From Marnyiella aurantia (GTDB lineage: Bacteria; Bacteroidota; Bacteroidia; Flavobacteriales; Weeksellaceae), in contig NZ_CP059472.1 in the NCBI RefSeq assembly GCF_014041915.1, forward strand, positions 558,001 to 622,000: a stretch of 64,000 bases of DNA, given 5' to 3'. Below are positions 1-64,000 of the stretch, piece after piece. The first letter of the stretch is position 1. Each line of letters starts with the position of its first letter. The notes below the pieces were generated by a model, which worked only from the letters and a program-made list of their open reading frames with translations, ran no database searches and was not told where the DNA came from. A program made the translations under genes and the position numbers.

Positions 1-39
1 TATGCCTAATTTTAAGGTATCATCTCCGAACAGCAGAAT

Positions 40-2691
40 ATGTGGTTTACGAAATCCATTGACGAAACTTTAAATCAACTTAATGTAGATCCTCAAACCG
101 GCCTTACAGACGCGGAAGCTAAAATCCGCCGAAAATCCTCCGGACCCAACCGGCTTGAGTCGAAAAAAAGGAAATCAGTATTTCAGATTTTCATCTCACA
201 ACTCAATGACTGGCTGATTTACGTGCTCTTTGCCGCAGTAATAATTACAATTATTATGGCGGAATATATCGATTCGGTAATAATCCTGCTCGTAATACTT
301 ATCAATGCAGCCATCGGCGTATTCCAGGAAGTAAAAGCGGGCAAAGCCATAGACGCCCTGAAACAGCTTTCGGTACCCAAAGCCCTGATAAAGCGCAATT
401 CGCACGTCTCCGAAATCAGCAGTGAAGAACTTGTACCCGGTGATATTGTTATTTTGGAAGCCGGGAGAGTTGTTCCTGCCGACCTCAGACTTATAGAAGC
501 GGTGACCCTGCAGACTGAGGAATCGGCACTTACCGGCGAATCACTTCCTGTCACAAAAGATGCGGGTGCAGTTCACACGGATCCCGCAACTCCACTGGGT
601 GACAGGAATAACCAGGCTTTTATGTCGTCCACAGTAACCTACGGGCGCGGAATTGGTATTGCCGTAGCCACCGCAATGGATACAGAAGTCGGAAAGATTG
701 CCCACCTCATCGGAAATGAAGATTACTCCAAAACTCCTCTTGAAAAAAGGCTCAACGAACTGGGGAAGATGCTGGGTAAAATTGCGGTAGCCGTTTGCGT
801 TTTCATCTTTGCACTTTCCTGGCTGCAGGGACGGGATCTGGGTGAGATGTTCCTCACGGCCGTTTCCCTGGCTGTAGCTTCAATCCCCGAAGGACTGGCT
901 GCGATTGTGGCCGTCGTTCTTTCCATAGGTGTTACCGCCATGTCCCGGAAAAATGCGATCATCCGGAAACTGCCGGCAGTCGAAACGCTGGGATCTGTAA
1001 ACATCATCTGTTCCGACAAAACCGGCACATTAACCCAAAACAAAATGACGGTGACTCAGGTCTACACCTCAGATGGTCTTTATGATTTGGAAAAAGACGG
1101 CACAGTTGCAGCAACCGACACCGTGAAGTTTGCGGCAACAGCAATGATCCTTTGCTCCGATGCCACGCTGCAGGATGAAGATGCTACAGGAGACCCCACA
1201 GAAGTCGCTTTGCTTGCACTGGGCGACAGTCTTGGAATAGACCGCGTGCATTTAGCAAAAAAAACATCGCGGAAAGATGAAAAGTCATTTGACAGTGACC
1301 GTAAGATGATGTCGGTACTTGTGCACACTGAAGATGATGATTATAAAGTCTTCAGTAAAGGTGCCTTGGGAAGTCTGAAAAAGAAGATCACACATGTCTA
1401 CGCTAACGTCAATAGACGCGAAATCACAGATAATGACCTGCAGAATTTCAGTGAGGCCGCACGGCAGATGTCCGATTTGGCGCTCCGCACACTTGCAGTT
1501 GCCTATAAACCGGCAGATTCCGACACCGGCCGGGAGGATATGGAGAACAATCTGGTTCTGCTCGGACTTGTAGGTATGATGGATCCTGCCCGCGATGAGG
1601 TAAAACCATCTATAAAAATGGCTAAAGAAGCGGGAATAAAAACAGTGATGATTACAGGCGATCACAGGAATACCGCTTTGGCCATCGCGAAAGACCTTGA
1701 TATTGCCACGGAATCCGGTCAGGTAATTACCGGGCCCGAACTTGAGAACATCACCGCAGAAGAACTAAATAACAGAGTGGAGCACTACTCGGTTTTCGCC
1801 CGGGTATCGCCCGAGCACAAAGTTCGTATCGTACATGCACTGAAAGCCAAAGGCAACACCGTTTCAATGACCGGCGACGGCGTAAATGATGCGCCTTCTC
1901 TGCAGGCTGCAGACATTGGCGTGGCCATGGGAATAACTGGGACTGATGTAGCCAAAGGAGCTGCTGACATGATTCTTACCGACGATAATTTTTCCACTAT
2001 CGTTAAAGCCATTGAGCAGGGCCGTAACATCTACAGCAATATAAGGAAATCGGTCATTTTCCTTTTGACCTGTAATCTCGGCGAGGTAGTTCTGATGGTC
2101 GTGGCATTGCTTGCAGGCTGGCCCTCCCCGCTTATTGCGACCCAACTGCTTTGGATCAACCTTCTTACTGATACGCTGCCGGCCATTGCTCTGGGGATGG
2201 ACAAGGGCGATCCGGAGGTTATGAAGGAAAAGCCACGCCCGGTAGATGAAAATTTCTTTTCAGACGGTGCCGGCAGATCTGCCATAACCGGTGGAATCTT
2301 TATTGGACTCATCACCACGTTTGGGTATTGGTATGGCTACCATGAACTTGGTTATATGCCGTGGGATGACCAAATTCCGGAGGAGGTGGTGAAAAATGCC
2401 CGGACTCTGGCCTTCATGGTACTCGTCTGTTCACAGCTTTTTTACTCGCTGGGTCTGAGAAACAGGAAAAAACCCCTTTATAAGACAGCGATTTTTGGAA
2501 ATAAATATCTTATTGGCGCCATCCTGATGGGCCTGCTCTTACAGGTGATGGTTATGTTTATTCCGGTTCTGCGCGATGCTTTTAAATTACATATGCTTGA
2601 TGCGAGAGGCTGGATCATGGCAGCCGCACTGGGTCTTCTGCCCTTAATTGCTCTTGAAATCATCAAAATACTTCGACTACTCCGAAAATAA
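40..2691 (+). CDS. Calcium-type P-type cation-transporting ATPase
   Basis: Inner-membrane P2A-type ATPase that probably exports Ca2+ (possibly Mn2+) at the cost of ATP. The 883-aa length is normal for the SERCA/PMR1-like family. Visible in order: a cation-ATPase N-terminal domain (about 1-70), the actuator loop with TGES near residue 165, the PEGL turn of membrane helix 4, the phosphorylation motif DKTGT with Asp326, TGD and GDGVNDAP (about 611-619) in the hinge, and NLLTD in helix 6, whose Asn/Asp are Ca2+ ligands in this family. Substrate choice rests on PEGL and NLLTD and is inferred. The next gene follows after 31 bp on the same strand. A weak -7-like TAATTTTA lies at 7-14, ahead of the ATG. 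Confidence 0.9.
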   Translation: MWFTKSIDETLNQLNVDPQTGLTDAEAKIRRKSSGPNRLESKKRKSVFQIFISQLNDWLIYVLFAAVIITIIMAEYIDSVIILLVILINAAIGVFQEVKAGKAIDALKQLSVPKALIKRNSHVSEISSEELVPGDIVILEAGRVVPADLRLIEAVTLQTEESALTGESLPVTKDAGAVHTDPATPLGDRNNQAFMSSTVTYGRGIGIAVATAMDTEVGKIAHLIGNEDYSKTPLEKRLNELGKMLGKIAVAVCVFIFALSWLQGRDLGEMFLTAVSLAVASIPEGLAAIVAVVLSIGVTAMSRKNAIIRKLPAVETLGSVNIICSDKTGTLTQNKMTVTQVYTSDGLYDLEKDGTVAATDTVKFAATAMILCSDATLQDEDATGDPTEVALLALGDSLGIDRVHLAKKTSRKDEKSFDSDRKMMSVLVHTEDDDYKVFSKGALGSLKKKITHVYANVNRREITDNDLQNFSEAARQMSDLALRTLAVAYKPADSDTGREDMENNLVLLGLVGMMDPARDEVKPSIKMAKEAGIKTVMITGDHRNTALAIAKDLDIATESGQVITGPELENITAEELNNRVEHYSVFARVSPEHKVRIVHALKAKGNTVSMTGDGVNDAPSLQAADIGVAMGITGTDVAKGAADMILTDDNFSTIVKAIEQGRNIYSNIRKSVIFLLTCNLGEVVLMVVALLAGWPSPLIATQLLWINLLTDTLPAIALGMDKGDPEVMKEKPRPVDENFFSDGAGRSAITGGIFIGLITTFGYWYGYHELGYMPWDDQIPEEVVKNARTLAFMVLVCSQLFYSLGLRNRKKPLYKTAIFGNKYLIGAILMGLLLQVMVMFIPVLRDAFKLHMLDARGWIMAAALGLLPLIALEIIKILRLLRK

Positions 2692-2722
2692 TGATGCTTC
2701 ATCTCACCTAACCTAATTTTTT

Positions 2723-3790
2723 ATGCAAAAACTGTTCAGCAAAATAAGCGTACAGAAAACGCTTCTCTTCATCTCACTTTTTCTTGTTGCGGTTATCCTG
2801 ATAGAGTTAAAGTACTTTGTGTCCGGAATTATGGGAGCGGTCACGCTTTATATTCTCACCCGGCGCTTTTACCTGAATCTTACCGAAAAGAAGAACTGGA
2901 ACAGCAACCTTACCATAACGCTCATCCTGTTTCTGATTGTCATCTCCTTTGCCGTGCCGCTGTGGATCCTTATCGAAATCCTGATCCCCAAAATCAACGA
3001 ACTGATAAGCGACCATGATGCGATTATAGAGAATTACAATACCGTTCGCAAGTTCCTGGAAAACAACGAATTCCTGAAACGTTTTGACCTTCAGTTCTCT
3101 GATCAAAGAATTCTCCAGCTCGTAAATAAGGTTATTTCCTACATTCCGTCTACCTTAAACTGGGTAGGCCAGACCTTTGGAAATATATTCGTGGCGCTGT
3201 TTATTCTGTACTTCATGCTTAGGCAGTCCCGCGATATGGAACAGCGGCTTAAGGAACTGCTTCCCCTTTCACGAGGGAGCAAAAAATACCTGCTCCGTCA
3301 CACTGCGGCCCTTATCAGGTCCAATGCGTATGGAGTTCCTATCCTGGGTTTCAGTCAGGGAGTTATAGCCATGGTGGGCTATTATATCTTTGGTGTGGAA
3401 AATGCCATTTTTTGGGGCCTTCTTACGGGTGCCGCCTCAATTGTCCCGGTTTTGGGTACCATGCTCATCTATATCCCTGTCTGCATCTACCAAATTGCCA
3501 CAGGCGACGTACACAACGGGCTCCTGCTTGCGGTATACTGTCTTGTATTAGTTGGCGGAATTGATAATGTACTGCGTTTTACGCTTTTAAAGAAAATGGC
3601 AGACATCCATCCGCTCATTACCGTATTTGGAGTCGTGCTGGGTCTGCAGCTCTTTGGTGTGATGGGACTTGTCTTTGGGCCGGTCCTGCTGTCCCTGCCG
3701 GGAATCCTTTACCGTGTTTTCGAAATGGAGCGGAGTCTAAAGGACCTGCAGGAACATACCGGTCCGGACACCGAGGATCACATTTCTTAA
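2723..3790 (+). CDS. AI-2E family (PerM/UPF0118) transporter
   Basis: Polytopic inner-membrane protein of 355 aa, the usual length for the AI-2E exporter/PerM family. An N-terminal pair of helices (about 12-85) is followed by a soluble stretch rich in charged residues (about 90-145), then a block of at least five helices ending near residue 335 with the family-like LVFGPVLLSLPG region. Family members export varied small molecules or act as ion antiporters, so the substrate is unknown. It lies 31 bp behind the P-type ATPase and may be co-transcribed with it. The following YceI gene has its own promoter. Confidence 0.8.
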   Translation: MQKLFSKISVQKTLLFISLFLVAVILIELKYFVSGIMGAVTLYILTRRFYLNLTEKKNWNSNLTITLILFLIVISFAVPLWILIEILIPKINELISDHDAIIENYNTVRKFLENNEFLKRFDLQFSDQRILQLVNKVISYIPSTLNWVGQTFGNIFVALFILYFMLRQSRDMEQRLKELLPLSRGSKKYLLRHTAALIRSNAYGVPILGFSQGVIAMVGYYIFGVENAIFWGLLTGAASIVPVLGTMLIYIPVCIYQIATGDVHNGLLLAVYCLVLVGGIDNVLRFTLLKKMADIHPLITVFGVVLGLQLFGVMGLVFGPVLLSLPGILYRVFEMERSLKDLQEHTGPDTEDHIS

Positions 3791-3822
3791 CATAGGTCAA
3801 GTAAGACCGTCGGTGCTCACTG

Positions 3823-3830
3823 TATCTTTG
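3823..3830 (+). promoter_or_regulatory. Bacteroidetes -7 box for the YceI lipoprotein gene
   Basis: TATCTTTG matches TAnnTTTG exactly. It puts the transcription start near 3836, downstream of the GTG at 3813. This supports translation from ATG 3855. Confidence 0.6.
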
Positions 3831-3854
3831 CCGCACATTAAACAAATTAAGACA

Positions 3855-4529
3855 ATGAAAAAATTATCACTTTTCGCACTTAGCGCAGTTCTGACGCTTG
3901 CCGCATGTAAGGAATCCAAGACAGACACCGCTACAACTTCAGGTGAACAGACTGTGGCTGCTTCCGTGGGTGACACATTTACCGTAAATACAACTGCAAG
4001 TACAGTGAAATGGACGGCTTACCACAAAGGAGGTCTGAATCCGCGTTTTGGAACCACCCAGGCCGCCGGAACATTCACGGTGGAAAACGGAACACTTACG
4101 GCCGGTTCCCTTACCTCAGACATCAACACCCTTACGACAGATCCTAAGGCGGTAGATTCTGCGATGAGCGATGGCAAAACATCAGCCGACCTGGATGCGC
4201 ACCTGAAAAATGAGGATTTCTTTGATGTTGCGAAGTATCCTTCAGTAAAATTTGACATCACGAAGGTTGAAGATTTAGCTGCCGGAACAGAAAGCAAAGT
4301 TGTAGGTGCCAATAAAACTGTGAGCGGAAATCTTACCATTAAGGACAAAACAGTGAACGTTTCTTTCCCAGCGAAAGTAGAAGTTACTGAAAGTGGTCTT
4401 ACAATGGTATCCAACTTCACCATCAACCGTCAGGATTGGGGACTTACCTATGGTACTGAAGGTGATGCAAAGGACTGGATGATCTCTCAGGAAGTGGATC
4501 TGGAACTGAATATTGTTGCTGCAAAATAA
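3855..4529 (+). CDS. YceI family lipoprotein
   Basis: Secreted lipocalin-fold YceI protein of 224 aa; the family binds polyisoprenoid-like lipids in an extended barrel. The N-terminus is a lipoprotein signal (MKKLSLFALSAVL, lipobox LAAC, Cys about 19), so it should be anchored in a membrane facing the periplasm. YceI hallmarks include the strand TVKWTAYHKGG and the block NEDFFDVAKYPSVKF. An upstream in-frame GTG at 3813 would add 14 residues before the signal peptide and lies upstream of the likely transcript start, so ATG 3855 is chosen. A strong terminator follows. A second YceI protein without a lipobox is encoded at 61432-61998. Confidence 0.88.
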   Translation: MKKLSLFALSAVLTLAACKESKTDTATTSGEQTVAASVGDTFTVNTTASTVKWTAYHKGGLNPRFGTTQAAGTFTVENGTLTAGSLTSDINTLTTDPKAVDSAMSDGKTSADLDAHLKNEDFFDVAKYPSVKFDITKVEDLAAGTESKVVGANKTVSGNLTIKDKTVNVSFPAKVEVTESGLTMVSNFTINRQDWGLTYGTEGDAKDWMISQEVDLELNIVAAK

Positions 4530-4543
4530 TTTTTGACAAATAC

Positions 4544-4579
4544 AGTAAAGAAGGCCGCGTTACCGTGGCCTTCTTTACT
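4544..4579 (+). terminator. Intrinsic terminator after the YceI gene
   Basis: A perfect 13-bp stem (4544-4556 with 4567-4579, AGTAAAGAAGGCC) closes a 10-nt loop. It lies 15 bp after the stop codon of the YceI gene. Confidence 0.85.
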
Positions 4580-4973
4580 TTATAAAAGTGATGGATGATG
4601 GTATGTCAGGCAGATAATATCAGCAAATAAAAACCCCAAAGTAAACTTTAGGGTTCCTATTAATATGGTTATTAGTTTCAATAGGTTTTCACGGTTATTG
4701 ATCCTATACAAATGTACCTGATGCATAAATAACCCGCAACAGGAAAAACACCCTTTTTTACTTGAAAAAGTACTGTGAAACGCTTATGAATTCAAAATGG
4801 ATTACTACGTTAATTAATCCGCAGTCCATTGATCATAAATATTTTATTATAAAAAAAACATAATACATTAAATTTTTACAAAATACAAGCAATAGCTGAG
4901 ATGGAATTACAATGTAATCGTTATATTTGATAATAGTTTGCATGTATATATCTAACTCTTAAAAACCAATGCT
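4580..4973. other. Gene-free AT-rich intergenic region
   Basis: No convincing coding frame is visible. It contains a hairpin at 4632-4655 (AACCCCAAAGT / ACTTTAGGGTT, one mismatch) followed on the minus strand by a T-rich run, so it would terminate minus-strand transcripts although no minus-strand gene lies beside it. The last 60 bp hold the promoter of the next gene. Confidence 0.5.
4922..4929 (+). promoter_or_regulatory. -7 box for the PLDc_N-like gene
   Basis: TATATTTG is a perfect TAnnTTTG match 44 bp before the ATG at 4974. No clear -33 TTG is seen at the expected distance. Confidence 0.45.
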
Positions 4974-5201
4974 ATGGATGCTTATGATCTGAGTACTATC
5001 GTGATAGTAGGTCTTCTGCTGTTTGTCTGGCTCCTGCCTTTTATTATAATACTGTCTTCCAACAGAACTCGCGGCCGTGAAAAACTTGCCTGGATCCTGG
5101 GAGTTATCTTTATTTCCTGGTTTGCCTGGATATTCTACCTCCTGCTCGCACCTGTATCCCGACAGAACGCCCGTGTTGATCAGCAGCCTTCAGAAGCATG
5201 A
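4974..5201 (+). CDS. Small two-helix membrane protein, PLDc_N-like
   Basis: A 75-aa inner-membrane protein with two hydrophobic segments (about 8-28 and 40-60) joined by a basic loop (NRTRGREK). Hydrophobicity and the WILGVIFISWFAWIFYLLL segment resemble the PLDc_N module, which also occurs alone in many small bacterial proteins, and the related superinfection-immunity-like family. Function unknown. It is a single-gene unit with its own -7 box and a shared terminator, convergent with the DUF4142 gene. The immunity-like resemblance should not be read as a phage function. Confidence 0.6.
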   Translation: MDAYDLSTIVIVGLLLFVWLLPFIIILSSNRTRGREKLAWILGVIFISWFAWIFYLLLAPVSRQNARVDQQPSEA

Positions 5202-5227
5202 GAAAAACAATTTCGGTACAAAATAAA

Positions 5228-5258
5228 ATATGCCCCAACAAAAGTTGAAGGGGCATAT
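5228..5258. terminator. Bidirectional terminator
   Basis: ATATGCCCC at 5228-5236 pairs with GGGGCATAT at 5250-5258. It lies between the convergent genes ending at 5201 (+) and 5283 (-). Confidence 0.75.
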
Positions 5259-5282
5259 ATAAATTAATTTCTACAGTATTAT

Positions 5283-5876
5283 TTATTTAACAGCATCCCT
5301 GGTCGCCTGCGCCTCCATAAGGTGATGCTCCAGGGTTGGAAGTGTTTTTTCGGCGAATGCTTTCAAAGAAGAATCACTGCCCCCTGATGCCTGCTGCTTA
5401 AATTTTTCAATGGTTTCGGTGTGATGCCTAACCATCATATCTGCATATGCTCTGTCGAACTCCGCGCCACTTCTGGCCTGCAGATCATCATGTTCTTTTT
5501 TCTGATTATCGTCCACAGCCGATGGCAATGTAAATGCGGCACCTGTAGCCCACGATTTTAATTCGTCATTGGCTTTGCTGTGATCGCGAACCATCATCTC
5601 CGCCAGTGACTTCACTTTGGCATTAGTAGCCTTACCGGCCGCCAGATTACCAACCATCACTTCCATCATTCCTCCTTTTGCAGCATCGTTTGCAAAGGTA
5701 CGGTCCTGCTCATTCATCTGAGTGGTTCCGGAAACCATAGTGGTGTCGGTCATGGCAGAGTCCATGGGGTACACCATATCCACACTGTCGGTTGAAGTGT
5801 CTGTTACTGTGCTTTCATTTTTCTTACAGGCCGTTAATGCGGCCACACAGAATAGTGCTAAAACTGAATTCTTCAT
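5283..5876 (-). CDS. DUF4142 lipoprotein
   Basis: Periplasm-facing lipoprotein of 197 aa with a signal peptide ending in LTAC-KK (lipobox Cys about 17), then a Thr/Ser/Asp-rich linker (about 22-55) and a four-helix ferritin-like DUF4142 domain (about 58-195). Family-typical elements include a DHSKANDELKSWA-like helix and a final helix beginning near PTLEHHL. The molecular function of DUF4142 is not established; members are common in Bacteroidetes and often stress-linked. Monocistronic, with a terminator shared with the convergent upstream gene. Confidence 0.85.
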   Translation of the reverse strand: MKNSVLALFCVAALTACKKNESTVTDTSTDSVDMVYPMDSAMTDTTMVSGTTQMNEQDRTFANDAAKGGMMEVMVGNLAAGKATNAKVKSLAEMMVRDHSKANDELKSWATGAAFTLPSAVDDNQKKEHDDLQARSGAEFDRAYADMMVRHHTETIEKFKQQASGGSDSSLKAFAEKTLPTLEHHLMEAQATRDAVK

Positions 5877-6047
5877 AATAATATATTTTGTGGGATTAAT
5901 GTCTTAGAACGCTGATTTTTAAGCACATCAACAATTTTGCCAAAAGAAAATAGAAAAGCAATTATGTTTGAAGCGATCACTTTTCAGATCAGGAAAGGAA
6001 AAATTCATAAAAACTTTGCAATCGCGGTAGTGTAAAACAAAAATCAT

Positions 6048-6063
6048 ATCGTAATATTGCAAT
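6048..6063. promoter_or_regulatory. Putative ArsR operator
   Basis: ATCGTAATATTGCAAT is an imperfect 16-bp palindrome (12 of 16 positions symmetric) ending 20 bp before the arsR start. Size, AT-rich centre and position fit an ArsR/SmtB-family operator; binding is inferred. Confidence 0.45.
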
Positions 6064-6083
6064 GTAAAACAAGCAATGTTATT

Positions 6084-6422
6084 ATGGGAATTACAAAAAC
6101 AGAGCATTACACAAAAAGTCAAAACGAGACAGCAATTCTGCTGAAGGCAATCGCCCACCCTGCCCGTGTTGCGATTATTGAATATCTGATTACGACTAAC
6201 ACCTGCATCTGTAATGATATCGTGAACCATCTGCCTCTTTCGCAGGCAACTGTTTCGCAGCATTTAAGGGAACTGAAAAACGCGGATATCATTCAGGGTA
6301 CCATTGAGGGGAAAGCAATTAATTACTGCATCAACAAAAAAACAATTCAAAAATTAGAAATCTATTTCAAAGAAATATTTAACGCCACAGCAATACTGGA
6401 AAACAATTGCTGCGGGAATTAA
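6084..6422 (+). CDS. arsR: ArsR family arsenic-responsive repressor
   Basis: Winged-helix transcriptional repressor of 112 aa that should leave DNA when it binds arsenite or antimonite. The helix-turn-helix is visible around LPLSQATVSQHLRELKNADI, and the inducer-binding helix carries C41-I-C43, equivalent to the CxC of classical ArsR. A terminal Cys pair (ENNCCGN) may add a further thiolate site. A TTG 27 bp upstream would extend the protein, but the ATG at 6084 is preferred because the extension is not ArsR-like and overlaps the putative operator. It is the first gene of an arsenic operon with 21- to 54-bp gaps. Confidence 0.9.
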   Translation: MGITKTEHYTKSQNETAILLKAIAHPARVAIIEYLITTNTCICNDIVNHLPLSQATVSQHLRELKNADIIQGTIEGKAINYCINKKTIQKLEIYFKEIFNATAILENNCCGN

Positions 6423-6443
6423 CAATTTATAAAAATAATTATC

Positions 6444-6908
6444 ATGAAACTTTCAGAAATCAAGACCATCCTGGATACCCTGCCGGAACTTCATTTTGTA
6501 CTGGAAAACGGAGAACAGGTGCCGGATCATTTCCATGTTACAGAAGTGGGACAGATCAGCAAAAAATTTATTGACTGTGGTGGCACCATCCGCGACGAAA
6601 AAGCAGTTAATTTTCAGCTTTGGTACTCTACCGACAATGACCACCGTTTGGAAGCCGAGAAACTCAAAAAGATCATTGCCCTTTCTGAAGATAAACTTGG
6701 TTTGGAGGATGCTGAAATTGAAGTGGAATATCAGCAGGGCACAATCGGTAAATTTGGACTGAACTTTAACGGTAGGGAATTTGTGCTTACTGCCACATCT
6801 ACGGCATGCCTTGCCGAGGACAGCTGCGGGGTTCCACAGCCAAAAACCAAGATGAAACTTTCCGAACTTCAATCCGCAAGCTGTGCTCCGGGATCCGGTT
6901 GCTGCTAG
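6444..6908 (+). CDS. DUF6428 protein with Cys-rich tail, in ars operon
   Basis: Cytosolic 154-aa protein matching the DUF6428 family as I recall it from flavobacterial ars operons. No enzymatic motif is recognised. Cysteines are at 45, 122, 128, 147, 153 and 154; the last five lie in a 33-residue C-terminal part ending GSGCC, which suggests a trivalent-arsenic binding or handing-over function. The core (about 1-118) is a mixed alpha/beta fold with a conserved-looking PDHFHVTEVG segment. It sits between arsR and the ArsC-like gene, 21 bp after arsR. The chaperone or sensor role is inferred from context and cysteines only. Confidence 0.75.
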   Translation: MKLSEIKTILDTLPELHFVLENGEQVPDHFHVTEVGQISKKFIDCGGTIRDEKAVNFQLWYSTDNDHRLEAEKLKKIIALSEDKLGLEDAEIEVEYQQGTIGKFGLNFNGREFVLTATSTACLAEDSCGVPQPKTKMKLSELQSASCAPGSGCC

Positions 6909-6962
6909 ATTTTAAAAGTTTTTAAGTATTGTAAACTCCACAAAAACTTTATTAAATAAACC

Positions 6963-7601
6963 ATGCTTAAAAGTCTGAAAGAAATTATTGAGGTCATTTC
7001 CATCATGCCTGTTTCCGAAGAACGAAAGAAAATCCTGCAATCTCTTGCTGAGTTCATTCAGAAAAAGGCAGATGCGGGTGAAAGGATCAACCTGAACTTC
7101 ATCTGCACCCACAATTCGCGAAGAAGCCACTTTTCGCAGATCTGGGCACAGGTGATGGCTGAACATTTTAACATTAAAAACCTATACTGCTATTCCGGTG
7201 GAACCGAGGCTACAGCCATGTTTCCGAAAGTAGCTGAGACCCTCCGCAGTCAGGGAATGGAAATCCAGAAACTCTCTGAAACCGAGAATCCGGTCTATGC
7301 GGTAAAATGCTCAGAGAACGCACACCCGGTCATTTGCTTTTCAAAAAAGTATGATGATGCCTTCAATCCGGTATCCGGTTTTGCAGCGGTTATGACATGC
7401 TCCAGTGCAGATTTGGGCTGCCCATTTATTGCCGGAGCAGAAAAGCGTATACCCATCACCTTCGAGGATCCCAAAAGCAGCGATGGCGGACCAAATATGG
7501 ACCAAATATATTTGGAGAGAAGTATGCAGATTGCTGCCGAAATGCACTATGTAATGAGTCTTGTTTCAACTCAAAATCAAAACTCCTATGACGGTAAATA
7601 A
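6963..7601 (+). CDS. ArsC-like low-molecular-weight phosphatase-fold protein (putative arsenate reductase)
   Basis: 212-aa protein of the low-molecular-weight protein tyrosine phosphatase fold, the fold used by thioredoxin-coupled arsenate reductases. The P-loop CX5R is visible as C48-THNSR-R54, within [11 protein letters not shown]. An N-terminal helical extension (about 1-42) precedes the phosphatase domain. Further cysteines at [10 protein letters not shown] (about 145-153) could supply the redox shuttle needed to reduce As(V) to As(III). Its 3' end overlaps the ACR3 gene by 14 bp (ATG at 7588 inside ATGACGGTAAATAA), implying translational coupling. Reductase function is strongly supported by the operon; phosphatase activity is the alternative. 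Confidence 0.85.
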
Positions 7602-8652
7602 CTGTGCACCGCACGAAAGAAAAAAACTCTCTTTTCTGGATAAAAACCTTACGCTCTGGATCTTCCTTGCCATGTTTCTGGGAGTGGCGATTGGTTATTT
7701 TTTTCCCGATTCCTCTACTGTGATCAATACCTTTTCCTACGGTACTACCAATATTCCGCTGGCCATCGGTCTGATTCTCATGATGTACCCACCTTTCACC
7801 AAGGTGCGGTACCGCGAACTTCCGAAAGTCTTTAAAAACACGAAAATCCTGGGGCTTTCCCTGCTACTGAACTGGGTGATAGGTCCTATTCTCATGTTTG
7901 CATTGGCCATCATTTTCCTGCACGGTTATCCCGAATACATGATCGGATTGATTCTGATCGGCCTGGCCAGGTGCATCGCAATGGTAATGGTGTGGAACGA
8001 GCTTGCCGAAGGAAACCGCGAATATGCCGCAGGACTTGTAGCCATCAACAGTATTTTTCAGGTGATTTTCTACAGTATTTATGCCTACCTATTCATTACG
8101 GTTTTACCTCCACTGTTCGGAATCACCGGCTCTGAGGTCGATATCACAATCGTTCAGATCGCCGAAAGTGTGGCAATTTATCTGGGAATTCCTTTTGTCC
8201 TGGGATTTCTGACCCGATATTTTCTGTTAAAAGCCAAAGGTGAGGAATGGTATAACGGCGCTTTTATTCCAAAAGTTTCTCCAATTACTTTAATCGCGCT
8301 GCTGTTCACGATTGTTATCATGTTCAGCCTTAAAGGCGAAATGATTGTACAGATTCCATTTGATGTACTTCGAATCGCAATACCCCTGGTTATCTATTTT
8401 GCACTCATGTTTCTGATCAGTTTTTTTGCAGGTAAAAAACTGGGCGCCGATTATTCCAAAAATGCAGCTATATCCTTCACTGCTGCGGGAAATAATTTTG
8501 AGTTAGCAATTGCCGTAGCCATAGGCGTTTACGGTATCAATTCCGGTCAGGCATTTGCTGGGGTAATTGGCCCGTTGGTGGAAGTACCCGCCCTGATTGC
8601 CCTGGTGAGCGTAGCTTTCTGGCTGAAAAAAAGGTGGTATAAAAACAGTTAG
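7588..8652 (+). CDS. acr3: ACR3 family arsenite efflux transporter
   Basis: Inner-membrane arsenite exporter of 354 aa with about ten hydrophobic helices, the size expected for ACR3 of the bile acid/arsenite/riboflavin transporter superfamily. The conserved membrane Cys needed for transport is visible in [16 protein letters not shown] (helix 4 region), followed by the conserved block [17 protein letters not shown]. The TTG at 7561 would add nine residues inside the upstream gene; ATG 7588 overlaps that gene's stop region and is the usual arrangement for coupled genes. It completes the reduce-and-export pathway of the operon. Confidence 0.93.
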
Positions 8653-8720
8653 TTGCAGTCTTCAGCTATTTTTGCATATAATATTAAAAAGGAAGACCGT
8701 CACATGCTCCTTAAATTGGC

Positions 8721-8728
8721 TATATTTG
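8721..8728 (+). promoter_or_regulatory. -7 box immediately ahead of crp-like gene
   Basis: TATATTTG ends four bases before the ATG at 8733. If used, transcription would begin at or next to the start codon, giving a leaderless message. Confidence 0.45.
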
Positions 8729-8732
8729 AGGT

Positions 8733-9356
8733 ATGCAATCACTGGAACAGATTATTGAATTAAAAAACGCACCCGAACTGATTTCCAAACTTACTCAGTT
8801 CAGCACGGTGCGCAATTATAAGGCCGGAGAAATGATTTTGGACGAGAACTCACTTATCCGGGCCATTCCGATTGTTACACGCGGGACACTTAAGGTGATG
8901 CGTACCGAAGAGGACGGTCGCGAAATACTTCTGTACTACATAAAACCCGGTGAAAGCTGCATTATGTCCTTTCTGGGAGGACTTCATGATGAAAGAAGTA
9001 AAGTCCGCGCCGAAGTGGAAGAAGATGCGGAAATCCTTTTTCTTCCTGTGGAAAAGGTATCCCTGTTCATTCGGGAATATCCGGAATGGCTGGATTATAT
9101 TTTCAGACTATATCATAAGAGGTTTGAAGAACTTCTGGAGATTGTAAATGCCATCGCTTTTAAAAAAGTAGACGAGCGGCTCCTCGATTTGCTGCAGAAA
9201 AAGAAGCAGGTTACAGGCAGCAATACCCTCCAGGTAACTCATGAACAGCTGGCCAATGAACTGGGCACTGCACGTGTGGTGGTCTCCAGGCTCCTGAAAC
9301 AGCTTGAAGAACACGGGCACCTTCAGCTGGGCCGAAACAAAATCACGCTAATGTAA
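8733..9356 (+). CDS. Crp/Fnr family transcriptional regulator (sulfur module)
   Basis: Cytosolic DNA-binding regulator of 207 aa. The N-terminal cyclic-nucleotide-binding-like beta-roll spans about 15-120 and a C-terminal winged helix about 145-207, with recognition helix NELGTARVVVSRLLKQLEEHG. No FNR-type iron-sulfur Cys cluster is present (one Cys, in the beta-roll), so it may sense a small molecule, sulfane sulfur or redox state. It precedes tauE, rhodanese and yeeE genes on the same strand (58-bp gap to tauE), an arrangement typical of regulators of sulfide/thiosulfate genes. The target is inferred from the palindrome at 9382-9403. Confidence 0.85.
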   Translation: MQSLEQIIELKNAPELISKLTQFSTVRNYKAGEMILDENSLIRAIPIVTRGTLKVMRTEEDGREILLYYIKPGESCIMSFLGGLHDERSKVRAEVEEDAEILFLPVEKVSLFIREYPEWLDYIFRLYHKRFEELLEIVNAIAFKKVDERLLDLLQKKKQVTGSNTLQVTHEQLANELGTARVVVSRLLKQLEEHGHLQLGRNKITLM

Positions 9357-9381
9357 CCTAAGTAGCGGTGTGCGTTTTCCG

Positions 9382-9403
9382 GATGATGCAATTTTGCAGC
9401 ATC
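9382..9403. promoter_or_regulatory. 22-bp palindromic operator before tauE
   Basis: GATGATGCAA (9382-9391) and TTGCAGCATC (9394-9403) are inverted arms with one mismatched pair, around a central TT. The right half overlaps a -7-like CAATTTTG (9389-9396). It lies 11 bp before the tauE start; no T-run follows, so it is not a terminator. Confidence 0.55.
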
Positions 9404-9414
9404 AAAAAATCATC

Positions 9415-10212
9415 ATGGAAATACTGGGTTACGCAGCTTCACTTCTTATCGGAATTTCATTAGGGCTTATTGGCGGCGGCGGCAGCATACTCACGGTCCC
9501 GGTGCTGGTTTATCTCTTTCGGCTGGATGCAGCTATAGCGACGTTCTACTCACTTTTTATAGTAGGTGTCACCAGCATGGTGGGCTCGGTTTCTTTTTTC
9601 CGCAAAGGGCAGGTAGATCTCCGTACCGCATTGTTCTTTGGTATGCCGTCTGTAATTACAGTTTATCTTACGCGCTTATATATTTTTCCCGCCGTGCCGG
9701 AGGAAATACTATTTGTGGATAACTGGCTGCTCAGTAAGGATATGTTCCTGATGATCACCTTTGCCATCTTAATGGTAGCGGCATCCTACAGTATGATAAA
9801 AAAATGCCGGGGAGAAGATTGTGACGAAGAAAGGCCGGTTAAAAAAAATGTGCTTGCTATCCTGGCCTATGGTGCTGCAACAGGCCTAACTACCGGAATG
9901 CTGGGCGCCGGTGGCGGATTTATCATTATCCCCGCGCTGGTAAACTTGTTGGGTTTGGACATCCGAAAAGCCATCGGTACTTCCCTATTCATCATCGCGG
10001 TCAATTCACTTTTTGGATTCAGTGTTTCCATCACGCAGTTTAGCATCGAGTGGGCCTTAATCATAAAAATCGCCTTACTGGCCATAGCCGGACTTTTTGC
10101 GGGCATGTATTTTTCGGCCAGAACCGATGGCAAAAAATTAAAGCCTGCATTTGGCTATTTTGTCCTGCTAATGGGCGTGTATATTCTCCTGAAGGAAATT
10201 ACAGACTTTTAA
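9415..10212 (+). CDS. TauE/SafE family sulfite/sulfur-anion exporter
   Basis: Inner-membrane protein of 265 aa with two homologous halves of about four helices, each opened by a Gly-rich turn (GLIGGGGSIL at about 19-28 and a GMLGAGGGFIIIP motif near 160-175), the hallmark of TauE/SafE. Family members export sulfite, sulfoacetate or related organosulfur anions. The GTG at 9370 would extend the protein through the palindromic operator, so ATG 9415 is chosen. It is the first structural gene of the sulfur module, with 22 bp to the rhodanese gene. Confidence 0.88.
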   Translation: MEILGYAASLLIGISLGLIGGGGSILTVPVLVYLFRLDAAIATFYSLFIVGVTSMVGSVSFFRKGQVDLRTALFFGMPSVITVYLTRLYIFPAVPEEILFVDNWLLSKDMFLMITFAILMVAASYSMIKKCRGEDCDEERPVKKNVLAILAYGAATGLTTGMLGAGGGFIIIPALVNLLGLDIRKAIGTSLFIIAVNSLFGFSVSITQFSIEWALIIKIALLAIAGLFAGMYFSARTDGKKLKPAFGYFVLLMGVYILLKEITDF

Positions 10213-10234
10213 TTAAAATTTAAATATTATAAAT

Positions 10235-10555
10235 ATGTTCAACTTATTAAAAAATCTTTTTTCAGCTCCCGATAGGTCTGAATTTAAGGAAATCATGAAA
10301 AACAAGCCTTTACTTGTAGATGTGCGCACCCGCGAAGAATTTCAGGGTGGCTCCGTTAAGGGCGCTGTGAACATCCCATTGAACACTGTTTCGAAAGATC
10401 TGAGGCGTTTTGCCGGAAAGGGAAACATCGTCGTTTTCTGCCGCAGCGGCAACCGAAGCAGCCAGGCTAAAATCATTCTGGATCAGGCAGGTGTTTCCAA
10501 GGTATATAACGGCGGCAGCCTACATAATATTCAAAACCTGTTAAAGCAAAATTAA
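10235..10555 (+). CDS. Single-domain rhodanese-like protein
   Basis: 106-aa sulfurtransferase domain. The catalytic Cys69 sits in the six-residue active loop CRSGNRS, the thiosulfate/polysulfide-type rhodanese loop; upstream is the typical LLVDVRTREEFQGGSVKGAVNIP block. No signal peptide is evident: the N-terminus MFNLLKNLFSAPDR is weakly amphipathic, so the protein is probably cytosolic. It likely moves sulfane sulfur delivered by the adjacent importer. The stop codon (10553-10555) abuts the ATG of the next gene at 10556, so translation is coupled. Confidence 0.92.
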   Translation: MFNLLKNLFSAPDRSEFKEIMKNKPLLVDVRTREEFQGGSVKGAVNIPLNTVSKDLRRFAGKGNIVVFCRSGNRSSQAKIILDQAGVSKVYNGGSLHNIQNLLKQN

Positions 10556-11113
10556 ATGACAGATTTATTATCATGGCCATGGTATGTGGCCGGACCACTG
10601 ATTGGACTCACAGTTCCTGCCCTGCTTATTCTCGGAAATAAATCATTCGGAATCTCCTCTTCGCTACGTCACATCTGTGCCTCATGTTTGCCATCGGGTA
10701 TCCCTTTCTTTAAATATAACTGGCAAAAAGAGATCTGGAACCTGGTTTTTGTACTTGGTATTCTCATTGGCGGTATTATATCCGTAACATTATTAAGCAG
10801 CCCACAGGCGGTAAATGTTCATCCCGATCTTGTGCAGGAACTGGCAGGCTACGGCATCACAGATTACAGCAATTTGGTACCGGTTGAACTTATGAACTGG
10901 GAATCCCTATTCACCGCGCGCGGCCTTATCATGATGGTGGGTGGCGGCTTGCTGGTAGGCTTCGGAACCCGCTATGCAGGCGGATGCACCAGCGGACATT
11001 CCATTATGGGCATTGCCAACCTTCAGCTTCCAAGCCTTATCGCTACCGTCTTTTTTATGATTGGAGGATTTATTATGGCCAACTTCATTTTACCCCTGAT
11101 CTTATCACTCTAA
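10556..11113 (+). CDS. YeeE/YedE family thiosulfate-type importer, first half
   Basis: Inner-membrane protein of 185 aa corresponding to one half of a YeeE/YedE (TsuA-like) transporter. Key Cys residues are visible: CASC at 41-44 and C144 in GTRYAGGCTSGHSIMG, the signature that contacts thiosulfate in the family. Four or five helices are predicted by hydrophobicity. The next gene supplies the other half, a split common in this family. Import of thiosulfate or another sulfane-sulfur donor feeding the rhodanese is inferred from the operon. Confidence 0.88.
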   Translation: MTDLLSWPWYVAGPLIGLTVPALLILGNKSFGISSSLRHICASCLPSGIPFFKYNWQKEIWNLVFVLGILIGGIISVTLLSSPQAVNVHPDLVQELAGYGITDYSNLVPVELMNWESLFTARGLIMMVGGGLLVGFGTRYAGGCTSGHSIMGIANLQLPSLIATVFFMIGGFIMANFILPLILSL

Positions 11114-11126
11114 AATTTAAAAGGAA

Positions 11127-11627
11127 ATGCAAAAACCAACATACAATAATGCCGACCTTGAAGTAAGGTCACTGGATACCATGTGCGTGAACGAAAGTGC
11201 GCTGGAACACCGCTGGTACCACAACCTTAAATATCTGACAGTGGGTGTTTTTTTCGGAATAGTTTTCATCAAAGCCGAAGTCATCAGCTGGTTCAGGATT
11301 CAGGAGATGTTCAGGCTGCAGTCTTTTCATATGTACGGAATCATCGGCTCGGCAATCCTTGTGGCCATGGCTTCTATTTTTCTGATTAAAAAATTCAGGG
11401 CAAAAACAATCTACGGAGAGGAAATCGTATTCCATGACAAGAAATTTAATAAAGGACAGATTTATGGTGGGCTGATTTTCGGCTTGGGCTGGGCACTTAC
11501 CGGCGCCTGTCCCGGGCCGCTTTTCGCACAGATAGGTACCGGCGCCACAGCTGTTGCCGTCACGCTGTTGAGTGCTATTGCCGGGACCTGGATTTACGGA
11601 TATTTCCGTGAAAAATTACCTCATTAA
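11127..11627 (+). CDS. YeeE/YedE (DUF6691-type) transporter, second half
   Basis: Inner-membrane protein of 166 aa with the second conserved Cys motif, C128 in GWALTGACPGPLFAQIGTG. About four helices follow a soluble N-terminal stretch of some 35 residues that contains C20. It pairs with the protein at 10556-11113 (13-bp gap) to make a full YeeE/YedE-type pore. It is the last gene of the sulfur module; a terminator lies downstream. Confidence 0.87.
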   Translation: MQKPTYNNADLEVRSLDTMCVNESALEHRWYHNLKYLTVGVFFGIVFIKAEVISWFRIQEMFRLQSFHMYGIIGSAILVAMASIFLIKKFRAKTIYGEEIVFHDKKFNKGQIYGGLIFGLGWALTGACPGPLFAQIGTGATAVAVTLLSAIAGTWIYGYFREKLPH

Positions 11628-11666
11628 AAATGAATGACCTTCATAATCACCTAAGATTAAACAGAA

Positions 11667-11697
11667 AATCCGCCTCATCTTTTCAGATTGGCGGATT
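11667..11697. terminator. Bidirectional terminator between sulfur module and catalase
   Basis: AATCCGCC (11667-11674) pairs with GGCGGATT (11690-11697), with a possible inner ATCT/AGAT extension. It separates convergent genes. Confidence 0.7.
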
Positions 11698-11714
11698 ACT
11701 TTTATGTTTAAAAA

Positions 11715-13850
11715 CTAGGCTGGAATCGGATTCATCTCCCGGTCCCAGAACCTGTGCAGGATAATATCCCCTACAAACTGTTCAAGATTTCCGTCGGTCA
11801 CTATACCGTCTTCCGGATCTTTAAGCCCCGGAATGGCTTTCTTCAGCAACTCCGTACCGTTATCATCCGCAGCAATTGGCTTGCAGTGCTTGTAGGCTTC
11901 AGCAATAAAATGAATTGCACCCGCGTGTTCCATTAAGGTTTTCACACTGTCGCCCCCAGCTACATAAACAGCATCAAAGATTACTGAATCTGTAGTCAGC
12001 AGGCTGTCGCATACCGGATACTCATCACCTTTTTTAGTAGTTACGAAACCATGTCGCGGTGCGATGATCTGTACAATGGCACCAAGTTCACAAAGAACTT
12101 TCTGAGTTTTGGTAAATGCGTCATCATTCACTCCGTTCGCAGTAAGCAGTGCAATTCTTCTGGCCTTAATGTTTGTCGGAAGTTTATTCGCCATACTTAC
12201 TGACGGGGCTTCGGAAATAGGAAGTTCAACTTCGATGGAATGATGTTCCGCCGGATCTCCGTCGGCCGGTATGCTTCCCGTAATTGGCTGTGGCAGTCTG
12301 CGTGGTACAAGGCCGAGATGCTCGCCTACCATATTGGCCAGATCAGCATCAACTTCCAATAACATATCCACCATACGCTGGCGGATCGGCACACGCTGCA
12401 CTTTACCAAGTTCAAATGAGAAAGCATTCTGAATGTGTCGCTTCTCATGTATGGTCATACTGTTATAGAAAAGTTTGGGCTGACTGAAATGATCGAAGAA
12501 ACTCTTGCTCCTCCTGCGGATTTTGTTGGAATCGACGCGTTCCTCAAACGAAGTAAAGCCTCCTTCTTTCATCATGGCCTGGAACGGACATCCCTGAGCC
12601 ATGGAATTTGGATGGTAAGACACTTTTCCCTTGGGGATCTGCATACGGTGAATACCGTCCCGCTGATTATTGGTTACATCCGGTATCGAGCGGTTAATCG
12701 GTATTTCATGGAAGTTAGGGCCACCCAATCTGGACAGCTGGGTATCGGTATAGGAGAATAACCTGCCCTGAAGCAAAGGATCATTAGTAAAATCGATACC
12801 CGGTACAATATGACCCGGGTGGAAGGCCACCTGCTCCGTTTCAGCAAAGAAATTGTCGGGATTTCGGTTTAGTGTCATCTTTCCGATGATTTCCACCGGT
12901 ACCATTTCTTCCGGAATCATTTTGGTGGCATCCAAAAGGTCAAACGGGAATTTATGCTCATCTTCCTGCTTAACAATCTGAACACCAAGTTCCCACTCAG
13001 GGTAAAGTCCCTGATCGATGGCATCCCAAAGATCGCGGCGGTGATAATCGGTATCTTTCCCGGCCAGTCGCTGAGCTTCGTCCCAGGCAAGTCCTAACAC
13101 TCCCTGAAGTGGTTTCCAATGAAACTTAACAAAGTGAGATTCGCCTTCTTCGTTTATGAATCTGAAAGTATGGATACCGAATCCTTCCATAGAACGGAGG
13201 GTTCTTGGGATCGCACGGTCACTCATCAGCCACATAATATTGTGCATCGCTTCGGGCATCAAAGAAATAAAATCCCAGAACGTGTCATGGGCCGATGCCG
13301 CCTGCGGAATCTCATTATCCGGTTCCGGCTTCACCGCGTGCACAAGATCCGGAAACTTCATTGCATCCTGGATGAAGAACACGGGCGTATTGTTACCTAC
13401 GAGATCATAATTACCTTCCTGAGTATAGAATTTCACGGCAAATCCGCGAATATCCCGTGGTAAATCCGTAGATCCGCGGCTTCCCTGTACTGTGGAAAAG
13501 CGTACAAATACAGGCGTTTTTATACCGGTATCATTCAGGAATTTCGCTTTGGTGTACTTTGCCATTGATTTATAAAGCTGAAATTCCCCGTGGGCACCGG
13601 AACCTCTCGCATGAACGATTCTTTCCGGGATCCTTTCGTGGTCAAAATGAGTCATTTTTTCGCGGAAGATAAAATCCTCCAGGAGGGACGGACCACGCTC
13701 ACCGACCTTCAGGGTATTTTGGTCGTCATTAATCTTTACGCCGTGATCTGTGGTCATAAATTCGCCATGATCATCCACTTTATATTTTCCTAACTGTTCG
13801 AGTTTTGGGTTGGCTCCATTCTCGAATGGCTCCTGTTCGTTTACTTTCAT
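11715..13850 (-). CDS. katE: Large-subunit catalase (HPII/KatE type)
   Basis: Heme catalase of 711 aa that dismutates hydrogen peroxide. Core residues are visible: distal His80 ([12 protein letters not shown]), Asn153 ([11 protein letters not shown]) and proximal heme-ligand Tyr367 ([14 protein letters not shown]). The extra C-terminal domain (about 560-711) has the flavodoxin/DJ-1-like fold expected of large-subunit catalases. Lacking a signal peptide, it should be cytosolic. It lies 23 bp downstream of a ferritin-like YciE/YciF gene on the same strand, a pairing that fits a stationary-phase or oxidative-stress unit. Confidence 0.95.
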
Positions 13851-13873
13851 AATGTCTGTGATTGGAGTTTGGA

Positions 13874-14440
13874 TTAAACGGCGTTAAGGTCTTTGGACTG
13901 ATGCTTGCCGCCAGCTGCCTGCGAATTAAGGTTGGTGTCGGCGATGATGGTGAGCAGACAGTCGGACTTCTTTTCTTCACCCAGCGTACGCAGAAGCAGA
14001 TCCAGTGCTGGCCTTTCGTTAAGAACTTTTGCATAGGCGCATAGTGTACCATAGCTGGCAATCTCGTAATGTTCCACTTTTTGTGAACTGCCTATAATTG
14101 CGGCATCGCGTACAGGACCCTCAGCAGCGCTAGCCACTGTTTCACGTCCTTCTTCCAGAATTCCCTCAATAGCCGGACATTTCTTACCTTCTGCTTTCAT
14201 GTCCATGGAGGCAAACGCTTGCTCCAGACGCACAACCTGCTGCTGGGTCTGCAGAAGGTGATCCTTAATGGCAGTTTTGAGTTTGTGATTGGAAGCTTTC
14301 TCATACATTTCCGGAAGGGCTTTTACCAATGCATTTTCTGCATAATAGATGTCCTTCAGACCATCTATAAAAAGGTCTCGCAGCTGCATAGCTTCAGCCT
14401 TCGCAGACTCATTCTCTGTTGTCGGTTTTTTCTTTTCCAT
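13874..14440 (-). CDS. YciE/YciF-type ferritin-like protein (DUF892)
   Basis: 188-aa four-helix ferritin-like protein of the DUF892 family. The N-terminal helix LRDLFIDGLKDIYYAENALVKALPEM-like segment (about 23-48) and the acidic/His positions in EHYEIASYGTLCAYA (about 124-138) are family-typical and would form a di-metal site. Residues 1-20 are a hydrophilic lysine/glutamate-rich tail. The function is not firmly known; members are induced by osmotic and oxidative stress. It is the promoter-proximal gene ahead of katE. Confidence 0.87.
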   Translation of the reverse strand: MEKKKPTTENESAKAEAMQLRDLFIDGLKDIYYAENALVKALPEMYEKASNHKLKTAIKDHLLQTQQQVVRLEQAFASMDMKAEGKKCPAIEGILEEGRETVASAAEGPVRDAAIIGSSQKVEHYEIASYGTLCAYAKVLNERPALDLLLRTLGEEKKSDCLLTIIADTNLNSQAAGGKHQSKDLNAV

Positions 14441-14643
14441 TGAATTAATATTTTGTTAATGTTTGTGTTTGAGCACTTTAGAAACAGACTCAGTGAACTG
14501 AATCCGCTTCCCGAAGAGCATCAATTATCAAACCAAAAAGGCTTTTTTTCATTCGGCTGAAGATGAATTTATGCATGTGGACCAACTCAGGACAAGTGGG
14601 AACAAAACTTGCAATAAAGAATAAAAACCACTAATCTGCGAGG

Positions 14644-15135
14644 ATGAAGCTGAAAACCAATGTATCATTTATGCAGTATCTGCAATTGATGTTCAAACTT
14701 ACCTATCAAAAACCGATGCTTCGTGTGCTGATTGGAGTAGCTGTTATCCTGCTTCTGTGGATAATCATTCATCACCTTCACATAACTACGCTTCCTACAC
14801 CAATCATTTACCAATACATTACGCTGATTCTCATCGCTGTGGTACAACCTTTCATTGTTTTCATTACGATACACAGTAATTATCATTCCAGCAACCAGCT
14901 ACGGGAAACGCTGGATATGGAGATTACTGACGACCTGATTAAAATCCGTGGACAAAGCTTTTACATGGAGATCCAGTGGGTGCAGATTTACAGATTCAGT
15001 GAACTGAAAAGATGGTTCCTGATTTACCAGAATAACCTTTCGGCGATCATCATCCCTAAAAGAAGTCTGACCGAGGAGGAAATTACCAGGCTCCGGTCTA
15101 TTATGGCAAAGGCCGAAAAGAACCAACATAAATGA
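14644..15135 (+). CDS. YcxB-like two-helix membrane protein
   Basis: 163-aa protein with two transmembrane helices (about 28-45 and 55-75) and a C-terminal soluble domain (about 90-160) resembling the YcxB-like domain: a segment like ITDDLIKIRGQSFYMEIQW followed by a strand with IIIPKRSL and a helix beginning with LTEEEITRL. Function unknown. A single gene, convergent with the cytochrome oxidase accessory gene that ends at 15140, only 4 bp from its stop codon. Confidence 0.7.
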   Translation: MKLKTNVSFMQYLQLMFKLTYQKPMLRVLIGVAVILLLWIIIHHLHITTLPTPIIYQYITLILIAVVQPFIVFITIHSNYHSSNQLRETLDMEITDDLIKIRGQSFYMEIQWVQIYRFSELKRWFLIYQNNLSAIIIPKRSLTEEEITRLRSIMAKAEKNQHK

Positions 15136-15139
15136 TAAA

Positions 15140-15541
15140 TCAAAGACTAAAATTCGTCACCAGATAGAAAGCGGCCCAGGCAACAAATACCAGCGCAATT
15201 ACCCAGACCCAAACGGGAATGGTGCGTGGATTTTCGCTTCCTTTAATGATAAAACTCTGGTTCCTTCCGGTATCATAGGCATTAAGCATCAACGGCAAGG
15301 TTCCGCTTACAGTTTCATTATCGGAAAGTCCTTCTATATGAATGATTGGCCCGTTTCGCACGGAAAAGTTTATCACCTTTACACCTTCCTTCCGGTCGAA
15401 TTTACTCACGATCTTCAGAGTATGAAAACCGTCAGTCAGTTTTGTGGTATCCAGGTTAAATATGACCGGGGTCTGCAATTCGGCCACAGGATTGGATTCA
15501 TCGTCTATATACAGCAGAACCAAGGCATTGTGTTCAGGCAT
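15140..15541 (-). CDS. Tail-anchored Ig-like protein in cbb3 operon
   Basis: 133-aa protein not assigned to a named family. Residues 1-100 are beta-rich with Asp/Thr loops and resemble an Ig- or FN3-like sandwich (a DGFHTLKIVSKFD-like strand pair); residues 107-130 form one C-terminal transmembrane helix. There is no N-terminal signal sequence, so the beta domain may face the cytoplasm or insert by tail anchoring. As last gene of the cbb3 operon, 11 bp after the previous stop codon, it is probably an assembly or accessory factor. This is inference from position. Confidence 0.6.
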   Translation of the reverse strand: MPEHNALVLLYIDDESNPVAELQTPVIFNLDTTKLTDGFHTLKIVSKFDRKEGVKVINFSVRNGPIIHIEGLSDNETVSGTLPLMLNAYDTGRNQSFIIKGSENPRTIPVWVWVIALVFVAWAAFYLVTNFSL

Positions 15542-15552
15542 TTATTTATTTT

Positions 15553-15813
15553 TTAAAATTCCAGTACGGTATTCTTGATGTGTTTGCTGCTTTTTTCGCC
15601 GGGCTTAATCAGGTATTTAAGTGAGTAAAAAAGGGTGTACAGCGTAATGACGGCAATGATAATCACGATTACCCAGTCCCAGTTCGAACTGGGGCCGGTT
15701 CCATGGGTAAGTTCCTGAGTAATTTCGGGCTGCTGCAGTTTGCAGGCATCACAGGCCCTGTACCATGCCGAGCCCAGCAATAAGATTATAAGTGTTAAAA
15801 GCGTGTTTTTCAT
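15553..15813 (-). CDS. Small membrane protein in cbb3 operon
   Basis: 86-aa protein with an N-terminal signal-like helix (about 1-18), a Cys pair in RACDACK, a short soluble segment and a transmembrane helix (about 47-67) with a basic tail. The ATG at 15813 lies one base after the stop codon of the ccoO-like gene, so translation is coupled; the TTG nine bases upstream would overlap that gene. The CDAC pair facing the periplasm could bind metal or take part in thiol exchange during copper or heme insertion. No family recognised. Confidence 0.65.
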   Translation of the reverse strand: MKNTLLTLIILLLGSAWYRACDACKLQQPEITQELTHGTGPSSNWDWVIVIIIAVITLYTLFYSLKYLIKPGEKSSKHIKNTVLEF

Positions 15814-15814
15814 C

Positions 15815-16804
15815 TTATTCAATTTTATCCATTATGGCCTGCACCTGTTCCGCGGTTACGGGATCTCCATTATTTCCCCAACTGCTGCGTTCGTGATTGA
15901 TGAGTGCGGCTACTTCTTCGGGTTTAAGCCCTGCGTTGGCACCCACCGCCGGCATTGCGGCAAATTCCGGCCGTGGGTCGTACCCTTTCATAATGATGGT
16001 TACAAAAAGCTCCAGATTGTCTCCCAGCACCACGGGGCTTCCTTTCAGCGGAGGAAAAGCGCCCGGCAAACCTTCGCCACCCGCCTGATGGCAGCTTGCA
16101 CAATTTGCTGTGAACAGTGCACTTCCATCAGGAAGAGTTCTCCCGCCGGCATTTGCTGTAGTTCCCTTCTCTTTTTTATATAAAAATTCTCCAGATGCTA
16201 TATTATCAGGTAAATCGGTTTGCTTCAGACTCAGCAGATATGCGACCAAATCCTGCGCATCCTTTGATGGGATTATTTTCCCGGTAAGCCCTGCCCTGAA
16301 GGCTGCAGGCACACTCACCTCCACATCGCCGGGCCCCAGATCCTCCTTTACCAGGAACAACCATTTGTAGGACGGCATTATGGATTCCGGAACCACAGAA
16401 CGTGGGTTGTATAAATGAGCGTACTGCCACTCTTTACTGGGCTGCCGTGTTCCTATACTTGTAAGGTCGGGTCCTGTTCTCTCCGTTCCCATCAGGGTGG
16501 CGGTATTCTGAAAAAGATTCAGTCTCCGGTTCCGGGCATAATCTGCAGCCATGCTGGGGCGCGACCCAAATACCGCATCCATGTCCACATTCCGTACCTG
16601 CTGAGTATGGCAGGCTACGCAGCCTTCTCTTATATAAACAGCTTTCCCATTGTTCTCACTTTCAGTGAGTGCTGCAGTACCGGGTAAAGGTTGGTTAATT
16701 TTTTCATTATTCAGCGCCGGCAGAATGCAGATAATCAGCGTGAGCACCAGAAAGAATGTCAGTGCGGCGGAGAACAGTTTTTTATGGTTGTTAAAGAAAT
16801 CCAT
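15815..16804 (-). CDS. ccoO: cbb3 oxidase subunit II (CcoO) fused to a cytochrome c domain
   Basis: 329-aa membrane-anchored diheme cytochrome c. An N-terminal helix (about 11-30) anchors a CcoO-like domain with heme site C62-VA-C65-H66 followed by a TQQVRNVD-like block. A second cytochrome c domain follows, with heme site C235-AS-C238-H239 and likely Met axial ligand in the AAMPAVG region. In canonical operons the second domain type lies in CcoP; here it is fused, so one polypeptide may replace CcoO and CcoP. Its ATG (16804-16802) overlaps the TGA of ccoN, implying coupling. Electron entry subunit of the terminal oxidase. Confidence 0.85.
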   Translation of the reverse strand: MDFFNNHKKLFSAALTFFLVLTLIICILPALNNEKINQPLPGTAALTESENNGKAVYIREGCVACHTQQVRNVDMDAVFGSRPSMAADYARNRRLNLFQNTATLMGTERTGPDLTSIGTRQPSKEWQYAHLYNPRSVVPESIMPSYKWLFLVKEDLGPGDVEVSVPAAFRAGLTGKIIPSKDAQDLVAYLLSLKQTDLPDNIASGEFLYKKEKGTTANAGGRTLPDGSALFTANCASCHQAGGEGLPGAFPPLKGSPVVLGDNLELFVTIIMKGYDPRPEFAAMPAVGANAGLKPEEVAALINHERSSWGNNGDPVTAEQVQAIMDKIE

Positions 16805-18537
16805 CAGACGTTCGCTTTTTTATGTTGAATGATTTCCAGCATATCTGCCGGAGTTTGCGGCAGGTAGATTTCCCTTCGGGGTTTGATCATCCGGTAGAAG
16901 TTGTACGCAAATACAATATGCGAAATCCACATCATGGTGCCTCCGATCGCGCGCCACAGCCAGTATGGAACCATCGTAACCACACTTTCAATAAAGGGCT
17001 GTTTATCCATCCACTGTATACCCTTCAACGTACTGCCGATCATCAGCGAAATGGTGTACACCAGTACTCCGATAAGCGCGAGCCAGAAATGGAGGCCCAC
17101 CGCGAGACTTGGCGGCTGGTAGGAGGTTATTCGCGGAACCAACGTATAGGTAAAAGAAAACAGCATGAACGTGATGATGCCGTACATCGTAAGGTGCGAG
17201 TGGGCCACTGTGAAATCGGTAAAATGCCACAGCAGGTTTGTACTTCGGAAGGCCTCCACGGTTCCCTGCATGGAACCTGTAAAATAAAAGATGATCGAAA
17301 CCACCTAAAACGGAAGCACATAACTGAGTTTCAGGCGGTGCCAGGAGCCGCGTATCGTCATCATAAAGTTCACGCTGCCGGCGGCAACGGGAATCACCAT
17401 CCCTACACTGGCCACAATCGCCACGGTCTGCATCCACCACGGAATGGCACTGAAGATAAAGTGATGCGTACCAATAAGGGTATAGAACAAAATCTGGGTC
17501 CAGAAGGCCAGAATACTGAGGCTGTATGAATAAACGGGGCTGTTCAGTTCCTGAGGCAGAAAATAGTACATAAGTCCGAGGTTAAGGAACATAAACCACA
17601 TGCCCACGCCCTGATGCATAAAATAGCCCTGAACAATGGTCTCGCCAAGGCCCTGTTGCCAGAAGGGAAGATAGGCAACAATCAGAATCGTAATTACAAA
17701 CATCATTGCTGAGACGATGTACCAGTTGGAGACGTAAATCTCTTCGGTCTTCCTGAACGCAATGGTCTTAAAAAGATTATACACCGTAATGATGATGCCG
17801 CCCGCAAAAAGCGCCATGACCGGCCAGATATATTCCCTGTATTCGCCGCCGCTGTTGTTTACACCGGCCACGAGCAGGATGCTGCCCAGGAGTACTGCAC
17901 TATTCATTAAAATCAGCGTATAGTATCCGGATTTAAGACTGAAAATCCTTGTATTCCCGACACGCGGAACCACATAATAGGAAAAGCCAACCATTGCCAT
18001 GGAAGCCCAACCCCGAAAGACCATATTGGTATGCACGGGTCTTAATCTCCCGAAGCTTAACCAACTGATGTGGTCGGCATCCGGGGCAACGAATTTTATT
18101 CCAAGATAGAATCCCACGGAAGTACCCACGAAAAGCCAGAAGATGGCACAGCCCAGATACCAGAGAATGAGCTGCCTCTCTTCAGCCGGAATCTGTACCT
18201 TCCCTTTAGATTCCCTCTTGGTATGCAGAAAACGGATGTCATGCACTTCGGTCGCCTGATCTATCAAGCCTTTGGGATCCTGAACACTTCTGTTCGGCGA
18301 AAGTTCGTCTCCTGCCAATTGGAACTCCAGTTCAAGGCGGCGCTCCTCCAGTTGAGTGATTTCGGTCGGTTGAAGGTTTCTGATCTTTTTGTAGATGCCT
18401 TTTAATTCTTTTGTTTTTAAAGTGTTTGAAATGATCCGGTTGATTCTGACCAGCATAAGGATCAGCGCAAAAATAATGGGTACGGAAAGGAGAATGATGG
18501 TGAGCTGCAAACCTGGCTCGTTCAGAAGTTTGTCCAT
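16804..18537 (-). pseudogene. ccoN: ccoN, cbb3 oxidase catalytic subunit, interrupted by in-frame amber codon
   Basis: A 577-codon frame with TAG at 17307-17305 (codon 411). Before it: an N-terminal extension (about 1-120, one helix plus charged linker), then CcoN helices with H169 (RPVHTN), H308 and the CuB pair H358-H359 (GTHHF). After it, in the same frame and intact to a TGA overlapping ccoO, come H446 and H448 (AHSHL), the expected heme b ligands. A product stopping at 410 would lack those ligands and be inactive. Either this is a recent nonsense mutation, a sequencing error, or the codon is read through. A GTG directly after the TAG could restart translation but not rebuild one chain. 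Confidence 0.85.
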
Positions 18538-18571
18538 GATGTCTGTTAAAGATCCACTGCTTTGGGATCCT

Positions 18572-18579
18572 TAAATGTA
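18572..18579 (-). promoter_or_regulatory. -7-like box for ccoN
   Basis: Minus-strand TACATTTA is one base off TAnnTTTG and lies 34 bp upstream of the ccoN ATG. It would place the palindrome at 18599-18618 near -43. Confidence 0.4.
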
Positions 18580-18598
18580 CACGGACTTACGGTATCGT

Positions 18599-18618
18599 CT
18601 TATGACCTTAATCATAAG
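18599..18618. promoter_or_regulatory. Perfect CRP-architecture palindrome before ccoN
   Basis: CTTATGA at 18599-18605 and TCATAAG at 18612-18618 are perfect inverted 7-mers with a 6-bp spacer. The layout matches the TGTGA-N6-TCACA geometry of Crp-type sites. It lies between the crp-like gene and ccoN. Confidence 0.65.
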
Positions 18619-18630
18619 AGCATTCCTGTT

Positions 18631-19221
18631 TTAATAGTAAATTTTACGGTCATTTATCTGAAGCTGCCCTTCCTTTTCCATCATTTTCACTGTACGGATT
18701 ACCGTCTCCACCCGAAGTCCGGTAAGGTTTGCCATTTGCTGCCGGGTAAGCGGAAGGCAATAAAGACTTGTGCAGGTGGAGTGCATTTGTTTGAAATAAT
18801 CCATCAGACCGCTGAGACGGACGTGCGGGTCTTTGGAGAAAAGATTCTGGGACATCAGCATTTTATAATAAAGCCGTTGTGCCAGAGTCCTGTTAATGGC
18901 CAGCGAATATTGAGGATGAGCATGCAGAAGTTCAAAAAAGCGGTCTTTTGGAAGCTCCAGCACGGTGCTCGCGCTCAGCGCTGCTGCGTCGGTAGGATAA
19001 GACCTGTCCAGAAACAGTAAGGCTTCGCCAAAACACTGGCCTGTTTCAAAGATATGCTGAATAAATTCCTTACCGTCCTCACTGGTATTGCTCAGCTTTA
19101 CCTGTCCGGAAACAATCTGAAAATAATGCAGACCCAACGAGTGCTTTTCATAAATATAATCGCCGGTTTCATACGTGTGGACCGTAGCATCATAACTTTT
19201 TAACAGTTCTGCAGGAATCAT
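18631..19221 (-). CDS. Crp/Fnr family regulator upstream of cbb3 operon
   Basis: 196-aa regulator with a cyclic-nucleotide-binding-like beta-roll (about 15-120) and a C-terminal winged helix whose recognition region reads LTRQQMANLTGLRVETVIRTV. There is no FNR-type N-terminal Cys cluster; the cysteines (GQCFGE, STCTSLYC) do not match one. The long upstream frame to 19392 runs into the neighbouring gene's terminator, so ATG 19221 is chosen. Same orientation as ccoN, 93 bp ahead of it, with a palindrome in the gap. It probably controls the oxidase and possibly itself. Confidence 0.85.
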   Translation of the reverse strand: MIPAELLKSYDATVHTYETGDYIYEKHSLGLHYFQIVSGQVKLSNTSEDGKEFIQHIFETGQCFGEALLFLDRSYPTDAAALSASTVLELPKDRFFELLHAHPQYSLAINRTLAQRLYYKMLMSQNLFSKDPHVRLSGLMDYFKQMHSTCTSLYCLPLTRQQMANLTGLRVETVIRTVKMMEKEGQLQINDRKIYY

Positions 19222-19320
19222 GCTTAAAGATAGCGAATTGATTTGAAGAGCAGGCACCGCCATTCGAATTAACAGTACAATTGCCTCAACAGCTGACAAC
19301 CGGACCGCCGGTAAATAAAA

Positions 19321-19344
19321 TAAAAAAGCTCCCTTTCGGAAGCT
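19321..19344 (-). terminator. Terminator of the PLP lyase gene
   Basis: On the minus strand AGCTTCC-GAAA-GGGAGCT is followed by a T-rich run. It sits 5 bp after the stop codon of the gene at 19350-20567. Confidence 0.75.
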
Positions 19345-19349
19345 TAAGT

Positions 19350-20567
19350 TTAGCTGTTTGCAAGCTGCAACACACCGGTTTTCTCCATACATTCCCGCAT
19401 CTTAAGATAGGTGCGCTCAATGTCATGGTCCAGACCGATGGAAAAACGGATGAGTCCTGGTGAAAGACCCATTTCCTTTTGTTCGTCCTCAGGAATCTCG
19501 GATGATGTAGATGTACCGGAAGCACAGAAAAGTGTTTTATAGAACCCAAGACTTACAGCCAGATAACCCAGATTAGCTTCCTGCATGGCTTCCATAAGTT
19601 CATTTGCCTTCTCAACAGTCTTTACGTCCAGGGCTATAAGACCGCCGAAGCCGTAATCTTCATTCATCATTTCTGAAAAAAGCTCATGTTGCGGATGACT
19701 CTGCAAACCGGGGTATTTTACCTTCAGTCCATCCTCTTCCCATCTTTCAGCCAGATACTGTGCGTTCTCGCTGTGTTTTTTCATCCGTAAATGAAGAGTC
19801 CGTAGATTCTTAAGAATACTTGCAGCACGCAGGCTGTCCATGGTAGGACCTAGCAGCATGCACGCCCCGCTGTTCACATCTTTCAGCCGGTTAATGAAAT
19901 CTTCTGTTCCGCATATTGCACCGCCTACCGCATCGCTGCTACCGTTTATGAACTTGGTGAGACTGTGAATAGTAACATCAGCACCCAACAAATTTGGCGA
20001 TACCATGAGCGGCGAAAATGTATTATCGACCACCAACTGCAAATTATGCTTTTTCGCAAGCTCTGAAAGTGCGGTAAGGTCTGCCACTTCAAGAAGTGGG
20101 TTACTTACTGTTTCGCAGTAAATCATGCGGGTATTTTCGGTGATGGATGCTTCTACTGCCTCAAGATTGGTAATATCAACAAAAGAAGTATCGATTTTAA
20201 GACCAGGCAGGAAATTTTTCATGAATGCATACGTTCCGCCATAAATAGTGCGGCTGGAAACAATATGATCTCCTGACTTGCACACCTGAAGTAATACGGA
20301 TGTGATGGCCCCCATCCCTGATGCTGTTACATTCGCACTTTCGGTTCCTTCCATCTGCGCAAGTGCCTGAGACAGATAGAGGTTACTTGGAGATGTATGC
20401 CGGGAGTATAAATAACAACCTTCTGTTTTCCCCTCGAAGGTATCCGACATGGCTTTGGCCGTAAGGAATGTATAAGTAGAACTGTCCGAAATGGACGGAT
20501 TTACACCACCGAACTCTCCGAAGAACTGAAGGTCCTGAATGTTGTTTACTGCACTGAATTCTTTCAT
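19350..20567 (-). CDS. Cys/Met metabolism PLP-dependent enzyme (methionine gamma-lyase-like)
   Basis: 405-aa cytosolic PLP enzyme of the trans-sulfuration family. Visible landmarks: the active-site Tyr/Arg region YSRHTSPSNLYLS, the cofactor-stacking stretch SRTIYGGTYAF, an Asp in VVDNTFSPL that holds the pyridine nitrogen, and the Schiff-base Lys in SLTKFINGSSD. Members cleave methionine, homocysteine or cystathionine, or use O-acylhomoserine; the exact substrate cannot be read. The TTG at 20594 is rejected for ATG 20567. It is divergent from an Lrp/AsnC regulator, the usual partner for an amino-acid-responsive lyase. Confidence 0.85.
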   Translation of the reverse strand: MKEFSAVNNIQDLQFFGEFGGVNPSISDSSTYTFLTAKAMSDTFEGKTEGCYLYSRHTSPSNLYLSQALAQMEGTESANVTASGMGAITSVLLQVCKSGDHIVSSRTIYGGTYAFMKNFLPGLKIDTSFVDITNLEAVEASITENTRMIYCETVSNPLLEVADLTALSELAKKHNLQLVVDNTFSPLMVSPNLLGADVTIHSLTKFINGSSDAVGGAICGTEDFINRLKDVNSGACMLLGPTMDSLRAASILKNLRTLHLRMKKHSENAQYLAERWEEDGLKVKYPGLQSHPQHELFSEMMNEDYGFGGLIALDVKTVEKANELMEAMQEANLGYLAVSLGFYKTLFCASGTSTSSEIPEDEQKEMGLSPGLIRFSIGLDHDIERTYLKMRECMEKTGVLQLANS

Positions 20568-20673
20568 ATTTTCTATTTTCCATAAAATTGTCAAAATCCA
20601 ATCTAATAAACAATGTAGATGAGAATAATCAGAAAAATTAAATTAGGATTCGTTTCTATGTAGATTTATATTC

Positions 20674-20681
20674 TATATTTG
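20674..20681 (+). promoter_or_regulatory. -7 box for the Lrp-like gene
   Basis: TATATTTG is an exact TAnnTTTG match, 35 bp before ATG 20717. The 149-bp divergent intergenic region is AT-rich, as expected for Lrp binding, but I see no clean palindrome. Confidence 0.5.
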
Positions 20682-20716
20682 AAAAAGAAAATATTCCCGG
20701 ACCAAAAATTTTTCCG

Positions 20717-21175
20717 ATGAATCTGGATCATAAAGACAGACAACTCCTCAATTTACTGCAGCAAAACTCAAAAAGAACAACTAAAAGCCTTGCGACGGAG
20801 CTCAGTCTTTCGGTAACTGCCGTATTTGAGCGAATTAAAAAACTTGAAAGACTTGAAGTGATTGACGGATATGTGGCAATGGTAAACAGGAAAAAGATTG
20901 ACCGCGATTTTCTGGTGATTTGTCATGTGAAACTGATCCAGCACAGCAAGGAATTCATTACTCAGTTTGAGCGTGAAATCAGCAAATTCCCGGAGGTCCT
21001 GGAGTGCTTTCATGTAAGTGGTGATTACGATTATATCCTGAAAATCATAGTAAAAGATATATCTGAGTACCGTGAATTTATGGTGAGTAAACTAACCAAC
21101 CTGCAGCATATCGCCAGCACACAAAGCGCGTTTACGATTAAGGAAGTGAAAACAACCACGACCGTTGCACTGTAA
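20717..21175 (+). CDS. Lrp/AsnC family transcriptional regulator
   Basis: 152-aa regulator: an N-terminal helix-turn-helix (about 1-60, TKSLATELSLSVTAVFERIKKLE region) and a C-terminal RAM ligand-binding domain (about 68-150) with the oligomer-contact motif VSGDYDYILKI. Family members form octamers and respond to amino acids. Divergent from the methionine gamma-lyase-like gene, so the likely role is sensing methionine, cysteine or a related amino acid and controlling that gene. Confidence 0.92.
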   Translation: MNLDHKDRQLLNLLQQNSKRTTKSLATELSLSVTAVFERIKKLERLEVIDGYVAMVNRKKIDRDFLVICHVKLIQHSKEFITQFEREISKFPEVLECFHVSGDYDYILKIIVKDISEYREFMVSKLTNLQHIASTQSAFTIKEVKTTTTVAL

Positions 21176-21225
21176 CGCTTTCCTGGTGGCACAAAAACGA
21201 AACACCCTTCATCACAAAGAAATCC

Positions 21226-21233
21226 TATTTTTG
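21226..21233 (+). promoter_or_regulatory. -7 box for the unknown membrane protein gene
   Basis: TATTTTTG matches TAnnTTTG and lies 23 bp before the TTG at 21257, or 80 bp before the ATG at 21314. Confidence 0.45.
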
Positions 21234-21256
21234 CAGCTTAAACGCAACGCAGACCC

Positions 21257-22009
21257 TTGAAAGATTTTAAATCCTTCCAACTTTTCATCAATAGCAGTCC
21301 GACCAAAGCAAATATGACAATGGCCGGGTGGCTTTTCCTGATCCTGACACCCCTGGTCCTTTGGCTGGATTCTGATTTGTTTCTGAATGATTACGGCTTC
21401 AACGGACGCTGGCTGGCAAATGGGCTAACTTTAGTTTATTTTCTTTGGCTCTTTTATGTTTCCGGAACTGAACTCAGAAAACTAATTTTCACAATGGTGA
21501 TAATCTCCTATATCGGAGAACTTATATTCTGCAGCCTGCTTGGAATGTATCACTACCGCACTGTCCATATACCTCTTTATGTGCCTCTCGGACATGCAAT
21601 AGTATACGCCTCAGGCTATATTTATGCGAATACCGGGTGGGCACTCACTAACAAAACTCTGCTAAAGAAGGTGTTTCCCCTCCTTTTTATCCTGATTTTC
21701 CTCATACCGGTCCTTTTCTTTAATGATATTTTTACACTCATCTTCAGTGTATTTTTCTTTTTAATTCTGCGGCGTAAGAAGTATGACCCGCTCTATTACT
21801 TCATAGCCTTTTGTGTTATTTTTATCGAATTGTTGGGTACAGGTTTTAACTGCTGGAAATGGGTTCCCGAAACCTTTGGCGCAATCCCTGCAGCCAATCC
21901 TCCTATGGGTGCCGTATTTTTTTACGCCGGTGGCGATGTGATTATCGCTAAACTCGTGAGCATCTGGGACGGCAGAAAAAAAACGCCTGCAGCAAATAGT
22001 GCCGGCTAA
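21257..22009 (+). CDS. Polytopic membrane protein of unknown function
   Basis: 250 aa with about seven hydrophobic helices, not assigned to a named family. Distinct features are a conserved-looking polar segment IPLYVPLGHAIVYASGYIYA (His and Tyr in a membrane), a second polar patch CWKWVPETFGAIPAANPPMG and a short basic C-terminus. Such buried His/Asn/Trp residues suggest an integral membrane enzyme or pigment/lipid-modifying protein, but no catalytic motif is recognised. The annotated start is TTG; the first ATG is at 21314 (19 codons later), and the promoter allows either. Confidence 0.6.
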   Translation: MKDFKSFQLFINSSPTKANMTMAGWLFLILTPLVLWLDSDLFLNDYGFNGRWLANGLTLVYFLWLFYVSGTELRKLIFTMVIISYIGELIFCSLLGMYHYRTVHIPLYVPLGHAIVYASGYIYANTGWALTNKTLLKKVFPLLFILIFLIPVLFFNDIFTLIFSVFFFLILRRKKYDPLYYFIAFCVIFIELLGTGFNCWKWVPETFGAIPAANPPMGAVFFYAGGDVIIAKLVSIWDGRKKTPAANSAG

Positions 22010-22131
22010 TTGCCCGGGATAAGTTTTTCTAAGAGTAGTTAATCGCATCGGTTTAAAAAACATGTGCAACCACAGTTTTTATAAAGATGTATACTGCCAG
22101 AATTTATTTACATTCGTAAGAAAGTTGGTCT

Positions 22132-22689
22132 ATGGAAGTAAAATTCTTTGCAAGTTCCACGCAATTCCGTGCCTGGCTGGCTAAAAACCATGACAAAGAA
22201 AAGGAACTTCTTGTTGGATTCTACAAAGTAAGAAGTGGAAAACCATCAATGTCATGGTCAGAATCTGTAGACCAGGCCCTCTGTTTTGGCTGGATAGACG
22301 GCATCCGCAAGTCTGTTGATACTGAAAGCTATACGATCCGTTTTACTCCCCGACGGCCAGACAGCATCTGGAGTGCCGTAAACGTTAGAAAAGTTGCGGA
22401 ACTAAGCGCCGCAGGGCTTATGGAACCAGCGGGACTTAAAGCTTTCAGCAAAAAAAACGACAGCCGTTCCGGTATCTATTCGCATGAAAAACCTGCGGAG
22501 GAATTTCCGACAGAAATGGAAACTATATTTGCTGATAATCCCGTGGCCTGGGAGTTCTTCTGTAAGCAGCCTCCCTCCTACCGTAAAGTGATTATTCACT
22601 GGATAATGACTGCAAAACGGGAAACTACACGTACTGACCGTCTGAAGAAGGTTATTGAAGCGAGTCTGAAACAGGAGAGGCTGCAGTAA
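22132..22689 (+). CDS. YdeI/OmpD-associated family protein
   Basis: 185-aa cytosolic protein. The N-terminal part (about 1-110) carries the YdeI-family core: LLVGFYKVRSGKPSMSW, then the ALCFGWIDGIRKSVD block and FTPRRPDSIWSAVN. The C-terminal part has the helical PSYRKVIIHWIMTAKRETTR motif typical of the YdeI/OmpD-associated family. The biochemical role is not established; members have been linked to peptide resistance in enterobacteria. Monocistronic. Confidence 0.85.
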   Translation: MEVKFFASSTQFRAWLAKNHDKEKELLVGFYKVRSGKPSMSWSESVDQALCFGWIDGIRKSVDTESYTIRFTPRRPDSIWSAVNVRKVAELSAAGLMEPAGLKAFSKKNDSRSGIYSHEKPAEEFPTEMETIFADNPVAWEFFCKQPPSYRKVIIHWIMTAKRETTRTDRLKKVIEASLKQERLQ

Positions 22690-22748
22690 TTATTCGCAGA
22701 TTTTTAATCATTTATTACATTCTGCCGCCTTCGCAATTAATATTGCCT

Positions 22749-22756
22749 TAATTTTG
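22749..22756 (+). promoter_or_regulatory. -7 box for the first GH13 gene
   Basis: TAATTTTG at 22749-22756 puts the transcript start near 22762. The in-frame TTG at 22754 would therefore be excluded and ATG 22787 favoured. Confidence 0.45.
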
Positions 22757-22786
22757 ATATGTAATGTTGCTTCCAGTCTACTAATC

Positions 22787-24106
22787 ATGAACCAATTATC
22801 ACCCGATTCTTATCAGCCAAAAAAATATGTCCGGATAGAAAATCCGGACTGGGTAAAAAATGCCACAATCTATCAGGTGAACACCAGGCAGTTTTCCGCT
22901 GAAGGAACTTTTAAAGAGGTCGAAGAGCAACTGCCACGACTCAGGAAATTAGGGATAGATATTATTTGGTTAATGCCTATACATCCAATAGGCGCGGTGA
23001 ACCGGAAAGGAAACCTGGGCAGTCCCTATTCCGTTCAGGACTATAAAAAAGTCAACACGGAGTTTGGAACTGAAGCGGACCTGCGAAGTTTAGTTCAGGC
23101 TGTTCATTCACATGGAATGTATATCATTCTGGATTGGGTGGCCAACCACAGCAGTTGGGACAATGCCCTTGCTGCTGAACATCCGGAGTGGTATGTTAAG
23201 GCCAGAAACGGCAAATTCCGCTCCACACTATGGCGGGATTACGATGATATTATCGAGTTTGATTACAGCCAGCCGGAACTCCGGAAATACATGACCGAAG
23301 CACTGAAATATTGGGTCAGGGAATTTAATATTGACGGTTTCCGGTGCGATGTGGCCAGTTTTGTGCCTGTTGATTTCTGGGAAAATGCCAGAGCGGAACT
23401 GGATGCCATCAAGCCGGTTTTCATGCTGGCAGAAGCCGAGGATAAAGAGCTGCACCGTAAAGCCTTCGACGCCACCTACAACTGGACCTTATGGAACCAT
23501 CTGCACCAGATTGCTCGGGGGCGCAGCAATGCCAAAACCCTGGCCGAAGCGTATTTGGCAGAGCATGTCTCCATTTTTCCAAAAGAAGGCATCAGGCTGA
23601 ATTTCATCGACAATCATGACAAAAATGCCTGGGAAGGCACAACCGAAGCGAACTTTGGTCCTGCGTTGAAGTCCGCAACAGTGTTCACCATATTGATGGA
23701 TGGAATGCCAATGGTTCACAACGGCCAGGAAGCTGGGCTAAACCGGTCACTTAAATTTTTCGATAAGGACCCAATAGACTGGCAGGCACACCAAAATGCA
23801 GATCTATATACAACTCTTTTTCGCCTCAAACACCAAAATCAAGCACTCTGGAACGGAAGGCATGGTGGCGAAATGGTGCGGATAATGAACGACAGACCGG
23901 ATGAGGTTATATCATTTGTACGTGAGAAGATTGGCGATAAAGTACTGGCCTTTTTTAATTTGAGTGGAAACGAAGTTCAGGTAAATTTTGAAACTTCCTA
24001 CGACACCGGCATCTACAACGTTCTTTTCTCCGGAATGCAGGTTGAAGTTTCGGATAGGTTAAGGCTACAGATGAAACCATGGGACTTTTTGGTTCTGCAT
24101 AATTAG
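22787..24106 (+). CDS. GH13 alpha-amylase family glycosidase (paralogue 1)
   Basis: 439-aa alpha-glucan-acting enzyme of glycoside hydrolase family 13, without signal peptide and so probably cytosolic. Conserved regions: DWVANHSSWD (region I), GFRCDVASF with the nucleophile Asp (region II), LAEAED with the acid/base Glu (region III) and FIDNHDKNAW with the third Asp (region IV). A C-terminal beta domain (about 365-439) completes it. It likely trims maltooligosaccharides or glycogen fragments. A paralogue with the same layout is encoded at 30442-31719 on the other strand. Confidence 0.9.
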   Translation: MNQLSPDSYQPKKYVRIENPDWVKNATIYQVNTRQFSAEGTFKEVEEQLPRLRKLGIDIIWLMPIHPIGAVNRKGNLGSPYSVQDYKKVNTEFGTEADLRSLVQAVHSHGMYIILDWVANHSSWDNALAAEHPEWYVKARNGKFRSTLWRDYDDIIEFDYSQPELRKYMTEALKYWVREFNIDGFRCDVASFVPVDFWENARAELDAIKPVFMLAEAEDKELHRKAFDATYNWTLWNHLHQIARGRSNAKTLAEAYLAEHVSIFPKEGIRLNFIDNHDKNAWEGTTEANFGPALKSATVFTILMDGMPMVHNGQEAGLNRSLKFFDKDPIDWQAHQNADLYTTLFRLKHQNQALWNGRHGGEMVRIMNDRPDEVISFVREKIGDKVLAFFNLSGNEVQVNFETSYDTGIYNVLFSGMQVEVSDRLRLQMKPWDFLVLHN

Positions 24107-24196
24107 GGTAACTGCTAACTTTCCTCATCATAGTCCGCCCAGATTCGGGAATTTTAATTTTTAAGCCGCATCTTTGTAAACTTCAAAATACAATTC

Positions 24197-25189
24197 ATGT
24201 CCACAGAGAAAACGAGACTTCATATCCGAAATAAAAACCGTGAACGTTACGACTTAAATGCGCTGAAAGAGGCTGAGCCTGCACTTTCAAACCATATTAA
24301 ACCAAATAAATATGGCGACGATTCTGTCGATTTCGCCAGCCCTGAAGCCGTAAAACTGCTGAACAAAGCCTTACTAAATCATTATTACGGCATCAGGAAC
24401 TGGGATTTCCCGGCTGAAAACCTTTGCCCACCAATTCCGGGACGCGCGGATTATCCTCATTATATGGCCGATTTGCTTGGTCAGAGTAATTTCGGAAACA
24501 TTCCGGAAGGTGAAAAAATTACTGTCCTTGATGTGGGCGTAGGTGCTAACTGTATTTACCCAATTATTGGCGTCACTGAATATGGCTGGAACTTTATCGG
24601 CTCCGATGCAGATTCAAAATCTGCAGATTCAGCAAGCAGTATTGTTGAGACAAATGAGCAGCTAAAGGAAAAGGTTGCTATCCGCCTGCAGTCTGATTCT
24701 GAAAATATTTTCAGGGGAATTATAGGTGAAGATGAACGGATTGATTTTACATTATGTAATCCACCTTTTCACTCCTCTGCCGATGAAGCTGAAAAAGGCT
24801 CACAAAGAAAGGTCCGTAACCTCACAGGTAAGCAACCCACAGATACAGATCTCAATTTTGCGGGAATCAGTCAGGAACTCATTTATCCAGGTGGCGAAAT
24901 AGCCTTCATCCGAAAAATGATTGATGAAAGCCGAACTTTTGGAAAAAACTGCTATTGGTTTACCACTCTGGTATCAAAGGAATCTAACCTTAAAAAAGTA
25001 TACAGCGCCCTGGAAGAAGCCGGGATTGTATACAGGAAAACAATTCCGATGGGCACAGGCAACAAAGTAAGCCGCATTGTAGCCTGGACTTTCCTGACAA
25101 GAGAAGAACAGAAAGAATGGCGGGAAAGCCGTTGGAAAGATAATAAAACAGAGGACAAAAGCGTTAAAGAGTTAAATAATGATGACTAA
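24197..25189 (+). CDS. rlmF: 23S rRNA (adenine(1618)-N6)-methyltransferase RlmF
   Basis: 330-aa SAM-dependent methyltransferase. The SAM-binding region is the VLDVGVGANCIYPIIG stretch (about 114-129), and the catalytic motif for N6-adenine methylation is NPPF within LCNPPFHSSADEA. The N-terminal RLHIRNKNRERYDLN-like start and the QRKVRNLTGK segment are characteristic of RlmF. It modifies A1618 of 23S rRNA (E. coli numbering). It stands alone between the amylase and the VWA gene; a CATCTTTG -7-like box lies at 24169-24176. Confidence 0.92.
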   Translation: MSTEKTRLHIRNKNRERYDLNALKEAEPALSNHIKPNKYGDDSVDFASPEAVKLLNKALLNHYYGIRNWDFPAENLCPPIPGRADYPHYMADLLGQSNFGNIPEGEKITVLDVGVGANCIYPIIGVTEYGWNFIGSDADSKSADSASSIVETNEQLKEKVAIRLQSDSENIFRGIIGEDERIDFTLCNPPFHSSADEAEKGSQRKVRNLTGKQPTDTDLNFAGISQELIYPGGEIAFIRKMIDESRTFGKNCYWFTTLVSKESNLKKVYSALEEAGIVYRKTIPMGTGNKVSRIVAWTFLTREEQKEWRESRWKDNKTEDKSVKELNNDD

Positions 25190-25300
25190 ATTCAACAGGT
25201 TTTCAGGATTTAATCCATGACGGATATACCCATTATCTATTTTTCATGGGTTGTAAAGGAATAAGTTTTCCTAACTTGGTTGAACTTCATCAGTACAATT

Positions 25301-26440
25301 ATGAGCCGTATCCATCTAAACAGGAAAGGATTTATTTTTAAAAAACACAGTCCGGAAGAGGTTTCAAACTTTGACCGGATTTTTGATGTTTTCAAAGATC
25401 TGCTTACTCATACATCAGGCGACCTGGAAGAGGCTTTTGAGTGGCTGGAGATGCTGGACAAAGAGTATGATATCTTCACGGACGAATATACTGTTGAAGA
25501 TTTCGAAGAAGACTTAAAAAAACGGGGATATATTAAGGAAGAGATTAAACCCGAAGACGGCAACGCGGGCACCGGTAAAGGCAAAAATATTGTTACTCCA
25601 AAACTTGAAAAAGCACTTCGTGAGTTCGCGTTGGATCAGATTTTCGGCAAACTGAAAAAAACCGGGATCGGAAACCACCGGACTTCGAAAGCGGGTGTAG
25701 GCGACGAAAGGGATGGCGAAAACCGCAACTTTCAGTACGGCGATGAACTTTCGAACATCAATATGACTGAAAGTCTTAAAAATGCGCAGATCAACAACGG
25801 CATCGCAGATTTAAGGCTGACAGAAGATGATCTTATGGTGGAAGAAACGCATCATAAGGCACAGATGAGTACCGTGCTGATGATAGACATCAGCCATTCT
25901 ATGATTCTATATGGCGAAGACCGCATCACTCCGGCCAAAAAGGTGGCCATGGCGCTGGTGGAACTTATCAAACGGAAATATCCAAAGGATTCTATTGATA
26001 TCATTGTCTTCGGTAATGAGGCTTGGCCTATTAAAATAAAAGACCTTCCGTACCTTCAGGTTGGTCCGTATCATACAAATACAGTTGCCGGACTGGAACT
26101 TGCCATGGACATCCTGCGGCGTAAAAGGAACACCAACAAACAGATTTTTATGATAACCGATGGCAAACCGAGCTGTATAAAGTTGCCAACAGGAGAATTT
26201 TATATGAACAGCGTAGGCCTGGACGAGATGATCGTGAACCAATGCCTGAACAAAGCTGCTCAGGCGCGCCGGCTCAAGATTCCTATCACCACTTTCATGA
26301 TTGCACAGGATCTCTATCTGCGGCGGTTTGTGGAAGCCTTCACAGCTCAGAACCAGGGTAAGGCGTTCCTTACGGGATTAACCAATTTGGGTGAGATGAT
26401 TTTTGAGGATTATGAAAGAAACAGAATCAGGAGGATTTAG
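25301..26440 (+). CDS. VWA domain protein, partner of MoxR-like AAA ATPase
   Basis: 379-aa cytosolic protein. The N-terminal half (about 1-170) is charged and helical; the C-terminal half (about 190-370) is a von Willebrand A domain with the MIDAS motif DISHSM and the later metal-site element TDGKPS. VWA proteins of this kind work with MoxR or chelatase-like AAA+ ATPases, often for metal insertion or protein-complex maturation, and such an ATPase is the next gene. The TTG at 25280 is rejected for ATG 25301. Unusually for a functional pair, 322 bp of repeat-rich DNA separates the two genes. Confidence 0.82.
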   Translation: MSRIHLNRKGFIFKKHSPEEVSNFDRIFDVFKDLLTHTSGDLEEAFEWLEMLDKEYDIFTDEYTVEDFEEDLKKRGYIKEEIKPEDGNAGTGKGKNIVTPKLEKALREFALDQIFGKLKKTGIGNHRTSKAGVGDERDGENRNFQYGDELSNINMTESLKNAQINNGIADLRLTEDDLMVEETHHKAQMSTVLMIDISHSMILYGEDRITPAKKVAMALVELIKRKYPKDSIDIIVFGNEAWPIKIKDLPYLQVGPYHTNTVAGLELAMDILRRKRNTNKQIFMITDGKPSCIKLPTGEFYMNSVGLDEMIVNQCLNKAAQARRLKIPITTFMIAQDLYLRRFVEAFTAQNQGKAFLTGLTNLGEMIFEDYERNRIRRI

Positions 26441-26444
26441 ATTC

Positions 26445-26762
26445 TAGATATCAGATGTTAGATTTTAGAAGTTAGAAGTTAGAATTTAGAAATGAGAATG
26501 AAAAGTTTGTAAAATGAATACAATGCACGTTCCCCATTTGAAATCTGACATCTGAAATCCTGCACTCCGCATTCAATTCAGCGTTCAGCGGTCAGTTCTG
26601 ATTTAACAATAATGCCCACAAGGAGTATACAGACGGAGGAAACAAAGCAAATTCAAAATCCATAATTCACAATCAAAATTGCAAATCCTGACTCTTGGCT
26701 CTTAATTCAACAGTCTGAAATCTAACATCTAACTTCTAACATCTCAATAAAAAAAATACAGC
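26445..26762. repeat. Inverted-repeat, low-complexity island between VWA and AAA genes
   Basis: No gene. Short words such as GTTAGA and CAGATG are repeated in a left cluster (26445-26490) and reappear inverted in a right cluster (26714-26745). A perfect 13-nt pair is GTTAGAAGTTAGA at 26471-26483 with its complement at 26728-26740; GATGTTAGA at 26454-26462 also has inverted copies at 26721-26729 and 26735-26743. The central 220 bp carry further short direct words (AAATCTGACATCTGAAATC, CATTCAATTCAGCGTTCAG). It is similar in style to the island at 62.1-62.7 kb. It could fold into a long hairpin in the message. Confidence 0.75.
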
Positions 26763-28217
26763 ATGAAAGAAAATACAACATTCGGCGAATTAAAGAAATC
26801 AGGATATACGCATAAAACCATCAGTGAAGAAATTCAGCATAACCTTATTGCAAAGATAAAGGCGAAGGAGCCTGTATTTGAAGGGCTTTGGGGTTATGAA
26901 GATACTGTTATTCCTCAACTCAAAAAGGCGCTGCTGGCCGGACACCATATTAATCTTCTGGGTCTGCGCGGCCAGGCAAAAACGCGTATTGCCCGAAGGA
27001 TGGTAAGCCTGCTGGATGAATATATGCCAATCGTAAAAGGTTCAGAAATTAATGACAGTCCATTCCAGACTATTTCAAAATACGCCCGTGACCTTGTTGA
27101 TGAGCTGGGCGATGACACTCCCATTTCCTGGGTTCACCGTAACGATCGCTTCTTTGAAAAACTTGCCACACCGGATGTGAATGTTGCCGATCTCATTGGT
27201 GATATTGACCCAATAAAAGCCGCGACACTCAAACTTCCGTATTCAGATGAGCGCGTTTTACATTACGGTATGATTCCTCGTGCCAACCGCTGCATTTTTG
27301 TTCTTAATGAGCTTCCCGATCTGCAGGCGCGTATCCAGGTGTCACTTTTCAACATTTTGCAGGAAGGCGACATCCAGATTCGCGGATTCCAACTCAGGAT
27401 GCCTTTGGATATTCAGTTTGTATTTACAGCGAACCCGGAAGATTACACCAACCGCGGCAGCATAGTTACTCCGCTGAAAGACAGAATCGGTTCGCAAATA
27501 TTCACGCATTACCCTCAGTCCATAGCCTTAGCCAGACAAATTACGGAACAGGAAGCACGCGTATCGCTGAGCGACAGGGAAACTATCGAAGTGCCCGAAT
27601 TAGCTAAAGACCTGCTGGAAGAAATCGCTTTTGCCGCCCGGAACAGTGAGTTTGTTGATGCCAAAAGTGGAGTGAGCGCCAGGCTTACGATCAGCGCGAT
27701 GGAAAACCTGATGGCTGCGGCCAAGCTTCGCCTTATTGAAGGTAATCTGGAGCGTACTGCAATCCGTTTACTTGATTTCATGTCCGTAATTCCGTCTATT
27801 ACAGGAAAAATTGAACTCGTGTACGAAGGTGAACAGGAAGGTGCCGACCATGTGGCAAAAATCCTGATAGACCAGGCCGTGATGAGCCAGTTTGAAACGA
27901 TTTTCCCAAGAATTGGCAAACTTGAGAAACAAGGTGTGAAAACCCCTTATACCGATCTTATTCAGTGGTTTGATGAGAATCAGCTGCAATTGAACTACAG
28001 TGATTCCGACAGGGACTACAACGGCAAACTGAATACTGTTAAGCCACTGGTTAGACTGGTAGATGAAAATACGGGAGATTTGAACGACACCGAACGCAAT
28101 TTCTGCATGGAACTTGTTCTTTGGGCACTTACTGTGAATAAGAAACTTGACAAATCTGAAGCTGAAAACAGCTTCACGTACGATGCTCCCGGAATTGGCA
28201 AATATTACAGCAGATAA
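26763..28217 (+). CDS. MoxR/magnesium-chelatase-like AAA+ ATPase
   Basis: 484-aa AAA+ protein. Walker A reads GLRGQAKT (67-74), with Ala in the place of the usual second Gly, as in many MoxR/chelatase proteins. The Walker B-like strand is FVLNELPDL, with Asn instead of the usual Asp but Glu kept, and the sensor-1 Asn follows in FVFTANPEDYTNRG. The lid and C-terminal helical part run to 484. It probably remodels or metallates a protein partner together with the upstream VWA protein. Its cell target is unknown. Confidence 0.85.
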   Translation: MKENTTFGELKKSGYTHKTISEEIQHNLIAKIKAKEPVFEGLWGYEDTVIPQLKKALLAGHHINLLGLRGQAKTRIARRMVSLLDEYMPIVKGSEINDSPFQTISKYARDLVDELGDDTPISWVHRNDRFFEKLATPDVNVADLIGDIDPIKAATLKLPYSDERVLHYGMIPRANRCIFVLNELPDLQARIQVSLFNILQEGDIQIRGFQLRMPLDIQFVFTANPEDYTNRGSIVTPLKDRIGSQIFTHYPQSIALARQITEQEARVSLSDRETIEVPELAKDLLEEIAFAARNSEFVDAKSGVSARLTISAMENLMAAAKLRLIEGNLERTAIRLLDFMSVIPSITGKIELVYEGEQEGADHVAKILIDQAVMSQFETIFPRIGKLEKQGVKTPYTDLIQWFDENQLQLNYSDSDRDYNGKLNTVKPLVRLVDENTGDLNDTERNFCMELVLWALTVNKKLDKSEAENSFTYDAPGIGKYYSR

Positions 28218-28244
28218 ACAAAATTAAGGTTTCATTATAATAAT

Positions 28245-28277
28245 AAACCTCTTCCCAACAATGTTCGGAAGAGGTTT
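28245..28277. terminator. Bidirectional terminator
   Basis: AAACCTCTTCC (28245-28255) pairs perfectly with GGAAGAGGTTT (28267-28277) across an 11-nt loop, between the convergent AAA and KTSC genes. Confidence 0.8.
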
Positions 28278-28299
28278 AAATTGTATCTGCACAGAGGTA

Positions 28300-28746
28300 C
28301 TAGTCCGCCATAGCTTCACCAGCCTTTCGGTGGATAAAGTTTCCATAGATATGACGTCTGGCAAACCTGCTTGGAGAATCTGCATTTACCATTTTAATAT
28401 AAGTGTTGCGGGGAACTCCGATGTATTCGTACATCTTGCCGTTCAGATGCTGTATTTTAAGTATCTGCTTTTCGTACTCAAAATCCTGGATATTGGATTT
28501 GGATGTAGTTTCGCCGTACTCCTCTTTGTATTTTTCCTGAGTCTCCGGGTTAATACTTACCAGAAAGTGGTAGGCTTCAATTACTGACTTACTTGTGGCT
28601 TCTGCCTCTACGCGACCGTTTTCATCATTCACAAATTTGTCAGGATGTGCCTCCTTCATTGTATTTCTGTAAATGGTTTTCAGTTCTTTCAGGGTTACCA
28701 TCTTGTCTACGCCAAGCAGCTTGCGGTGTTCGCCAATTCTTTTCAT
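28300..28746 (-). CDS. J-domain-like and KTSC domain protein
   Basis: 148-aa cytosolic protein joining two small modules. Residues about 8-75 form a DnaJ-like helix bundle that keeps the HPD tripeptide (EAHPDKF), which in true J-domains stimulates DnaK. Residues about 90-140 match the KTSC domain (YEYIGVPRNTYIKM, SRFARRHIYGNF), a small fold found alone or in nuclease/RNA-related proteins. A frame extends upstream to 28812, but ATG 28746 gives the natural N-terminus MKRIGEHRKLLG. The role is unknown; a DnaK-assisted function is a guess from the HPD motif. Confidence 0.78.
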   Translation of the reverse strand: MKRIGEHRKLLGVDKMVTLKELKTIYRNTMKEAHPDKFVNDENGRVEAEATSKSVIEAYHFLVSINPETQEKYKEEYGETTSKSNIQDFEYEKQILKIQHLNGKMYEYIGVPRNTYIKMVNADSPSRFARRHIYGNFIHRKAGEAMAD

Positions 28747-28973
28747 AAAAAATAATATCGTGATTTGTTGAATAAAGAGAGGCTTTCGGCATATTGCTGT
28801 TTGAAATGACAACCACAGTTCCTGTCTGAATTTCGGAGTGCAAAATTAGGCTTTTAATTTTTAATAGCTGGAATGATAATAAATTACAGATTTATTTTTG
28901 CAGAATGAATACCTTTGCGCACTGTTTTTAACCCCACAAAAGGTCTTGTCACCTGTTCTTCTTCAAATAGTAA

Positions 28974-30425
28974 ATGAATTCGGAATTAATATACCGGATC
29001 GCCTGCAATGACTGCGGCGGTATGGGAAAGAAAAAGCAGCGCATTCGAAAGAGTGTGCGGATCCGATATGAAAAAGCTCTGGAAAAATGGCGCAGTGATG
29101 GAGCTACCGGTCCCTGTCCCGTAAAACCTGAGCCTCATCTATCTACCTGTTTCAGCTGTTCCGGCACGGGTTTACTGGCTTCAGAAACGTTTCCTGTTCC
29201 CGACAGCGAAAAATTCCCAAATGTGGCCATCATTGGTGGCGGCATCGGTGGTGTTGCACTGGCGGTGGCCTGCCTGCACCGCGGAATCCCTTTCATACTT
29301 TACGAAAAAGACAACAGTTTCAGCGACAGGTCGCAAGGCTACGGACTCACCCTGCAACAGGCCAGCAAAGCGATGGATGGCTTCGGAATAATAAAACTCG
29401 AAGAAGGTGTAGTCTCTACAAGACATGTAGTTCACACTCCGGCAGGTGATATAGTTGGTGAATGGGGCATGCGGAAATGGCTGGGAACAAACGAAAAAGC
29501 CGGTAGCAGACGTACCAACGTCCATATTGCTCGCCAAAACTTACGGGCAGCACTGATGAGTCAGCTGCAGAACACAGACAATATAAAATGGGGATATGAA
29601 CTTTCAGCACTTAGTCAAAGTGCTGATAAACAAATCGACCTGCATTTTAACGTTAAGGATCATAAAATTACCGAAAAAGCAGATTTAGTGGTCGGTGCCG
29701 ACGGTATACGAAGTGCCGTAAGAAGACTTTTGATCGGTGAAGACATTTTGTCGCTCCGTTATCTGGGCTGCATTGTGATTTTGGGTATCTGTAAGCTGGA
29801 TGACATTACAGACTGCGACCGTATGCTTTTGGATTCGGCTACCATTTTCCAGACGGCTAATGGCAAGGAGCGCATTTATATAATGCCTTACGATAAAACA
29901 TCGGTGATGTGGCAGCTCAGCTTCCCTATTTCCGAAGATAACGCTAAAAAATTAAGGCTGAACGGGGCTGAAGCGTTAAAAGAAGAAGCCTTGAGAAGAA
30001 CACCGTGGCACGACCCTATCCCGCAGATTCTGCAGGCAACCGAAGTTTCAAAGATTTCAGGCTATCCGGTTTATGACCGTGCGCTACTCACTCCGGAGCA
30101 TTTGGCGAAGGCAGATTCCGTCACACTTATCGGCGATGCAGCTCACCCTATGAGCCCATTCAAAGGTCAGGGAGCCAACCAGGCTTTGCTGGATGCATTG
30201 GCCCTGGCACGCGCGATTGCGAAAGGCTGTTCCGGACAAAAAGACTGGCGTGAAAAAGGTATCAGAAAAAGTGTTCTCATAAATTTTGAGCTTGAAATGC
30301 TGCAGCGAAGTGCCGTTAAGGTTGAAGATTCGGCCGCCGCAGCTGATTTCCTGCATTCGGAACTGGCGCTTTATGCTGCTGATGAACCGCGGGGTAAAGT
30401 CCTGAAAAGAAACAGGGAATTTTAG
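28974..30425 (+). CDS. FAD-dependent monooxygenase with N-terminal DnaJ-like zinc ribbon
   Basis: 483-aa flavoprotein of the PHBH-like group A monooxygenase family. Residues 1-70 contain two CxxCxGxG motifs, C11-ND-C14-GGMG and C59-FS-C62-SGTG, separated by a basic helix, as in the DnaJ zinc-binding region. The FAD Rossmann motif GGGIGG starts near residue 88. The second FAD motif is DAAHPMSPFKGQGANQAL, near the C-terminal third. The monooxygenase part resembles tetracycline- or aromatic-hydroxylating flavoproteins; the substrate is unknown. Fusion to a zinc ribbon is unusual and may mediate protein binding. It converges on the GH13 gene with a 16-bp gap. Confidence 0.82.
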   Translation: MNSELIYRIACNDCGGMGKKKQRIRKSVRIRYEKALEKWRSDGATGPCPVKPEPHLSTCFSCSGTGLLASETFPVPDSEKFPNVAIIGGGIGGVALAVACLHRGIPFILYEKDNSFSDRSQGYGLTLQQASKAMDGFGIIKLEEGVVSTRHVVHTPAGDIVGEWGMRKWLGTNEKAGSRRTNVHIARQNLRAALMSQLQNTDNIKWGYELSALSQSADKQIDLHFNVKDHKITEKADLVVGADGIRSAVRRLLIGEDILSLRYLGCIVILGICKLDDITDCDRMLLDSATIFQTANGKERIYIMPYDKTSVMWQLSFPISEDNAKKLRLNGAEALKEEALRRTPWHDPIPQILQATEVSKISGYPVYDRALLTPEHLAKADSVTLIGDAAHPMSPFKGQGANQALLDALALARAIAKGCSGQKDWREKGIRKSVLINFELEMLQRSAVKVEDSAAAADFLHSELALYAADEPRGKVLKRNREF

Positions 30426-30441
30426 TACAGTACATTACAGC

Positions 30442-31719
30442 TTAACTGTAAAAGACTGAAAATCCGCCAGGTTCCAGAACAAAACCTGTGTCGCTGGAAA
30501 AATTCTTTTTTGAACCGGTAAAAAGTTCAGTGTAAGTTCCAGACAGAGACTCACCGTTAATATTGAAACTTATCTGTTCCCTGGAAAAACTAATCACAGT
30601 AAGCACAGAGGCTTCGCCATTTACCCTCATATAAACCAAAACCCTGTCATCAACAGCAGTCTTCAGCAAATACGTGCACACGTTCGAATCGCCACCCCGC
30701 AAAGCCGGATGAGTGCTCTTCAGAGTCAGGAGCTTCTTATAAAAATCATGGAGTTCAAAGGTGTCCGTCCAGGGTATTGTATCCTTCTCAAAAAACTCCA
30801 GCCTTTTTGTGCGTAAAGGGATTTCCTGCCCGTTATAGATGAGCGGCACGCCGTTCCAGGTCACTGAAAATACAGCCAGCGCCTGTGCAAAGATCCCGTA
30901 TTTTTCATACTCCGTGCCGTTCCATGTGTTTTCGTCATGATTGGATGTGAACCAGGCGCGCATGGATCCGTCGCCGATTTCTGAATATCTGACGAGCAGA
31001 TCTTTGAGCTCGACGAAGCTAAGATTACCGTCACAGAAGTCCTTAGTCCTGTGCATCCAGTTCCAAACGTAGCTGGCATCGAAGACTTTTCCGTATTCGG
31101 GATGATCGAGTTCATCAAATTCGCCAAGCCAGAACAATGGTTTCAGTTGTTCTACTGCAGTTCTGGCCTGCTGCCAGAAGTCCAGCTGCACCCAGGCGGC
31201 AAGGTCGCAGCGAAAACCGTCTATATTGGTTTCCCTCACCCAAAATTTCATGGCCTCGATCATTGCCAACCGCATTTCGTGATTTGAATAATTCAGCTCA
31301 ATAATATCGTCCATACCGGAAGCAGTCTGAAAATCACCGGTATCGGGATTCTTCCGGTAGAATTCAGGATTCGAAAGTGTCCACACATGGTCCCAGCCCG
31401 TATGGTTGGCCACCCAGTCTATTATGATTTTAAAACCCATACTATGCACCTCTTCAACAAGATCTTTAAAATCTTTCAGGGAGCCAAATTCCGGGTTTAT
31501 AGAAGTGTAATCCGCGGCAGCATACTGGCTGCCCAGGCTGCCTTTCTTGTTTTTCTGTGCGACGGGAGTGATTGGCATAAACCAGAGGGTTTCCACACCC
31601 ATATCCTTCAGCCGGGAAAGTTGTGCCGCAAATGCTTTGAAGGTACCTTCAGGAGTGTACTGACGCAGGTTTACTTCGTAAATATTGGTAGTGTGTTTCC
31701 ACGTACATGGTATAGTCAT
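30442..31719 (-). CDS. GH13 alpha-amylase family glycosidase (paralogue 2)
   Basis: 425-aa cytosolic GH13 enzyme similar along its length to the protein at 22787-24106. Regions: DWVANHTGWD, GFRCDLAAW (nucleophile Asp), WLGEFDE (acid/base Glu) and FTSNHDENTW. A C-terminal beta domain ends the protein. The longer frame to 31761 begins with TTG, so ATG 31719 is preferred, although the -7 box at 31791-31798 allows both. Having two forms 6 kb apart suggests either different chain-length preference or an old local duplication with divergence. Confidence 0.88.
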   Translation of the reverse strand: MTIPCTWKHTTNIYEVNLRQYTPEGTFKAFAAQLSRLKDMGVETLWFMPITPVAQKNKKGSLGSQYAAADYTSINPEFGSLKDFKDLVEEVHSMGFKIIIDWVANHTGWDHVWTLSNPEFYRKNPDTGDFQTASGMDDIIELNYSNHEMRLAMIEAMKFWVRETNIDGFRCDLAAWVQLDFWQQARTAVEQLKPLFWLGEFDELDHPEYGKVFDASYVWNWMHRTKDFCDGNLSFVELKDLLVRYSEIGDGSMRAWFTSNHDENTWNGTEYEKYGIFAQALAVFSVTWNGVPLIYNGQEIPLRTKRLEFFEKDTIPWTDTFELHDFYKKLLTLKSTHPALRGGDSNVCTYLLKTAVDDRVLVYMRVNGEASVLTVISFSREQISFNINGESLSGTYTELFTGSKKNFSSDTGFVLEPGGFSVFYS

Positions 31720-31790
31720 TGGAAATGGAATCAGGTAGTTATTTACAGTTGCTTTCCGCAAACTTTGCTATCACTTTGTAATGTCTTACA

Positions 31791-31798
31791 CAAATCTA
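31791..31798 (-). promoter_or_regulatory. -7 box for GH13 paralogue 2
   Basis: Minus-strand TAGATTTG is an exact TAnnTTTG match with a predicted start near 31785. Confidence 0.45.
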
Positions 31799-31823
31799 AT
31801 AATTAGTACTTAAAAATAAAGAA

Positions 31824-31847
31824 CAAAAAAACCCTGCATCTGCAGGG
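31824..31847 (-). terminator. Terminator of the pRiA4b-like gene
   Basis: CCCTGCA-TC-TGCAGGG (31832-31847) is followed on the minus strand by a run of seven T. It lies 14 bp after the stop codon of the gene at 31861-32439. Confidence 0.8.
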
Positions 31848-31860
31848 ATATGGTTAATTC

Positions 31861-32439
31861 TTAATCTTCATCGTCGTCATCAAGAGGCTCATCCGCAAAA
31901 TCCAGCGCATCTTCATCATCAAAATCATCATCTTCATCGGCGAAATCGCCCTCTTCAAAATCGTCGTTAAAGGCAAAATCGTCATCATCGTTGAATAATG
32001 GCATCACAGGTTTCTTATTCTTACCGCTACTTTTACCGGGAGCCTTTAGTGGTACGGCTCCGAAACGGAAAACGGTGATTGGATAGTTTACTGCAGGTTT
32101 TTCATCTACAACCTCCACCAGTTCGCAGAAGAATTCCCAAAGATCCAACAGTCCGTACTGAAACTGAGCGCGGTCGCCATCGGTCTCAAAGGCTTCATCT
32201 ATATAGACGTCTGACATGATCTCACCATCCCCTTCGTCCGTCATATCTTCCAGCGGAACTGACTTTATAATGGTGCCGTCTGACTCCAGCAGATTGAAGG
32301 CAGAAAGTTCTTCGCCCTGAAGGCTAAAGGCACTTTTAATGCCTAAATGAAGGTTCCAGAGTGTTTGCTTTCCTTTGATTTCGATATCACGGAAAATGTT
32401 GTCCTTGGTATCTAAAATTACGCGGATTTTATAAACCAT
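31861..32439 (-). CDS. pRiA4b ORF-3-like (IS1096 TnpR-like) protein with acidic tail
   Basis: 192-aa cytosolic protein. Residues 1-130 match the pRiA4b ORF-3/IS1096 passenger TnpR fold (IKGKQTLWNLHLGIKSAF near the start, an FQYGLLDLWEFFCELVEV-like region). The last 45 residues are almost all Asp and Glu with a few Phe and Ala, a highly acidic tail that may bind basic proteins or mimic nucleic acid. The name comes from mobile elements, but nothing around it looks like one. It is probably a chromosomal Bacteroidetes gene. Function unknown. Confidence 0.78.
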   Translation of the reverse strand: MVYKIRVILDTKDNIFRDIEIKGKQTLWNLHLGIKSAFSLQGEELSAFNLLESDGTIIKSVPLEDMTDEGDGEIMSDVYIDEAFETDGDRAQFQYGLLDLWEFFCELVEVVDEKPAVNYPITVFRFGAVPLKAPGKSSGKNKKPVMPLFNDDDDFAFNDDFEEGDFADEDDDFDDEDALDFADEPLDDDDED

Positions 32440-32559
32440 TATCGCTTTCTTGTATTAGTTTTTCAGAATGTTAACGGTACAAATATAGGATAATTGTGAG
32501 CGGAGCGAAAAGTTTTAAAAATCTTTTTTTTTAAAATATTTTACTACATTCCACGCTGT

Positions 32560-33594
32560 TTAAGGCTCTGTTTCCAACATAAAAGTGAAAGTTGTCCCTT
32601 CCAGATATACGCTGTGTACGGATACGGCTTCATTGTGAGCTTCCAGAATATGTTTTACGATAGCCAGACCTAACCCGGAACCTCCGCCCCGGCGGCTTCT
32701 GGAAGATTCAACGCGGTAAAACCTTTCAAAAATTCTTGGGAGTAGCTCTTTCTTGATCCCCATTCCGTTATCGGCTACCTCAACAAGCACTTTGGAGCGA
32801 AGTTTATTGGTACGTACCGTTATGAGGGCATTTTCGCGGTTGGAATAGTAGATGGCATTGGAGATGAGGTTGATAAGTACCTGACTGATCCGCTGCCGGT
32901 CTGCCCTTACCATAATTACGGTATGTGAGGTCTGCAGCTGCATCCGTGCTTCTTTCTTCTCCGCTTCCAGGTCCAGCATATCCATGATCTCGCGGATCAG
33001 GAGGTTCAGGTCGAAGGAGGTTATATTAAGGTTGATCTCGCCATACTCAAACTGGTTCAGCATATCCAGGTCTTTCACGATATCAAGCAGTCTTTCCACC
33101 GATTTATCAATCCGGTCCAGGTACTTATCGCGGATGGCCAGGTTCTCGACTCCCCCCTCAATCAGTGTTTCCACATATCCCTGAATGGAAAACAGCGGAG
33201 TTTTGAGCTCGTGTGATACATTGCCGATGTATTCCTTCCGGTACGTGGCCATGCCCTTCATCGTATCGATCTCGCTTGCATTTCTTTGGGAGAGTTCTGA
33301 AACTTTCTCCCCTAACTGAGTAAAGCTCATTTCACTCTCGTCCGTTGGAATTATACCCTGCGGGAGAATTGTACTTATACGTTTGATTTGCTTTTTGCCA
33401 TAGTAACCGAACAGGAATTCGAGCACGAAATAATTAATGCCTAACATGATTATGACACAGAGTCCCATAACCAGATAAAAACGGTCCCGGTCTTCGGCCA
33501 GCTGAACCTGCGAGAGATTGAATGCCAACGCCACAAAAACCATCACCAGCGTCATGAACAGTGAGGCAATGAATGTTAATTCCCTGAATTTCAA
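32560..33594 (-). CDS. PhoR-like sensor histidine kinase
   Basis: 344-aa membrane kinase. Two helices (about 8-28 and 40-62) enclose a periplasmic loop of only about 12 residues, so it senses within the membrane or through a partner, as PhoR does. The phospho-acceptor is His128 in NVSHELKTP; ATP-site boxes are LINLISNAIYYSN (N), VADNGMGI (G1) and GGGSGLGLAIV (G2). The start is TTG: no in-frame ATG exists between an upstream stop and this codon, and the next Met (14) lies inside helix 1. It follows the response regulator gene by 21 bp. PhoR identity is suggested by architecture only. Confidence 0.85.
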   Translation of the reverse strand: MKFRELTFIASLFMTLVMVFVALAFNLSQVQLAEDRDRFYLVMGLCVIIMLGINYFVLEFLFGYYGKKQIKRISTILPQGIIPTDESEMSFTQLGEKVSELSQRNASEIDTMKGMATYRKEYIGNVSHELKTPLFSIQGYVETLIEGGVENLAIRDKYLDRIDKSVERLLDIVKDLDMLNQFEYGEINLNITSFDLNLLIREIMDMLDLEAEKKEARMQLQTSHTVIMVRADRQRISQVLINLISNAIYYSNRENALITVRTNKLRSKVLVEVADNGMGIKKELLPRIFERFYRVESSRSRRGGGSGLGLAIVKHILEAHNEAVSVHSVYLEGTTFTFMLETEP

Positions 33595-33615
33595 TTTGAT
33601 AATTTTCGGTAAATG

Positions 33616-34296
33616 TTAAGCTACGATGAGTTTGTAACCAATTCCTTTAAGTGTCTGGATCGCGTTAAGTCCCAATTTCTCCCGCAACCGGCGTATATGG
33701 ACATCAATCGTCCTTTCCCCAACTACAACGTCACTGCCCCAAACCTGATCCAGTATTTCTTCTCGTTTGAAAACTTTGTCCGTGTTGGAGGCCAGCAGGT
33801 AAAGAAGGTCAAACTCCTTTTTTGGCAAAAGAAAAGCCTGGCCGTTTCGTGACACCTTAAAGTTGTCTCTGTCTATAACAAGATCTCCAACCTCGATCAG
33901 CTTTGCTTTTTCACTTACGTGGGAAGTTAACTGCAGCAGCGCATTTACTTTGGAAATGAGAACTTTTGGCTTGATGATTTTTACAATATAATCATTTCCG
34001 CCGGCCTGATATCCTGCCAACTGCGAAAATTCTTCACTGCGTGCGGACAGAAAAACAATGAGTGTTTTCTGAAGAGATTTAATCTGTCTGAGTTCCTGGC
34101 ATGTTTCAATTCCGTCTTTTCCGGGCATCATGACATCCAAAAGAATCAGGTCCGGCACCAGTTTGCGGGCTATCTCAATACCTTCTTCACCACTACTGGC
34201 AGTAACCACCTCATAACCTTCCTTTTCAAGGTTATAAGACAGGATTTCCAGGATGTCCTGTTCATCATCAATCAGTAAAATTTTTTTAGTACTCAT
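33616..34296 (-). CDS. PhoB/OmpR-family response regulator
   Basis: 226-aa regulator: a receiver domain (about 1-120) with acidic pocket D10/D11, phospho-acceptor Asp54 (LILLDVMMPGKDG), Ser84 and Lys106, then an OmpR/PhoB winged helix (about 130-226) with RTIDVHIRRLREKLG. The conserved Lys is normally followed by Pro; here the codon (33978-33976) reads ATC, giving K106-I107, an odd change next to the phosphorylation pocket. It is first in a two-gene unit with the kinase and divergent from a TonB receptor with a PhoB-like direct repeat in between. Confidence 0.9.
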   Translation of the reverse strand: MSTKKILLIDDEQDILEILSYNLEKEGYEVVTASSGEEGIEIARKLVPDLILLDVMMPGKDGIETCQELRQIKSLQKTLIVFLSARSEEFSQLAGYQAGGNDYIVKIIKPKVLISKVNALLQLTSHVSEKAKLIEVGDLVIDRDNFKVSRNGQAFLLPKKEFDLLYLLASNTDKVFKREEILDQVWGSDVVVGERTIDVHIRRLREKLGLNAIQTLKGIGYKLIVA

Positions 34297-34401
34297 CTTC
34301 AGCTTTTATCCTTTCAAAATTACTAAAAATTAATACGTGGCTTGGGTGGAGGGCCTTTATTCACGCAAAGTTAACATTCGCATCTAGGTGTTCATCATTT
34401 A

Positions 34402-34419
34402 TTAAAACAAACTTAAAAC
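34402..34419 (+). promoter_or_regulatory. PHO-box-like direct repeat before TonB receptor
   Basis: TTAAAAC occurs at 34402-34408 and again at 34413-34419: 7-bp repeats separated by 4 bp, an 11-bp period, which is the geometry of OmpR/PhoB-family sites. A -7-like GACCTTTG is at 34450-34457, placing the repeat about 45-62 bp upstream of the likely start. The intergenic region also serves the divergent response-regulator gene. Confidence 0.5.
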
Positions 34420-34488
34420 TGCGTATACAGCATTTCGACGAGTTCAGAAGACCTTTGCACTGAAAGAAAAACAAGTTAAAACCAAGAA

Positions 34489-37029
34489 ATGAAAATCACT
34501 AAACTAAGTGCAGGAGTAATGTTCCTTTTGGGAACCGCACAGGCACTTTCCGGCCAGCAGGCTCCGAATGACTCGCTTAAGAAAGAGAAAGAGATCGAAG
34601 GTGTAGTCCTTCGCGGCAGCATAAAAAAAGGTGCTGAAAGCAACCTGATCAGCCTGCAGCGAAAATCGGCTGAAGTAATAGAAAGAGTTGGCGCTGTACA
34701 GTTGGAGAAGCAAGGCGTCAGCGACGTATCAGTGGCAGTAACCAAAGCGACCGGCGCTCAAAAACAGGAAGGCAGCGGTCAGGTTTTCATTCGCGGACTG
34801 GGCGACAGAAGTAACTCTACAACTATGAATGGTCTGCCTATCCCATCCAATGACCCGGCTTATAAAAATATTGACCTCGGCATCGTAAAGACAGATATGA
34901 TTGATTTCGTAGGACTCGAAAAAGTATACAATCCCAGACTTTGGGGCGATATGGCCGGGGCCAATGTGGACATCGTGTCTAAAATATACACCGGAAAGCC
35001 TTATTTTAAAGTAAATATAGGTTCATCGGTTAATTTTAATGCGTTTTCCAAGCCTAACTTTTACCTACAGAACGGGCCGGACTATCTGGGCTTTAAGCAA
35101 ATTAACAAACCCAAAAATGCTAAAATTGCCCAATTCGGTTACGCCTTTAATACAGGCTGGCAGAACGAAGAAACATTTACTCCCATCAATTCATCCCTTG
35201 GGGTGGACTTTGGCAGGTCTTTCACAATTGGCGAAGAAGGTAAACTGAGTGTTTTCGGATTCGGCAACTTTGACAATGATTACAATTTTACTGAAGGCAT
35301 CGTACGTTCAGTTGATAATTCGGGAGCACCATTAAAAGACCTATTGGGTCAGGAATTTACCTACGATACCAACACAACCGGTTTGCTGAACCTAAATTAC
35401 CGCATCAACAGCAATCATACTGTAAAAGCGACCACCAACTATATACATACTACTGAGCAGAAACTCGGATTTTACGAAGGCTATATTCGGGACACCAATG
35501 AGGATCGCGCAAATGAAACTGCCCACCTTAGGAGGGCTGCCTACAAAACCAATGACCTGTGGATTAACCAGGTGGCAGGTGAGCACCGCATTACCGAACC
35601 TCTTAAACTTTCGTGGAATGTTGGCTACAACCGCCTGGACAGCAGAAGACCCGACAGACAGCAAAACATCTCGGTTCAAAACAGGAACACCGGTTTATAT
35701 CACTTTATTGCCGGAAATGCCGGTGCAAATCACAGGTATTTCGACCGGTTACTGGAGAATGATTATGTGGGCAATATTCACGGAGACTATCAGCTAAATG
35801 ACATGCTGAAGTTTACAGTAGGATATCGGGGTCGTTTCAAGGATTCTGATTTCCGAGCTACACAGTACAATTTTCGTGTAAAACTGGCACCGGGAAATTA
35901 TTATGTAACTCCCGAAGATTATGGTGCATTCTTTAACTATGACAATTACCAGTCAGGTGCATTCTTCGACATCAGAACTTTCCGCGGAATTGTTGGTGCC
36001 GACGAGATGGCCCTGGTTCCACAATATTATCAGTCTGAAGTGATGAATCACGGTGCCTTTGCCAATGCTGAATTTAAAGCAGGCGAAAAGCTGACTGCCC
36101 AGCTGGGTGTAAGCTACGAAAACCTGCAGCAGTCGATTCTGTATAATACAAGTATCCAGGACGGTGATGTAGATAAGAACTATTCTAAGATTCTGCCTGC
36201 GCTGAACGTGAAATACAGTCTGAACGACCTGCACAACCTCCGACTCTCCGCATCAAAGACCTATACCACCCCACTTCTGCTGGAAGTTGCCCCTTTTGAA
36301 TACGAAGATATAGATGAACTCAGCTTTGGAAATACCGACCTGAACCCGGCAGATAATTACAATCTGGACATTAAATGGGAATGGTTCCCTAAAAGAGGCG
36401 AACTGATATCAGCCACAGTATTTGGTAAATACATTACAGATCCCATTTCCAGGGTGACTGTAAACTCCTCCTCCAATTCAGTTTCGTTTGTTAATACTGG
36501 CGACAGCGGAATGATCTTCGGTGTAGAGGCCGAATTCAGAAAAGATCTGTATACACACGGAAATTCAAGACTGTACACGTTTATGAATGCCACTTATCTG
36601 AACACAGAACAGAAACTGGATGCCGGGAAGGTAGACAGGGAAAACCCAAACTCCAGGGTTGCTGTCTCATTTATCAGCACAAAAGACAAAATGCAGGGCG
36701 CTTCCGATTTTCTTGCCAACGTTAACCTTGGCTGGGAGCAGAAGTGGAACCGTAACACAATGGATGTGGTACTCTCCCTCTCTCATATTTCGGATAATAT
36801 TTATGCCTTGGGTTATGAAAGCAAAGGAAACCTGGTAGACAAATCCGTGAACCTTCTGGACGCTACGGTAAGGTTCTCCCTGAATAACGGTCTGGGCATT
36901 TCGGCCAGTGCAAAAAATTTACTCAACACAAACTTCACCCGCGTTCAGGCCAACGGCAACGGTGATGTAGTGGTAAGGGACTACAAAAAAGGAATCAGCG
37001 CCGGAATCGGTATATCCTATCAGTTTTAA
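34489..37029 (+). CDS. TonB-dependent outer-membrane receptor (two-component-linked)
   Basis: 846-aa outer-membrane receptor. It has a signal peptide (about 1-22), a short N-terminal segment with a TonB-box-like EIEGVVLRG, a plug domain (about 60-175, with VFIRGLGDRSNSTTMNGLP) and a 22-strand-type barrel ending in an aromatic residue (SYQF). It lacks the carboxypeptidase-like repeat found in SusC proteins and has no SusD neighbour, so it is not a standard glycan importer. A surface lipoprotein gene follows after 35 bp. The substrate is unknown; context suggests a nutrient sensed by the adjacent kinase. Confidence 0.88.
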   Translation: MKITKLSAGVMFLLGTAQALSGQQAPNDSLKKEKEIEGVVLRGSIKKGAESNLISLQRKSAEVIERVGAVQLEKQGVSDVSVAVTKATGAQKQEGSGQVFIRGLGDRSNSTTMNGLPIPSNDPAYKNIDLGIVKTDMIDFVGLEKVYNPRLWGDMAGANVDIVSKIYTGKPYFKVNIGSSVNFNAFSKPNFYLQNGPDYLGFKQINKPKNAKIAQFGYAFNTGWQNEETFTPINSSLGVDFGRSFTIGEEGKLSVFGFGNFDNDYNFTEGIVRSVDNSGAPLKDLLGQEFTYDTNTTGLLNLNYRINSNHTVKATTNYIHTTEQKLGFYEGYIRDTNEDRANETAHLRRAAYKTNDLWINQVAGEHRITEPLKLSWNVGYNRLDSRRPDRQQNISVQNRNTGLYHFIAGNAGANHRYFDRLLENDYVGNIHGDYQLNDMLKFTVGYRGRFKDSDFRATQYNFRVKLAPGNYYVTPEDYGAFFNYDNYQSGAFFDIRTFRGIVGADEMALVPQYYQSEVMNHGAFANAEFKAGEKLTAQLGVSYENLQQSILYNTSIQDGDVDKNYSKILPALNVKYSLNDLHNLRLSASKTYTTPLLLEVAPFEYEDIDELSFGNTDLNPADNYNLDIKWEWFPKRGELISATVFGKYITDPISRVTVNSSSNSVSFVNTGDSGMIFGVEAEFRKDLYTHGNSRLYTFMNATYLNTEQKLDAGKVDRENPNSRVAVSFISTKDKMQGASDFLANVNLGWEQKWNRNTMDVVLSLSHISDNIYALGYESKGNLVDKSVNLLDATVRFSLNNGLGISASAKNLLNTNFTRVQANGNGDVVVRDYKKGISAGIGISYQF

Positions 37030-37064
37030 AATTAAAACCAAAATAATCTAAAAAAAGTTTTACT

Positions 37065-38246
37065 ATGAAAAAGAACAATCTGAAAGTAATGGCAGCAGCA
37101 CTTATTCTGAGCACCAGCACATTGGCAGTGCAGTCCTGCAGCAATGACGACGATCCCATAATCACTTCACCTGCAGGAAGTTTTGAACCGGGCAATTTCA
37201 AAGGAGAAATCACTTCAGGAAATGTGGTTACCCTGGATCCCTCTAAAGTCTATAAACTTACCGGCGCGGTAAGCGTAAAAGAAGGCGGCAAGCTGATCAT
37301 TCCTGCCGGAACAAGAATTGAGGCCACAGGCGGAACATCAGCCTATATTACAGTGGAACAGGGCGGACAAATCTTTGCCAACGGTACTGCCGCTGCTCCT
37401 GTAGTATTTACGGCATCCAATGCTACTCCCGGTGCCTGGGGAGGTGTTGTTATCTGCGGACGCGCACCAATAAATAAAGGAACCACAGCAATGTCTGAAG
37501 TAGGAAATGCAACATACGGCGGAACCATAGCCAATGATAACTCCGGCGTGCTGAACTTCGTGCGAATAGAATATGCCGGAGCCATCTTCACCGCTGAAAA
37601 AGAGTTTAACGGACTTTCTCTGTTCGCAGTGGGCAATGGTACTCAAATAAACAATCTGGCTGTTGTAAACGGTTCGGATGACGGCATTGAATTCTTTGGC
37701 GGAACTGTAAATGCAACCAATATCCTTTCTGTAGGTAATGAAGATGATGCTTTCGACTGGACAGAAGGCTGGAACGGTACTGTAAGCGGAGTTTATACCA
37801 AAAGAAGAGCGGACAATACAGGGAATAGAGGGATTGAAGCGGATAACAATTCAAACAACAGAGATGCAAACCCAAGATCGAACCCTACAATCAAGAACGC
37901 AACATTCATAGGCGCACTTACAGGTGAGGCTGACGGGATAAAGCTTAGAGAGGGAACCTATGCAACAATAGACAATGTTGTTCTTTCGGGCTGGAAAACC
38001 GGTATCAATGTAGAACATGACCAGTCCGTGACCTTCTTCAACGGTGGTGGCAAAATTACCAACGTCAAATTTGACAATGTACAAACCGAAGCATCAGCGA
38101 AAGCTACGGCGGTAGGTACCACTCCTGGTGTTACTGTGCCGGTACTTCCGGGCACATTTACTGTAAATGCTGCAGCTACAGGAGCAGGAGGAAGCAACGG
38201 GACAGGACTCCCGTCATGGGCTACAGGCTGGAGCGGACTGTTTTAA
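37065..38246 (+). CDS. Right-handed beta-helix surface lipoprotein
   Basis: 393-aa lipoprotein. The signal peptide ends at a Cys (about 26) followed by SNDDDP, the acidic pattern associated with surface export of lipoproteins in Bacteroidetes. The rest is Gly/Asn/Val-rich with regularly spaced short strands (GGKLIIPAGTRIEATGG, a GGVVICGRAPINKG segment, later NNLAVVNGSDDGIEFFGG), as in a parallel beta-helix. There are no catalytic residues of pectate lyase type. Such proteins are sometimes mislabelled multidrug transporter. It probably works with the TonB receptor as a substrate-binding or lid partner (inferred). Confidence 0.78.
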   Translation: MKKNNLKVMAAALILSTSTLAVQSCSNDDDPIITSPAGSFEPGNFKGEITSGNVVTLDPSKVYKLTGAVSVKEGGKLIIPAGTRIEATGGTSAYITVEQGGQIFANGTAAAPVVFTASNATPGAWGGVVICGRAPINKGTTAMSEVGNATYGGTIANDNSGVLNFVRIEYAGAIFTAEKEFNGLSLFAVGNGTQINNLAVVNGSDDGIEFFGGTVNATNILSVGNEDDAFDWTEGWNGTVSGVYTKRRADNTGNRGIEADNNSNNRDANPRSNPTIKNATFIGALTGEADGIKLREGTYATIDNVVLSGWKTGINVEHDQSVTFFNGGGKITNVKFDNVQTEASAKATAVGTTPGVTVPVLPGTFTVNAAATGAGGSNGTGLPSWATGWSGLF

Positions 38247-38278
38247 CGAACTTTTTTTCTTTCATTCATATCACCAAG

Positions 38279-38303
38279 ACACCGGAACATCCGGTGTTTT
38301 TTC
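38279..38303 (+). terminator. Terminator after the beta-helix lipoprotein
   Basis: ACACCGGA-ACA-TCCGGTGT (38279-38297) is followed by TTTTTT. It lies 33 bp after the stop codon. Confidence 0.85.
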
Positions 38304-38363
38304 GTTTTAAACAGAATCCTATATTAACTTTTTCGGCTCCAATGTTAATTTAATATGAATCTT

Positions 38364-38394
38364 TTGTTAATTCAACAATAATTATCTTACTTTG
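38364..38394 (+). promoter_or_regulatory. Promoter of the TonB-C-like gene
   Basis: A TTG at 38364-38366 and TTACTTTG at 38387-38394 are separated by 20 bp, close to the Bacteroidetes -33/-7 layout. GTTAATT occurs at 38344-38350 and 38366-38372, exactly 22 bp apart (two helical turns), and may be a regulator site. Confidence 0.45.
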
Positions 38395-38430
38395 AATTAA
38401 TAAATATGCAGGACCCAAAATAAATGAAAT

Positions 38431-38814
38431 ATGAAAAAGAGAATGATTAAAACAGCAGCGCTGGTAACTTTACTGTTATTGGGCTTTGCAGGATCTGTAA
38501 AAGCACAGCAAAATAATTTAATTGAGGAAGTCAGGATATCAAATAATGAAGATTTTACACAACTCAGGAACATAATACAGCAGAATTTCGATTTTGCTGA
38601 TGCACAACTTACCGAAGGCACAACTAATACCGTAGTGAAGTTTGAAATTTCGGCTACCGGGAAAATCGAAAACGTACATGCCGAAAGCAGCTGCAAATAC
38701 ATCAACAAAAACCTTGAAAATGCATTAAGTGACCTGCAGTTCCGGTTTAAGGGACAGCGCGAAAGAACGTATATTTATGTGTTGCCGGTTCAGATCGCCA
38801 TAGCCTCCCGCTAG
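38431..38814 (+). CDS. Secreted TonB C-terminal-like protein
   Basis: 127-aa periplasmic protein with a signal peptide (about 1-25, ending VKAQQ). The remainder resembles the TonB C-terminal fold: TNTVVKFEISATGKIENVHA, then a Cys-containing helix start (SSCKYINKNLENAL) and a final strand pair (FRFKGQ, TYIYVLPVQIAI). It lacks the N-terminal membrane anchor and Pro-rich spacer of a true TonB, so it may modulate rather than energise transport. It follows the TonB receptor/lipoprotein pair but has its own promoter. Function inferred from fold only. Confidence 0.65.
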   Translation: MKKRMIKTAALVTLLLLGFAGSVKAQQNNLIEEVRISNNEDFTQLRNIIQQNFDFADAQLTEGTTNTVVKFEISATGKIENVHAESSCKYINKNLENALSDLQFRFKGQRERTYIYVLPVQIAIASR

Positions 38815-38837
38815 ATATTTTGATGATGAGAAAAACG

Positions 38838-38863
38838 AAACCGGCTCCCAGGGGAACCGGTTT
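38838..38863. terminator. Bidirectional terminator
   Basis: AAACCGG (38838-38844) pairs with CCGGTTT (38857-38863), between the TonB-C-like gene and the convergent hemL gene. Confidence 0.7.
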
Positions 38864-38865
38864 TA

Positions 38866-40155
38866 TTATTTGTTTGAGTATTCAAAACTTTGAACAGCCT
38901 CCAGAGTTCGATTGATTTCCTCCTCTTTCACTGCATCACTGATGAAATAGGTTTCGTAGCCACTTGGCGGCAGGTAGATTCCGTTTTTCAGCATATGATG
39001 GAAGAAATTGTTAAAAAGCGAATGGTTGGCACGTTGCGCCTCATCAAAATCTGAAACAGCGGCAATATGGAAAAAAACGCTCATCATAGAACCTTTCCTG
39101 TTAATTCGGTGTTGAATATCCTTACTGTTCAGTATCTTACCAATTTCAAAATCAAGGGTTTCCGTTGTTTTGTTGATGCGGTCGTAGAAACCGGCATCAT
39201 TTTTTATAAGCTTAAGCGTTTCCAATCCTGCACGCATGGCCAATGGATTTCCGCTTAAGGTTCCGGCCTGATATACCGCACCTTTAGGTGCCAAATGGTC
39301 CATAATCTCATTCCTTCCCGCAAAAGCTCCTACCGGAAGTCCACCGCCTATCACCTTTCCGTAAGTCACCAGGTCCGCTTTTACGCCAAACGCCTCCTGC
39401 GCACCACCGAAAGCCAGTCTGAAACCGGTCATTACTTCATCGAAAATCAATAAGGCACCATTTGCATCACATACCTTTCTCAGTTCCTGCAGGAAATTAT
39501 TTTCAGGTAAAACGCAGCCCATATTCCCAGCCACAGGTTCAATGATCACTGCGGCTATTTCACCTTCGTTATGTCGGAAAAGATCCTGAACCTGCTCAAT
39601 ATCGTTATAACGTGCAAGTAAAGTATCCCTGGCTGTTCCCTGGGTGATCCCCGGTGAATTCGGATTGCCGAAAGTTACCGCACCGCTTCCCGCTTTAATC
39701 AGGAAAGAATCGGAATGTCCATGATAACATCCTTCGAACTTTACGATTTTATCTCTCTGCGTAAAACCTCTGGCCAAACGGACCGCACTCATACAGGCTT
39801 CGGTTCCGGAAGATACCATACGGATCTGCTCTACATTGGGAACATTATTCACTATGAATCTGGCGACTTCAGTCTCCAATTCTGTAGGTGTACCAAAGGA
39901 AAATCCTTTCTCAGCCTGCTTCTGGATCGCCTCCAGAACTACCGGATGGGTATGGCCTACAATCGCAGGTCCCCAGGAATTGATATAATCTATATAAGTA
40001 CGGCCGTCTTCATCTGTAAGATAAGCTCCTTTTGCAGATTTCATAAAGACTGGCACTCCACCCACAGATTTGAAAGCACGGACGGGCGAATTAACGCCGC
40101 CCGGAATATAGCGCTGCGCTTCGGTAAAAAGCGCAGAACTTCTTTGATATATCAT
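38866..40155 (-). CDS. hemL: Glutamate-1-semialdehyde 2,1-aminomutase
   Basis: 429-aa cytosolic PLP enzyme that converts glutamate-1-semialdehyde to 5-aminolevulinate in the C5 route of tetrapyrrole (heme) synthesis. Class III aminotransferase landmarks are visible: the substrate region [12 protein letters not shown], the cofactor loop [27 protein letters not shown] with the Asp that contacts PLP, and the Schiff-base Lys in [14 protein letters not shown]. Length is normal. The gene appears monocistronic; the downstream minus-strand neighbour begins upstream at 41245. Confidence 0.96.
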
Positions 40156-40192
40156 CAGTTTATTTTTAAGTAATGTGAAAAGGGCCTCTCAA

Positions 40193-41245
40193 CTATCTTG
40201 GCTTGCGTCCCTGCAGGAATACAAGGTCTCCGGCACGGACCTTCTTACCGTCTTCCATACGGTTTTTGGCCAAAAGTTTATCCAGCCTTACGCCGAATTT
40301 CTGGGCGATAGCATGCATATCTTCGCCAACCTCGGCTTTATAGGCAGGAACATTTCCTTCGGCACTTTTAGACTCCAGAAAAACGATATCGTTCTGCTTC
40401 AGTTTGCCGCTGTTCATATCATTCCATTTCATCAGGCGGCTTTCGCTGATGCCGAATTTATCAGCAATCTGCATAAGATCCATATCCGCCGGAACTACAA
40501 GGTATTTCATTCCGCCGTTGGGATGATTCTTGACCAGTACCTCCTTCAGAAGATCGCTGTTCTTCAGTTGCTGAACTTTCTTCTGTTGCGTTGCATAGGA
40601 TGTCTGCTCGTAACGTACCTTAATAGTTTTAGCCTGGCTGTCAGCCGTTGACTTCCGGCCTGGGTTCATCTGTGCCAGGAAAGTACGGTCGTCCTGTAGG
40701 GACGGATATCTGCTTAGCAAAGCTGCATAGACAGATTTGGAGTCGGTATTATCGTACTCGTAAAGTTTGTGTCTTTCTATGATTGAAAGAAGGATTTGGG
40801 CATATCTTGGATTAGTGGCGTAACCAGCCTTTTTCAGACCGTGCGCCCATCCCTTATAATCTTTGATGTCGAGTTTAAAAAGATTGACGTAGTATTTTCT
40901 TTCGGCCAGGAAGCGTGAATGGTCTTCGTAGCTTTGGCGCACATCCTCATAAACGCGGAAACATTCGTTTGGAGCATCATCATTATGCCTCATCGTTTTC
41001 CCCGTCCATTCATCCTTGCATTTAATTCCGAAATGGTTATTACCTTCCTTTGCAAGCCGGCTTTGTCCCGCACCGGTTTCCAGAAGTCCCTGTGCCAAGG
41101 TAATTGAGGCCGGAATTTTAAACTTTTCCATTTCCTCTACCGCATACGGTGCAAATCTTTGAATATATTGTTCGTCGGTGGTCCAGGTTTGGCCCTGAAT
41201 TTGTGATAAAATAATCAGTGCTAAAGCAATAAATATTTTTCTCAT
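40193..41245 (-). CDS. Glucosaminidase domain protein with two LysM repeats
   Basis: 350-aa exported peptidoglycan hydrolase. A signal peptide (about 1-20) is followed by a glucosaminidase (GH73-like) domain (about 25-165) with ITLAQGLLETGAGQSRLA, in which the Glu is the expected catalytic acid, and NNHFGIKC. After a Gln/Lys-rich linker come two LysM-like repeats (about 240-290 and 300-348; DMDLMQIADKFGISESRL and DMHAIAQKFGVRLDKL). It should cleave the glycan strand of peptidoglycan during growth or division. The upstream TTG at 41263 is rejected for ATG 41245. It follows the PLP enzyme gene by 19 bp. Confidence 0.9.
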   Translation of the reverse strand: MRKIFIALALIILSQIQGQTWTTDEQYIQRFAPYAVEEMEKFKIPASITLAQGLLETGAGQSRLAKEGNNHFGIKCKDEWTGKTMRHNDDAPNECFRVYEDVRQSYEDHSRFLAERKYYVNLFKLDIKDYKGWAHGLKKAGYATNPRYAQILLSIIERHKLYEYDNTDSKSVYAALLSRYPSLQDDRTFLAQMNPGRKSTADSQAKTIKVRYEQTSYATQQKKVQQLKNSDLLKEVLVKNHPNGGMKYLVVPADMDLMQIADKFGISESRLMKWNDMNSGKLKQNDIVFLESKSAEGNVPAYKAEVGEDMHAIAQKFGVRLDKLLAKNRMEDGKKVRAGDLVFLQGRKPR

Positions 41246-41264
41246 AAGCGGTTGTTTACTCAAC

Positions 41265-42176
41265 TTAATATGTTTTAATTAGTGGTCGGCCCTTCCTGCT
41301 CAGCAGGAGATTTGCCCCTTCTATACCCTGCATTCCACCTGTATGGAAAGCCAGAATTTTACTTCCTTTAGGAAAATATCCTGCTTCTATCAGGTCAAAA
41401 ATATGCTGCATCAGCTTGCCTGTATACACAGGGTCCAGCTGTATACCGTATTTCTCTGCAAAAACATTTATAAAACGAATATTTTCGTCAGTTATTTTGC
41501 CGTAAGCATCATTTATTCCGCTAATCAGCGTAAAATTTCTTTTACCTGAAAAACTTAATACAGACTCCTCAAGCGAGTTATCATTTACTGTCTTAAATCC
41601 CAAGATCTTCTGATTTGCTGTTGCAAACTTTGATATCCCGGCCACAGTACCGCCGGTGCCAACGGCGCAGCAAAGATAATCAAAACTTTTTGTTTGCTCA
41701 TTCAGCATGTGCTGGACGCCGTTTACAGCCAATTCATTGGTCCCTCCTTCCGGTATCACCACGGCTTCCGGAAATTCCTGCAGCAGCATTTCAGTCAGTT
41801 CCGGCTTGTTGCGGTATTGTTGTCTGGAAACAAACCGAAAGGTCATTCCCTTTGCCGCGGCGAAACTCAGTGTTGGGTTATCCTGCCATTTATCGGCTAG
41901 CTCATCACCACGTATAATTCCGGTTGTTGGTATATTTTCGCTGTTTCCCAGTGCACCAACTGCGGCAATATGGTTGGAAAAAGCTCCACCGAAAGTAATC
42001 AAACGTGGATTTGCCGGCTTCTGTGCCATATATCTGTTGATATTGTAGAAAAGTTTCCAGTATTTATTCCCTGAAATTTCAGGATGGATAAGATCTTCCC
42101 TTTTTATGAAAAGGCGCACATCGCTGTTTTCCAGAGGAATTTCGGTAATTGGGATGTCCGTTTCAGGAAAAATCAT
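41265..42176 (-). CDS. D-cysteine desulfhydrase / ACC deaminase family PLP enzyme
   Basis: 303-aa cytosolic PLP enzyme of the tryptophan-synthase-beta fold. The Schiff-base Lys is in SGNKYWKL, the carboxylate-binding loop is FGGAFSNHIAAVGALG, and the phosphate-binding glycines are in AVGTGGTVAG. The family includes 1-aminocyclopropane-1-carboxylate deaminase and D-cysteine desulfhydrase; in flavobacteria D-cysteine desulfhydrase-like activity is the safer guess. ATG 42176 is chosen over TTG 42203. A CAACTTTG box ends four bases upstream of this ATG, which again suggests a leaderless start. Confidence 0.85.
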   Translation of the reverse strand: MIFPETDIPITEIPLENSDVRLFIKREDLIHPEISGNKYWKLFYNINRYMAQKPANPRLITFGGAFSNHIAAVGALGNSENIPTTGIIRGDELADKWQDNPTLSFAAAKGMTFRFVSRQQYRNKPELTEMLLQEFPEAVVIPEGGTNELAVNGVQHMLNEQTKSFDYLCCAVGTGGTVAGISKFATANQKILGFKTVNDNSLEESVLSFSGKRNFTLISGINDAYGKITDENIRFINVFAEKYGIQLDPVYTGKLMQHIFDLIEAGYFPKGSKILAFHTGGMQGIEGANLLLSRKGRPLIKTY

Positions 42177-42303
42177 CCGGCAAAGTTGGGAAAAAGATTG
42201 CAATCAAAAAGAAAATAGAACGGAAATTGAAAAGTGCCGCTTCATGGAGACAACTGAATACTATTTAAACTTTAAGCTAAATTAGAGCTCGTAAATTAAG
42301 ATT

Positions 42304-43083
42304 ATGAATAGATATCCTCCCAAAAGTGTCATCAAGCAATTACGTGATGAATCCAAATTCATGTGCTCGGCAGAAAATTGTAGCGTTCCATATCTGGAAT
42401 ATCATCATTTTGATCCGCCATGGCACTTGGAAAATCATCATAGAGTAAACGGTATGATTGCACTTTGTCCCCTACACCATCGACAAGCGGATGGTGGTGC
42501 ATGGACAACAAAACAGCTCCACGAATTAAAAAGGCGCAATAGCACAATAAATCACGAAGAAATTAGTGGTAGATTTAATTACTTAAGAAATGAATTTTTA
42601 CTAAACGCAGGCGGGAACTTTTATTATAAGAACAAGTACGCAGAAATAGCCTTAGGCAAAAATCGACTTGTATGGTTTGAGAATGTAGATGAAGGATTTA
42701 AAGCTTTAAACATCGAACTGTTTGATGGCGATCAACAGACATACTTCCGTATCGAGAATAATTCCTGGAAGATAGCGAAGCACATAAAAGATGTAGAATG
42801 TCCACCTAACGGTAAATCTTTAAAGGTTGATTTTACAAACGGAAACTTTATAAAAATTTCATTTGTAGAGATTCCTGATGTAAGTTCCTTAGTTAATAAA
42901 GTGGGCGAGTTTTGTTCCGGCAAATTAAGGCAAGAATCACCAATTACGCTAGTTTCAGTTGGTTTAAAACTTAAGGAATACAATATTCACTTTCAGGCTA
43001 ATAAATCACTTATCGGTAATAATACGATGCAGGGACTAATATCAACCGATAATCCTGTGGGATTATGGTTGCCTGAGAAGTAA
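42304..43083 (+). CDS. Orphan HNH-like protein
   Basis: 259-aa protein. Residues 18-62 form a zinc-bound HNH-like centre: C21-x4-C26, H34-H35, N49 and C55-PL-H58-H59. The remaining about 170 residues are beta-rich with several aromatic strands (NRLVWFENVDEGFKAL, YFRIENNSWKIAKH) and no recognised family. The gene looks more AT-rich than its neighbours, stands alone with non-coding DNA on both sides, and may have arrived by transfer. It could be a nuclease acting in defence or a non-catalytic HNH protein; the sequence does not decide. Confidence 0.65.
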   Translation: MNRYPPKSVIKQLRDESKFMCSAENCSVPYLEYHHFDPPWHLENHHRVNGMIALCPLHHRQADGGAWTTKQLHELKRRNSTINHEEISGRFNYLRNEFLLNAGGNFYYKNKYAEIALGKNRLVWFENVDEGFKALNIELFDGDQQTYFRIENNSWKIAKHIKDVECPPNGKSLKVDFTNGNFIKISFVEIPDVSSLVNKVGEFCSGKLRQESPITLVSVGLKLKEYNIHFQANKSLIGNNTMQGLISTDNPVGLWLPEK

Positions 43084-43316
43084 TATTTACGATAATGATA
43101 TTTATACTGCAATTGTAAAAGCATTTATAAATTCAACGTCCAGATTTCCTGTTTATAGAACCTAATTCTCTAACGAATTGTCAGGCGACAGCATGCAGTA
43201 GGCGAAAACATGCACAACTCTCCAACGGGAATTGAATTCGTCATAAAACTTCAAATCCTTATATTTACGAAGCGTTTAGTGAAATAACCCCTGCGTAACG
43301 GTATAAAAAGAGATAT

Positions 43317-44069
43317 ATGAAAATAGGTTTACTTGGTTTTGGAAAGACAGGAAAAGCAGTTGCAAATGTAATTCTGCAAAATAAAAATTTTCAGCTGCAA
43401 TGGGTGCTCAAACGCAGTACCCTACTCGAAAACAGAAATGCAGCCGAATTTCTTGGCGTAGATTCTGAGGATTCCGGACTCATCGTTTCCAGTGCCAGCA
43501 TGACCGTGCCCGACCTTCTGGATAAACATCCTGTGGATATTATTATCGACTTCTCCTCGGATTCAGGGATTCACACCTATGGTCACTATGCAGCGGAGCG
43601 TGGCATCAAAATCATTTCTGCAGTCTCCCATTATAAAGAAGAGGAACTGCAGTTGCTGCAAGAGCTCGCTGCTCAAACGGTGGTATTCTGGAGCCCAAAT
43701 ATAACACTGGGCGTAAACTATCTGCTGTTCGCAGCCAAATTCCTGAAAAAAATTGCTCCTGATGTTGACATCGTGATCGTTGAAGAACATTTTAAAGAAA
43801 AGGACGGAATTTCCGGAACTGCAGCCAAGATTGCTGAAGCTTTAGATGTTGAGAAGTCAGAGATCAACTCTGTACGCGCAGGGGGAATCGTGGGCAAGCA
43901 TGAGGTGGTATTTGGCTTCCCCTATCAAACGGTAAGACTTACGCATGAATCCATTTCACGGGATGCCTTTGGTAACGGAGTGCTGTTTGTGGCAGGTAAC
44001 CTGACCGACAAAACCAGTGGCCTTTATAATTTCGAGGACATTCTACTGCCGTATTTCTCTACGAATTAG
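43317..44069 (+). CDS. dapB: DapB-like 4-hydroxy-tetrahydrodipicolinate reductase
   Basis: 250-aa NAD(P)-binding oxidoreductase. The N-terminal Rossmann motif is GLLGFGKTGKAV; the C-terminal domain has VEEHFKEKDGISGTAAKIAEAL, equivalent to the catalytic His/Lys and SGTA substrate loop of DapB, and the terminal VRAGGIVGKHEVVFGF block. DapB reduces dihydrodipicolinate to tetrahydrodipicolinate for lysine and meso-diaminopimelate. The sequence departs from standard DapB: a single His precedes the Lys-x-Asp loop where HH is usual, so it may be a divergent or paralogous form. Confidence 0.8.
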   Translation: MKIGLLGFGKTGKAVANVILQNKNFQLQWVLKRSTLLENRNAAEFLGVDSEDSGLIVSSASMTVPDLLDKHPVDIIIDFSSDSGIHTYGHYAAERGIKIISAVSHYKEEELQLLQELAAQTVVFWSPNITLGVNYLLFAAKFLKKIAPDVDIVIVEEHFKEKDGISGTAAKIAEALDVEKSEINSVRAGGIVGKHEVVFGFPYQTVRLTHESISRDAFGNGVLFVAGNLTDKTSGLYNFEDILLPYFSTN

Positions 44070-44225
44070 ATAAAATCGTCCGATTCCTGCTTACCCAGAA
44101 TGCGTGACTTCTACTTTCTCTTTGGGACGATACTGGACCGATGCCTAAATCAACAGCATTTTCGCCTTAATCACTGATGTAAATATTTTGCTGTCAGCAC
44201 CAAAACAGTAAAGCAATTTCTATTT

Positions 44226-44241
44226 GTTAGAGTTGTCTAAC
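44226..44241. promoter_or_regulatory. Perfect palindrome ahead of second TonB receptor
   Basis: GTTAGA (44226-44231) and TCTAAC (44236-44241) are perfect inverted 6-mers with a GTTG spacer. They abut a TTTG (44243-44246) that could be part of the -7 region, 31 bp before the ATG. The form resembles metal-dependent repressor sites of the DtxR/MntR class; regulator identity is inferred. Confidence 0.55.
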
Positions 44242-44271
44242 TTTTGTAGATTTACAACTCAAACTTTACAG

Positions 44272-46371
44272 ATGAAATTAAGGTTACTCTTTCAAATGGT
44301 ATTTCTGCCGGTGATGTATTATTCTCAAAGCATTCCAGCAGACAGCACGTCGCTGGTAGTCTCCACTCCAGATACGATAGCGGAAAAGACCGCTTCTTCA
44401 ATAGACGAGGTGGTAATTTCCGGCACTATGAAACCGGTAAGGCGGTTAGACAGTCCAATACCGGTAGAGGTTTACTCACCGGCATTCTTCAGGAAAAATC
44501 CAACACCTAATATCTTTGATGCGCTTCAGAATGTAAATGGAGTGCGGCCACAACTGAACTGTAATATCTGCAGTACCGGCGACATACACATCAACGGTCT
44601 GGAAGGCCCTTATACCATGGTACTGATTGACGGAATGCCAATGGTTAGTTCTTTGGGTACCGTGTATGGTCTCACCGGAATTCCAAATTCCCTGGTCGAG
44701 AGGATTGAAATTGTGAAAGGCCCCGCCTCCTCGCTTTACGGAAGTGAAGCGGTGGGTGGCATCATTAACATTATCACCAAAAAAGCGGAAAACGCACCGA
44801 CTTTCAGCGCCGACGTGATGTCGACCACCTGGTCTGAGCATAATATTGATCTGGGGTTCCGTATGAAGGCAGGAAAAGGCATCAGCGTGCTCACCGGCGT
44901 CAATTATTACAGTTCTAATGAGACCACTGATAACAACAAAGATCAGTTTACCGATGTTCCGCTTCAGAATCGGATATCGGTATTTCAGAAATGGGATTTC
45001 AGGCGTCCTGAAAACAGACTTTTCAGCGTTGCGGCAAGATATCTGTACGAAGACCGCTGGGGCGGCGATGTACGCTGGAACCGTTCCTACCGCGGCGGAA
45101 ACGAAATTTATGGCGAGAGCATTTATACTAACCGTGGAGAACTCTTTGGCGCCTACCAACTACCGGTTCGGGAGAGCATGAATCTGGGTTTCTCCTTTGT
45201 AAACCATGACCAGGACAGCCGCTACGGAACGTTAAGTTATATTGCGAATCAGAAAGTCGCCTTCGGACAGCTGGCCTGGGACCGCCTTTTTGGAAAACAT
45301 GACCTGCTTGCAGGTGCAGCAGTGCGTTACACTTATTATGATGACAATACCCCGGCCACGGTAAATCAATCCAATACCAATCAGCCCGAAAAAGTGCTTT
45401 TGCCGGGCGTCTTTATCCAGGATGAAATAAAACTCAACAGCAGTCACAGTGTCCTGGCGGGTCTTCGGTATGATTATAATCAAAGCCACGGATCCATCCT
45501 CACGCCAAGATTTGCTTACAAGTGGGCACCTAACGAAGAGAATATCCTGAGATTCAATGCCGGAACCGGCTTCCGTGTGGTTAATCTCTTTACGGAAGAC
45601 CATGCAGCACTCACAGGGTCACGGGACATTCTGATCCTGACCGGGTTGAAACCTGAGCAATCCTATAACGCCAATCTAAATTACACAAAGAAAATCTATC
45701 AGGAGTCAGGGACGTTTATCAATCTGGAAGCAACAGCTTTTTACACTTACTTTACCAACCGGATAGTGCCTGATTACGAAACCGACTTTAACAAAATCAT
45801 TTACGATAATCTGAAAGGCCATGCAGTAAGTCGCGGACTGAGCCTGAATGCGGACCTGAACCACAGCAGCGGTGTGAAATTGATCCTGGGTGCGACACTT
45901 ATGGACAACACACTAACTGAAAACGACGTGCGAAAACATCAGTTGCTTACTGAGAACTTTACCGGTACATGGGCTATATCTTACAGGATCCGAAATTCTA
46001 ATCTGTTACTGGATTATACCGGAAACGTATACAGTCCCATGCACCTGCCGCTTTTAGGCGCTTTGGACCCACGGAAACCCAGATCACCGTGGTGGAGCAT
46101 ACAGAATATGCAGATAACCTATGATGGCCTGAAGAAGTGGGAAATTTATGCTGGGATAAAAAACCTGCTGAACTGGACACCGAACCGCGGAAACCCTTTC
46201 CTGATCGCGCGAAGCCATGACCCGTTTGACCAAAACGTGGTGTTCGATCCTTCGGGCCAGGCAGTCGCCACACCGGAAAATCCGTACGCACTCACCTTTG
46301 ATCCCACCTATGTGTACGCACCCAACCAGGGAATACGTGGATTCCTGGGTGTCAGGTTTAAACTGGACTGA
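44272..46371 (+). CDS. TonB-dependent receptor with Cys-pair plug
   Basis: 699-aa outer-membrane receptor. It has a signal peptide (about 1-19), a TonB-box-like SIDEVVISG (43-51), a plug (about 60-175) with the C97-NI-C100 pair just before DIHINGLEGPYTMVLIDG, and a C-terminal barrel ending in an aromatic-rich strand (GVRFKLD). The plug Cys pair is uncommon and might be redox-active or bind metal. The following thioredoxin-fold gene starts one base after its stop codon. With the palindrome upstream, uptake of a metal or metal chelate is the leading guess. Confidence 0.86.
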   Translation: MKLRLLFQMVFLPVMYYSQSIPADSTSLVVSTPDTIAEKTASSIDEVVISGTMKPVRRLDSPIPVEVYSPAFFRKNPTPNIFDALQNVNGVRPQLNCNICSTGDIHINGLEGPYTMVLIDGMPMVSSLGTVYGLTGIPNSLVERIEIVKGPASSLYGSEAVGGIINIITKKAENAPTFSADVMSTTWSEHNIDLGFRMKAGKGISVLTGVNYYSSNETTDNNKDQFTDVPLQNRISVFQKWDFRRPENRLFSVAARYLYEDRWGGDVRWNRSYRGGNEIYGESIYTNRGELFGAYQLPVRESMNLGFSFVNHDQDSRYGTLSYIANQKVAFGQLAWDRLFGKHDLLAGAAVRYTYYDDNTPATVNQSNTNQPEKVLLPGVFIQDEIKLNSSHSVLAGLRYDYNQSHGSILTPRFAYKWAPNEENILRFNAGTGFRVVNLFTEDHAALTGSRDILILTGLKPEQSYNANLNYTKKIYQESGTFINLEATAFYTYFTNRIVPDYETDFNKIIYDNLKGHAVSRGLSLNADLNHSSGVKLILGATLMDNTLTENDVRKHQLLTENFTGTWAISYRIRNSNLLLDYTGNVYSPMHLPLLGALDPRKPRSPWWSIQNMQITYDGLKKWEIYAGIKNLLNWTPNRGNPFLIARSHDPFDQNVVFDPSGQAVATPENPYALTFDPTYVYAPNQGIRGFLGVRFKLD

Positions 46372-46372
46372 T

Positions 46373-46849
46373 ATGAAATTGGCTGCCGCATTTATTCTGT
46401 TTTTACTTCCTACGATGATGTTTTCGCAAAGCAATAATGAAAGCACTGATAAACATGCACTGGAAGAAGCACAAATCCGCCGTTCCGAAGCGGCCCGTCC
46501 GCTGATTATATTTATAACTGCCAACTGGTGCAGCTACTGCAGACTGATGAAGAAAAAGGTCTTCGGTAATGCTAACGTAGCCACAAAGATTGAGTCAGGT
46601 TTTTACTTTGCAGAACTCAATGGCGGGTATACGAAACCAATTAAATGGGAGGGAAAAACCTACTGGTTTGCACCCACGGGCGCGGGCACCGGAACACATG
46701 AGCTGGCGTTTCATTTGGGTGCCGTAAACGGAAAACTCTCCTACCCAACGATGGTTATTCTTGATGAAAATAATCAAGTTCTGTACCGGTACAGCGGCTA
46801 TCTGAAAAGTCATGAACTGCTGGAGTTACTGGGCCATTTCAAAAAGTGA
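46373..46849 (+). CDS. Periplasmic thioredoxin-family protein
   Basis: 158-aa exported thioredoxin-fold protein. A signal peptide (about 1-19, ending FSQS) is followed by the active site W52-C53-SY-C56 in ITANWCSYCRLMKKKVF, and a cis-Pro segment SYPTMVILDENNQ. The gene lies one base after the TonB receptor stop codon, so the two are coupled. It may reduce or isomerise the receptor's plug Cys pair or deliver electrons for metal release. The long upstream frame beginning at 46217 overlaps the receptor and is not used. Confidence 0.85.
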   Translation: MKLAAAFILFLLPTMMFSQSNNESTDKHALEEAQIRRSEAARPLIIFITANWCSYCRLMKKKVFGNANVATKIESGFYFAELNGGYTKPIKWEGKTYWFAPTGAGTGTHELAFHLGAVNGKLSYPTMVILDENNQVLYRYSGYLKSHELLELLGHFKK

Positions 46850-47244
46850 TGGTCAGTTACTAAGTTTTCCCAGCTGGAAATCCGCTGGAGCAAAGGGTAC
46901 AGGCAATGACTGGTGTGAACATTATTTAACTGTATTTGATTAACAGATAAGGTACGACAACTGTGAGATAGCTATTCAACTCTACGTTTGCCTGCCCTAA
47001 ATGACCTTGTAATCAAATTCAAGCTTTATGAATGGTTCAACTATTTGTACATTTCATCCGGGATAAACACCAGTTATATACTTTCTGCGCACAAAAAAAC
47101 TTAATCGCGTGCAAAACCAACTTTTGGCCGGCTTATGGCTCTGTTCAACTACGGGCACGACCTAAGTGCTGAAATCAAAATGACCAACCATTTAAAAGGA
47201 GCGTATGCCGAAAAGCTTAAGAGTAGGTAGGGAAATAAATAAAG
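46850..47244. other. Gene-free intergenic region
   Basis: No supported gene. A 31-codon frame (47135-47230, ATG to TAG) exists but has no recognisable homology or upstream signal. No terminator hairpin with a T-run is obvious after the thioredoxin gene. Confidence 0.4.
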
Positions 47245-47919
47245 ATGAAGTTCAAAATTACAGTAGAGAGCATTAAAACAGTAGAAGAGATTACGGGGTA
47301 TTGGCAGAATCAGGACTATATCAATTTAATGGAACGGTTTAATTTTCCTGATGCGGGCACCCTGAAACCGGAGAATCTAAACGAAATGCTGCAGATGGCC
47401 ATTACAGATTTCGAACCGAATGAAGCGGCCGCAATCGTTTTAAACTATAAACTTTCTGAACGACTGAATGAAGGTCAGATCGCTCAGATATCCAATGACA
47501 TGCTTTTAGACAAAGTATCTGAAGAGTACCCGGAAATTGATTTGCATTACGATCTCTTTAATATTAACCAATTGCTGCATAAGGCATATAACGGGAAATT
47601 CCCTAATGCAAAAGCAATAGTGGCAGATTTTTCCATGGTTTCCAGCGAGGGCTATGAGGGAGAAATTACAAAGGAGATGGTACTTAAATCTTTTAATAAT
47701 GGACTTTCTGACGGAAATCTAATCAAAAGGTTATTTACCGAACAGATGAGCACCGACCAGAAATTTACTGAAGCAGAAGCGGTTATCTGGGAATTAAATA
47801 CAGAAGATTCCATAAGTTTTACGTTGATTACTTCAGAATATTGGTTAAACAAACAGGATATCTTAGCTCCGGAATTTGAAGGCGAATGCCTTTTGCCGAA
47901 AGAGGAGGAAACCGAATAA
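47245..47919 (+). CDS. Hypothetical cytosolic protein
   Basis: 224-aa acidic protein with no signal peptide or membrane segment. It is mostly helical (residues 25-110 with LNEMLQMAITDFEPNEAAAIVLNYKL) with a C-terminal beta part (about 170-210) and ends in a Glu-rich tail (LPKEEETE). It is not assigned to a family. Codon choice and composition match the neighbours. It is convergent with the HExxH membrane gene, 49 bp apart. Confidence 0.6.
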   Translation: MKFKITVESIKTVEEITGYWQNQDYINLMERFNFPDAGTLKPENLNEMLQMAITDFEPNEAAAIVLNYKLSERLNEGQIAQISNDMLLDKVSEEYPEIDLHYDLFNINQLLHKAYNGKFPNAKAIVADFSMVSSEGYEGEITKEMVLKSFNNGLSDGNLIKRLFTEQMSTDQKFTEAEAVIWELNTEDSISFTLITSEYWLNKQDILAPEFEGECLLPKEEETE

Positions 47920-47968
47920 TCACGGTCAGTTCATTTTGGGCTTGCCATACAACTCCATTGGGGTTTAT

Positions 47969-48310
47969 TCAAGCTGAAGTCTTTCCTACAAACTTCCAGA
48001 ATCCCCAAAGTTTTCGTCTGCGCAGGTAGTTAAAGTCGTGTTCATAGCTGTAGGCTTCACGTTCAAAGGAAATGGACTGGTAAGCACGGTGGCCGTTACG
48101 GAGCCGCATATACCAGTAAAAATACTCAAGGACATACCAAAGGTAGAAGAAAACGATAAATAGTTCCAGTTGCTGGCGCAGGTGTATTTTCTCGTGGTTC
48201 AGCAGGGTTCGGTTGCGGCGGAGCTCAGGATTTCTCAGGAAAATAAAGGGATAAAGGGTGATCCCTGAAATTTTTGTATTTTTGAGAAGCCATGTCCAGA
48301 TAATGATCAT
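47969..48310 (-). CDS. Minimal HExxH-motif membrane protein (M56-like)
   Basis: 113-aa protein with a possible metallopeptidase site: H39-E40-KI-H43 in LLNHEKIHLRQQ, a single hydrophobic helix (about 50-70) and Glu83 in SFEREAYSYE, which could be the third zinc ligand of a gluzincin. The BlaR1/M56 peptidases have the same order (HExxH, helix, Glu), but this protein lacks a sensor domain and is far shorter. The C-terminus is basic (LRRRK). Function unknown; activity is not shown. It is divergent from the small Cys-rich gene at 48350, with only 39 bp between start codons. Confidence 0.7.
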   Translation of the reverse strand: MIIIWTWLLKNTKISGITLYPFIFLRNPELRRNRTLLNHEKIHLRQQLELFIVFFYLWYVLEYFYWYMRLRNGHRAYQSISFEREAYSYEHDFNYLRRRKLWGFWKFVGKTSA

Positions 48311-48314
48311 GGCA

Positions 48315-48322
48315 CAAAGATA
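48315..48322 (-). promoter_or_regulatory. -7 box abutting the HExxH gene start
   Basis: Minus-strand TATCTTTG is an exact match and ends four bases before the ATG at 48310, again predicting a leaderless message. Confidence 0.5.
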
Positions 48323-48349
48323 AAATTTTCAGCTTTTCTTTTTTAACCA

Positions 48350-48526
48350 ATGCCAATCAATCCAATCAAAGAGAACGAGGACTTTTATTATAACGAACAG
48401 GGTTATAAAGTCTTTACCGAAACTTATCATCTGAAGCGCGGATACTGCTGCAAAAGCGGCTGCAAACACTGCCCGTACGGATACGATAAGAAAACTGACA
48501 CCTTCAAGAAACCAATTAAAAAATAA
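48350..48526 (+). CDS. Small DUF5522-like Cys-rich protein
   Basis: 58-aa protein reading ATG to TAA. Residues 31-45 hold the Cys cluster C33-C34-KSG-C38-KH-C41-PYG, which resembles the DUF5522 family of small metal-binding proteins in Bacteroidetes. The N-terminal part is polar (ENEDFYYNEQGYKVFTETYH) and the C-terminus Lys-rich. It probably binds zinc or an iron-sulfur centre; the role is unknown. The DUF4136 gene begins 6 bp after its stop, so the two are in one unit. Confidence 0.75.
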   Translation: MPINPIKENEDFYYNEQGYKVFTETYHLKRGYCCKSGCKHCPYGYDKKTDTFKKPIKK

Positions 48527-48532
48527 GCAGTT

Positions 48533-49057
48533 ATGAAAAAATATCTTCTATTGATTCTAGCTTCGGCTACGCTGGGACTTACTTCCTGCAGCCCTTTCAA
48601 CGTACGTTCCGATTATGCTGAAACCGCAAGCTTCAACACTTACAGAACCTATAAATTAAGAATTGATGACCTTAAGCTTAACGATATTGACAAAGACCGT
48701 GTTCTGAACGAAGTTTCCCGCCAACTGCAAACCAAAGGGCTCAGCGTTTCGGAAAACCCGGATCTCATTATTAATGTGAAAGCTAACCACAAAAAGATTA
48801 AAGACATCCAAAGCAGGAATCCTTACGGCATGTACGGGTGGGGCGGACCTTTCGGTTGGGGCGTAGGCATGAGCCGCACGTGGACTTCCAACCATAACGA
48901 AGGTGCACTGATCATTGACCTTATAGATGCCAAATCCAACAAACTGGTTTGGCAGGGAATCGGCAGTGGTATTTCGGTAGACTCACCGCGATCCAAGCAA
49001 AAACAAATTCCGCAAATTGTAGCTGAAATAATGGCCAATTATCCGCCAAAAAAATAG
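48533..49057 (+). CDS. DUF4136 lipoprotein
   Basis: 174-aa lipoprotein with signal peptide and lipobox LTSC (Cys about 19). The mature part is a DUF4136 domain: the start DYAETASFNTYRTYKL, the middle GLSVSENPDLIINVKANHKK, a Gly/Trp-rich loop (YGMYGWGGPFGWGVG) and the end NKLVWQGIGSGISV. The domain is an alpha/beta envelope module of unknown function, common in Gram-negatives. Co-transcribed with the small Cys-rich gene; a terminator follows. Confidence 0.87.
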   Translation: MKKYLLLILASATLGLTSCSPFNVRSDYAETASFNTYRTYKLRIDDLKLNDIDKDRVLNEVSRQLQTKGLSVSENPDLIINVKANHKKIKDIQSRNPYGMYGWGGPFGWGVGMSRTWTSNHNEGALIIDLIDAKSNKLVWQGIGSGISVDSPRSKQKQIPQIVAEIMANYPPKK

Positions 49058-49080
49058 CAACAGTATTTTATAGTAAACAG

Positions 49081-49111
49081 AAAGACCGCCCCATTGACTG
49101 GAGCGGTCTTT
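49081..49111. terminator. Bidirectional terminator
   Basis: AAAGACCGC (49081-49089) pairs with GCGGTCTTT (49103-49111), between the DUF4136 gene and the convergent CCC-motif gene. Confidence 0.78.
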
Positions 49112-49130
49112 TACTTTGACAGTACTTTCT

Positions 49131-49463
49131 TTACTGACCCATCAGGTCACGTAACCTTTCCTGCATAAGCTCCTGGTCTGAAAGTGCGTCCAGTCCAACA
49201 GTCATTATCAGGATTACCATGTAAATTACTGTAAGAGCGCTCAGTGCAATACCCACATAACAAAGAATCTTTCCGGTCTTCAAGGTTTGAAAATCGGTGT
49301 AAAGTGTTGGATTGGCCAGGTACAGTGCTTCATCTTTTTTAGCCAGCACAAGACCTACAATGCCGCACACCAGTCCAATAATACCGTAGCAGCAGCATCC
49401 CAGGATGGAAATGATACCCAGTACAAGCACAAGCGTGGAATTTGGTAGTTTCTGTTCGTTCAT
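49131..49463 (-). CDS. CCC-motif membrane protein (DUF4190-like)
   Basis: 110-aa inner-membrane protein with two hydrophobic segments (about 10-40 and 66-90). The first contains consecutive Cys residues, C23-C24-C25 in ISILGCCCYGIIGLV, the signature of CCC-motif membrane proteins; Gly-rich turns resemble DUF4190. Function unknown. It lies 19 bp after the DUF2752 gene on the same strand, and the two are often neighbours in flavobacteria, perhaps acting together. Confidence 0.8.
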   Translation of the reverse strand: MNEQKLPNSTLVLVLGIISILGCCCYGIIGLVCGIVGLVLAKKDEALYLANPTLYTDFQTLKTGKILCYVGIALSALTVIYMVILIMTVGLDALSDQELMQERLRDLMGQ

Positions 49464-49482
49464 AGTTTATTATTTAAGTTGT

Positions 49483-49773
49483 TTATTTAAACAGGAAATC
49501 ATTGCGCATAAAGTAAGAAATAACCATGATTACTGAGTTCAGAATGGCCATGATCACCAGCGCAGAAGCATAATTTCTTTTTTTATCCAGAAAATGCAGG
49601 GCTACAGTAATACCGAAAACGATCAGCGTATATACTGCCGGAAACAGCTGGAAAGCTTCCGCAAATCTGCCTTCCCAAACCATAAGCATCGCGCGCTGTG
49701 CGCCGCAGCCAAAACACTCAATGCCGAATATCTTTTTATTCAGGCAGGAAACCATATAATCTTCCGCAGCCAT
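49483..49773 (-). CDS. DUF2752 membrane protein
   Basis: 96-aa protein with an N-terminal Cys-rich motif CFGCGAQRA (about 20-28), the hallmark of DUF2752 (C-x-G-C-G-x-x-R), followed by two transmembrane helices (about 40-60 and 70-90). The Cys motif near the membrane surface suggests metal or thiol chemistry, but no activity is known. First gene of the two-gene unit with the CCC-motif protein. Confidence 0.85.
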   Translation of the reverse strand: MAAEDYMVSCLNKKIFGIECFGCGAQRAMLMVWEGRFAEAFQLFPAVYTLIVFGITVALHFLDKKRNYASALVIMAILNSVIMVISYFMRNDFLFK

Positions 49774-49822
49774 CTTTAAATTTTATGCTTTCAATAATAC
49801 AACTTTTTTTGCTTCTGACACA

Positions 49823-50869
49823 TCAAATCTTCGCACGTTCATATTGGTGCGGAAAAGGACAGTCGGCGTTGGAATCAAGCGCGCCCTGAATCGCCAAATA
49901 GGGATTCCTCAGGATTTCCCGGGCCACAAAAATAAGATCGGCTTTTTCTTGCTGAAGAATCTCCTCCGCCTGTGCGGCACTGGTAATAAGACCCACAGCA
50001 CCGGCAGGAATATTTGCTTCTTTTTTAATCTTTTCGGCAAAAGGAACCTGGTAGCCATCAAAGACGGAGATACGTGCACCGTGAATGTTTCCGCCACTTG
50101 AAACATCAATCAGATCCACTCCTTTTTCCTTCATAATTTTCGCAAGCTGCACACTTTCCTCCAGGTCCCAGCCGTTTTCGGCATATTCGGTAGCAGAAAT
50201 GCGCACGAACAGCGGATGATCATCGTCCAGGAGCTCCTGAACAGCCTCAACAATTTCGAGCAGGAATCGGCTGCGGTTCTCAAAACTGCCGCCATAACTG
50301 TCTGTCCGGACATTGGATAATGGCGAAAGAAACTGGTGAATCAGATAGCCGTGCGCGGCGTGGATTTCAATAAGGTCAAAACCGGCATCAAGGGCTCTTT
50401 TCGCAGCATCGCGGAAAGCCTGAACGAGACCGGCAATTTCTTCAGCGGTAAGCTCGTGCGGCGTACGCTCACTTTCTTCATAAGGAATAGGAGAAGGTGC
50501 TACCGTTGCCCAACCTTCCTCCAGAGAGATTTGCTTTCCGTTCCAGGTAGATGCTTTTCGGCCGGCATGAGCCAGCTGAATACCGATCTTACTCCCTGAA
50601 TTTTCATGTACAAAATTTACGATCTTCCTAAGTTTTTCTGCCTGATCATCATTCCAGATACCCATGCAACCGTTAGTGATTCTACCTTCGGGCACCACGC
50701 CGGTGGCCTCTACGATTAGCAGCCCTGTACCGCCCTGAGCGCGGCTGCCATAGTGAACGGTATGGAAATCACTGGCCAAACCATCTTCACAGGAATACAT
50801 ACACATGGGCGACATCACCCAGCGGTTTTTCAGTTCAAGGTTCCGGAATTTTATCGGAGTATAAAGCAT
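49823..50869 (-). CDS. Old yellow enzyme family NADH:flavin oxidoreductase (YqjM/NamA-like)
   Basis: 348-aa cytosolic FMN enzyme that reduces activated C=C bonds with NAD(P)H. The N-terminal MSPMCMYSCEDG carries the Cys and Tyr positions typical of the thermophilic-like YqjM subgroup; the substrate-binding His pair and Tyr lie in EIHAAHGYLIHQFLSP, followed by NVRTDSYGGSFENR. FMN-phosphate-binding and barrel-closing segments are near 300-330 (AVGLITSAAQAEEIL). The full length matches YqjM. A monocistronic gene with a possible role in quinone or enone detoxification. Confidence 0.92.
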   Translation of the reverse strand: MLYTPIKFRNLELKNRWVMSPMCMYSCEDGLASDFHTVHYGSRAQGGTGLLIVEATGVVPEGRITNGCMGIWNDDQAEKLRKIVNFVHENSGSKIGIQLAHAGRKASTWNGKQISLEEGWATVAPSPIPYEESERTPHELTAEEIAGLVQAFRDAAKRALDAGFDLIEIHAAHGYLIHQFLSPLSNVRTDSYGGSFENRSRFLLEIVEAVQELLDDDHPLFVRISATEYAENGWDLEESVQLAKIMKEKGVDLIDVSSGGNIHGARISVFDGYQVPFAEKIKKEANIPAGAVGLITSAAQAEEILQQEKADLIFVAREILRNPYLAIQGALDSNADCPFPHQYERAKI

Positions 50870-51008
50870 ATCTGAATTTAATTTTTGTTAAAGTGTAAAG
50901 TTAGTGATTACGGCAGGAATTTGCGAATTGCACCGCAATTGAGGCAATCTACCGACTGCACCTATTTTAAAGTAAAAACAGTTACCTTTACTTTCCTATT
51001 TTCACTGC

Positions 51009-51488
51009 ATGCAAAAAGAAATCAAGATCCTGTTTGAGGAAATCGCCGGTTATTCCGAACTGAATGAGACCGAAAAACAACTGTTCGAGGCGGCCAAAAA
51101 AGTAAGGGAATCGGCGTATGCGCCCTACTCTCACTTCAAGGTGGGCTGCGCGGTCCTGTTGGAAAACGGTGAAATCGTTACCGGAAGCAACCAGGAGAAT
51201 GCGGCATATCCATCAGGGTTATGCGCCGAAAGAACCACGATTTACTGGACTTCCGCAAACTATCCCGGCGTGAAAATGAAAAAACTTTTTGTAATAGGCG
51301 CTCCCGATTCGCCTCTTGGATCCACCCCTATCCCACCCTGCGGTTCGTGCCGGCAGTCCATTCTGGAGTATGAAGCTCTGCAGGGAGAAAAAATAGAAAT
51401 CTACTTTACTTCACTCAGCGGTCAAATCTTCAAGACTTCATCAGTTCGCGACCTGCTTCCTTTCTCCTTTGACTCTAGTTTTCTGTAA
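51009..51488 (+). CDS. cdd: Cytidine deaminase
   Basis: 159-aa zinc enzyme of pyrimidine salvage that converts cytidine or deoxycytidine to uridine. The zinc and proton-shuttle motifs are visible: CAERTTIYW, in which Cys is a ligand and Glu the catalytic acid, and PCGSCRQ with the other two Cys ligands. Residues 38-43 (YAPYSHFKVG) form the nucleoside-binding loop. The length fits the homotetrameric three-Cys class. Single gene, just upstream of the cobalamin riboswitch region. Confidence 0.95.
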   Translation: MQKEIKILFEEIAGYSELNETEKQLFEAAKKVRESAYAPYSHFKVGCAVLLENGEIVTGSNQENAAYPSGLCAERTTIYWTSANYPGVKMKKLFVIGAPDSPLGSTPIPPCGSCRQSILEYEALQGEKIEIYFTSLSGQIFKTSSVRDLLPFSFDSSFL

Positions 51489-51591
51489 ATTATTTAACAA
51501 AAACAGTATTCTATTCCTCTGACATTCCGCCAGTTGTGCCTGCCTGTGCGACATTTTGCGGCTCATATATTCTTCAACCTAAAATAAAGAT

Positions 51592-51599
51592 TATCTTTG
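51592..51599 (+). promoter_or_regulatory. Promoter -7 box of the riboswitch-btuB transcript
   Basis: TATCTTTG places the transcript start near 51606, exactly where riboswitch stem P1 begins. The leader would be about 276 nt. Confidence 0.6.
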
Positions 51600-51605
51600 C
51601 GCCAC

Positions 51606-51767
51606 TTTCAGAAAAGGGAATCACGTGCAATCCGTGAACTGTCCCCGCAACTGTAAATCACACGCCAATAGAGGTTTTAGACCTCTAAAAGCAAAATATT
51701 TGTTTAACAAATGCCACTGGAAACGGGAAGGCAAAACAAATGTGAAAGTCAGGAGACCTTGCTGAAA
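51606..51767 (+). ncRNA. Cobalamin riboswitch
   Basis: Leader aptamer that binds adenosyl- or other cobalamin and turns down the downstream receptor gene. Closing stem P1 is TTTCAG at 51606-51611 with CTGAAA at 51762-51767. The core contains GGGAATCACGTGCAA, CTGTCCCCGCAACTGTAA (51639-51656), the B12-box-type GCCACTG at 51713-51719, then GGGAAGGC and GTCAGGAGACC. All are hallmark conserved segments in order. The run of T after 51770 and the GC-rich stretch at about 51812-51830 may form the switch platform. Confidence 0.93.
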
Positions 51768-51881
51768 TACTGTTTTTTTTTAATCGCTTTCGGAGGAAAA
51801 GTCGGATTACTGAGGGTTTCCCCCCGGTCGTTTACACTTTATTTTTTCCGGTAGGCATTTACTTTAACTTAAATTTTTTTC

Positions 51882-53786
51882 ATGAAGAAAAGAGTAATTT
51901 TTGTTGGAGCCTTGCTTGTCGTCAGTTCGCACGCAATGTCCCAACAACAGGATGTAACCCAGATTGACGAAGTAACCGTTGCTTCCAAGGTGCCGCAGCA
52001 GCTTTACAAGACCGGCAAGAATGTGAAACTGCTGACCCAAGAGGACCTGGAGAAATTTCAGGGGCAGAATGTAGCAGAAGTGCTGCAGCAGGTAGCGGGA
52101 ATCCAGGTCAGCGGAAGTGCAAACAATGCACAGGAACCTAAATTCAGCAAGATCAGAGGCGGAAAATTAGGCAATATCCTTGTTCTGCTGGACGGTGTGC
52201 CGCTAAAAGATGTTACCGGTAATGACTACAGTGCCACGGACCTCAGGCTGCTCGCGCTTGAAAATGTGGAGAGCATAGAAGTACTGAGCGGAGCATCATC
52301 TGTTCTGTACGGTTCCAATGCAGCCGGTGCCGTAATTAATATCCGCACCCAAAAGAACTCAAAGAAAACTGTGGAAGGTGAAGTTTCGGCCAGAGGCGGT
52401 TCCTACGGAACATTTGCCCAAAATGCAGCTGTGCGTGGGAATATCAGCGGTTTTAACTATCAGCTTTCCGGATTCAATGAGAAGTCAGATGGTTTTTCGT
52501 CCGCTGAAGGTCCGGGATTTGACAAAGACGGTTTTGAAAAACAAAATGCCTCTGCAACCGTAGGCTACCGGGGTTCGCGCGTAAGTGCAAACATGCAGGC
52601 GGGCTGGAACCACCATATTTTCGAGTATGATGCAGGAGCATTTGCGGACGGCATGAGTCGTGGTGATGATAACCAGAAATTCGTTGGTGCCAATGCAGAT
52701 TTTAAGTATGACAAAGGTCAGCTGGTGGCCAACTTACGGTATACCAACACCGACAGAACGATTCAGGGCTATGCGAATGACGCTTACCGCGACGAATATT
52801 TTTACGGTGGCAACAACCTTTTCGCCGAGCTTTTCAATAACTATACAATTTCCGACCGTTTCAGCATCACAGCGGGAGTTCAGCACGAAAGACAGCAACT
52901 GGGATCAAGCAGCCTGCCATGGGGAAGTTCTGAAATGCAGGAAGACCTTATTAAAGCGGATACTGAACTTTATAACACTGATATTTTCGCCAAAGCCAGT
53001 GTAAATTATATGGACTTCCACGTGGATGCCGGTTCGAGAATGACCAACAATTCCAAATTCGGAAATCATTTTGTGTACAGTGTAAATCCCTATTACCTGA
53101 AGGAAAGCGGGAGCATGTATTACAAACTGGGCTACTCATTCGCAACTGCGTTTATTGCACCTACCCTATACCAGACCTACGGTACACTGCCGTATACCAC
53201 TGCAAATTTTGATCTAAAACCGGAGCGGAACAGCACGCACGAAGTTGATCTGAGTGTTGGAAACAAAGACCGTAGCATGGTTTTTAACGCTACTGCTTTC
53301 CTGACTGAGGAGAAAGATGTTTTTGCTTATGTAACGAATCCTGATTTCACAGGTAATTTTGTCAATGTAGACGAAAACCTGATTAAGGGATTTGAATTGG
53401 GCTTTGACTACAGAATTACTGATCAGGTTAAACTAGGCGGTAACTACAGTTTTGTTGAAAAGGAAAAAGAGGCAACAAGACTGAGGGTACCAAAGAACCG
53501 GGTGAATTCCTATATTGACATTGCACCCTTGGCAGGTACACGTATAGCACTTACGCATCAGTTTGTTTCCAAACGTACCGATTATTATTTCAATGAGAAC
53601 TTTGAGCGCGTAGATGTTAATCTTGATGCCTATCACCTTTTGAACCTGAATCTAAATCAGAAACTTGGGAAATCCTTCGAAGTTTTCGGGAATATCGGCA
53701 ATCTGTTTAACACAAGCTACACTGATGTGGTAGGATTTACCACCAAGAGGCGAAACTACACCGCAGGTTTCAGTTACAGGTTCTGA
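51882..53786 (+). CDS. btuB: BtuB-like TonB-dependent cobalamin receptor
   Basis: 634-aa outer-membrane receptor. It has a signal peptide (about 1-20), a TonB-box-like QIDEVTVAS near residue 27, a plug (about 45-155) with the VLLDGVPLKDVTG loop, then a barrel ending in GFSYRF with the terminal Phe used for outer-membrane insertion. The upstream cobalamin riboswitch makes vitamin B12 or a corrinoid the likely substrate. No periplasmic binding protein or ABC transporter lies beside it, so inner-membrane import genes must be elsewhere. A strong hairpin terminator follows. Confidence 0.92.
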   Translation: MKKRVIFVGALLVVSSHAMSQQQDVTQIDEVTVASKVPQQLYKTGKNVKLLTQEDLEKFQGQNVAEVLQQVAGIQVSGSANNAQEPKFSKIRGGKLGNILVLLDGVPLKDVTGNDYSATDLRLLALENVESIEVLSGASSVLYGSNAAGAVINIRTQKNSKKTVEGEVSARGGSYGTFAQNAAVRGNISGFNYQLSGFNEKSDGFSSAEGPGFDKDGFEKQNASATVGYRGSRVSANMQAGWNHHIFEYDAGAFADGMSRGDDNQKFVGANADFKYDKGQLVANLRYTNTDRTIQGYANDAYRDEYFYGGNNLFAELFNNYTISDRFSITAGVQHERQQLGSSSLPWGSSEMQEDLIKADTELYNTDIFAKASVNYMDFHVDAGSRMTNNSKFGNHFVYSVNPYYLKESGSMYYKLGYSFATAFIAPTLYQTYGTLPYTTANFDLKPERNSTHEVDLSVGNKDRSMVFNATAFLTEEKDVFAYVTNPDFTGNFVNVDENLIKGFELGFDYRITDQVKLGGNYSFVEKEKEATRLRVPKNRVNSYIDIAPLAGTRIALTHQFVSKRTDYYFNENFERVDVNLDAYHLLNLNLNQKLGKSFEVFGNIGNLFNTSYTDVVGFTTKRRNYTAGFSYRF

Positions 53787-53808
53787 TGAGTTACTGACAG
53801 GTAAATAA

Positions 53809-53840
53809 GCGCGGCGCAAAATTTCATTTTTGCGCCGCGC
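53809..53840. terminator. Strong bidirectional terminator after btuB
   Basis: GCGCGGCGCAAAA (53809-53821) and its exact complement (53828-53840) form a 13-bp stem with a 6-nt loop, between convergent genes. Confidence 0.88.
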
Positions 53841-53862
53841 ATTTGTTTACTATTTAGTCTGA

Positions 53863-54207
53863 TCAGTCGTCCGAGGAGAAAATACCGCTCACCAGCGAAG
53901 TAATCAGGGACAGTGCAATACTGAATATAAAGGCCCACCAGAACCCGTCTATGTGCATACCGTCAATAAAATAGTCGGCGATCAGGATTACAACGGCGTT
54001 AATGACCAGTGAAAAAAGTCCGAGCGTGATGATCGTAAGCGGTAGTCCAAGCAGTTTCAGGATGGGTGAAACGATCAGGTTAAGAATGCCCAGTACGATG
54101 GCAAAGACAATGGCTGTGGAAAACCCGTCAATGTGTACACCGGAAAGAATTTTAGTCAGGAAAAAGGCAACCACGGCGGTTACTAGTAAATTGATAATAA
54201 TCCTCAT
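53863..54207 (-). CDS. Phage-holin-superfamily IV small membrane protein
   Basis: 114-aa protein with four hydrophobic helices (about 3-22, 26-46, 50-72 and 84-106) and a GLPLTIITLGLFSLVINAVV-type pair in the middle, matching the Mycobacterial 4-TMS phage holin (YvlD-like) family. Despite the name, these are ordinary chromosomal membrane proteins; nothing phage-like is nearby. Function unknown, possibly envelope stress. Upstream on the minus strand is the DUF2147 gene, 14 bp away, so they are likely co-transcribed. Confidence 0.85.
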   Translation of the reverse strand: MRIIINLLVTAVVAFFLTKILSGVHIDGFSTAIVFAIVLGILNLIVSPILKLLGLPLTIITLGLFSLVINAVVILIADYFIDGMHIDGFWWAFIFSIALSLITSLVSGIFSSDD

Positions 54208-54221
54208 AGTTTACAGTTATT

Positions 54222-54689
54222 TTATAGTTTCGTAAAGTTAGTAAGATTTGTTCTTTTGAAGGTAAGACTTTTGCCCATCCAGGAAAACTTCCAGAATCCA
54301 CGCACCTTAAGCAGACCATCTGCGGTGAGGTGGGCGGTGGAATCCCAAAACTTTCCGGAACTGGCATCATAGATCTTTCCTTTCTCCCATATTTGATTCT
54401 TTGCATTGTATACAAGGCCCTCCAGGATTTCCATACCTATGATTTTTCTTTTGCGAAGTTCCGGTTTTGGATTTCGGTGATCCAAACGGGTATGCAGCGG
54501 AGTGCCGCTTCCCAAATCAGGATCGAACCATAAAATTTTAGCTTTATACTCGCTACCGGATTTAAAAATACCAACAGCGACCGAATGATCTGTTGCCAGC
54601 CAGGTGCCCAGAACGCGATCGCCACGGGTCTGTGTATAGAAAAGCGAAAATGAGAACAGGAAGATAAAAGCGTATATTTTTGAAAACAT
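54222..54689 (-). CDS. DUF2147 exported protein
   Basis: 155-aa protein with an N-terminal signal peptide (MFSKIYAFIFLFSFSLFYTQ) and a DUF2147 beta-barrel-like domain: GTWLATDHSVAVGIFKSGSEY, then GMEILEGLVY, WEKGKIYDASSGKFWDS and GFWKFSWMGKSLTFKR. Solved family members are lipocalin-like, but function is open; a role in envelope or lipid binding is possible. The longer frame to 54764 would precede the signal peptide and is rejected for ATG 54689. Upstream gene of a two-gene unit. Confidence 0.85.
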   Translation of the reverse strand: MFSKIYAFIFLFSFSLFYTQTRGDRVLGTWLATDHSVAVGIFKSGSEYKAKILWFDPDLGSGTPLHTRLDHRNPKPELRKRKIIGMEILEGLVYNAKNQIWEKGKIYDASSGKFWDSTAHLTADGLLKVRGFWKFSWMGKSLTFKRTNLTNFTKL

Positions 54690-54839
54690 GCTAAACTGTA
54701 TGCAATCTTTCTGCCATGGCGGTATACTTAAACTGATATTGATGCTGATTCTGTTACTTATCACATCTTAAAACTAAGCATTTTTTTTGAGGGTATTAAT
54801 TTGCATCCCTTTTGATGTATCAAGTAAACACTACTACTA

Positions 54840-55334
54840 ATGGAAACCAATTACATTATTCCGGACGGCGCCAGAATTGGACATGTGCACCTGAAGGTAG
54901 CCGATTTGCAGCGCGCCCTGGCATTCTACAGTGGATTGCTGGGCTTTGAAATTACAACAATGTACGGCGAGCAGGCCGCATTTATATCGGCAGGTGGCTA
55001 TCACCATCATATCGGTTTAAATACGTGGCACAGCAAAGACATGCCACATGCTCCGCGCGAGGGTGTCGGACTTTATCATACTGCGATTGTCTATCCCGAG
55101 CGAAAGGATTTGGCAAAGATATTCAAAAGGTTAAGGACTTCAGGTTATCCGCTCACTGGCGCCAGCGACCATGGTGTTTCTGAGGCGCTGTATCTGGATG
55201 ACCCCGACGGCAATGGTGTAGAGCTCTACTGGGACCGTGCTCCTGAGTTATGGCCACAAAAAGCCGACGGCTCACTGGAAATGTACACCCGGCCGCTTGA
55301 CCTGCAGGATTTGCTGTCTGAGTTGGAAATATAA
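54840..55334 (+). CDS. VOC (glyoxalase/dioxygenase-fold) family protein
   Basis: 164-aa vicinal-oxygen-chelate fold protein. The N-terminal half-module has GHVHLKVADLQRALAFYS (His at 18 or 20 a metal ligand candidate); the second half-module has GLYHTAIVYPERKDLAK (His about 79) and the Glu of NGVELYWDRAPELW (Glu about 129). His-His-Glu spacing fits extradiol dioxygenases or catechol-2,3-dioxygenase-like proteins (CatE type), often with thiol-conjugate or quinol substrates. The exact substrate is unknown. Monocistronic with a terminator. Confidence 0.85.
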   Translation: METNYIIPDGARIGHVHLKVADLQRALAFYSGLLGFEITTMYGEQAAFISAGGYHHHIGLNTWHSKDMPHAPREGVGLYHTAIVYPERKDLAKIFKRLRTSGYPLTGASDHGVSEALYLDDPDGNGVELYWDRAPELWPQKADGSLEMYTRPLDLQDLLSELEI

Positions 55335-55388
55335 TTTTATTCTGAAATCAAAAGTCCGGTGTCCCGCATAGGTTGGATTATGCATAAC

Positions 55389-55425
55389 AAAGCCACCGGA
55401 AATATTTCCAGTGGCTTTATTTTTT
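55389..55425 (+). terminator. Terminator after the VOC gene
   Basis: A 15-bp stem with one mismatch (55389-55403 with 55404-55418, AAAGCCAC at the base) is followed by TATTTTTTTG. Confidence 0.78.
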
Positions 55426-55440
55426 TGTTTTGAAGAATAA

Positions 55441-56532
55441 TTACACGTTAAAACGGAAGTGCATGATATCGCCGTCCTGAACGATGTATTCTTTGCCTTC
55501 AACGCCCATTTTACCGGCTTCCTTTACCTTGGCTTCGGAACCATAGGTTACATAGTCGTTATAATTGATAACCTCGGCGCGGATAAATCCTTTTTCGAAA
55601 TCCGTATGGATTACGCCGGCGGCCTGCGGTGCTGTCCACCCTTTGCCGATGGTCCAGGCACGGACTTCCTTCACTCCTGCCGTAAAATAGGTCTGCAGCT
55701 GAAGAAGGTCATAGGCTTTACGGATCAGTTTATTTACACCCGGTTCGTCCAGACCCATCTCGTCCAGGAACATTTTCCTTTCGTCAAATGTTTCCAGTTC
55801 GTTGATATCGGCTTCAATCTGAGCGGCAAGAACAACAACCTCAGCATTTTCACGCTTAGCCATCTCCTCAATCTTCGCAATCCATTCGTTACCGTTCTTA
55901 ATTGAATTTTCGTCTACATTACAAACGTAGAGTACAGGCTTGTTGGTAAGCAGCTGTACGTCATCAATAATGGCTTTTGTATGGTCATTGGTTTCAAATT
56001 CCCGGGCGTTGCGTCCGTCTTCGAGGAATTTCTGCAGGTTTTGCAGTGTTTCATAGTTCAGGACGTCCTCCTTTTTACCGGATTTAATGAATTTCCTGGC
56101 TTTATCCACCGCCTTAGCAACCGTTTCCAGGTCCTTCAGCTGAAGTTCGATATCAATGATCTCTTTATCGCGCATCGGATCCACAGAACCTTCTACGTGG
56201 ATGATGTTTCCGTTTTCAAAGCATCTTAAAACATGGATAATGGCTTCACATTCGCGGATGTTGGCCAGAAACTGGTTTCCAAGACCTTCTCCCTTACTCG
56301 CACCTTTTACCAAACCGGCGATATCCACGATCTCCACTACTGCAGGCAGCACACGCTCGGGATTCACTAATTTTTCCAACTCAAAAAGCCTTTCGTCCGG
56401 CACAGAAACAGTTCCCAGGTTGGGTTCTATGGTGCAGAATGGATAATTGGCAGACTGTGCTTTGGCGTTGCTTAAGCAGTTAAAAAGAGTTGACTTACCT
56501 ACATTCGGAAGTCCTACGATACCACATTTCAT
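55441..56532 (-). CDS. ychF: Ribosome-associated ATPase YchF
   Basis: 363-aa cytosolic Obg-family P-loop protein. G1 is GLPNVGKSTLFN at the N-terminus; the G3 region contains DIAGLVKGASKGEGLGNQF; the G4 position reads NVDE instead of NKxD, the change that makes YchF prefer ATP over GTP. A coiled-coil insertion (about 130-200) and a C-terminal TGS domain (about 280-360, ending in the DIMHFRF barrel) complete the protein. It binds ribosomes and takes part in stress control. The longer frame to 56643 lacks homology and is rejected. Confidence 0.95.
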   Translation of the reverse strand: MKCGIVGLPNVGKSTLFNCLSNAKAQSANYPFCTIEPNLGTVSVPDERLFELEKLVNPERVLPAVVEIVDIAGLVKGASKGEGLGNQFLANIRECEAIIHVLRCFENGNIIHVEGSVDPMRDKEIIDIELQLKDLETVAKAVDKARKFIKSGKKEDVLNYETLQNLQKFLEDGRNAREFETNDHTKAIIDDVQLLTNKPVLYVCNVDENSIKNGNEWIAKIEEMAKRENAEVVVLAAQIEADINELETFDERKMFLDEMGLDEPGVNKLIRKAYDLLQLQTYFTAGVKEVRAWTIGKGWTAPQAAGVIHTDFEKGFIRAEVINYNDYVTYGSEAKVKEAGKMGVEGKEYIVQDGDIMHFRFNV

Positions 56533-56597
56533 AAAAGAGGAATTAGAAAATTTCGGTCTGGCCGGAAGCCCGGATTCAACCTTAAAAATAATGTGTG

Positions 56598-56605
56598 CAA
56601 AGATA
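56598..56605 (-). promoter_or_regulatory. -7 box for ychF
   Basis: Minus-strand TATCTTTG is an exact match, about 65 bp upstream of ATG 56532. Confidence 0.5.
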
Positions 56606-56660
56606 GGGATATATTGTGAATTGAAAATCGCATTGGCCGGCAATTAATGTACTGTAAAAC

Positions 56661-56684
56661 AAAAAAGTCCGGCAAAGCCGGACT
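56661..56684 (-). terminator. Terminator of the RNA-binding protein gene
   Basis: On the minus strand, AGTCCGGC-TTT-GCCGGACT is followed by TTTTTT. It lies 25 bp after the stop codon at 56709. Confidence 0.85.
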
Positions 56685-56708
56685 CTATATATCATGTGCG
56701 GTATAAAA

Positions 56709-57071
56709 CTACCACTCTCTTCTTCTGTCGTTGTCGCCACCTCTGTTATAACCGCCGCCGCTGTTGCCACCGCCTCTGTTATAACCGCCACCGCCGTTAC
56801 CGCCGCCGCCAAAACCTCTTGGTCTGTCCTCTTTCGGACGAGCTTCGGATACGTTAAGTACTTTTTGCTTGAATTCCTTTTGGTTAAGTTCCTCGATTGC
56901 TTTTAATGCCTCCTCATTGTTTGGCATTTCTACGAAACCAAAGCCTCTGCTTCTACCGGTTTCTCTGTCTGAAATCACTTTTGCAGAATCTACGTCACCA
57001 TAATTTTCGAATAACGCCTGCAACTCGGACTCAACTACTGAATAGTTAAGATTTGAAATAAAAATGTTCAT
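56709..57071 (-). CDS. RRM-domain RNA-binding protein with Gly-rich tail
   Basis: 120-aa protein with one RNA-recognition motif (about 1-80): RNP2 is IFISNL and RNP1 is RGFGFVEM, with aromatic residues that stack on RNA bases. The tail (about 86-120) is made of GGG(G)YNRGGG-type repeats, like cyanobacterial and plant glycine-rich RNA-binding proteins. Such single-RRM proteins are abundant in Bacteroidetes and affect many transcripts. A possible promoter lies about 90-110 bp upstream (TATCTTGC on the minus strand, 57161-57168, 18 bp after a TTG), giving an AT-rich leader of about 85 nt. Confidence 0.93.
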   Translation of the reverse strand: MNIFISNLNYSVVESELQALFENYGDVDSAKVISDRETGRSRGFGFVEMPNNEEALKAIEELNQKEFKQKVLNVSEARPKEDRPRGFGGGGNGGGGYNRGGGNSGGGYNRGGDNDRRREW

Positions 57072-57230
57072 AATAATATAAATAAAAATGTTGATTAGTT
57101 AAGCGGAAACCAACAATGAACAAAGGAACTTTGATTGAATTTCTCTTTAAATAATTTGCTGCAAGATACAATAATATTTTATTTATCAAAATAAAATTAT
57201 ACTTATTAAAAAGTTTGTCCGGCATGCGCT

Positions 57231-58148
57231 TTAGCCAATTTTTATAGGTTCCAGTGCTTTTGGCAGGTAAGATTCGGAAAAGACGGTTCGTGCTTCATCC
57301 GTAAATACCTTCAGGTCTCCATATCGGTTGGAGAAATGTCCCAGGATCAGTTTACCGACGTTAGCCTTCCGCGCAATCCTGGCGGCTTCCAGCGCAGTAG
57401 TATGCCCCGTATAGTCGGCCATCTCCTTCAAATCGTGCAGGAAAGTGGACTCATGATAAAGCACGTCTACCCCATCAATTACAGGCACTATGCTTTCCAG
57501 ATAGCGCGTATCGCTGCAGAAGGCATAGCTCACGGATTTACTGGGTTCCAGGGTCAGTTTTTCATTCTTCAGTATATAACCGTCGCTCAGCGTAAAATCT
57601 TTACCCAGTTTCAGATTATGGTAATCGCAAATCTCAATTTCAGGATACTTGGCGATTTCCGCCATATTCAGATGTCGGTCCTTTGGCTTTTCGCGGAAAA
57701 GGTAGCCGTTACAGTAAATTCTATGATCCAGTGGGATTGTAAAAACCTCCAGCCGGTTGTCCTCATAGATCTTAACCGAAACCTTACTTTCCAACTCGTG
57801 GTATATGATTTCAAAACCTCTGTGCGTTTGCGAGATGCGGAAGATGGTTTCCAGCATCTCCTTTATGCCTTTAGGTCCATAAATGTGGATAGGCGTTTCC
57901 CGGCCGAGCAGCCGGAATGAAGATATCAGTCCCGGCAATCCGAAGAAATGGTCACCATGGAGGTGCGAAATAAATATATGGTTGATTTTGGAAAAGCGCG
58001 CCTTAGCTTTGCGCAGCTGCACCTGCGTACCCTCACCACAGTCTATGAGGAAATGGCGTTCCTCCATCTCCAGGAACTGCGCAGTTGGTGAAGAATTTAC
58101 AGTCGGGATTGCAGAATTGTATCCCAAAATGGTCAGAAAGGTACTCAA
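57231..58148 (-). CDS. rnz: Ribonuclease Z
   Basis: 305-aa metallo-beta-lactamase-fold enzyme that trims tRNA 3' ends. The zinc motif SHLHGDHFFGLPG (about 62-74) is the long-form HxHxDH with ligand His residues; a second histidine region lies near GHFSNRYGD. The exosite-type insertion common to ribonuclease Z is present (about 150-190). The only possible start is TTG at 58148-58146: the frame is closed upstream by a stop and no earlier ATG exists, and the sequence STFLTILGYNSAIPT begins at the expected place. Confidence 0.93.
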   Translation of the reverse strand: MSTFLTILGYNSAIPTVNSSPTAQFLEMEERHFLIDCGEGTQVQLRKAKARFSKINHIFISHLHGDHFFGLPGLISSFRLLGRETPIHIYGPKGIKEMLETIFRISQTHRGFEIIYHELESKVSVKIYEDNRLEVFTIPLDHRIYCNGYLFREKPKDRHLNMAEIAKYPEIEICDYHNLKLGKDFTLSDGYILKNEKLTLEPSKSVSYAFCSDTRYLESIVPVIDGVDVLYHESTFLHDLKEMADYTGHTTALEAARIARKANVGKLILGHFSNRYGDLKVFTDEARTVFSESYLPKALEPIKIG

Positions 58149-58220
58149 GGTTAAAGTAATTTAAAACGCGTAAATATATGAAAGATTTATGCCGTGACTG
58201 AAGATAGAATTGTCCTAAAG

Positions 58221-58790
58221 TTACTTCTCCATATCGGCCAAAAAAGCGTCCAGAGCCTGCTTGCGGTGGCTGATCCGGTTTTTGTGTTCCGGTTCCATTT
58301 CAGCAAACGTCATTCCGTAACCTTCGGGAACAAAAATCGGATCGTAGCCAAAGCCCTGTCTGCCTTTGTTTTCGGTAAGGAGATTACCGTAAGCGCGGCC
58401 TTCGTAATACTGAGCACCTTCCGAGGTGTAATAGCACAAAACGGTCACAAAATAGGCACTTCGGTTGGTATTACCATCCATTTCTTCCAGAACTTTGGCT
58501 ATATTCTTCGGGAAATCATGGTTAGAGGCATAACGTGCTGAATAGATTCCAGGTCTGCCGTCCAGGGCGTCTACTACCAGACCGGAATCGTCGCCCAAAC
58601 TTGGGATACCTGTTTTATCGAAACAGTATTTAGCTTTTATAAGCGCGTTCTCATGAAAGGTTTGGCCGTCTTCCACAATCTCATCATGAAGGTCGTAATC
58701 TGTAAGGCTTTTTACTTCGAACAGACCCTGCAGGATCTGCTGTATTTCTTCTTTTTTATGCTGATTATGCGTGGCAACGAGTAATTCCAT
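58221..58790 (-). CDS. rdgB: RdgB/HAM1 family non-canonical purine NTP pyrophosphatase
   Basis: 189-aa cytosolic house-cleaning enzyme that hydrolyses dITP, ITP and XTP to the monophosphate. Family landmarks: the N-terminal LLVATHNQHKKEEI, the metal-binding SLTDYDLHDEIVEDGQTFHENALIKA-region, the signature loop GDDSGLVVDALDGRPGIYSARY-region and FGYDPIFVPEGYGMTFAEM near the C-terminus. All expected residues appear intact. It lies between the CPBP protease and rnz on the same strand. Confidence 0.95.
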   Translation of the reverse strand: MELLVATHNQHKKEEIQQILQGLFEVKSLTDYDLHDEIVEDGQTFHENALIKAKYCFDKTGIPSLGDDSGLVVDALDGRPGIYSARYASNHDFPKNIAKVLEEMDGNTNRSAYFVTVLCYYTSEGAQYYEGRAYGNLLTENKGRQGFGYDPIFVPEGYGMTFAEMEPEHKNRISHRKQALDAFLADMEK

Positions 58791-58810
58791 AGGGAGGGTT
58801 TTGGTTTAGA

Positions 58811-59644
58811 TTAGTTTAATGCCTGGCTGTACTTTTTGGCAAACAGGTAGTGGAACAGTGCAACTATTAAAATTCCCACGGCCAGTAACAAATATTCTGA
58901 CACCGCAAAAGCTTCCGAAAAACTTTCAGTATCACTGTAAGTGAGCAGAAGCACCGAAAGCAAATTATTAAAGGCATGCAGCAGTACAGGCATCAGCAGT
59001 GATTTCGTCCGGTGGTACACCATTCCGAGCACATAACCCAGCAGAACGGCGCCTATAAACTGCCACGGGTTGGCATGAACAATCCCAAAGACCACAGCGG
59101 ATATCCAAATTGCCGTCATGGGCTTCATTCCTTTATTGATCAGACCTTTCTGTATGATTCCGCGAAATACAACCTCTTCAAAAACAGGAGCCATGATTAC
59201 CGCAAGTATCACTAAAGTGACTGTATTCTGCGTCATCTGTTCCATTAGCTCTGTAAAGACTTCATACATGGGTCCAAAAAAAGGACCTGTAACGGGCAGC
59301 TGACCGCTCAGGAATTCGGCGATAAGCATCATGCCGAACATTAAAGGAAAGATTAGAGCATAAGTTCTGATGTTCATCGGATCCAGATTAAACCTCAGTG
59401 GCCGACCTGTGACCGCGCGGCATTCAAAATAATCAAATGCCCAGATGGCACCCATCCAAAGAACTGCATTGGAAAGAATGAGGTAAAGATCGTTTTGCTG
59501 AATGTGAACGCCAAATACAGTTTCCGCAAGAAAAACGCCTACATTCAGGAGGATCACCGGCAGCATTGCGCCCATAATAAGTACTACAGCGCCCCGCCAT
59601 CCAAAAGTATAGTGAGGTTCAACTTTATCGGTTAATTCGGGCAT
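58811..59644 (-). CDS. CPBP family intramembrane glutamic endopeptidase
   Basis: 277-aa polytopic membrane protein, about seven or eight helices. The three CPBP (ABI/CAAX) motifs are visible: APVFEEVVFRGIIQ (EExxxR), a second helix with GIVHANPWQF (the His needed for proteolysis) and LLHAFNN. Family members process prenylated or small peptides or act in bacteriocin immunity; the substrate is unknown. The TTG at 59650 gives a two-residue longer form; the ATG at 59644 is preferred. It is 20 bp ahead of rdgB. Confidence 0.88.
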   Translation of the reverse strand: MPELTDKVEPHYTFGWRGAVVLIMGAMLPVILLNVGVFLAETVFGVHIQQNDLYLILSNAVLWMGAIWAFDYFECRAVTGRPLRFNLDPMNIRTYALIFPLMFGMMLIAEFLSGQLPVTGPFFGPMYEVFTELMEQMTQNTVTLVILAVIMAPVFEEVVFRGIIQKGLINKGMKPMTAIWISAVVFGIVHANPWQFIGAVLLGYVLGMVYHRTKSLLMPVLLHAFNNLLSVLLLTYSDTESFSEAFAVSEYLLLAVGILIVALFHYLFAKKYSQALN

Positions 59645-59768
59645 TGGCAAATGATTTTCGGCAAATATAAGGTTTTGACAATAAGAGCTGAGCCGGATTG
59701 ATGCCGCGCTAGCTTACAACTTTCACATGTCATTAAAAATCACGATTTTTGCAGCCACAATTTTCTAT

Positions 59769-61364
59769 ATGTCAGATTTAATCAAAGAAATACAAAAACG
59801 GAAAACCTTCGGTATCATTTCTCATCCGGATGCCGGTAAAACCACGCTGACCGAGAAACTTCTCCTTTTTGGTGGAGCAATACAGGAAGCGGGAGCCGTA
59901 AAATCAAATAAGATAAAAAAAGGTGCTACGTCCGACTTTATGGAGATTGAAAGACAGAGAGGAATCTCTGTGGCGACCTCGGTACTGGCATTTAACTACC
60001 GTGACCATAAAATCAATATCCTGGATACACCGGGGCATAAGGATTTTGCTGAAGATACCTACCGAACGCTTACAGCCGTAGACTCGGTAATTGTAGTGAT
60101 CGATGTAGCCAAAGGAGTTGAGGAACAGACCGAAAAGCTGGTACAGGTTTGCCGCATGCGTAATATCCCGATGCTGGTCTTCATCAACAAACTGGACCGC
60201 GAAGGTAAGGATGCTTTTGATCTTCTGGATGAAGTTGAGCAGAAACTGGGTTTAACTGTTGTGCCGCTTTCGCTGCCGATTGGTATGGGGTCCGATTTCC
60301 AGGGGATTTATAATATCTGGGAAAACAATATCCAGCTCTTCGTTGAAGAAAAGAAACAGCGCGTAGGCGATACCATAAAATTCGATGATATTTCTGACCC
60401 TCAAATAGACGAAGTAATCGGTGCAAAAGCCGCTGCTACTTTACGCGAGGAACTGGAACTTATACAGTCCGTCTATCCGGAATTCAACCGCGAGGATTAC
60501 CTGAACGGGGATTTACAGCCTGTTTTCTTCGGTTCGGCACTGAATAACTTCGGGGTACGTGAACTTCTGGACGCGTTTATCGATATTGCCCCCATGCCCC
60601 AGCCCAAGGAAAGTGAAACCCGCATCGTAAAACCTGAAGAAAAAGATTTCACAGGTTTCGTATTTAAGATCCACGCGAATATGGACCCCAAACACCGCGA
60701 CCGTCTGGCCTTTGTGAAGATTGTTTCGGGTACTTTTAAACGAAATGAAAACTACTTGCTGGTAAGAGAAAACAAGAAGATGAAGTTTTCCTCGCCAAAT
60801 GCCTTCTTCGCCGATAAAAAAGAAGTTGTGGACGAAAGTTTCCCGGGTGACATCGTAGGACTGCATGATACGGGCAATTTCCGGATCGGTGATACACTCA
60901 CGAGCGGCGAAAAAATAAGTTTCAAAGGAGTGCCGAGCTTCTCGCCGGAGCACTTCCGTTATATAAATAATGACGATCCGCTAAAAGCCAAGCAACTGGC
61001 TAAAGGTATAGACCAGCTTATGGATGAAGGTGTGGCGCAGCTGTTCACTATGGGCATGAACGGACGGAAAATCATCGGAACCGTAGGTGCCCTGCAATAT
61101 GAAGTAATCCAGTACAGGCTGGAGCACGAATATGGTGCGAAATGTACCTATGAACCGCTTTCCATTCACAAAGCCTGTTGGATAGAAGCTGATGAAAAAT
61201 CGGAAGAGTTCAAAGAGTTCGCCAGACTGAAGCAGCGATTCCTGGCCCGTGACAAGTATGACCAACCGGTCTTCCTGGCCGACTCGTCATTTACCATCCA
61301 CATGACTCAGGAAAAATTCCCGAATGTAAAACTGCATTTTGTAAGTGAGTTCAGGGATCATTAA
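59769..61364 (+). CDS. prfC: Peptide chain release factor 3
   Basis: 531-aa translational GTPase that recycles RF1 and RF2 after termination. The G domain shows the P-loop SHPDAGKTTLTEK, the switch region RQRGISVATSV, the DTPGHKDFAED motif and NKLDRE; domains II and III follow to 531. RF3 length is normal. An upstream in-frame ATG at 59727 precedes the likely transcript start (-7-like box GATTTTTG at 59743-59750), so ATG 59769 is chosen. It is divergent from the CPBP gene. Confidence 0.96.
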   Translation: MSDLIKEIQKRKTFGIISHPDAGKTTLTEKLLLFGGAIQEAGAVKSNKIKKGATSDFMEIERQRGISVATSVLAFNYRDHKINILDTPGHKDFAEDTYRTLTAVDSVIVVIDVAKGVEEQTEKLVQVCRMRNIPMLVFINKLDREGKDAFDLLDEVEQKLGLTVVPLSLPIGMGSDFQGIYNIWENNIQLFVEEKKQRVGDTIKFDDISDPQIDEVIGAKAAATLREELELIQSVYPEFNREDYLNGDLQPVFFGSALNNFGVRELLDAFIDIAPMPQPKESETRIVKPEEKDFTGFVFKIHANMDPKHRDRLAFVKIVSGTFKRNENYLLVRENKKMKFSSPNAFFADKKEVVDESFPGDIVGLHDTGNFRIGDTLTSGEKISFKGVPSFSPEHFRYINNDDPLKAKQLAKGIDQLMDEGVAQLFTMGMNGRKIIGTVGALQYEVIQYRLEHEYGAKCTYEPLSIHKACWIEADEKSEEFKEFARLKQRFLARDKYDQPVFLADSSFTIHMTQEKFPNVKLHFVSEFRDH

Positions 61365-61380
61365 TTAAAGACAGATAAAA

Positions 61381-61416
61381 AAAACAGGCGGCCGCATAAA
61401 TGGGGCCGCCTGTTTT
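61381..61416. terminator. Bidirectional terminator after prfC
   Basis: AAAACAGGCGGCC (61381-61393) pairs perfectly with its complement at 61404-61416, between convergent prfC and the YceI gene. Confidence 0.88.
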
Positions 61417-61431
61417 TGCTTTGCAGAAAAA

Positions 61432-61998
61432 TTATTTCGCTGTAAAATTAATCTGCAGGTCAATATCATCTTTTACCACCACATCCTTCATTGAAGACTG
61501 GTAAGCAATGTCCCATTTCTGTCTGTCGATAGAGAATTTATCGGAAGAGAATGTGAGCACTCCCTTATTCATTGCGATCTTTGCCGGAAACGATACCTCA
61601 TTGGTTTTTCCTTTAGCGTTCAGTGTACCTGTTACGAGATGCGGAAAAGCGGCGTTGCCGGATTTCTTCACACTGCTGATCTTAAATACCGCTGTAGGAT
61701 ATTTATCTGTTTCAAAGAAATCGCCGTTCTTCAGGTGGCCGTTAAGTTTCTGCTGAGTGGTCCCGGTAACATCTGTAGCGTTGATGGAGTTCATGTCCAG
61801 CACGAAAGTTCCGCCGGTAATGGCGTTATTCTTCATCTGCACATTTCCCTCTTTCACTTTCAGGTCGCCGTAGTGGGACGAAGATTCGGTTTTAGCCACT
61901 TTATAGCCCCACCAGTTGATATCTGAGGTCAGGACTTTTTTGGTCTGAGCAGTAGCTACTGCAGAAAGCATTACGAATGCAAGTGCCAGTTTTTTCAT
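61432..61998 (-). CDS. YceI family periplasmic protein
   Basis: 188-aa exported YceI protein. The cleavable signal peptide (MKKLALAFVMLSAVATAQT) lacks a lipobox, so this is a soluble periplasmic form, unlike the lipoprotein form at 3855-4529. The YceI barrel contains DINWWGYKVAKTESSSHYG, a DKYPTAVFKISSV strand and the terminal DVVVKDDIDLQINFTAK. Family members bind isoprenoid or amphipathic lipids. A longer frame to 62058 is rejected because ATG 61998 starts the signal peptide. Confidence 0.9.
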   Translation of the reverse strand: MKKLALAFVMLSAVATAQTKKVLTSDINWWGYKVAKTESSSHYGDLKVKEGNVQMKNNAITGGTFVLDMNSINATDVTGTTQQKLNGHLKNGDFFETDKYPTAVFKISSVKKSGNAAFPHLVTGTLNAKGKTNEVSFPAKIAMNKGVLTFSSDKFSIDRQKWDIAYQSSMKDVVVKDDIDLQINFTAK

Positions 61999-62020
61999 TT
62001 TTCTGAATTGTTTATTAAAA

Positions 62021-62811
62021 TTATGGAGCAAAAATACGGTTTCCGGGAGGAATGGCAAAGGGGATGGTTGTGAACGTGTTCGGGATGCGAGGTACGAGGA
62101 GCCAAGAAAAAAAGATTTCAGATTTCAAATTCAGACTCGGGACACCAGAAAGATTCAGGGTACTTCCAGAAAAATATTCCGTAAGAATAGTATATGCGCA
62201 GGCATGATTGCACGGAAGTGCAGGGCGTACCGTAGGTACGCTATAATTACATAACAATGTAGGGGTGACAAAATTTTTCACCAGACTTACATTACATTCC
62301 TTGCGAAGAACGGCCGCAGGGAGCGACGCGGCCAACCCAAAGCAGATTCTGCACGCAGGATTTCAGATCTTAGACTTCTTATGTCAGACCTTAAATCTCA
62401 GACTACAGATTTGAGTTTTCAACTTGACGACTTTTACACCTTTGCAAAGCTTTGCGCTCTCCGTGGCCTTCGCGCATCCTCTGTGTCTCTGTGGTTTAAT
62501 AGAACCAAAATTTCGGATATCAGATTTCAGACATAAGATTTCAGATATCAGATTTCAGACATCAGACATCAGATATCAGACAAGAGGAAGAGGGTTAGAA
62601 AGTTAGAAGGTTATGGGGTTACGCGATTACGCGATTACGAAAGTTCCAAAATATAATTTGTGCTCTATGTGCAAAACTATATGCCTTTGTAATTAATGTG
62701 CGTAAAAAGTCCAGCTGAATTCAACATTAGAAATTCAACATTAAAAATCTGTCACCAAGGCAGGGATTAAAGTTCAAGTGGGTTAAGCAGCCGTACTCTT
62801 ATTCCTCAATG
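62021..62811. repeat. Gene-free repeat and palindrome island
   Basis: A 0.8-kb block without a gene. It contains two REP-like palindromes (GCGTACC-GTA-GGTACGC at 62225-62241; GGCCGC-N10-GCGGCC at 62312-62333) and a quasi-palindrome GGTGA..TCACC at 62264-62282. There is a CTCTGTGTCTCTGTGGTTTA word (62479-62498; its complement TTAAACCACAGAGACACAGAG type is widespread in bacterial intergenic DNA), a cluster of TCAGAT-type words at 62515-62582 and a period-8 TTACGCGA tandem at 62619-62640. The style matches the island at 26.4-26.8 kb. Confidence 0.8.
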
Positions 62812-63525
62812 TTACGGATTTGTAGAGAAAATAGAGCCGCTGGCAATCATCGCGCGGCGGTTCATTTTCAGGATATCGCGTACCCACTCGGCGAAATCTT
62901 CCGGCTGCAGCACTTTATCTGGATTACCGTCTGTAAGTCCGCCCTGGATGGACATATCTGAGGCAATGGTACTTGGCGTGAGGGTGATGACACGGATGTT
63001 TTCTTTGCGCCATTCCGCCATCATGGATTGGGAAAGCGATATCACTGCGGCTTTGGATGCGGCATATGCCGACATGTTCGGGCCGCCTTTGAGTCCGGCG
63101 GTTGAAGCTACGTTTACAATGTCGCCCGCACCAGCCTCTTTCATATAAGGATATACGGCTTTTGCCGCGTAATACACTCCGAACAGATTGGTTTTGATCA
63201 CCTGCTCCCAGGTTTCAGTGGACATGTCATTCAGTTTCCCAAAATCGCCTATACCGGCATTATTCACCAAAATATCGATACCACCAAGTTCGCGGGCCAG
63301 GGTTTCGATACCCTCTTTTACCTGCGCTTCGTCATCGACGCTGAACACAGCGTAGGTTGCTTTTACACCCAGAGCCTTCAACTCAGCGGCTACTGTTTTC
63401 AGGTTTTCTTCATTACGGCCGGTCAGGCCTATATTAACGCCTTCATTGGCCAGCGCTGTGGCAACTGCCTTACCCAGTCCTCGTCCGCCACCTGTAATCA
63501 CAGCATTTTTACCTTTTAAATTCAT
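62812..63525 (-). CDS. Short-chain dehydrogenase/reductase (3-oxoacyl-ACP reductase-like)
   Basis: 237-aa NAD(P)-dependent classical SDR. The cofactor motif TGGGRGLGKAVA (about 11-22), the NNAGIGDFG stretch (about 88-96), the catalytic Ser in NVASTAG and the Tyr-x-x-x-Lys in YAASKAA are all present. It is close to FabG-type reductases, but lone SDR genes of this class accept varied keto substrates, so only the family is assigned. Upstream of it, 236 bp of non-coding DNA separate it from the divergent peptidase gene. Confidence 0.9.
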   Translation of the reverse strand: MNLKGKNAVITGGGRGLGKAVATALANEGVNIGLTGRNEENLKTVAAELKALGVKATYAVFSVDDEAQVKEGIETLARELGGIDILVNNAGIGDFGKLNDMSTETWEQVIKTNLFGVYYAAKAVYPYMKEAGAGDIVNVASTAGLKGGPNMSAYAASKAAVISLSQSMMAEWRKENIRVITLTPSTIASDMSIQGGLTDGNPDKVLQPEDFAEWVRDILKMNRRAMIASGSIFSTNP

Positions 63526-63739
63526 AATAAAGTATTTTGCACAAATTTACGGATTCAACGCCGGTTAAAAAAAAGTCTCCTCCTGAATCCTGTCAGCGGC
63601 GCGATGTCATTTAATCCTGAAAGACCGATTTCGATAATTCAGCGCACTATGTTGGATATTACTGCCTAAATATTCTGATAATTCTCAAAGCTGTCAGACG
63701 GAACGGTACCGACCGTCCGACTGAGTCAACTGAAATAAA

Positions 63740-63747
63740 TATCTTTG
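63740..63747 (+). promoter_or_regulatory. -7 box for the DPP III gene
   Basis: TATCTTTG is an exact match 15 bp before the ATG at 63762. Confidence 0.55.
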
Positions 63748-63761
63748 TTAAAATAATCAAT

Positions 63762-64000
63762 ATGAACAGAACCAAAATAACGCTGCTCGCACTGGCTGCT
63801 ACGCTGGTATTATCCTGCACGGCACAACAGAATGCCGCCGCTGAAAGCGCACCTCAGGAACAGAGCACCCCAAAGGGACAGAACAGCATTGACCGTTTTG
63901 CAGACATTGAAGTTTTGCGGTACGACGTGCCAAGCTGGAATGATCTGACTTTAAAAGAAAAAGAATACGTGTACTACCTGAGCCAGGCCGGTTACGCAGG
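63762..64000 (+). CDS. Dipeptidyl-peptidase III-like (M49) lipoprotein, 5' part
   Basis: Only the first about 79 codons are in the window; the frame is open to the end. A lipoprotein signal (lipobox LSC, Cys about 19) precedes a Gln/Ala-rich linker and DRFADIEVLRYDVPSWNDL, then EKEYVYYLSQAGYAG, which resembles the start of bacteroidetal dipeptidyl-peptidase III proteins (metallopeptidase family M49, sometimes mislabelled dihydrofolate reductase). The HEXXGH zinc site lies outside the window. A secreted exopeptidase is likely. Confidence 0.7.
   Translation, partial: MNRTKITLLALAATLVLSCTAQQNAAAESAPQEQSTPKGQNSIDRFADIEVLRYDVPSWNDLTLKEKEYVYYLSQAGYA

Follow-up and report, generated by a model that had tools for sequence, protein, structure and literature searches.

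The window analysed here, the whole stretch of 64,000 nucleotides from Marnyiella aurantia (positions 558,001 to 622,000 of NZ_CP059472.1), contains a ccoN-like gene interrupted by an in-frame TAG at codon 411, in which we see what is probably a genuine null allele that arose very recently in a dispensable second cbb3-like oxidase. We infer from the sequence that the TAG allele resides in the organism, and not in the assembly alone, and that no active enzyme would be made from it. Under this scenario a point mutation would have created the TAG, at which ribosomes would stop, RF1 being present and no recognised tRNA reading TAG; the truncated CcoN would lack its last part, including the putative ligand residues of heme b3 and heme b, no oxidase would be formed, and respiration would continue through the intact canonical ccoNO. 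A second radical change in the same gene, the replacement of tryptophan by arginine at codon 175 (W175R), would fit a gene freed from selection, or might itself have been the first hit. We favour very recent loss over a sequencing error because of the combined evidence of W175R, the patchy and sometimes broken occurrence of this accessory oxidase among relatives, and the intact canonical cbb3 oxidase that the genome also encodes.

Translation of the minus strand from 18537 to 16804 yields 410 codons, the TAG (17307-17305), 166 sense codons and a TGA (16806-16804), the final A of which also opens the ccoO ATG, a one-base overlap. The gene amounts to 577 codons, and its frame is open on both sides of the TAG. 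This agrees with the earlier note, which had described a TAG splitting ccoN at codon 411 and a downstream frame continuing without other lesion to a TGA overlapping ccoO. Both halves match the COX1 profile (PF00115) in consecutive parts, 2-305 before the TAG and 314-436 after it. An open frame arising by chance is ruled out, on the alignment, by the sense codon that all 50 distinct relatives have at position 411, a comparison akin to the alignment with sister strains that the note had proposed.

Codon 411 aligns with residue 310 of the CcoN chain in 3MK7, and the two histidines beyond the TAG to which the note had drawn attention, H446 and H448, correspond there to residues 345 and 347, which we take to be the ligands of heme b3 and heme b; both are invariant among 27 aligned sequences. 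Residues 60, 207, 251, 257, 258, 345 and 347 of 3MK7 presumably constitute the metal ligands and the helix-VII tyrosine of the C family. All seven are aligned and invariant, and two of the seven lie past the TAG. The lesion, which is private to this genome, removes H446 and H448, and a product ending at codon 410 would be unable to work as an oxidase because these presumed ligands would be missing. The coordinates of the gene and its neighbours are collected in Table 1.

Table 1. Features of the interrupted oxidase operon and adjoining genes, in window coordinates
Feature	Position	Strand	Basis or remark
133-aa ORF	15140..15541	-	kept in relatives' operon; Pfam/NCBIfam without match
89-aa ORF	15553..15822	-	adjoins ccoO in relatives too; Pfam/NCBIfam without match
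ccoO-like gene, 329 aa, FixO domain and second cytochrome c domain (two CxxCH)	15815..16804	-	profile match
ccoN-like codons 412-577 and TGA, including H446 and H448	16804..17304	-	aligned to 345 and 347 of 3MK7
In-frame TAG, codon 411 of ccoN-like gene	17305..17307	-	translation and relatives' codons
ccoN-like codons 1-410: extension of about 120 residues, then COX1	17308..18537	-	residues aligned to H60, H207, Y251, H257 and H258 of 3MK7
Codon 175, CGG (Arg) against Trp in 51/51 relatives	18013..18015	-	alignment count
Crp/Fnr-type regulator gene, upstream of ccoN	18631..19392	-	start codon uncertain

What kind of oxidase does the interrupted gene encode? Judged by its residues and relatives, the gene encodes the catalytic subunit of a C-family (cbb3-type) heme-copper oxidase, of a divergent second kind that is not the cell's main oxidase. 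The label of cbb3 ccoN given in the earlier note is right as to type, but it missed both the divergence of this kind and the canonical ccoNO located elsewhere in the genome. The solved relatives found by sequence search, five distinct sequences, are cbb3 oxidase chains; the best matches among them are two CcoN chains, 9g6b with E 5.4e-67 and then 3mk7 with E 9.6e-66. The host genome (2.61 Mb in a single contig, 99.75% complete, with a GC content of 43.1% in the genome sample, as compared with 40.4-40.8% reported for Planobacterium taklimakanense, PMC7660247, a difference that speaks against that species) contains two COX1 genes and gives no match to cytochrome bd subunit I. The other COX1 gene (G000:C1:1850801-1853059) is an intact canonical CcoNO, a fusion of 753 aa; the ORFs next to it have translations that we read as ccoP, ccoG and further cco-like genes downstream. 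Should the window oxidase be dead, no terminal oxidase recognised by the searches for COX1 and bd subunit I would be left apart from the canonical cbb3.

The two catalytic subunits, about 28-31% identical, share the six histidines and the tyrosine of the metal sites, since H169, H308, Y352, H358, H359, H446 and H448 are invariant in their joint alignment. In the canonical protein, however, CcoN and CcoO are fused, glutamate stands at the position of Gln424 (residue 323 of 3MK7), and the cut-off of TIGR00780, the NCBIfam ccoN model, is passed with 622 against 583 bits, whereas the window family shows none of these features: Gln424 is found in 50/50 relatives, and intact orthologues reach 253 and 265 bits. 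The orthologues of the window ccoN also share the N-terminal extension. At a presence threshold of E 1e-120 or better, the divergent operon occurs patchily, in 73 of 320 family genomes (74 matches) and in two of the four genomes of the genus, as against 315 of 320 family genomes for canonical ccoNO. Examples of the divergent kind, besides the operon at 15140-18537 of the window, are found at loci L112, L033 and L064.

Codon 411 encodes Tyr in 44 of the 50 distinct relatives (at least 55% identity), Phe in the remaining 6, and is a stop in none; three duplicates and one further locus (L049) had been omitted from this set beforehand, and more loci were dropped for identity or as identical sequences. 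The omitted L049 has a stop elsewhere in the gene and Tyr at 411. The sister species, represented by a metagenome-assembled genome (G003) with a CcoN 94% identical to that of the window, likewise has a sense codon here. Inner stops are present in three of the 74 divergent matches, namely in this genome, in G225 and in G317. The ccoN of G225, also a metagenome-assembled genome (8411-10108 of L195, from the same record as L049), has a TAG at window codon 330, and the rest of its operon is open; in G317 the inner TGA follows a frameshift and may be an assembly error. No inner stop was seen in canonical ccoNO among the 150 best-scoring matches listed. The contrast of 3/74 with 0/150 (Fisher p = 0.035) relies on the G317 frameshift and on the restriction to those 150 best-scoring canonical matches, and with in-frame nonsense only (2/74) it becomes p = 0.11. 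Chryseobacterium sp. E1 (L063) also has a ccoN with several frame breaks and a ccoO with one, perhaps as assembly errors. Canonical-type matches with inner stops were encountered in other families of the order (two TAA in G036, one TAA in G050), where the stops may precede the gene starts, as the query aligned from residues 75 and 100, within its own N-terminal extension.

The stop is accompanied by a second anomaly. The earlier note had held that everything else was intact, and this stands for the reading frames, the search for frameshifts suggestive of an ordinary pseudogene having found no break in the rest of the operon (15140-18537); it does not stand for the protein, in which W175R precedes the TAG. 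Among the 170 columns invariant in 51 relatives, W175R is the single residue unique to the window. When each of the 52 sequences was left out in turn, radical unique changes at otherwise invariant columns, defined by a BLOSUM62 score of -3 or less, appeared in two: W175R in the window, and W399I in L052, a sequence with 58.6% identity to the window and hence a much longer branch. H169, which aligns with the heme-b ligand, precedes codon 175 by six residues. At codon 175 the canonical protein of this genome has Phe and Comamonas badia Tyr. In a set of 22 sequences, this canonical CcoNO shows no residue of its own at the invariant columns. A dead gene predicts a change such as W175R, while neither a lone error at codon 411 nor a gene maintained by readthrough does so; W175R was spotted in the alignment before being counted, and carries less weight for that reason.

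How recent would the loss be? In comparison with the sister genome, dN/dS (Nei-Gojobori) is 0.040 before the TAG and 0.033 after it. Past the TAG, with Chryseobacterium lacus as the outgroup, the window branch has 2 codon changes that alter the amino acid and 19 that are synonymous, the sister branch 1 and 7. Over the whole gene the counts are 12:61 and 9:51, which gives no indication of a general dN/dS rise in the window ccoN (p = 1.0), with 14 amino-acid differences unassignable to either branch; ccoO displays a weak excess of amino-acid changes in the window branch (18:29 against 9:35, p = 0.07). About 176 amino-acid changes would be expected past the TAG had this part been unselected along the whole branch. 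On these substitution counts, the codons beyond the TAG evolved under purifying selection, and the loss would for this reason be confined to about the final 4% of the branch since its split from the sister species. Relaxed evolution takes up at most about 3.6% of that branch in the part after the TAG, and 3.3% by the whole gene, a rough bound, since substitution at synonymous sites is heavy and changes that could not be assigned are omitted. A gene under selection as strong as this (dN/dS about 0.04) can look clean save for one stop if its loss is recent.

The earlier note had left three options standing: an error, a very recent loss, and amber readthrough or reassignment. Our results favour the loss and contradict recoding, and the error, by which codon 411 would be a sense codon in the organism and both gene and oxidase functional, appears unlikely to us, though it is the main rival. 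A single base separates the TAG from the codons of relatives, purifying selection extends past it without detectable relaxation, and the remaining operon is unbroken, all of which an error would produce. The stop is also isolated, as no other sense-strand gene is clearly interrupted among 24 comparable stretches. This assembly control, in which ORFs of relatives were compared with the 24 target stretches (26 kb), is thin; it flagged five cases, two of them ccoN itself, two opposite-strand ORFs of known genes, and one ccoO (1/41 comparisons). Against the error stands W175R, where Trp in 51/51 relatives would demand either another error or a coincidental change with no relation to the stop. The genome, moreover, is one contig of high completeness, and the change is a substitution rather than an indel.

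We consider it improbable that readthrough, or restart at a GTG, still supplies small amounts of the accessory oxidase from a standing low-expression and reversible allele. Of the two routes, readthrough supposes that the TAG is tolerated as a short-lived, reversible variant, basal or near-cognate decoding giving enough full-length CcoN. Belinky et al. argue that many bacterial in-frame stops are read through, remark that these stops are short-lived, and count sequencing errors and pseudogenes among their sources (PMC7918605). The window gene resembles their cases in having one stop, no other frame lesion and low dN/dS on both sides, the signature employed in that work, but their set, as described there, consists of stops common to orthologues of at least two species, while here the stop is private and coupled with W175R (PMC7918605). 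Residue 411 is variable beyond the close relatives (Phe, Met, Leu, Val and Thr in farther homologues), and several inserted residues could be accepted. Nevertheless, we regard readthrough as quite improbable: RF1 is present, none of the 43 tRNAs has a CTA anticodon, no relative shares the stop, the full-length product would retain W175R, and low dN/dS is equally expected from a young loss. Should the oxidase be made despite the TAG, it would offer a neat test of minimal readthrough for a membrane enzyme. Restart would have translation end at the TAG and resume at the GTG immediately 3' of it, which opens a 166-aa ORF, to give a CcoN in two pieces. It seems far-fetched, given that relatives have an ordinary residue (Val, Leu, Ile or Phe) at position 412, hence no conserved start, and that W175R would persist.

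Genome-wide reassignment of TAG, or its programmed recoding, could appeal to the in-frame TAG itself and to the second TAG-broken copy, at another codon, in G225, yet deserves practically no credence, and amber reassignment is contradicted by RF1, the tRNA set, the use of TAG as a stop and the sense codon in relatives. RF1 scores 453 bits against a family cut-off of 423. The amber-suppressor tRNA whose search the earlier note had suggested did not turn up, the CTA anticodon being found in 0/43 tRNAs (43 tRNAs by Rfam, 43 anticodons by ARAGORN, with 150 of 155 first-look candidates scored). In 439 kb of the genome, all frames included, 424 open stretches span 150 codons or more, and TAG terminates 71 of them; in one clear case it divides a complete aminotransferase domain from a MurB-like protein that follows in frame. 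The note had also proposed looking for other TAG-interrupted genes. In a codon-bias scan of the same 439 kb, with a score that separates coding from non-coding sequence weakly, stops flanked by coding-like sequence show no excess of TAG (14/158, against 39/437 for TAA and 33/265 for TGA). Five of the 14 TAG cases, picked by hand and compared with Pfam, yielded no family spanning the TAG, three of the five being without match on either side. The genetic code of the organism is left unchanged by this TAG.

The very recent loss that we favour would be one more apparent loss of a second terminal oxidase through point mutation, and such ccoN stops are already known. Premature stops caused by point mutation are described for ccoN in all 14 strains of Bordetella pertussis examined (PMC11257404). 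As here, nonsense affects the catalytic subunit of a cbb3 oxidase, and the lineage keeps other oxidases; there, however, it is the canonical operon that has been lost, and the allele has gone to fixation among the strains, while here a divergent second operon is concerned, in one genome (PMC11257404). In Neisseria meningitidis, likewise, one base change produces a TAG, which truncates CcoP (PMC2924362). The likeness extends to a single-base TAG in a cbb3 subunit gene, but that truncation removes the third heme domain of CcoP, whereas ligands of the catalytic subunit are removed here (PMC2924362). Among the papers listed on ccoN premature stops, or on cbb3 and Chryseobacterium, no title or abstract opening reports the present allele.

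The ccoO adjoining ccoN contains the CcoO/FixO domain (PF02433), and no separate CcoP is found among the ORFs at 15140-18537, a CcoP-like cytochrome domain being fused to ccoO instead. The order of ccoN, ccoO with two cytochrome c motifs, the 89-aa ORF and the 133-aa ORF is kept together in relatives as well. The closest named relatives of the window ccoO belong to Weeksellaceae (Chryseobacterium, Empedobacter, Kaistella); more distant ones come from other Bacteroidota and further phyla, including Myxococcales and Gemmatimonadetes records. The Crp-like gene lies directly upstream of ccoN here and in some relatives. In the sister genome G003 this regulator (L112:12193-12812) is split across two frames near residue 143/144, and it is interrupted by a stop in L034 and by breaks in L051.
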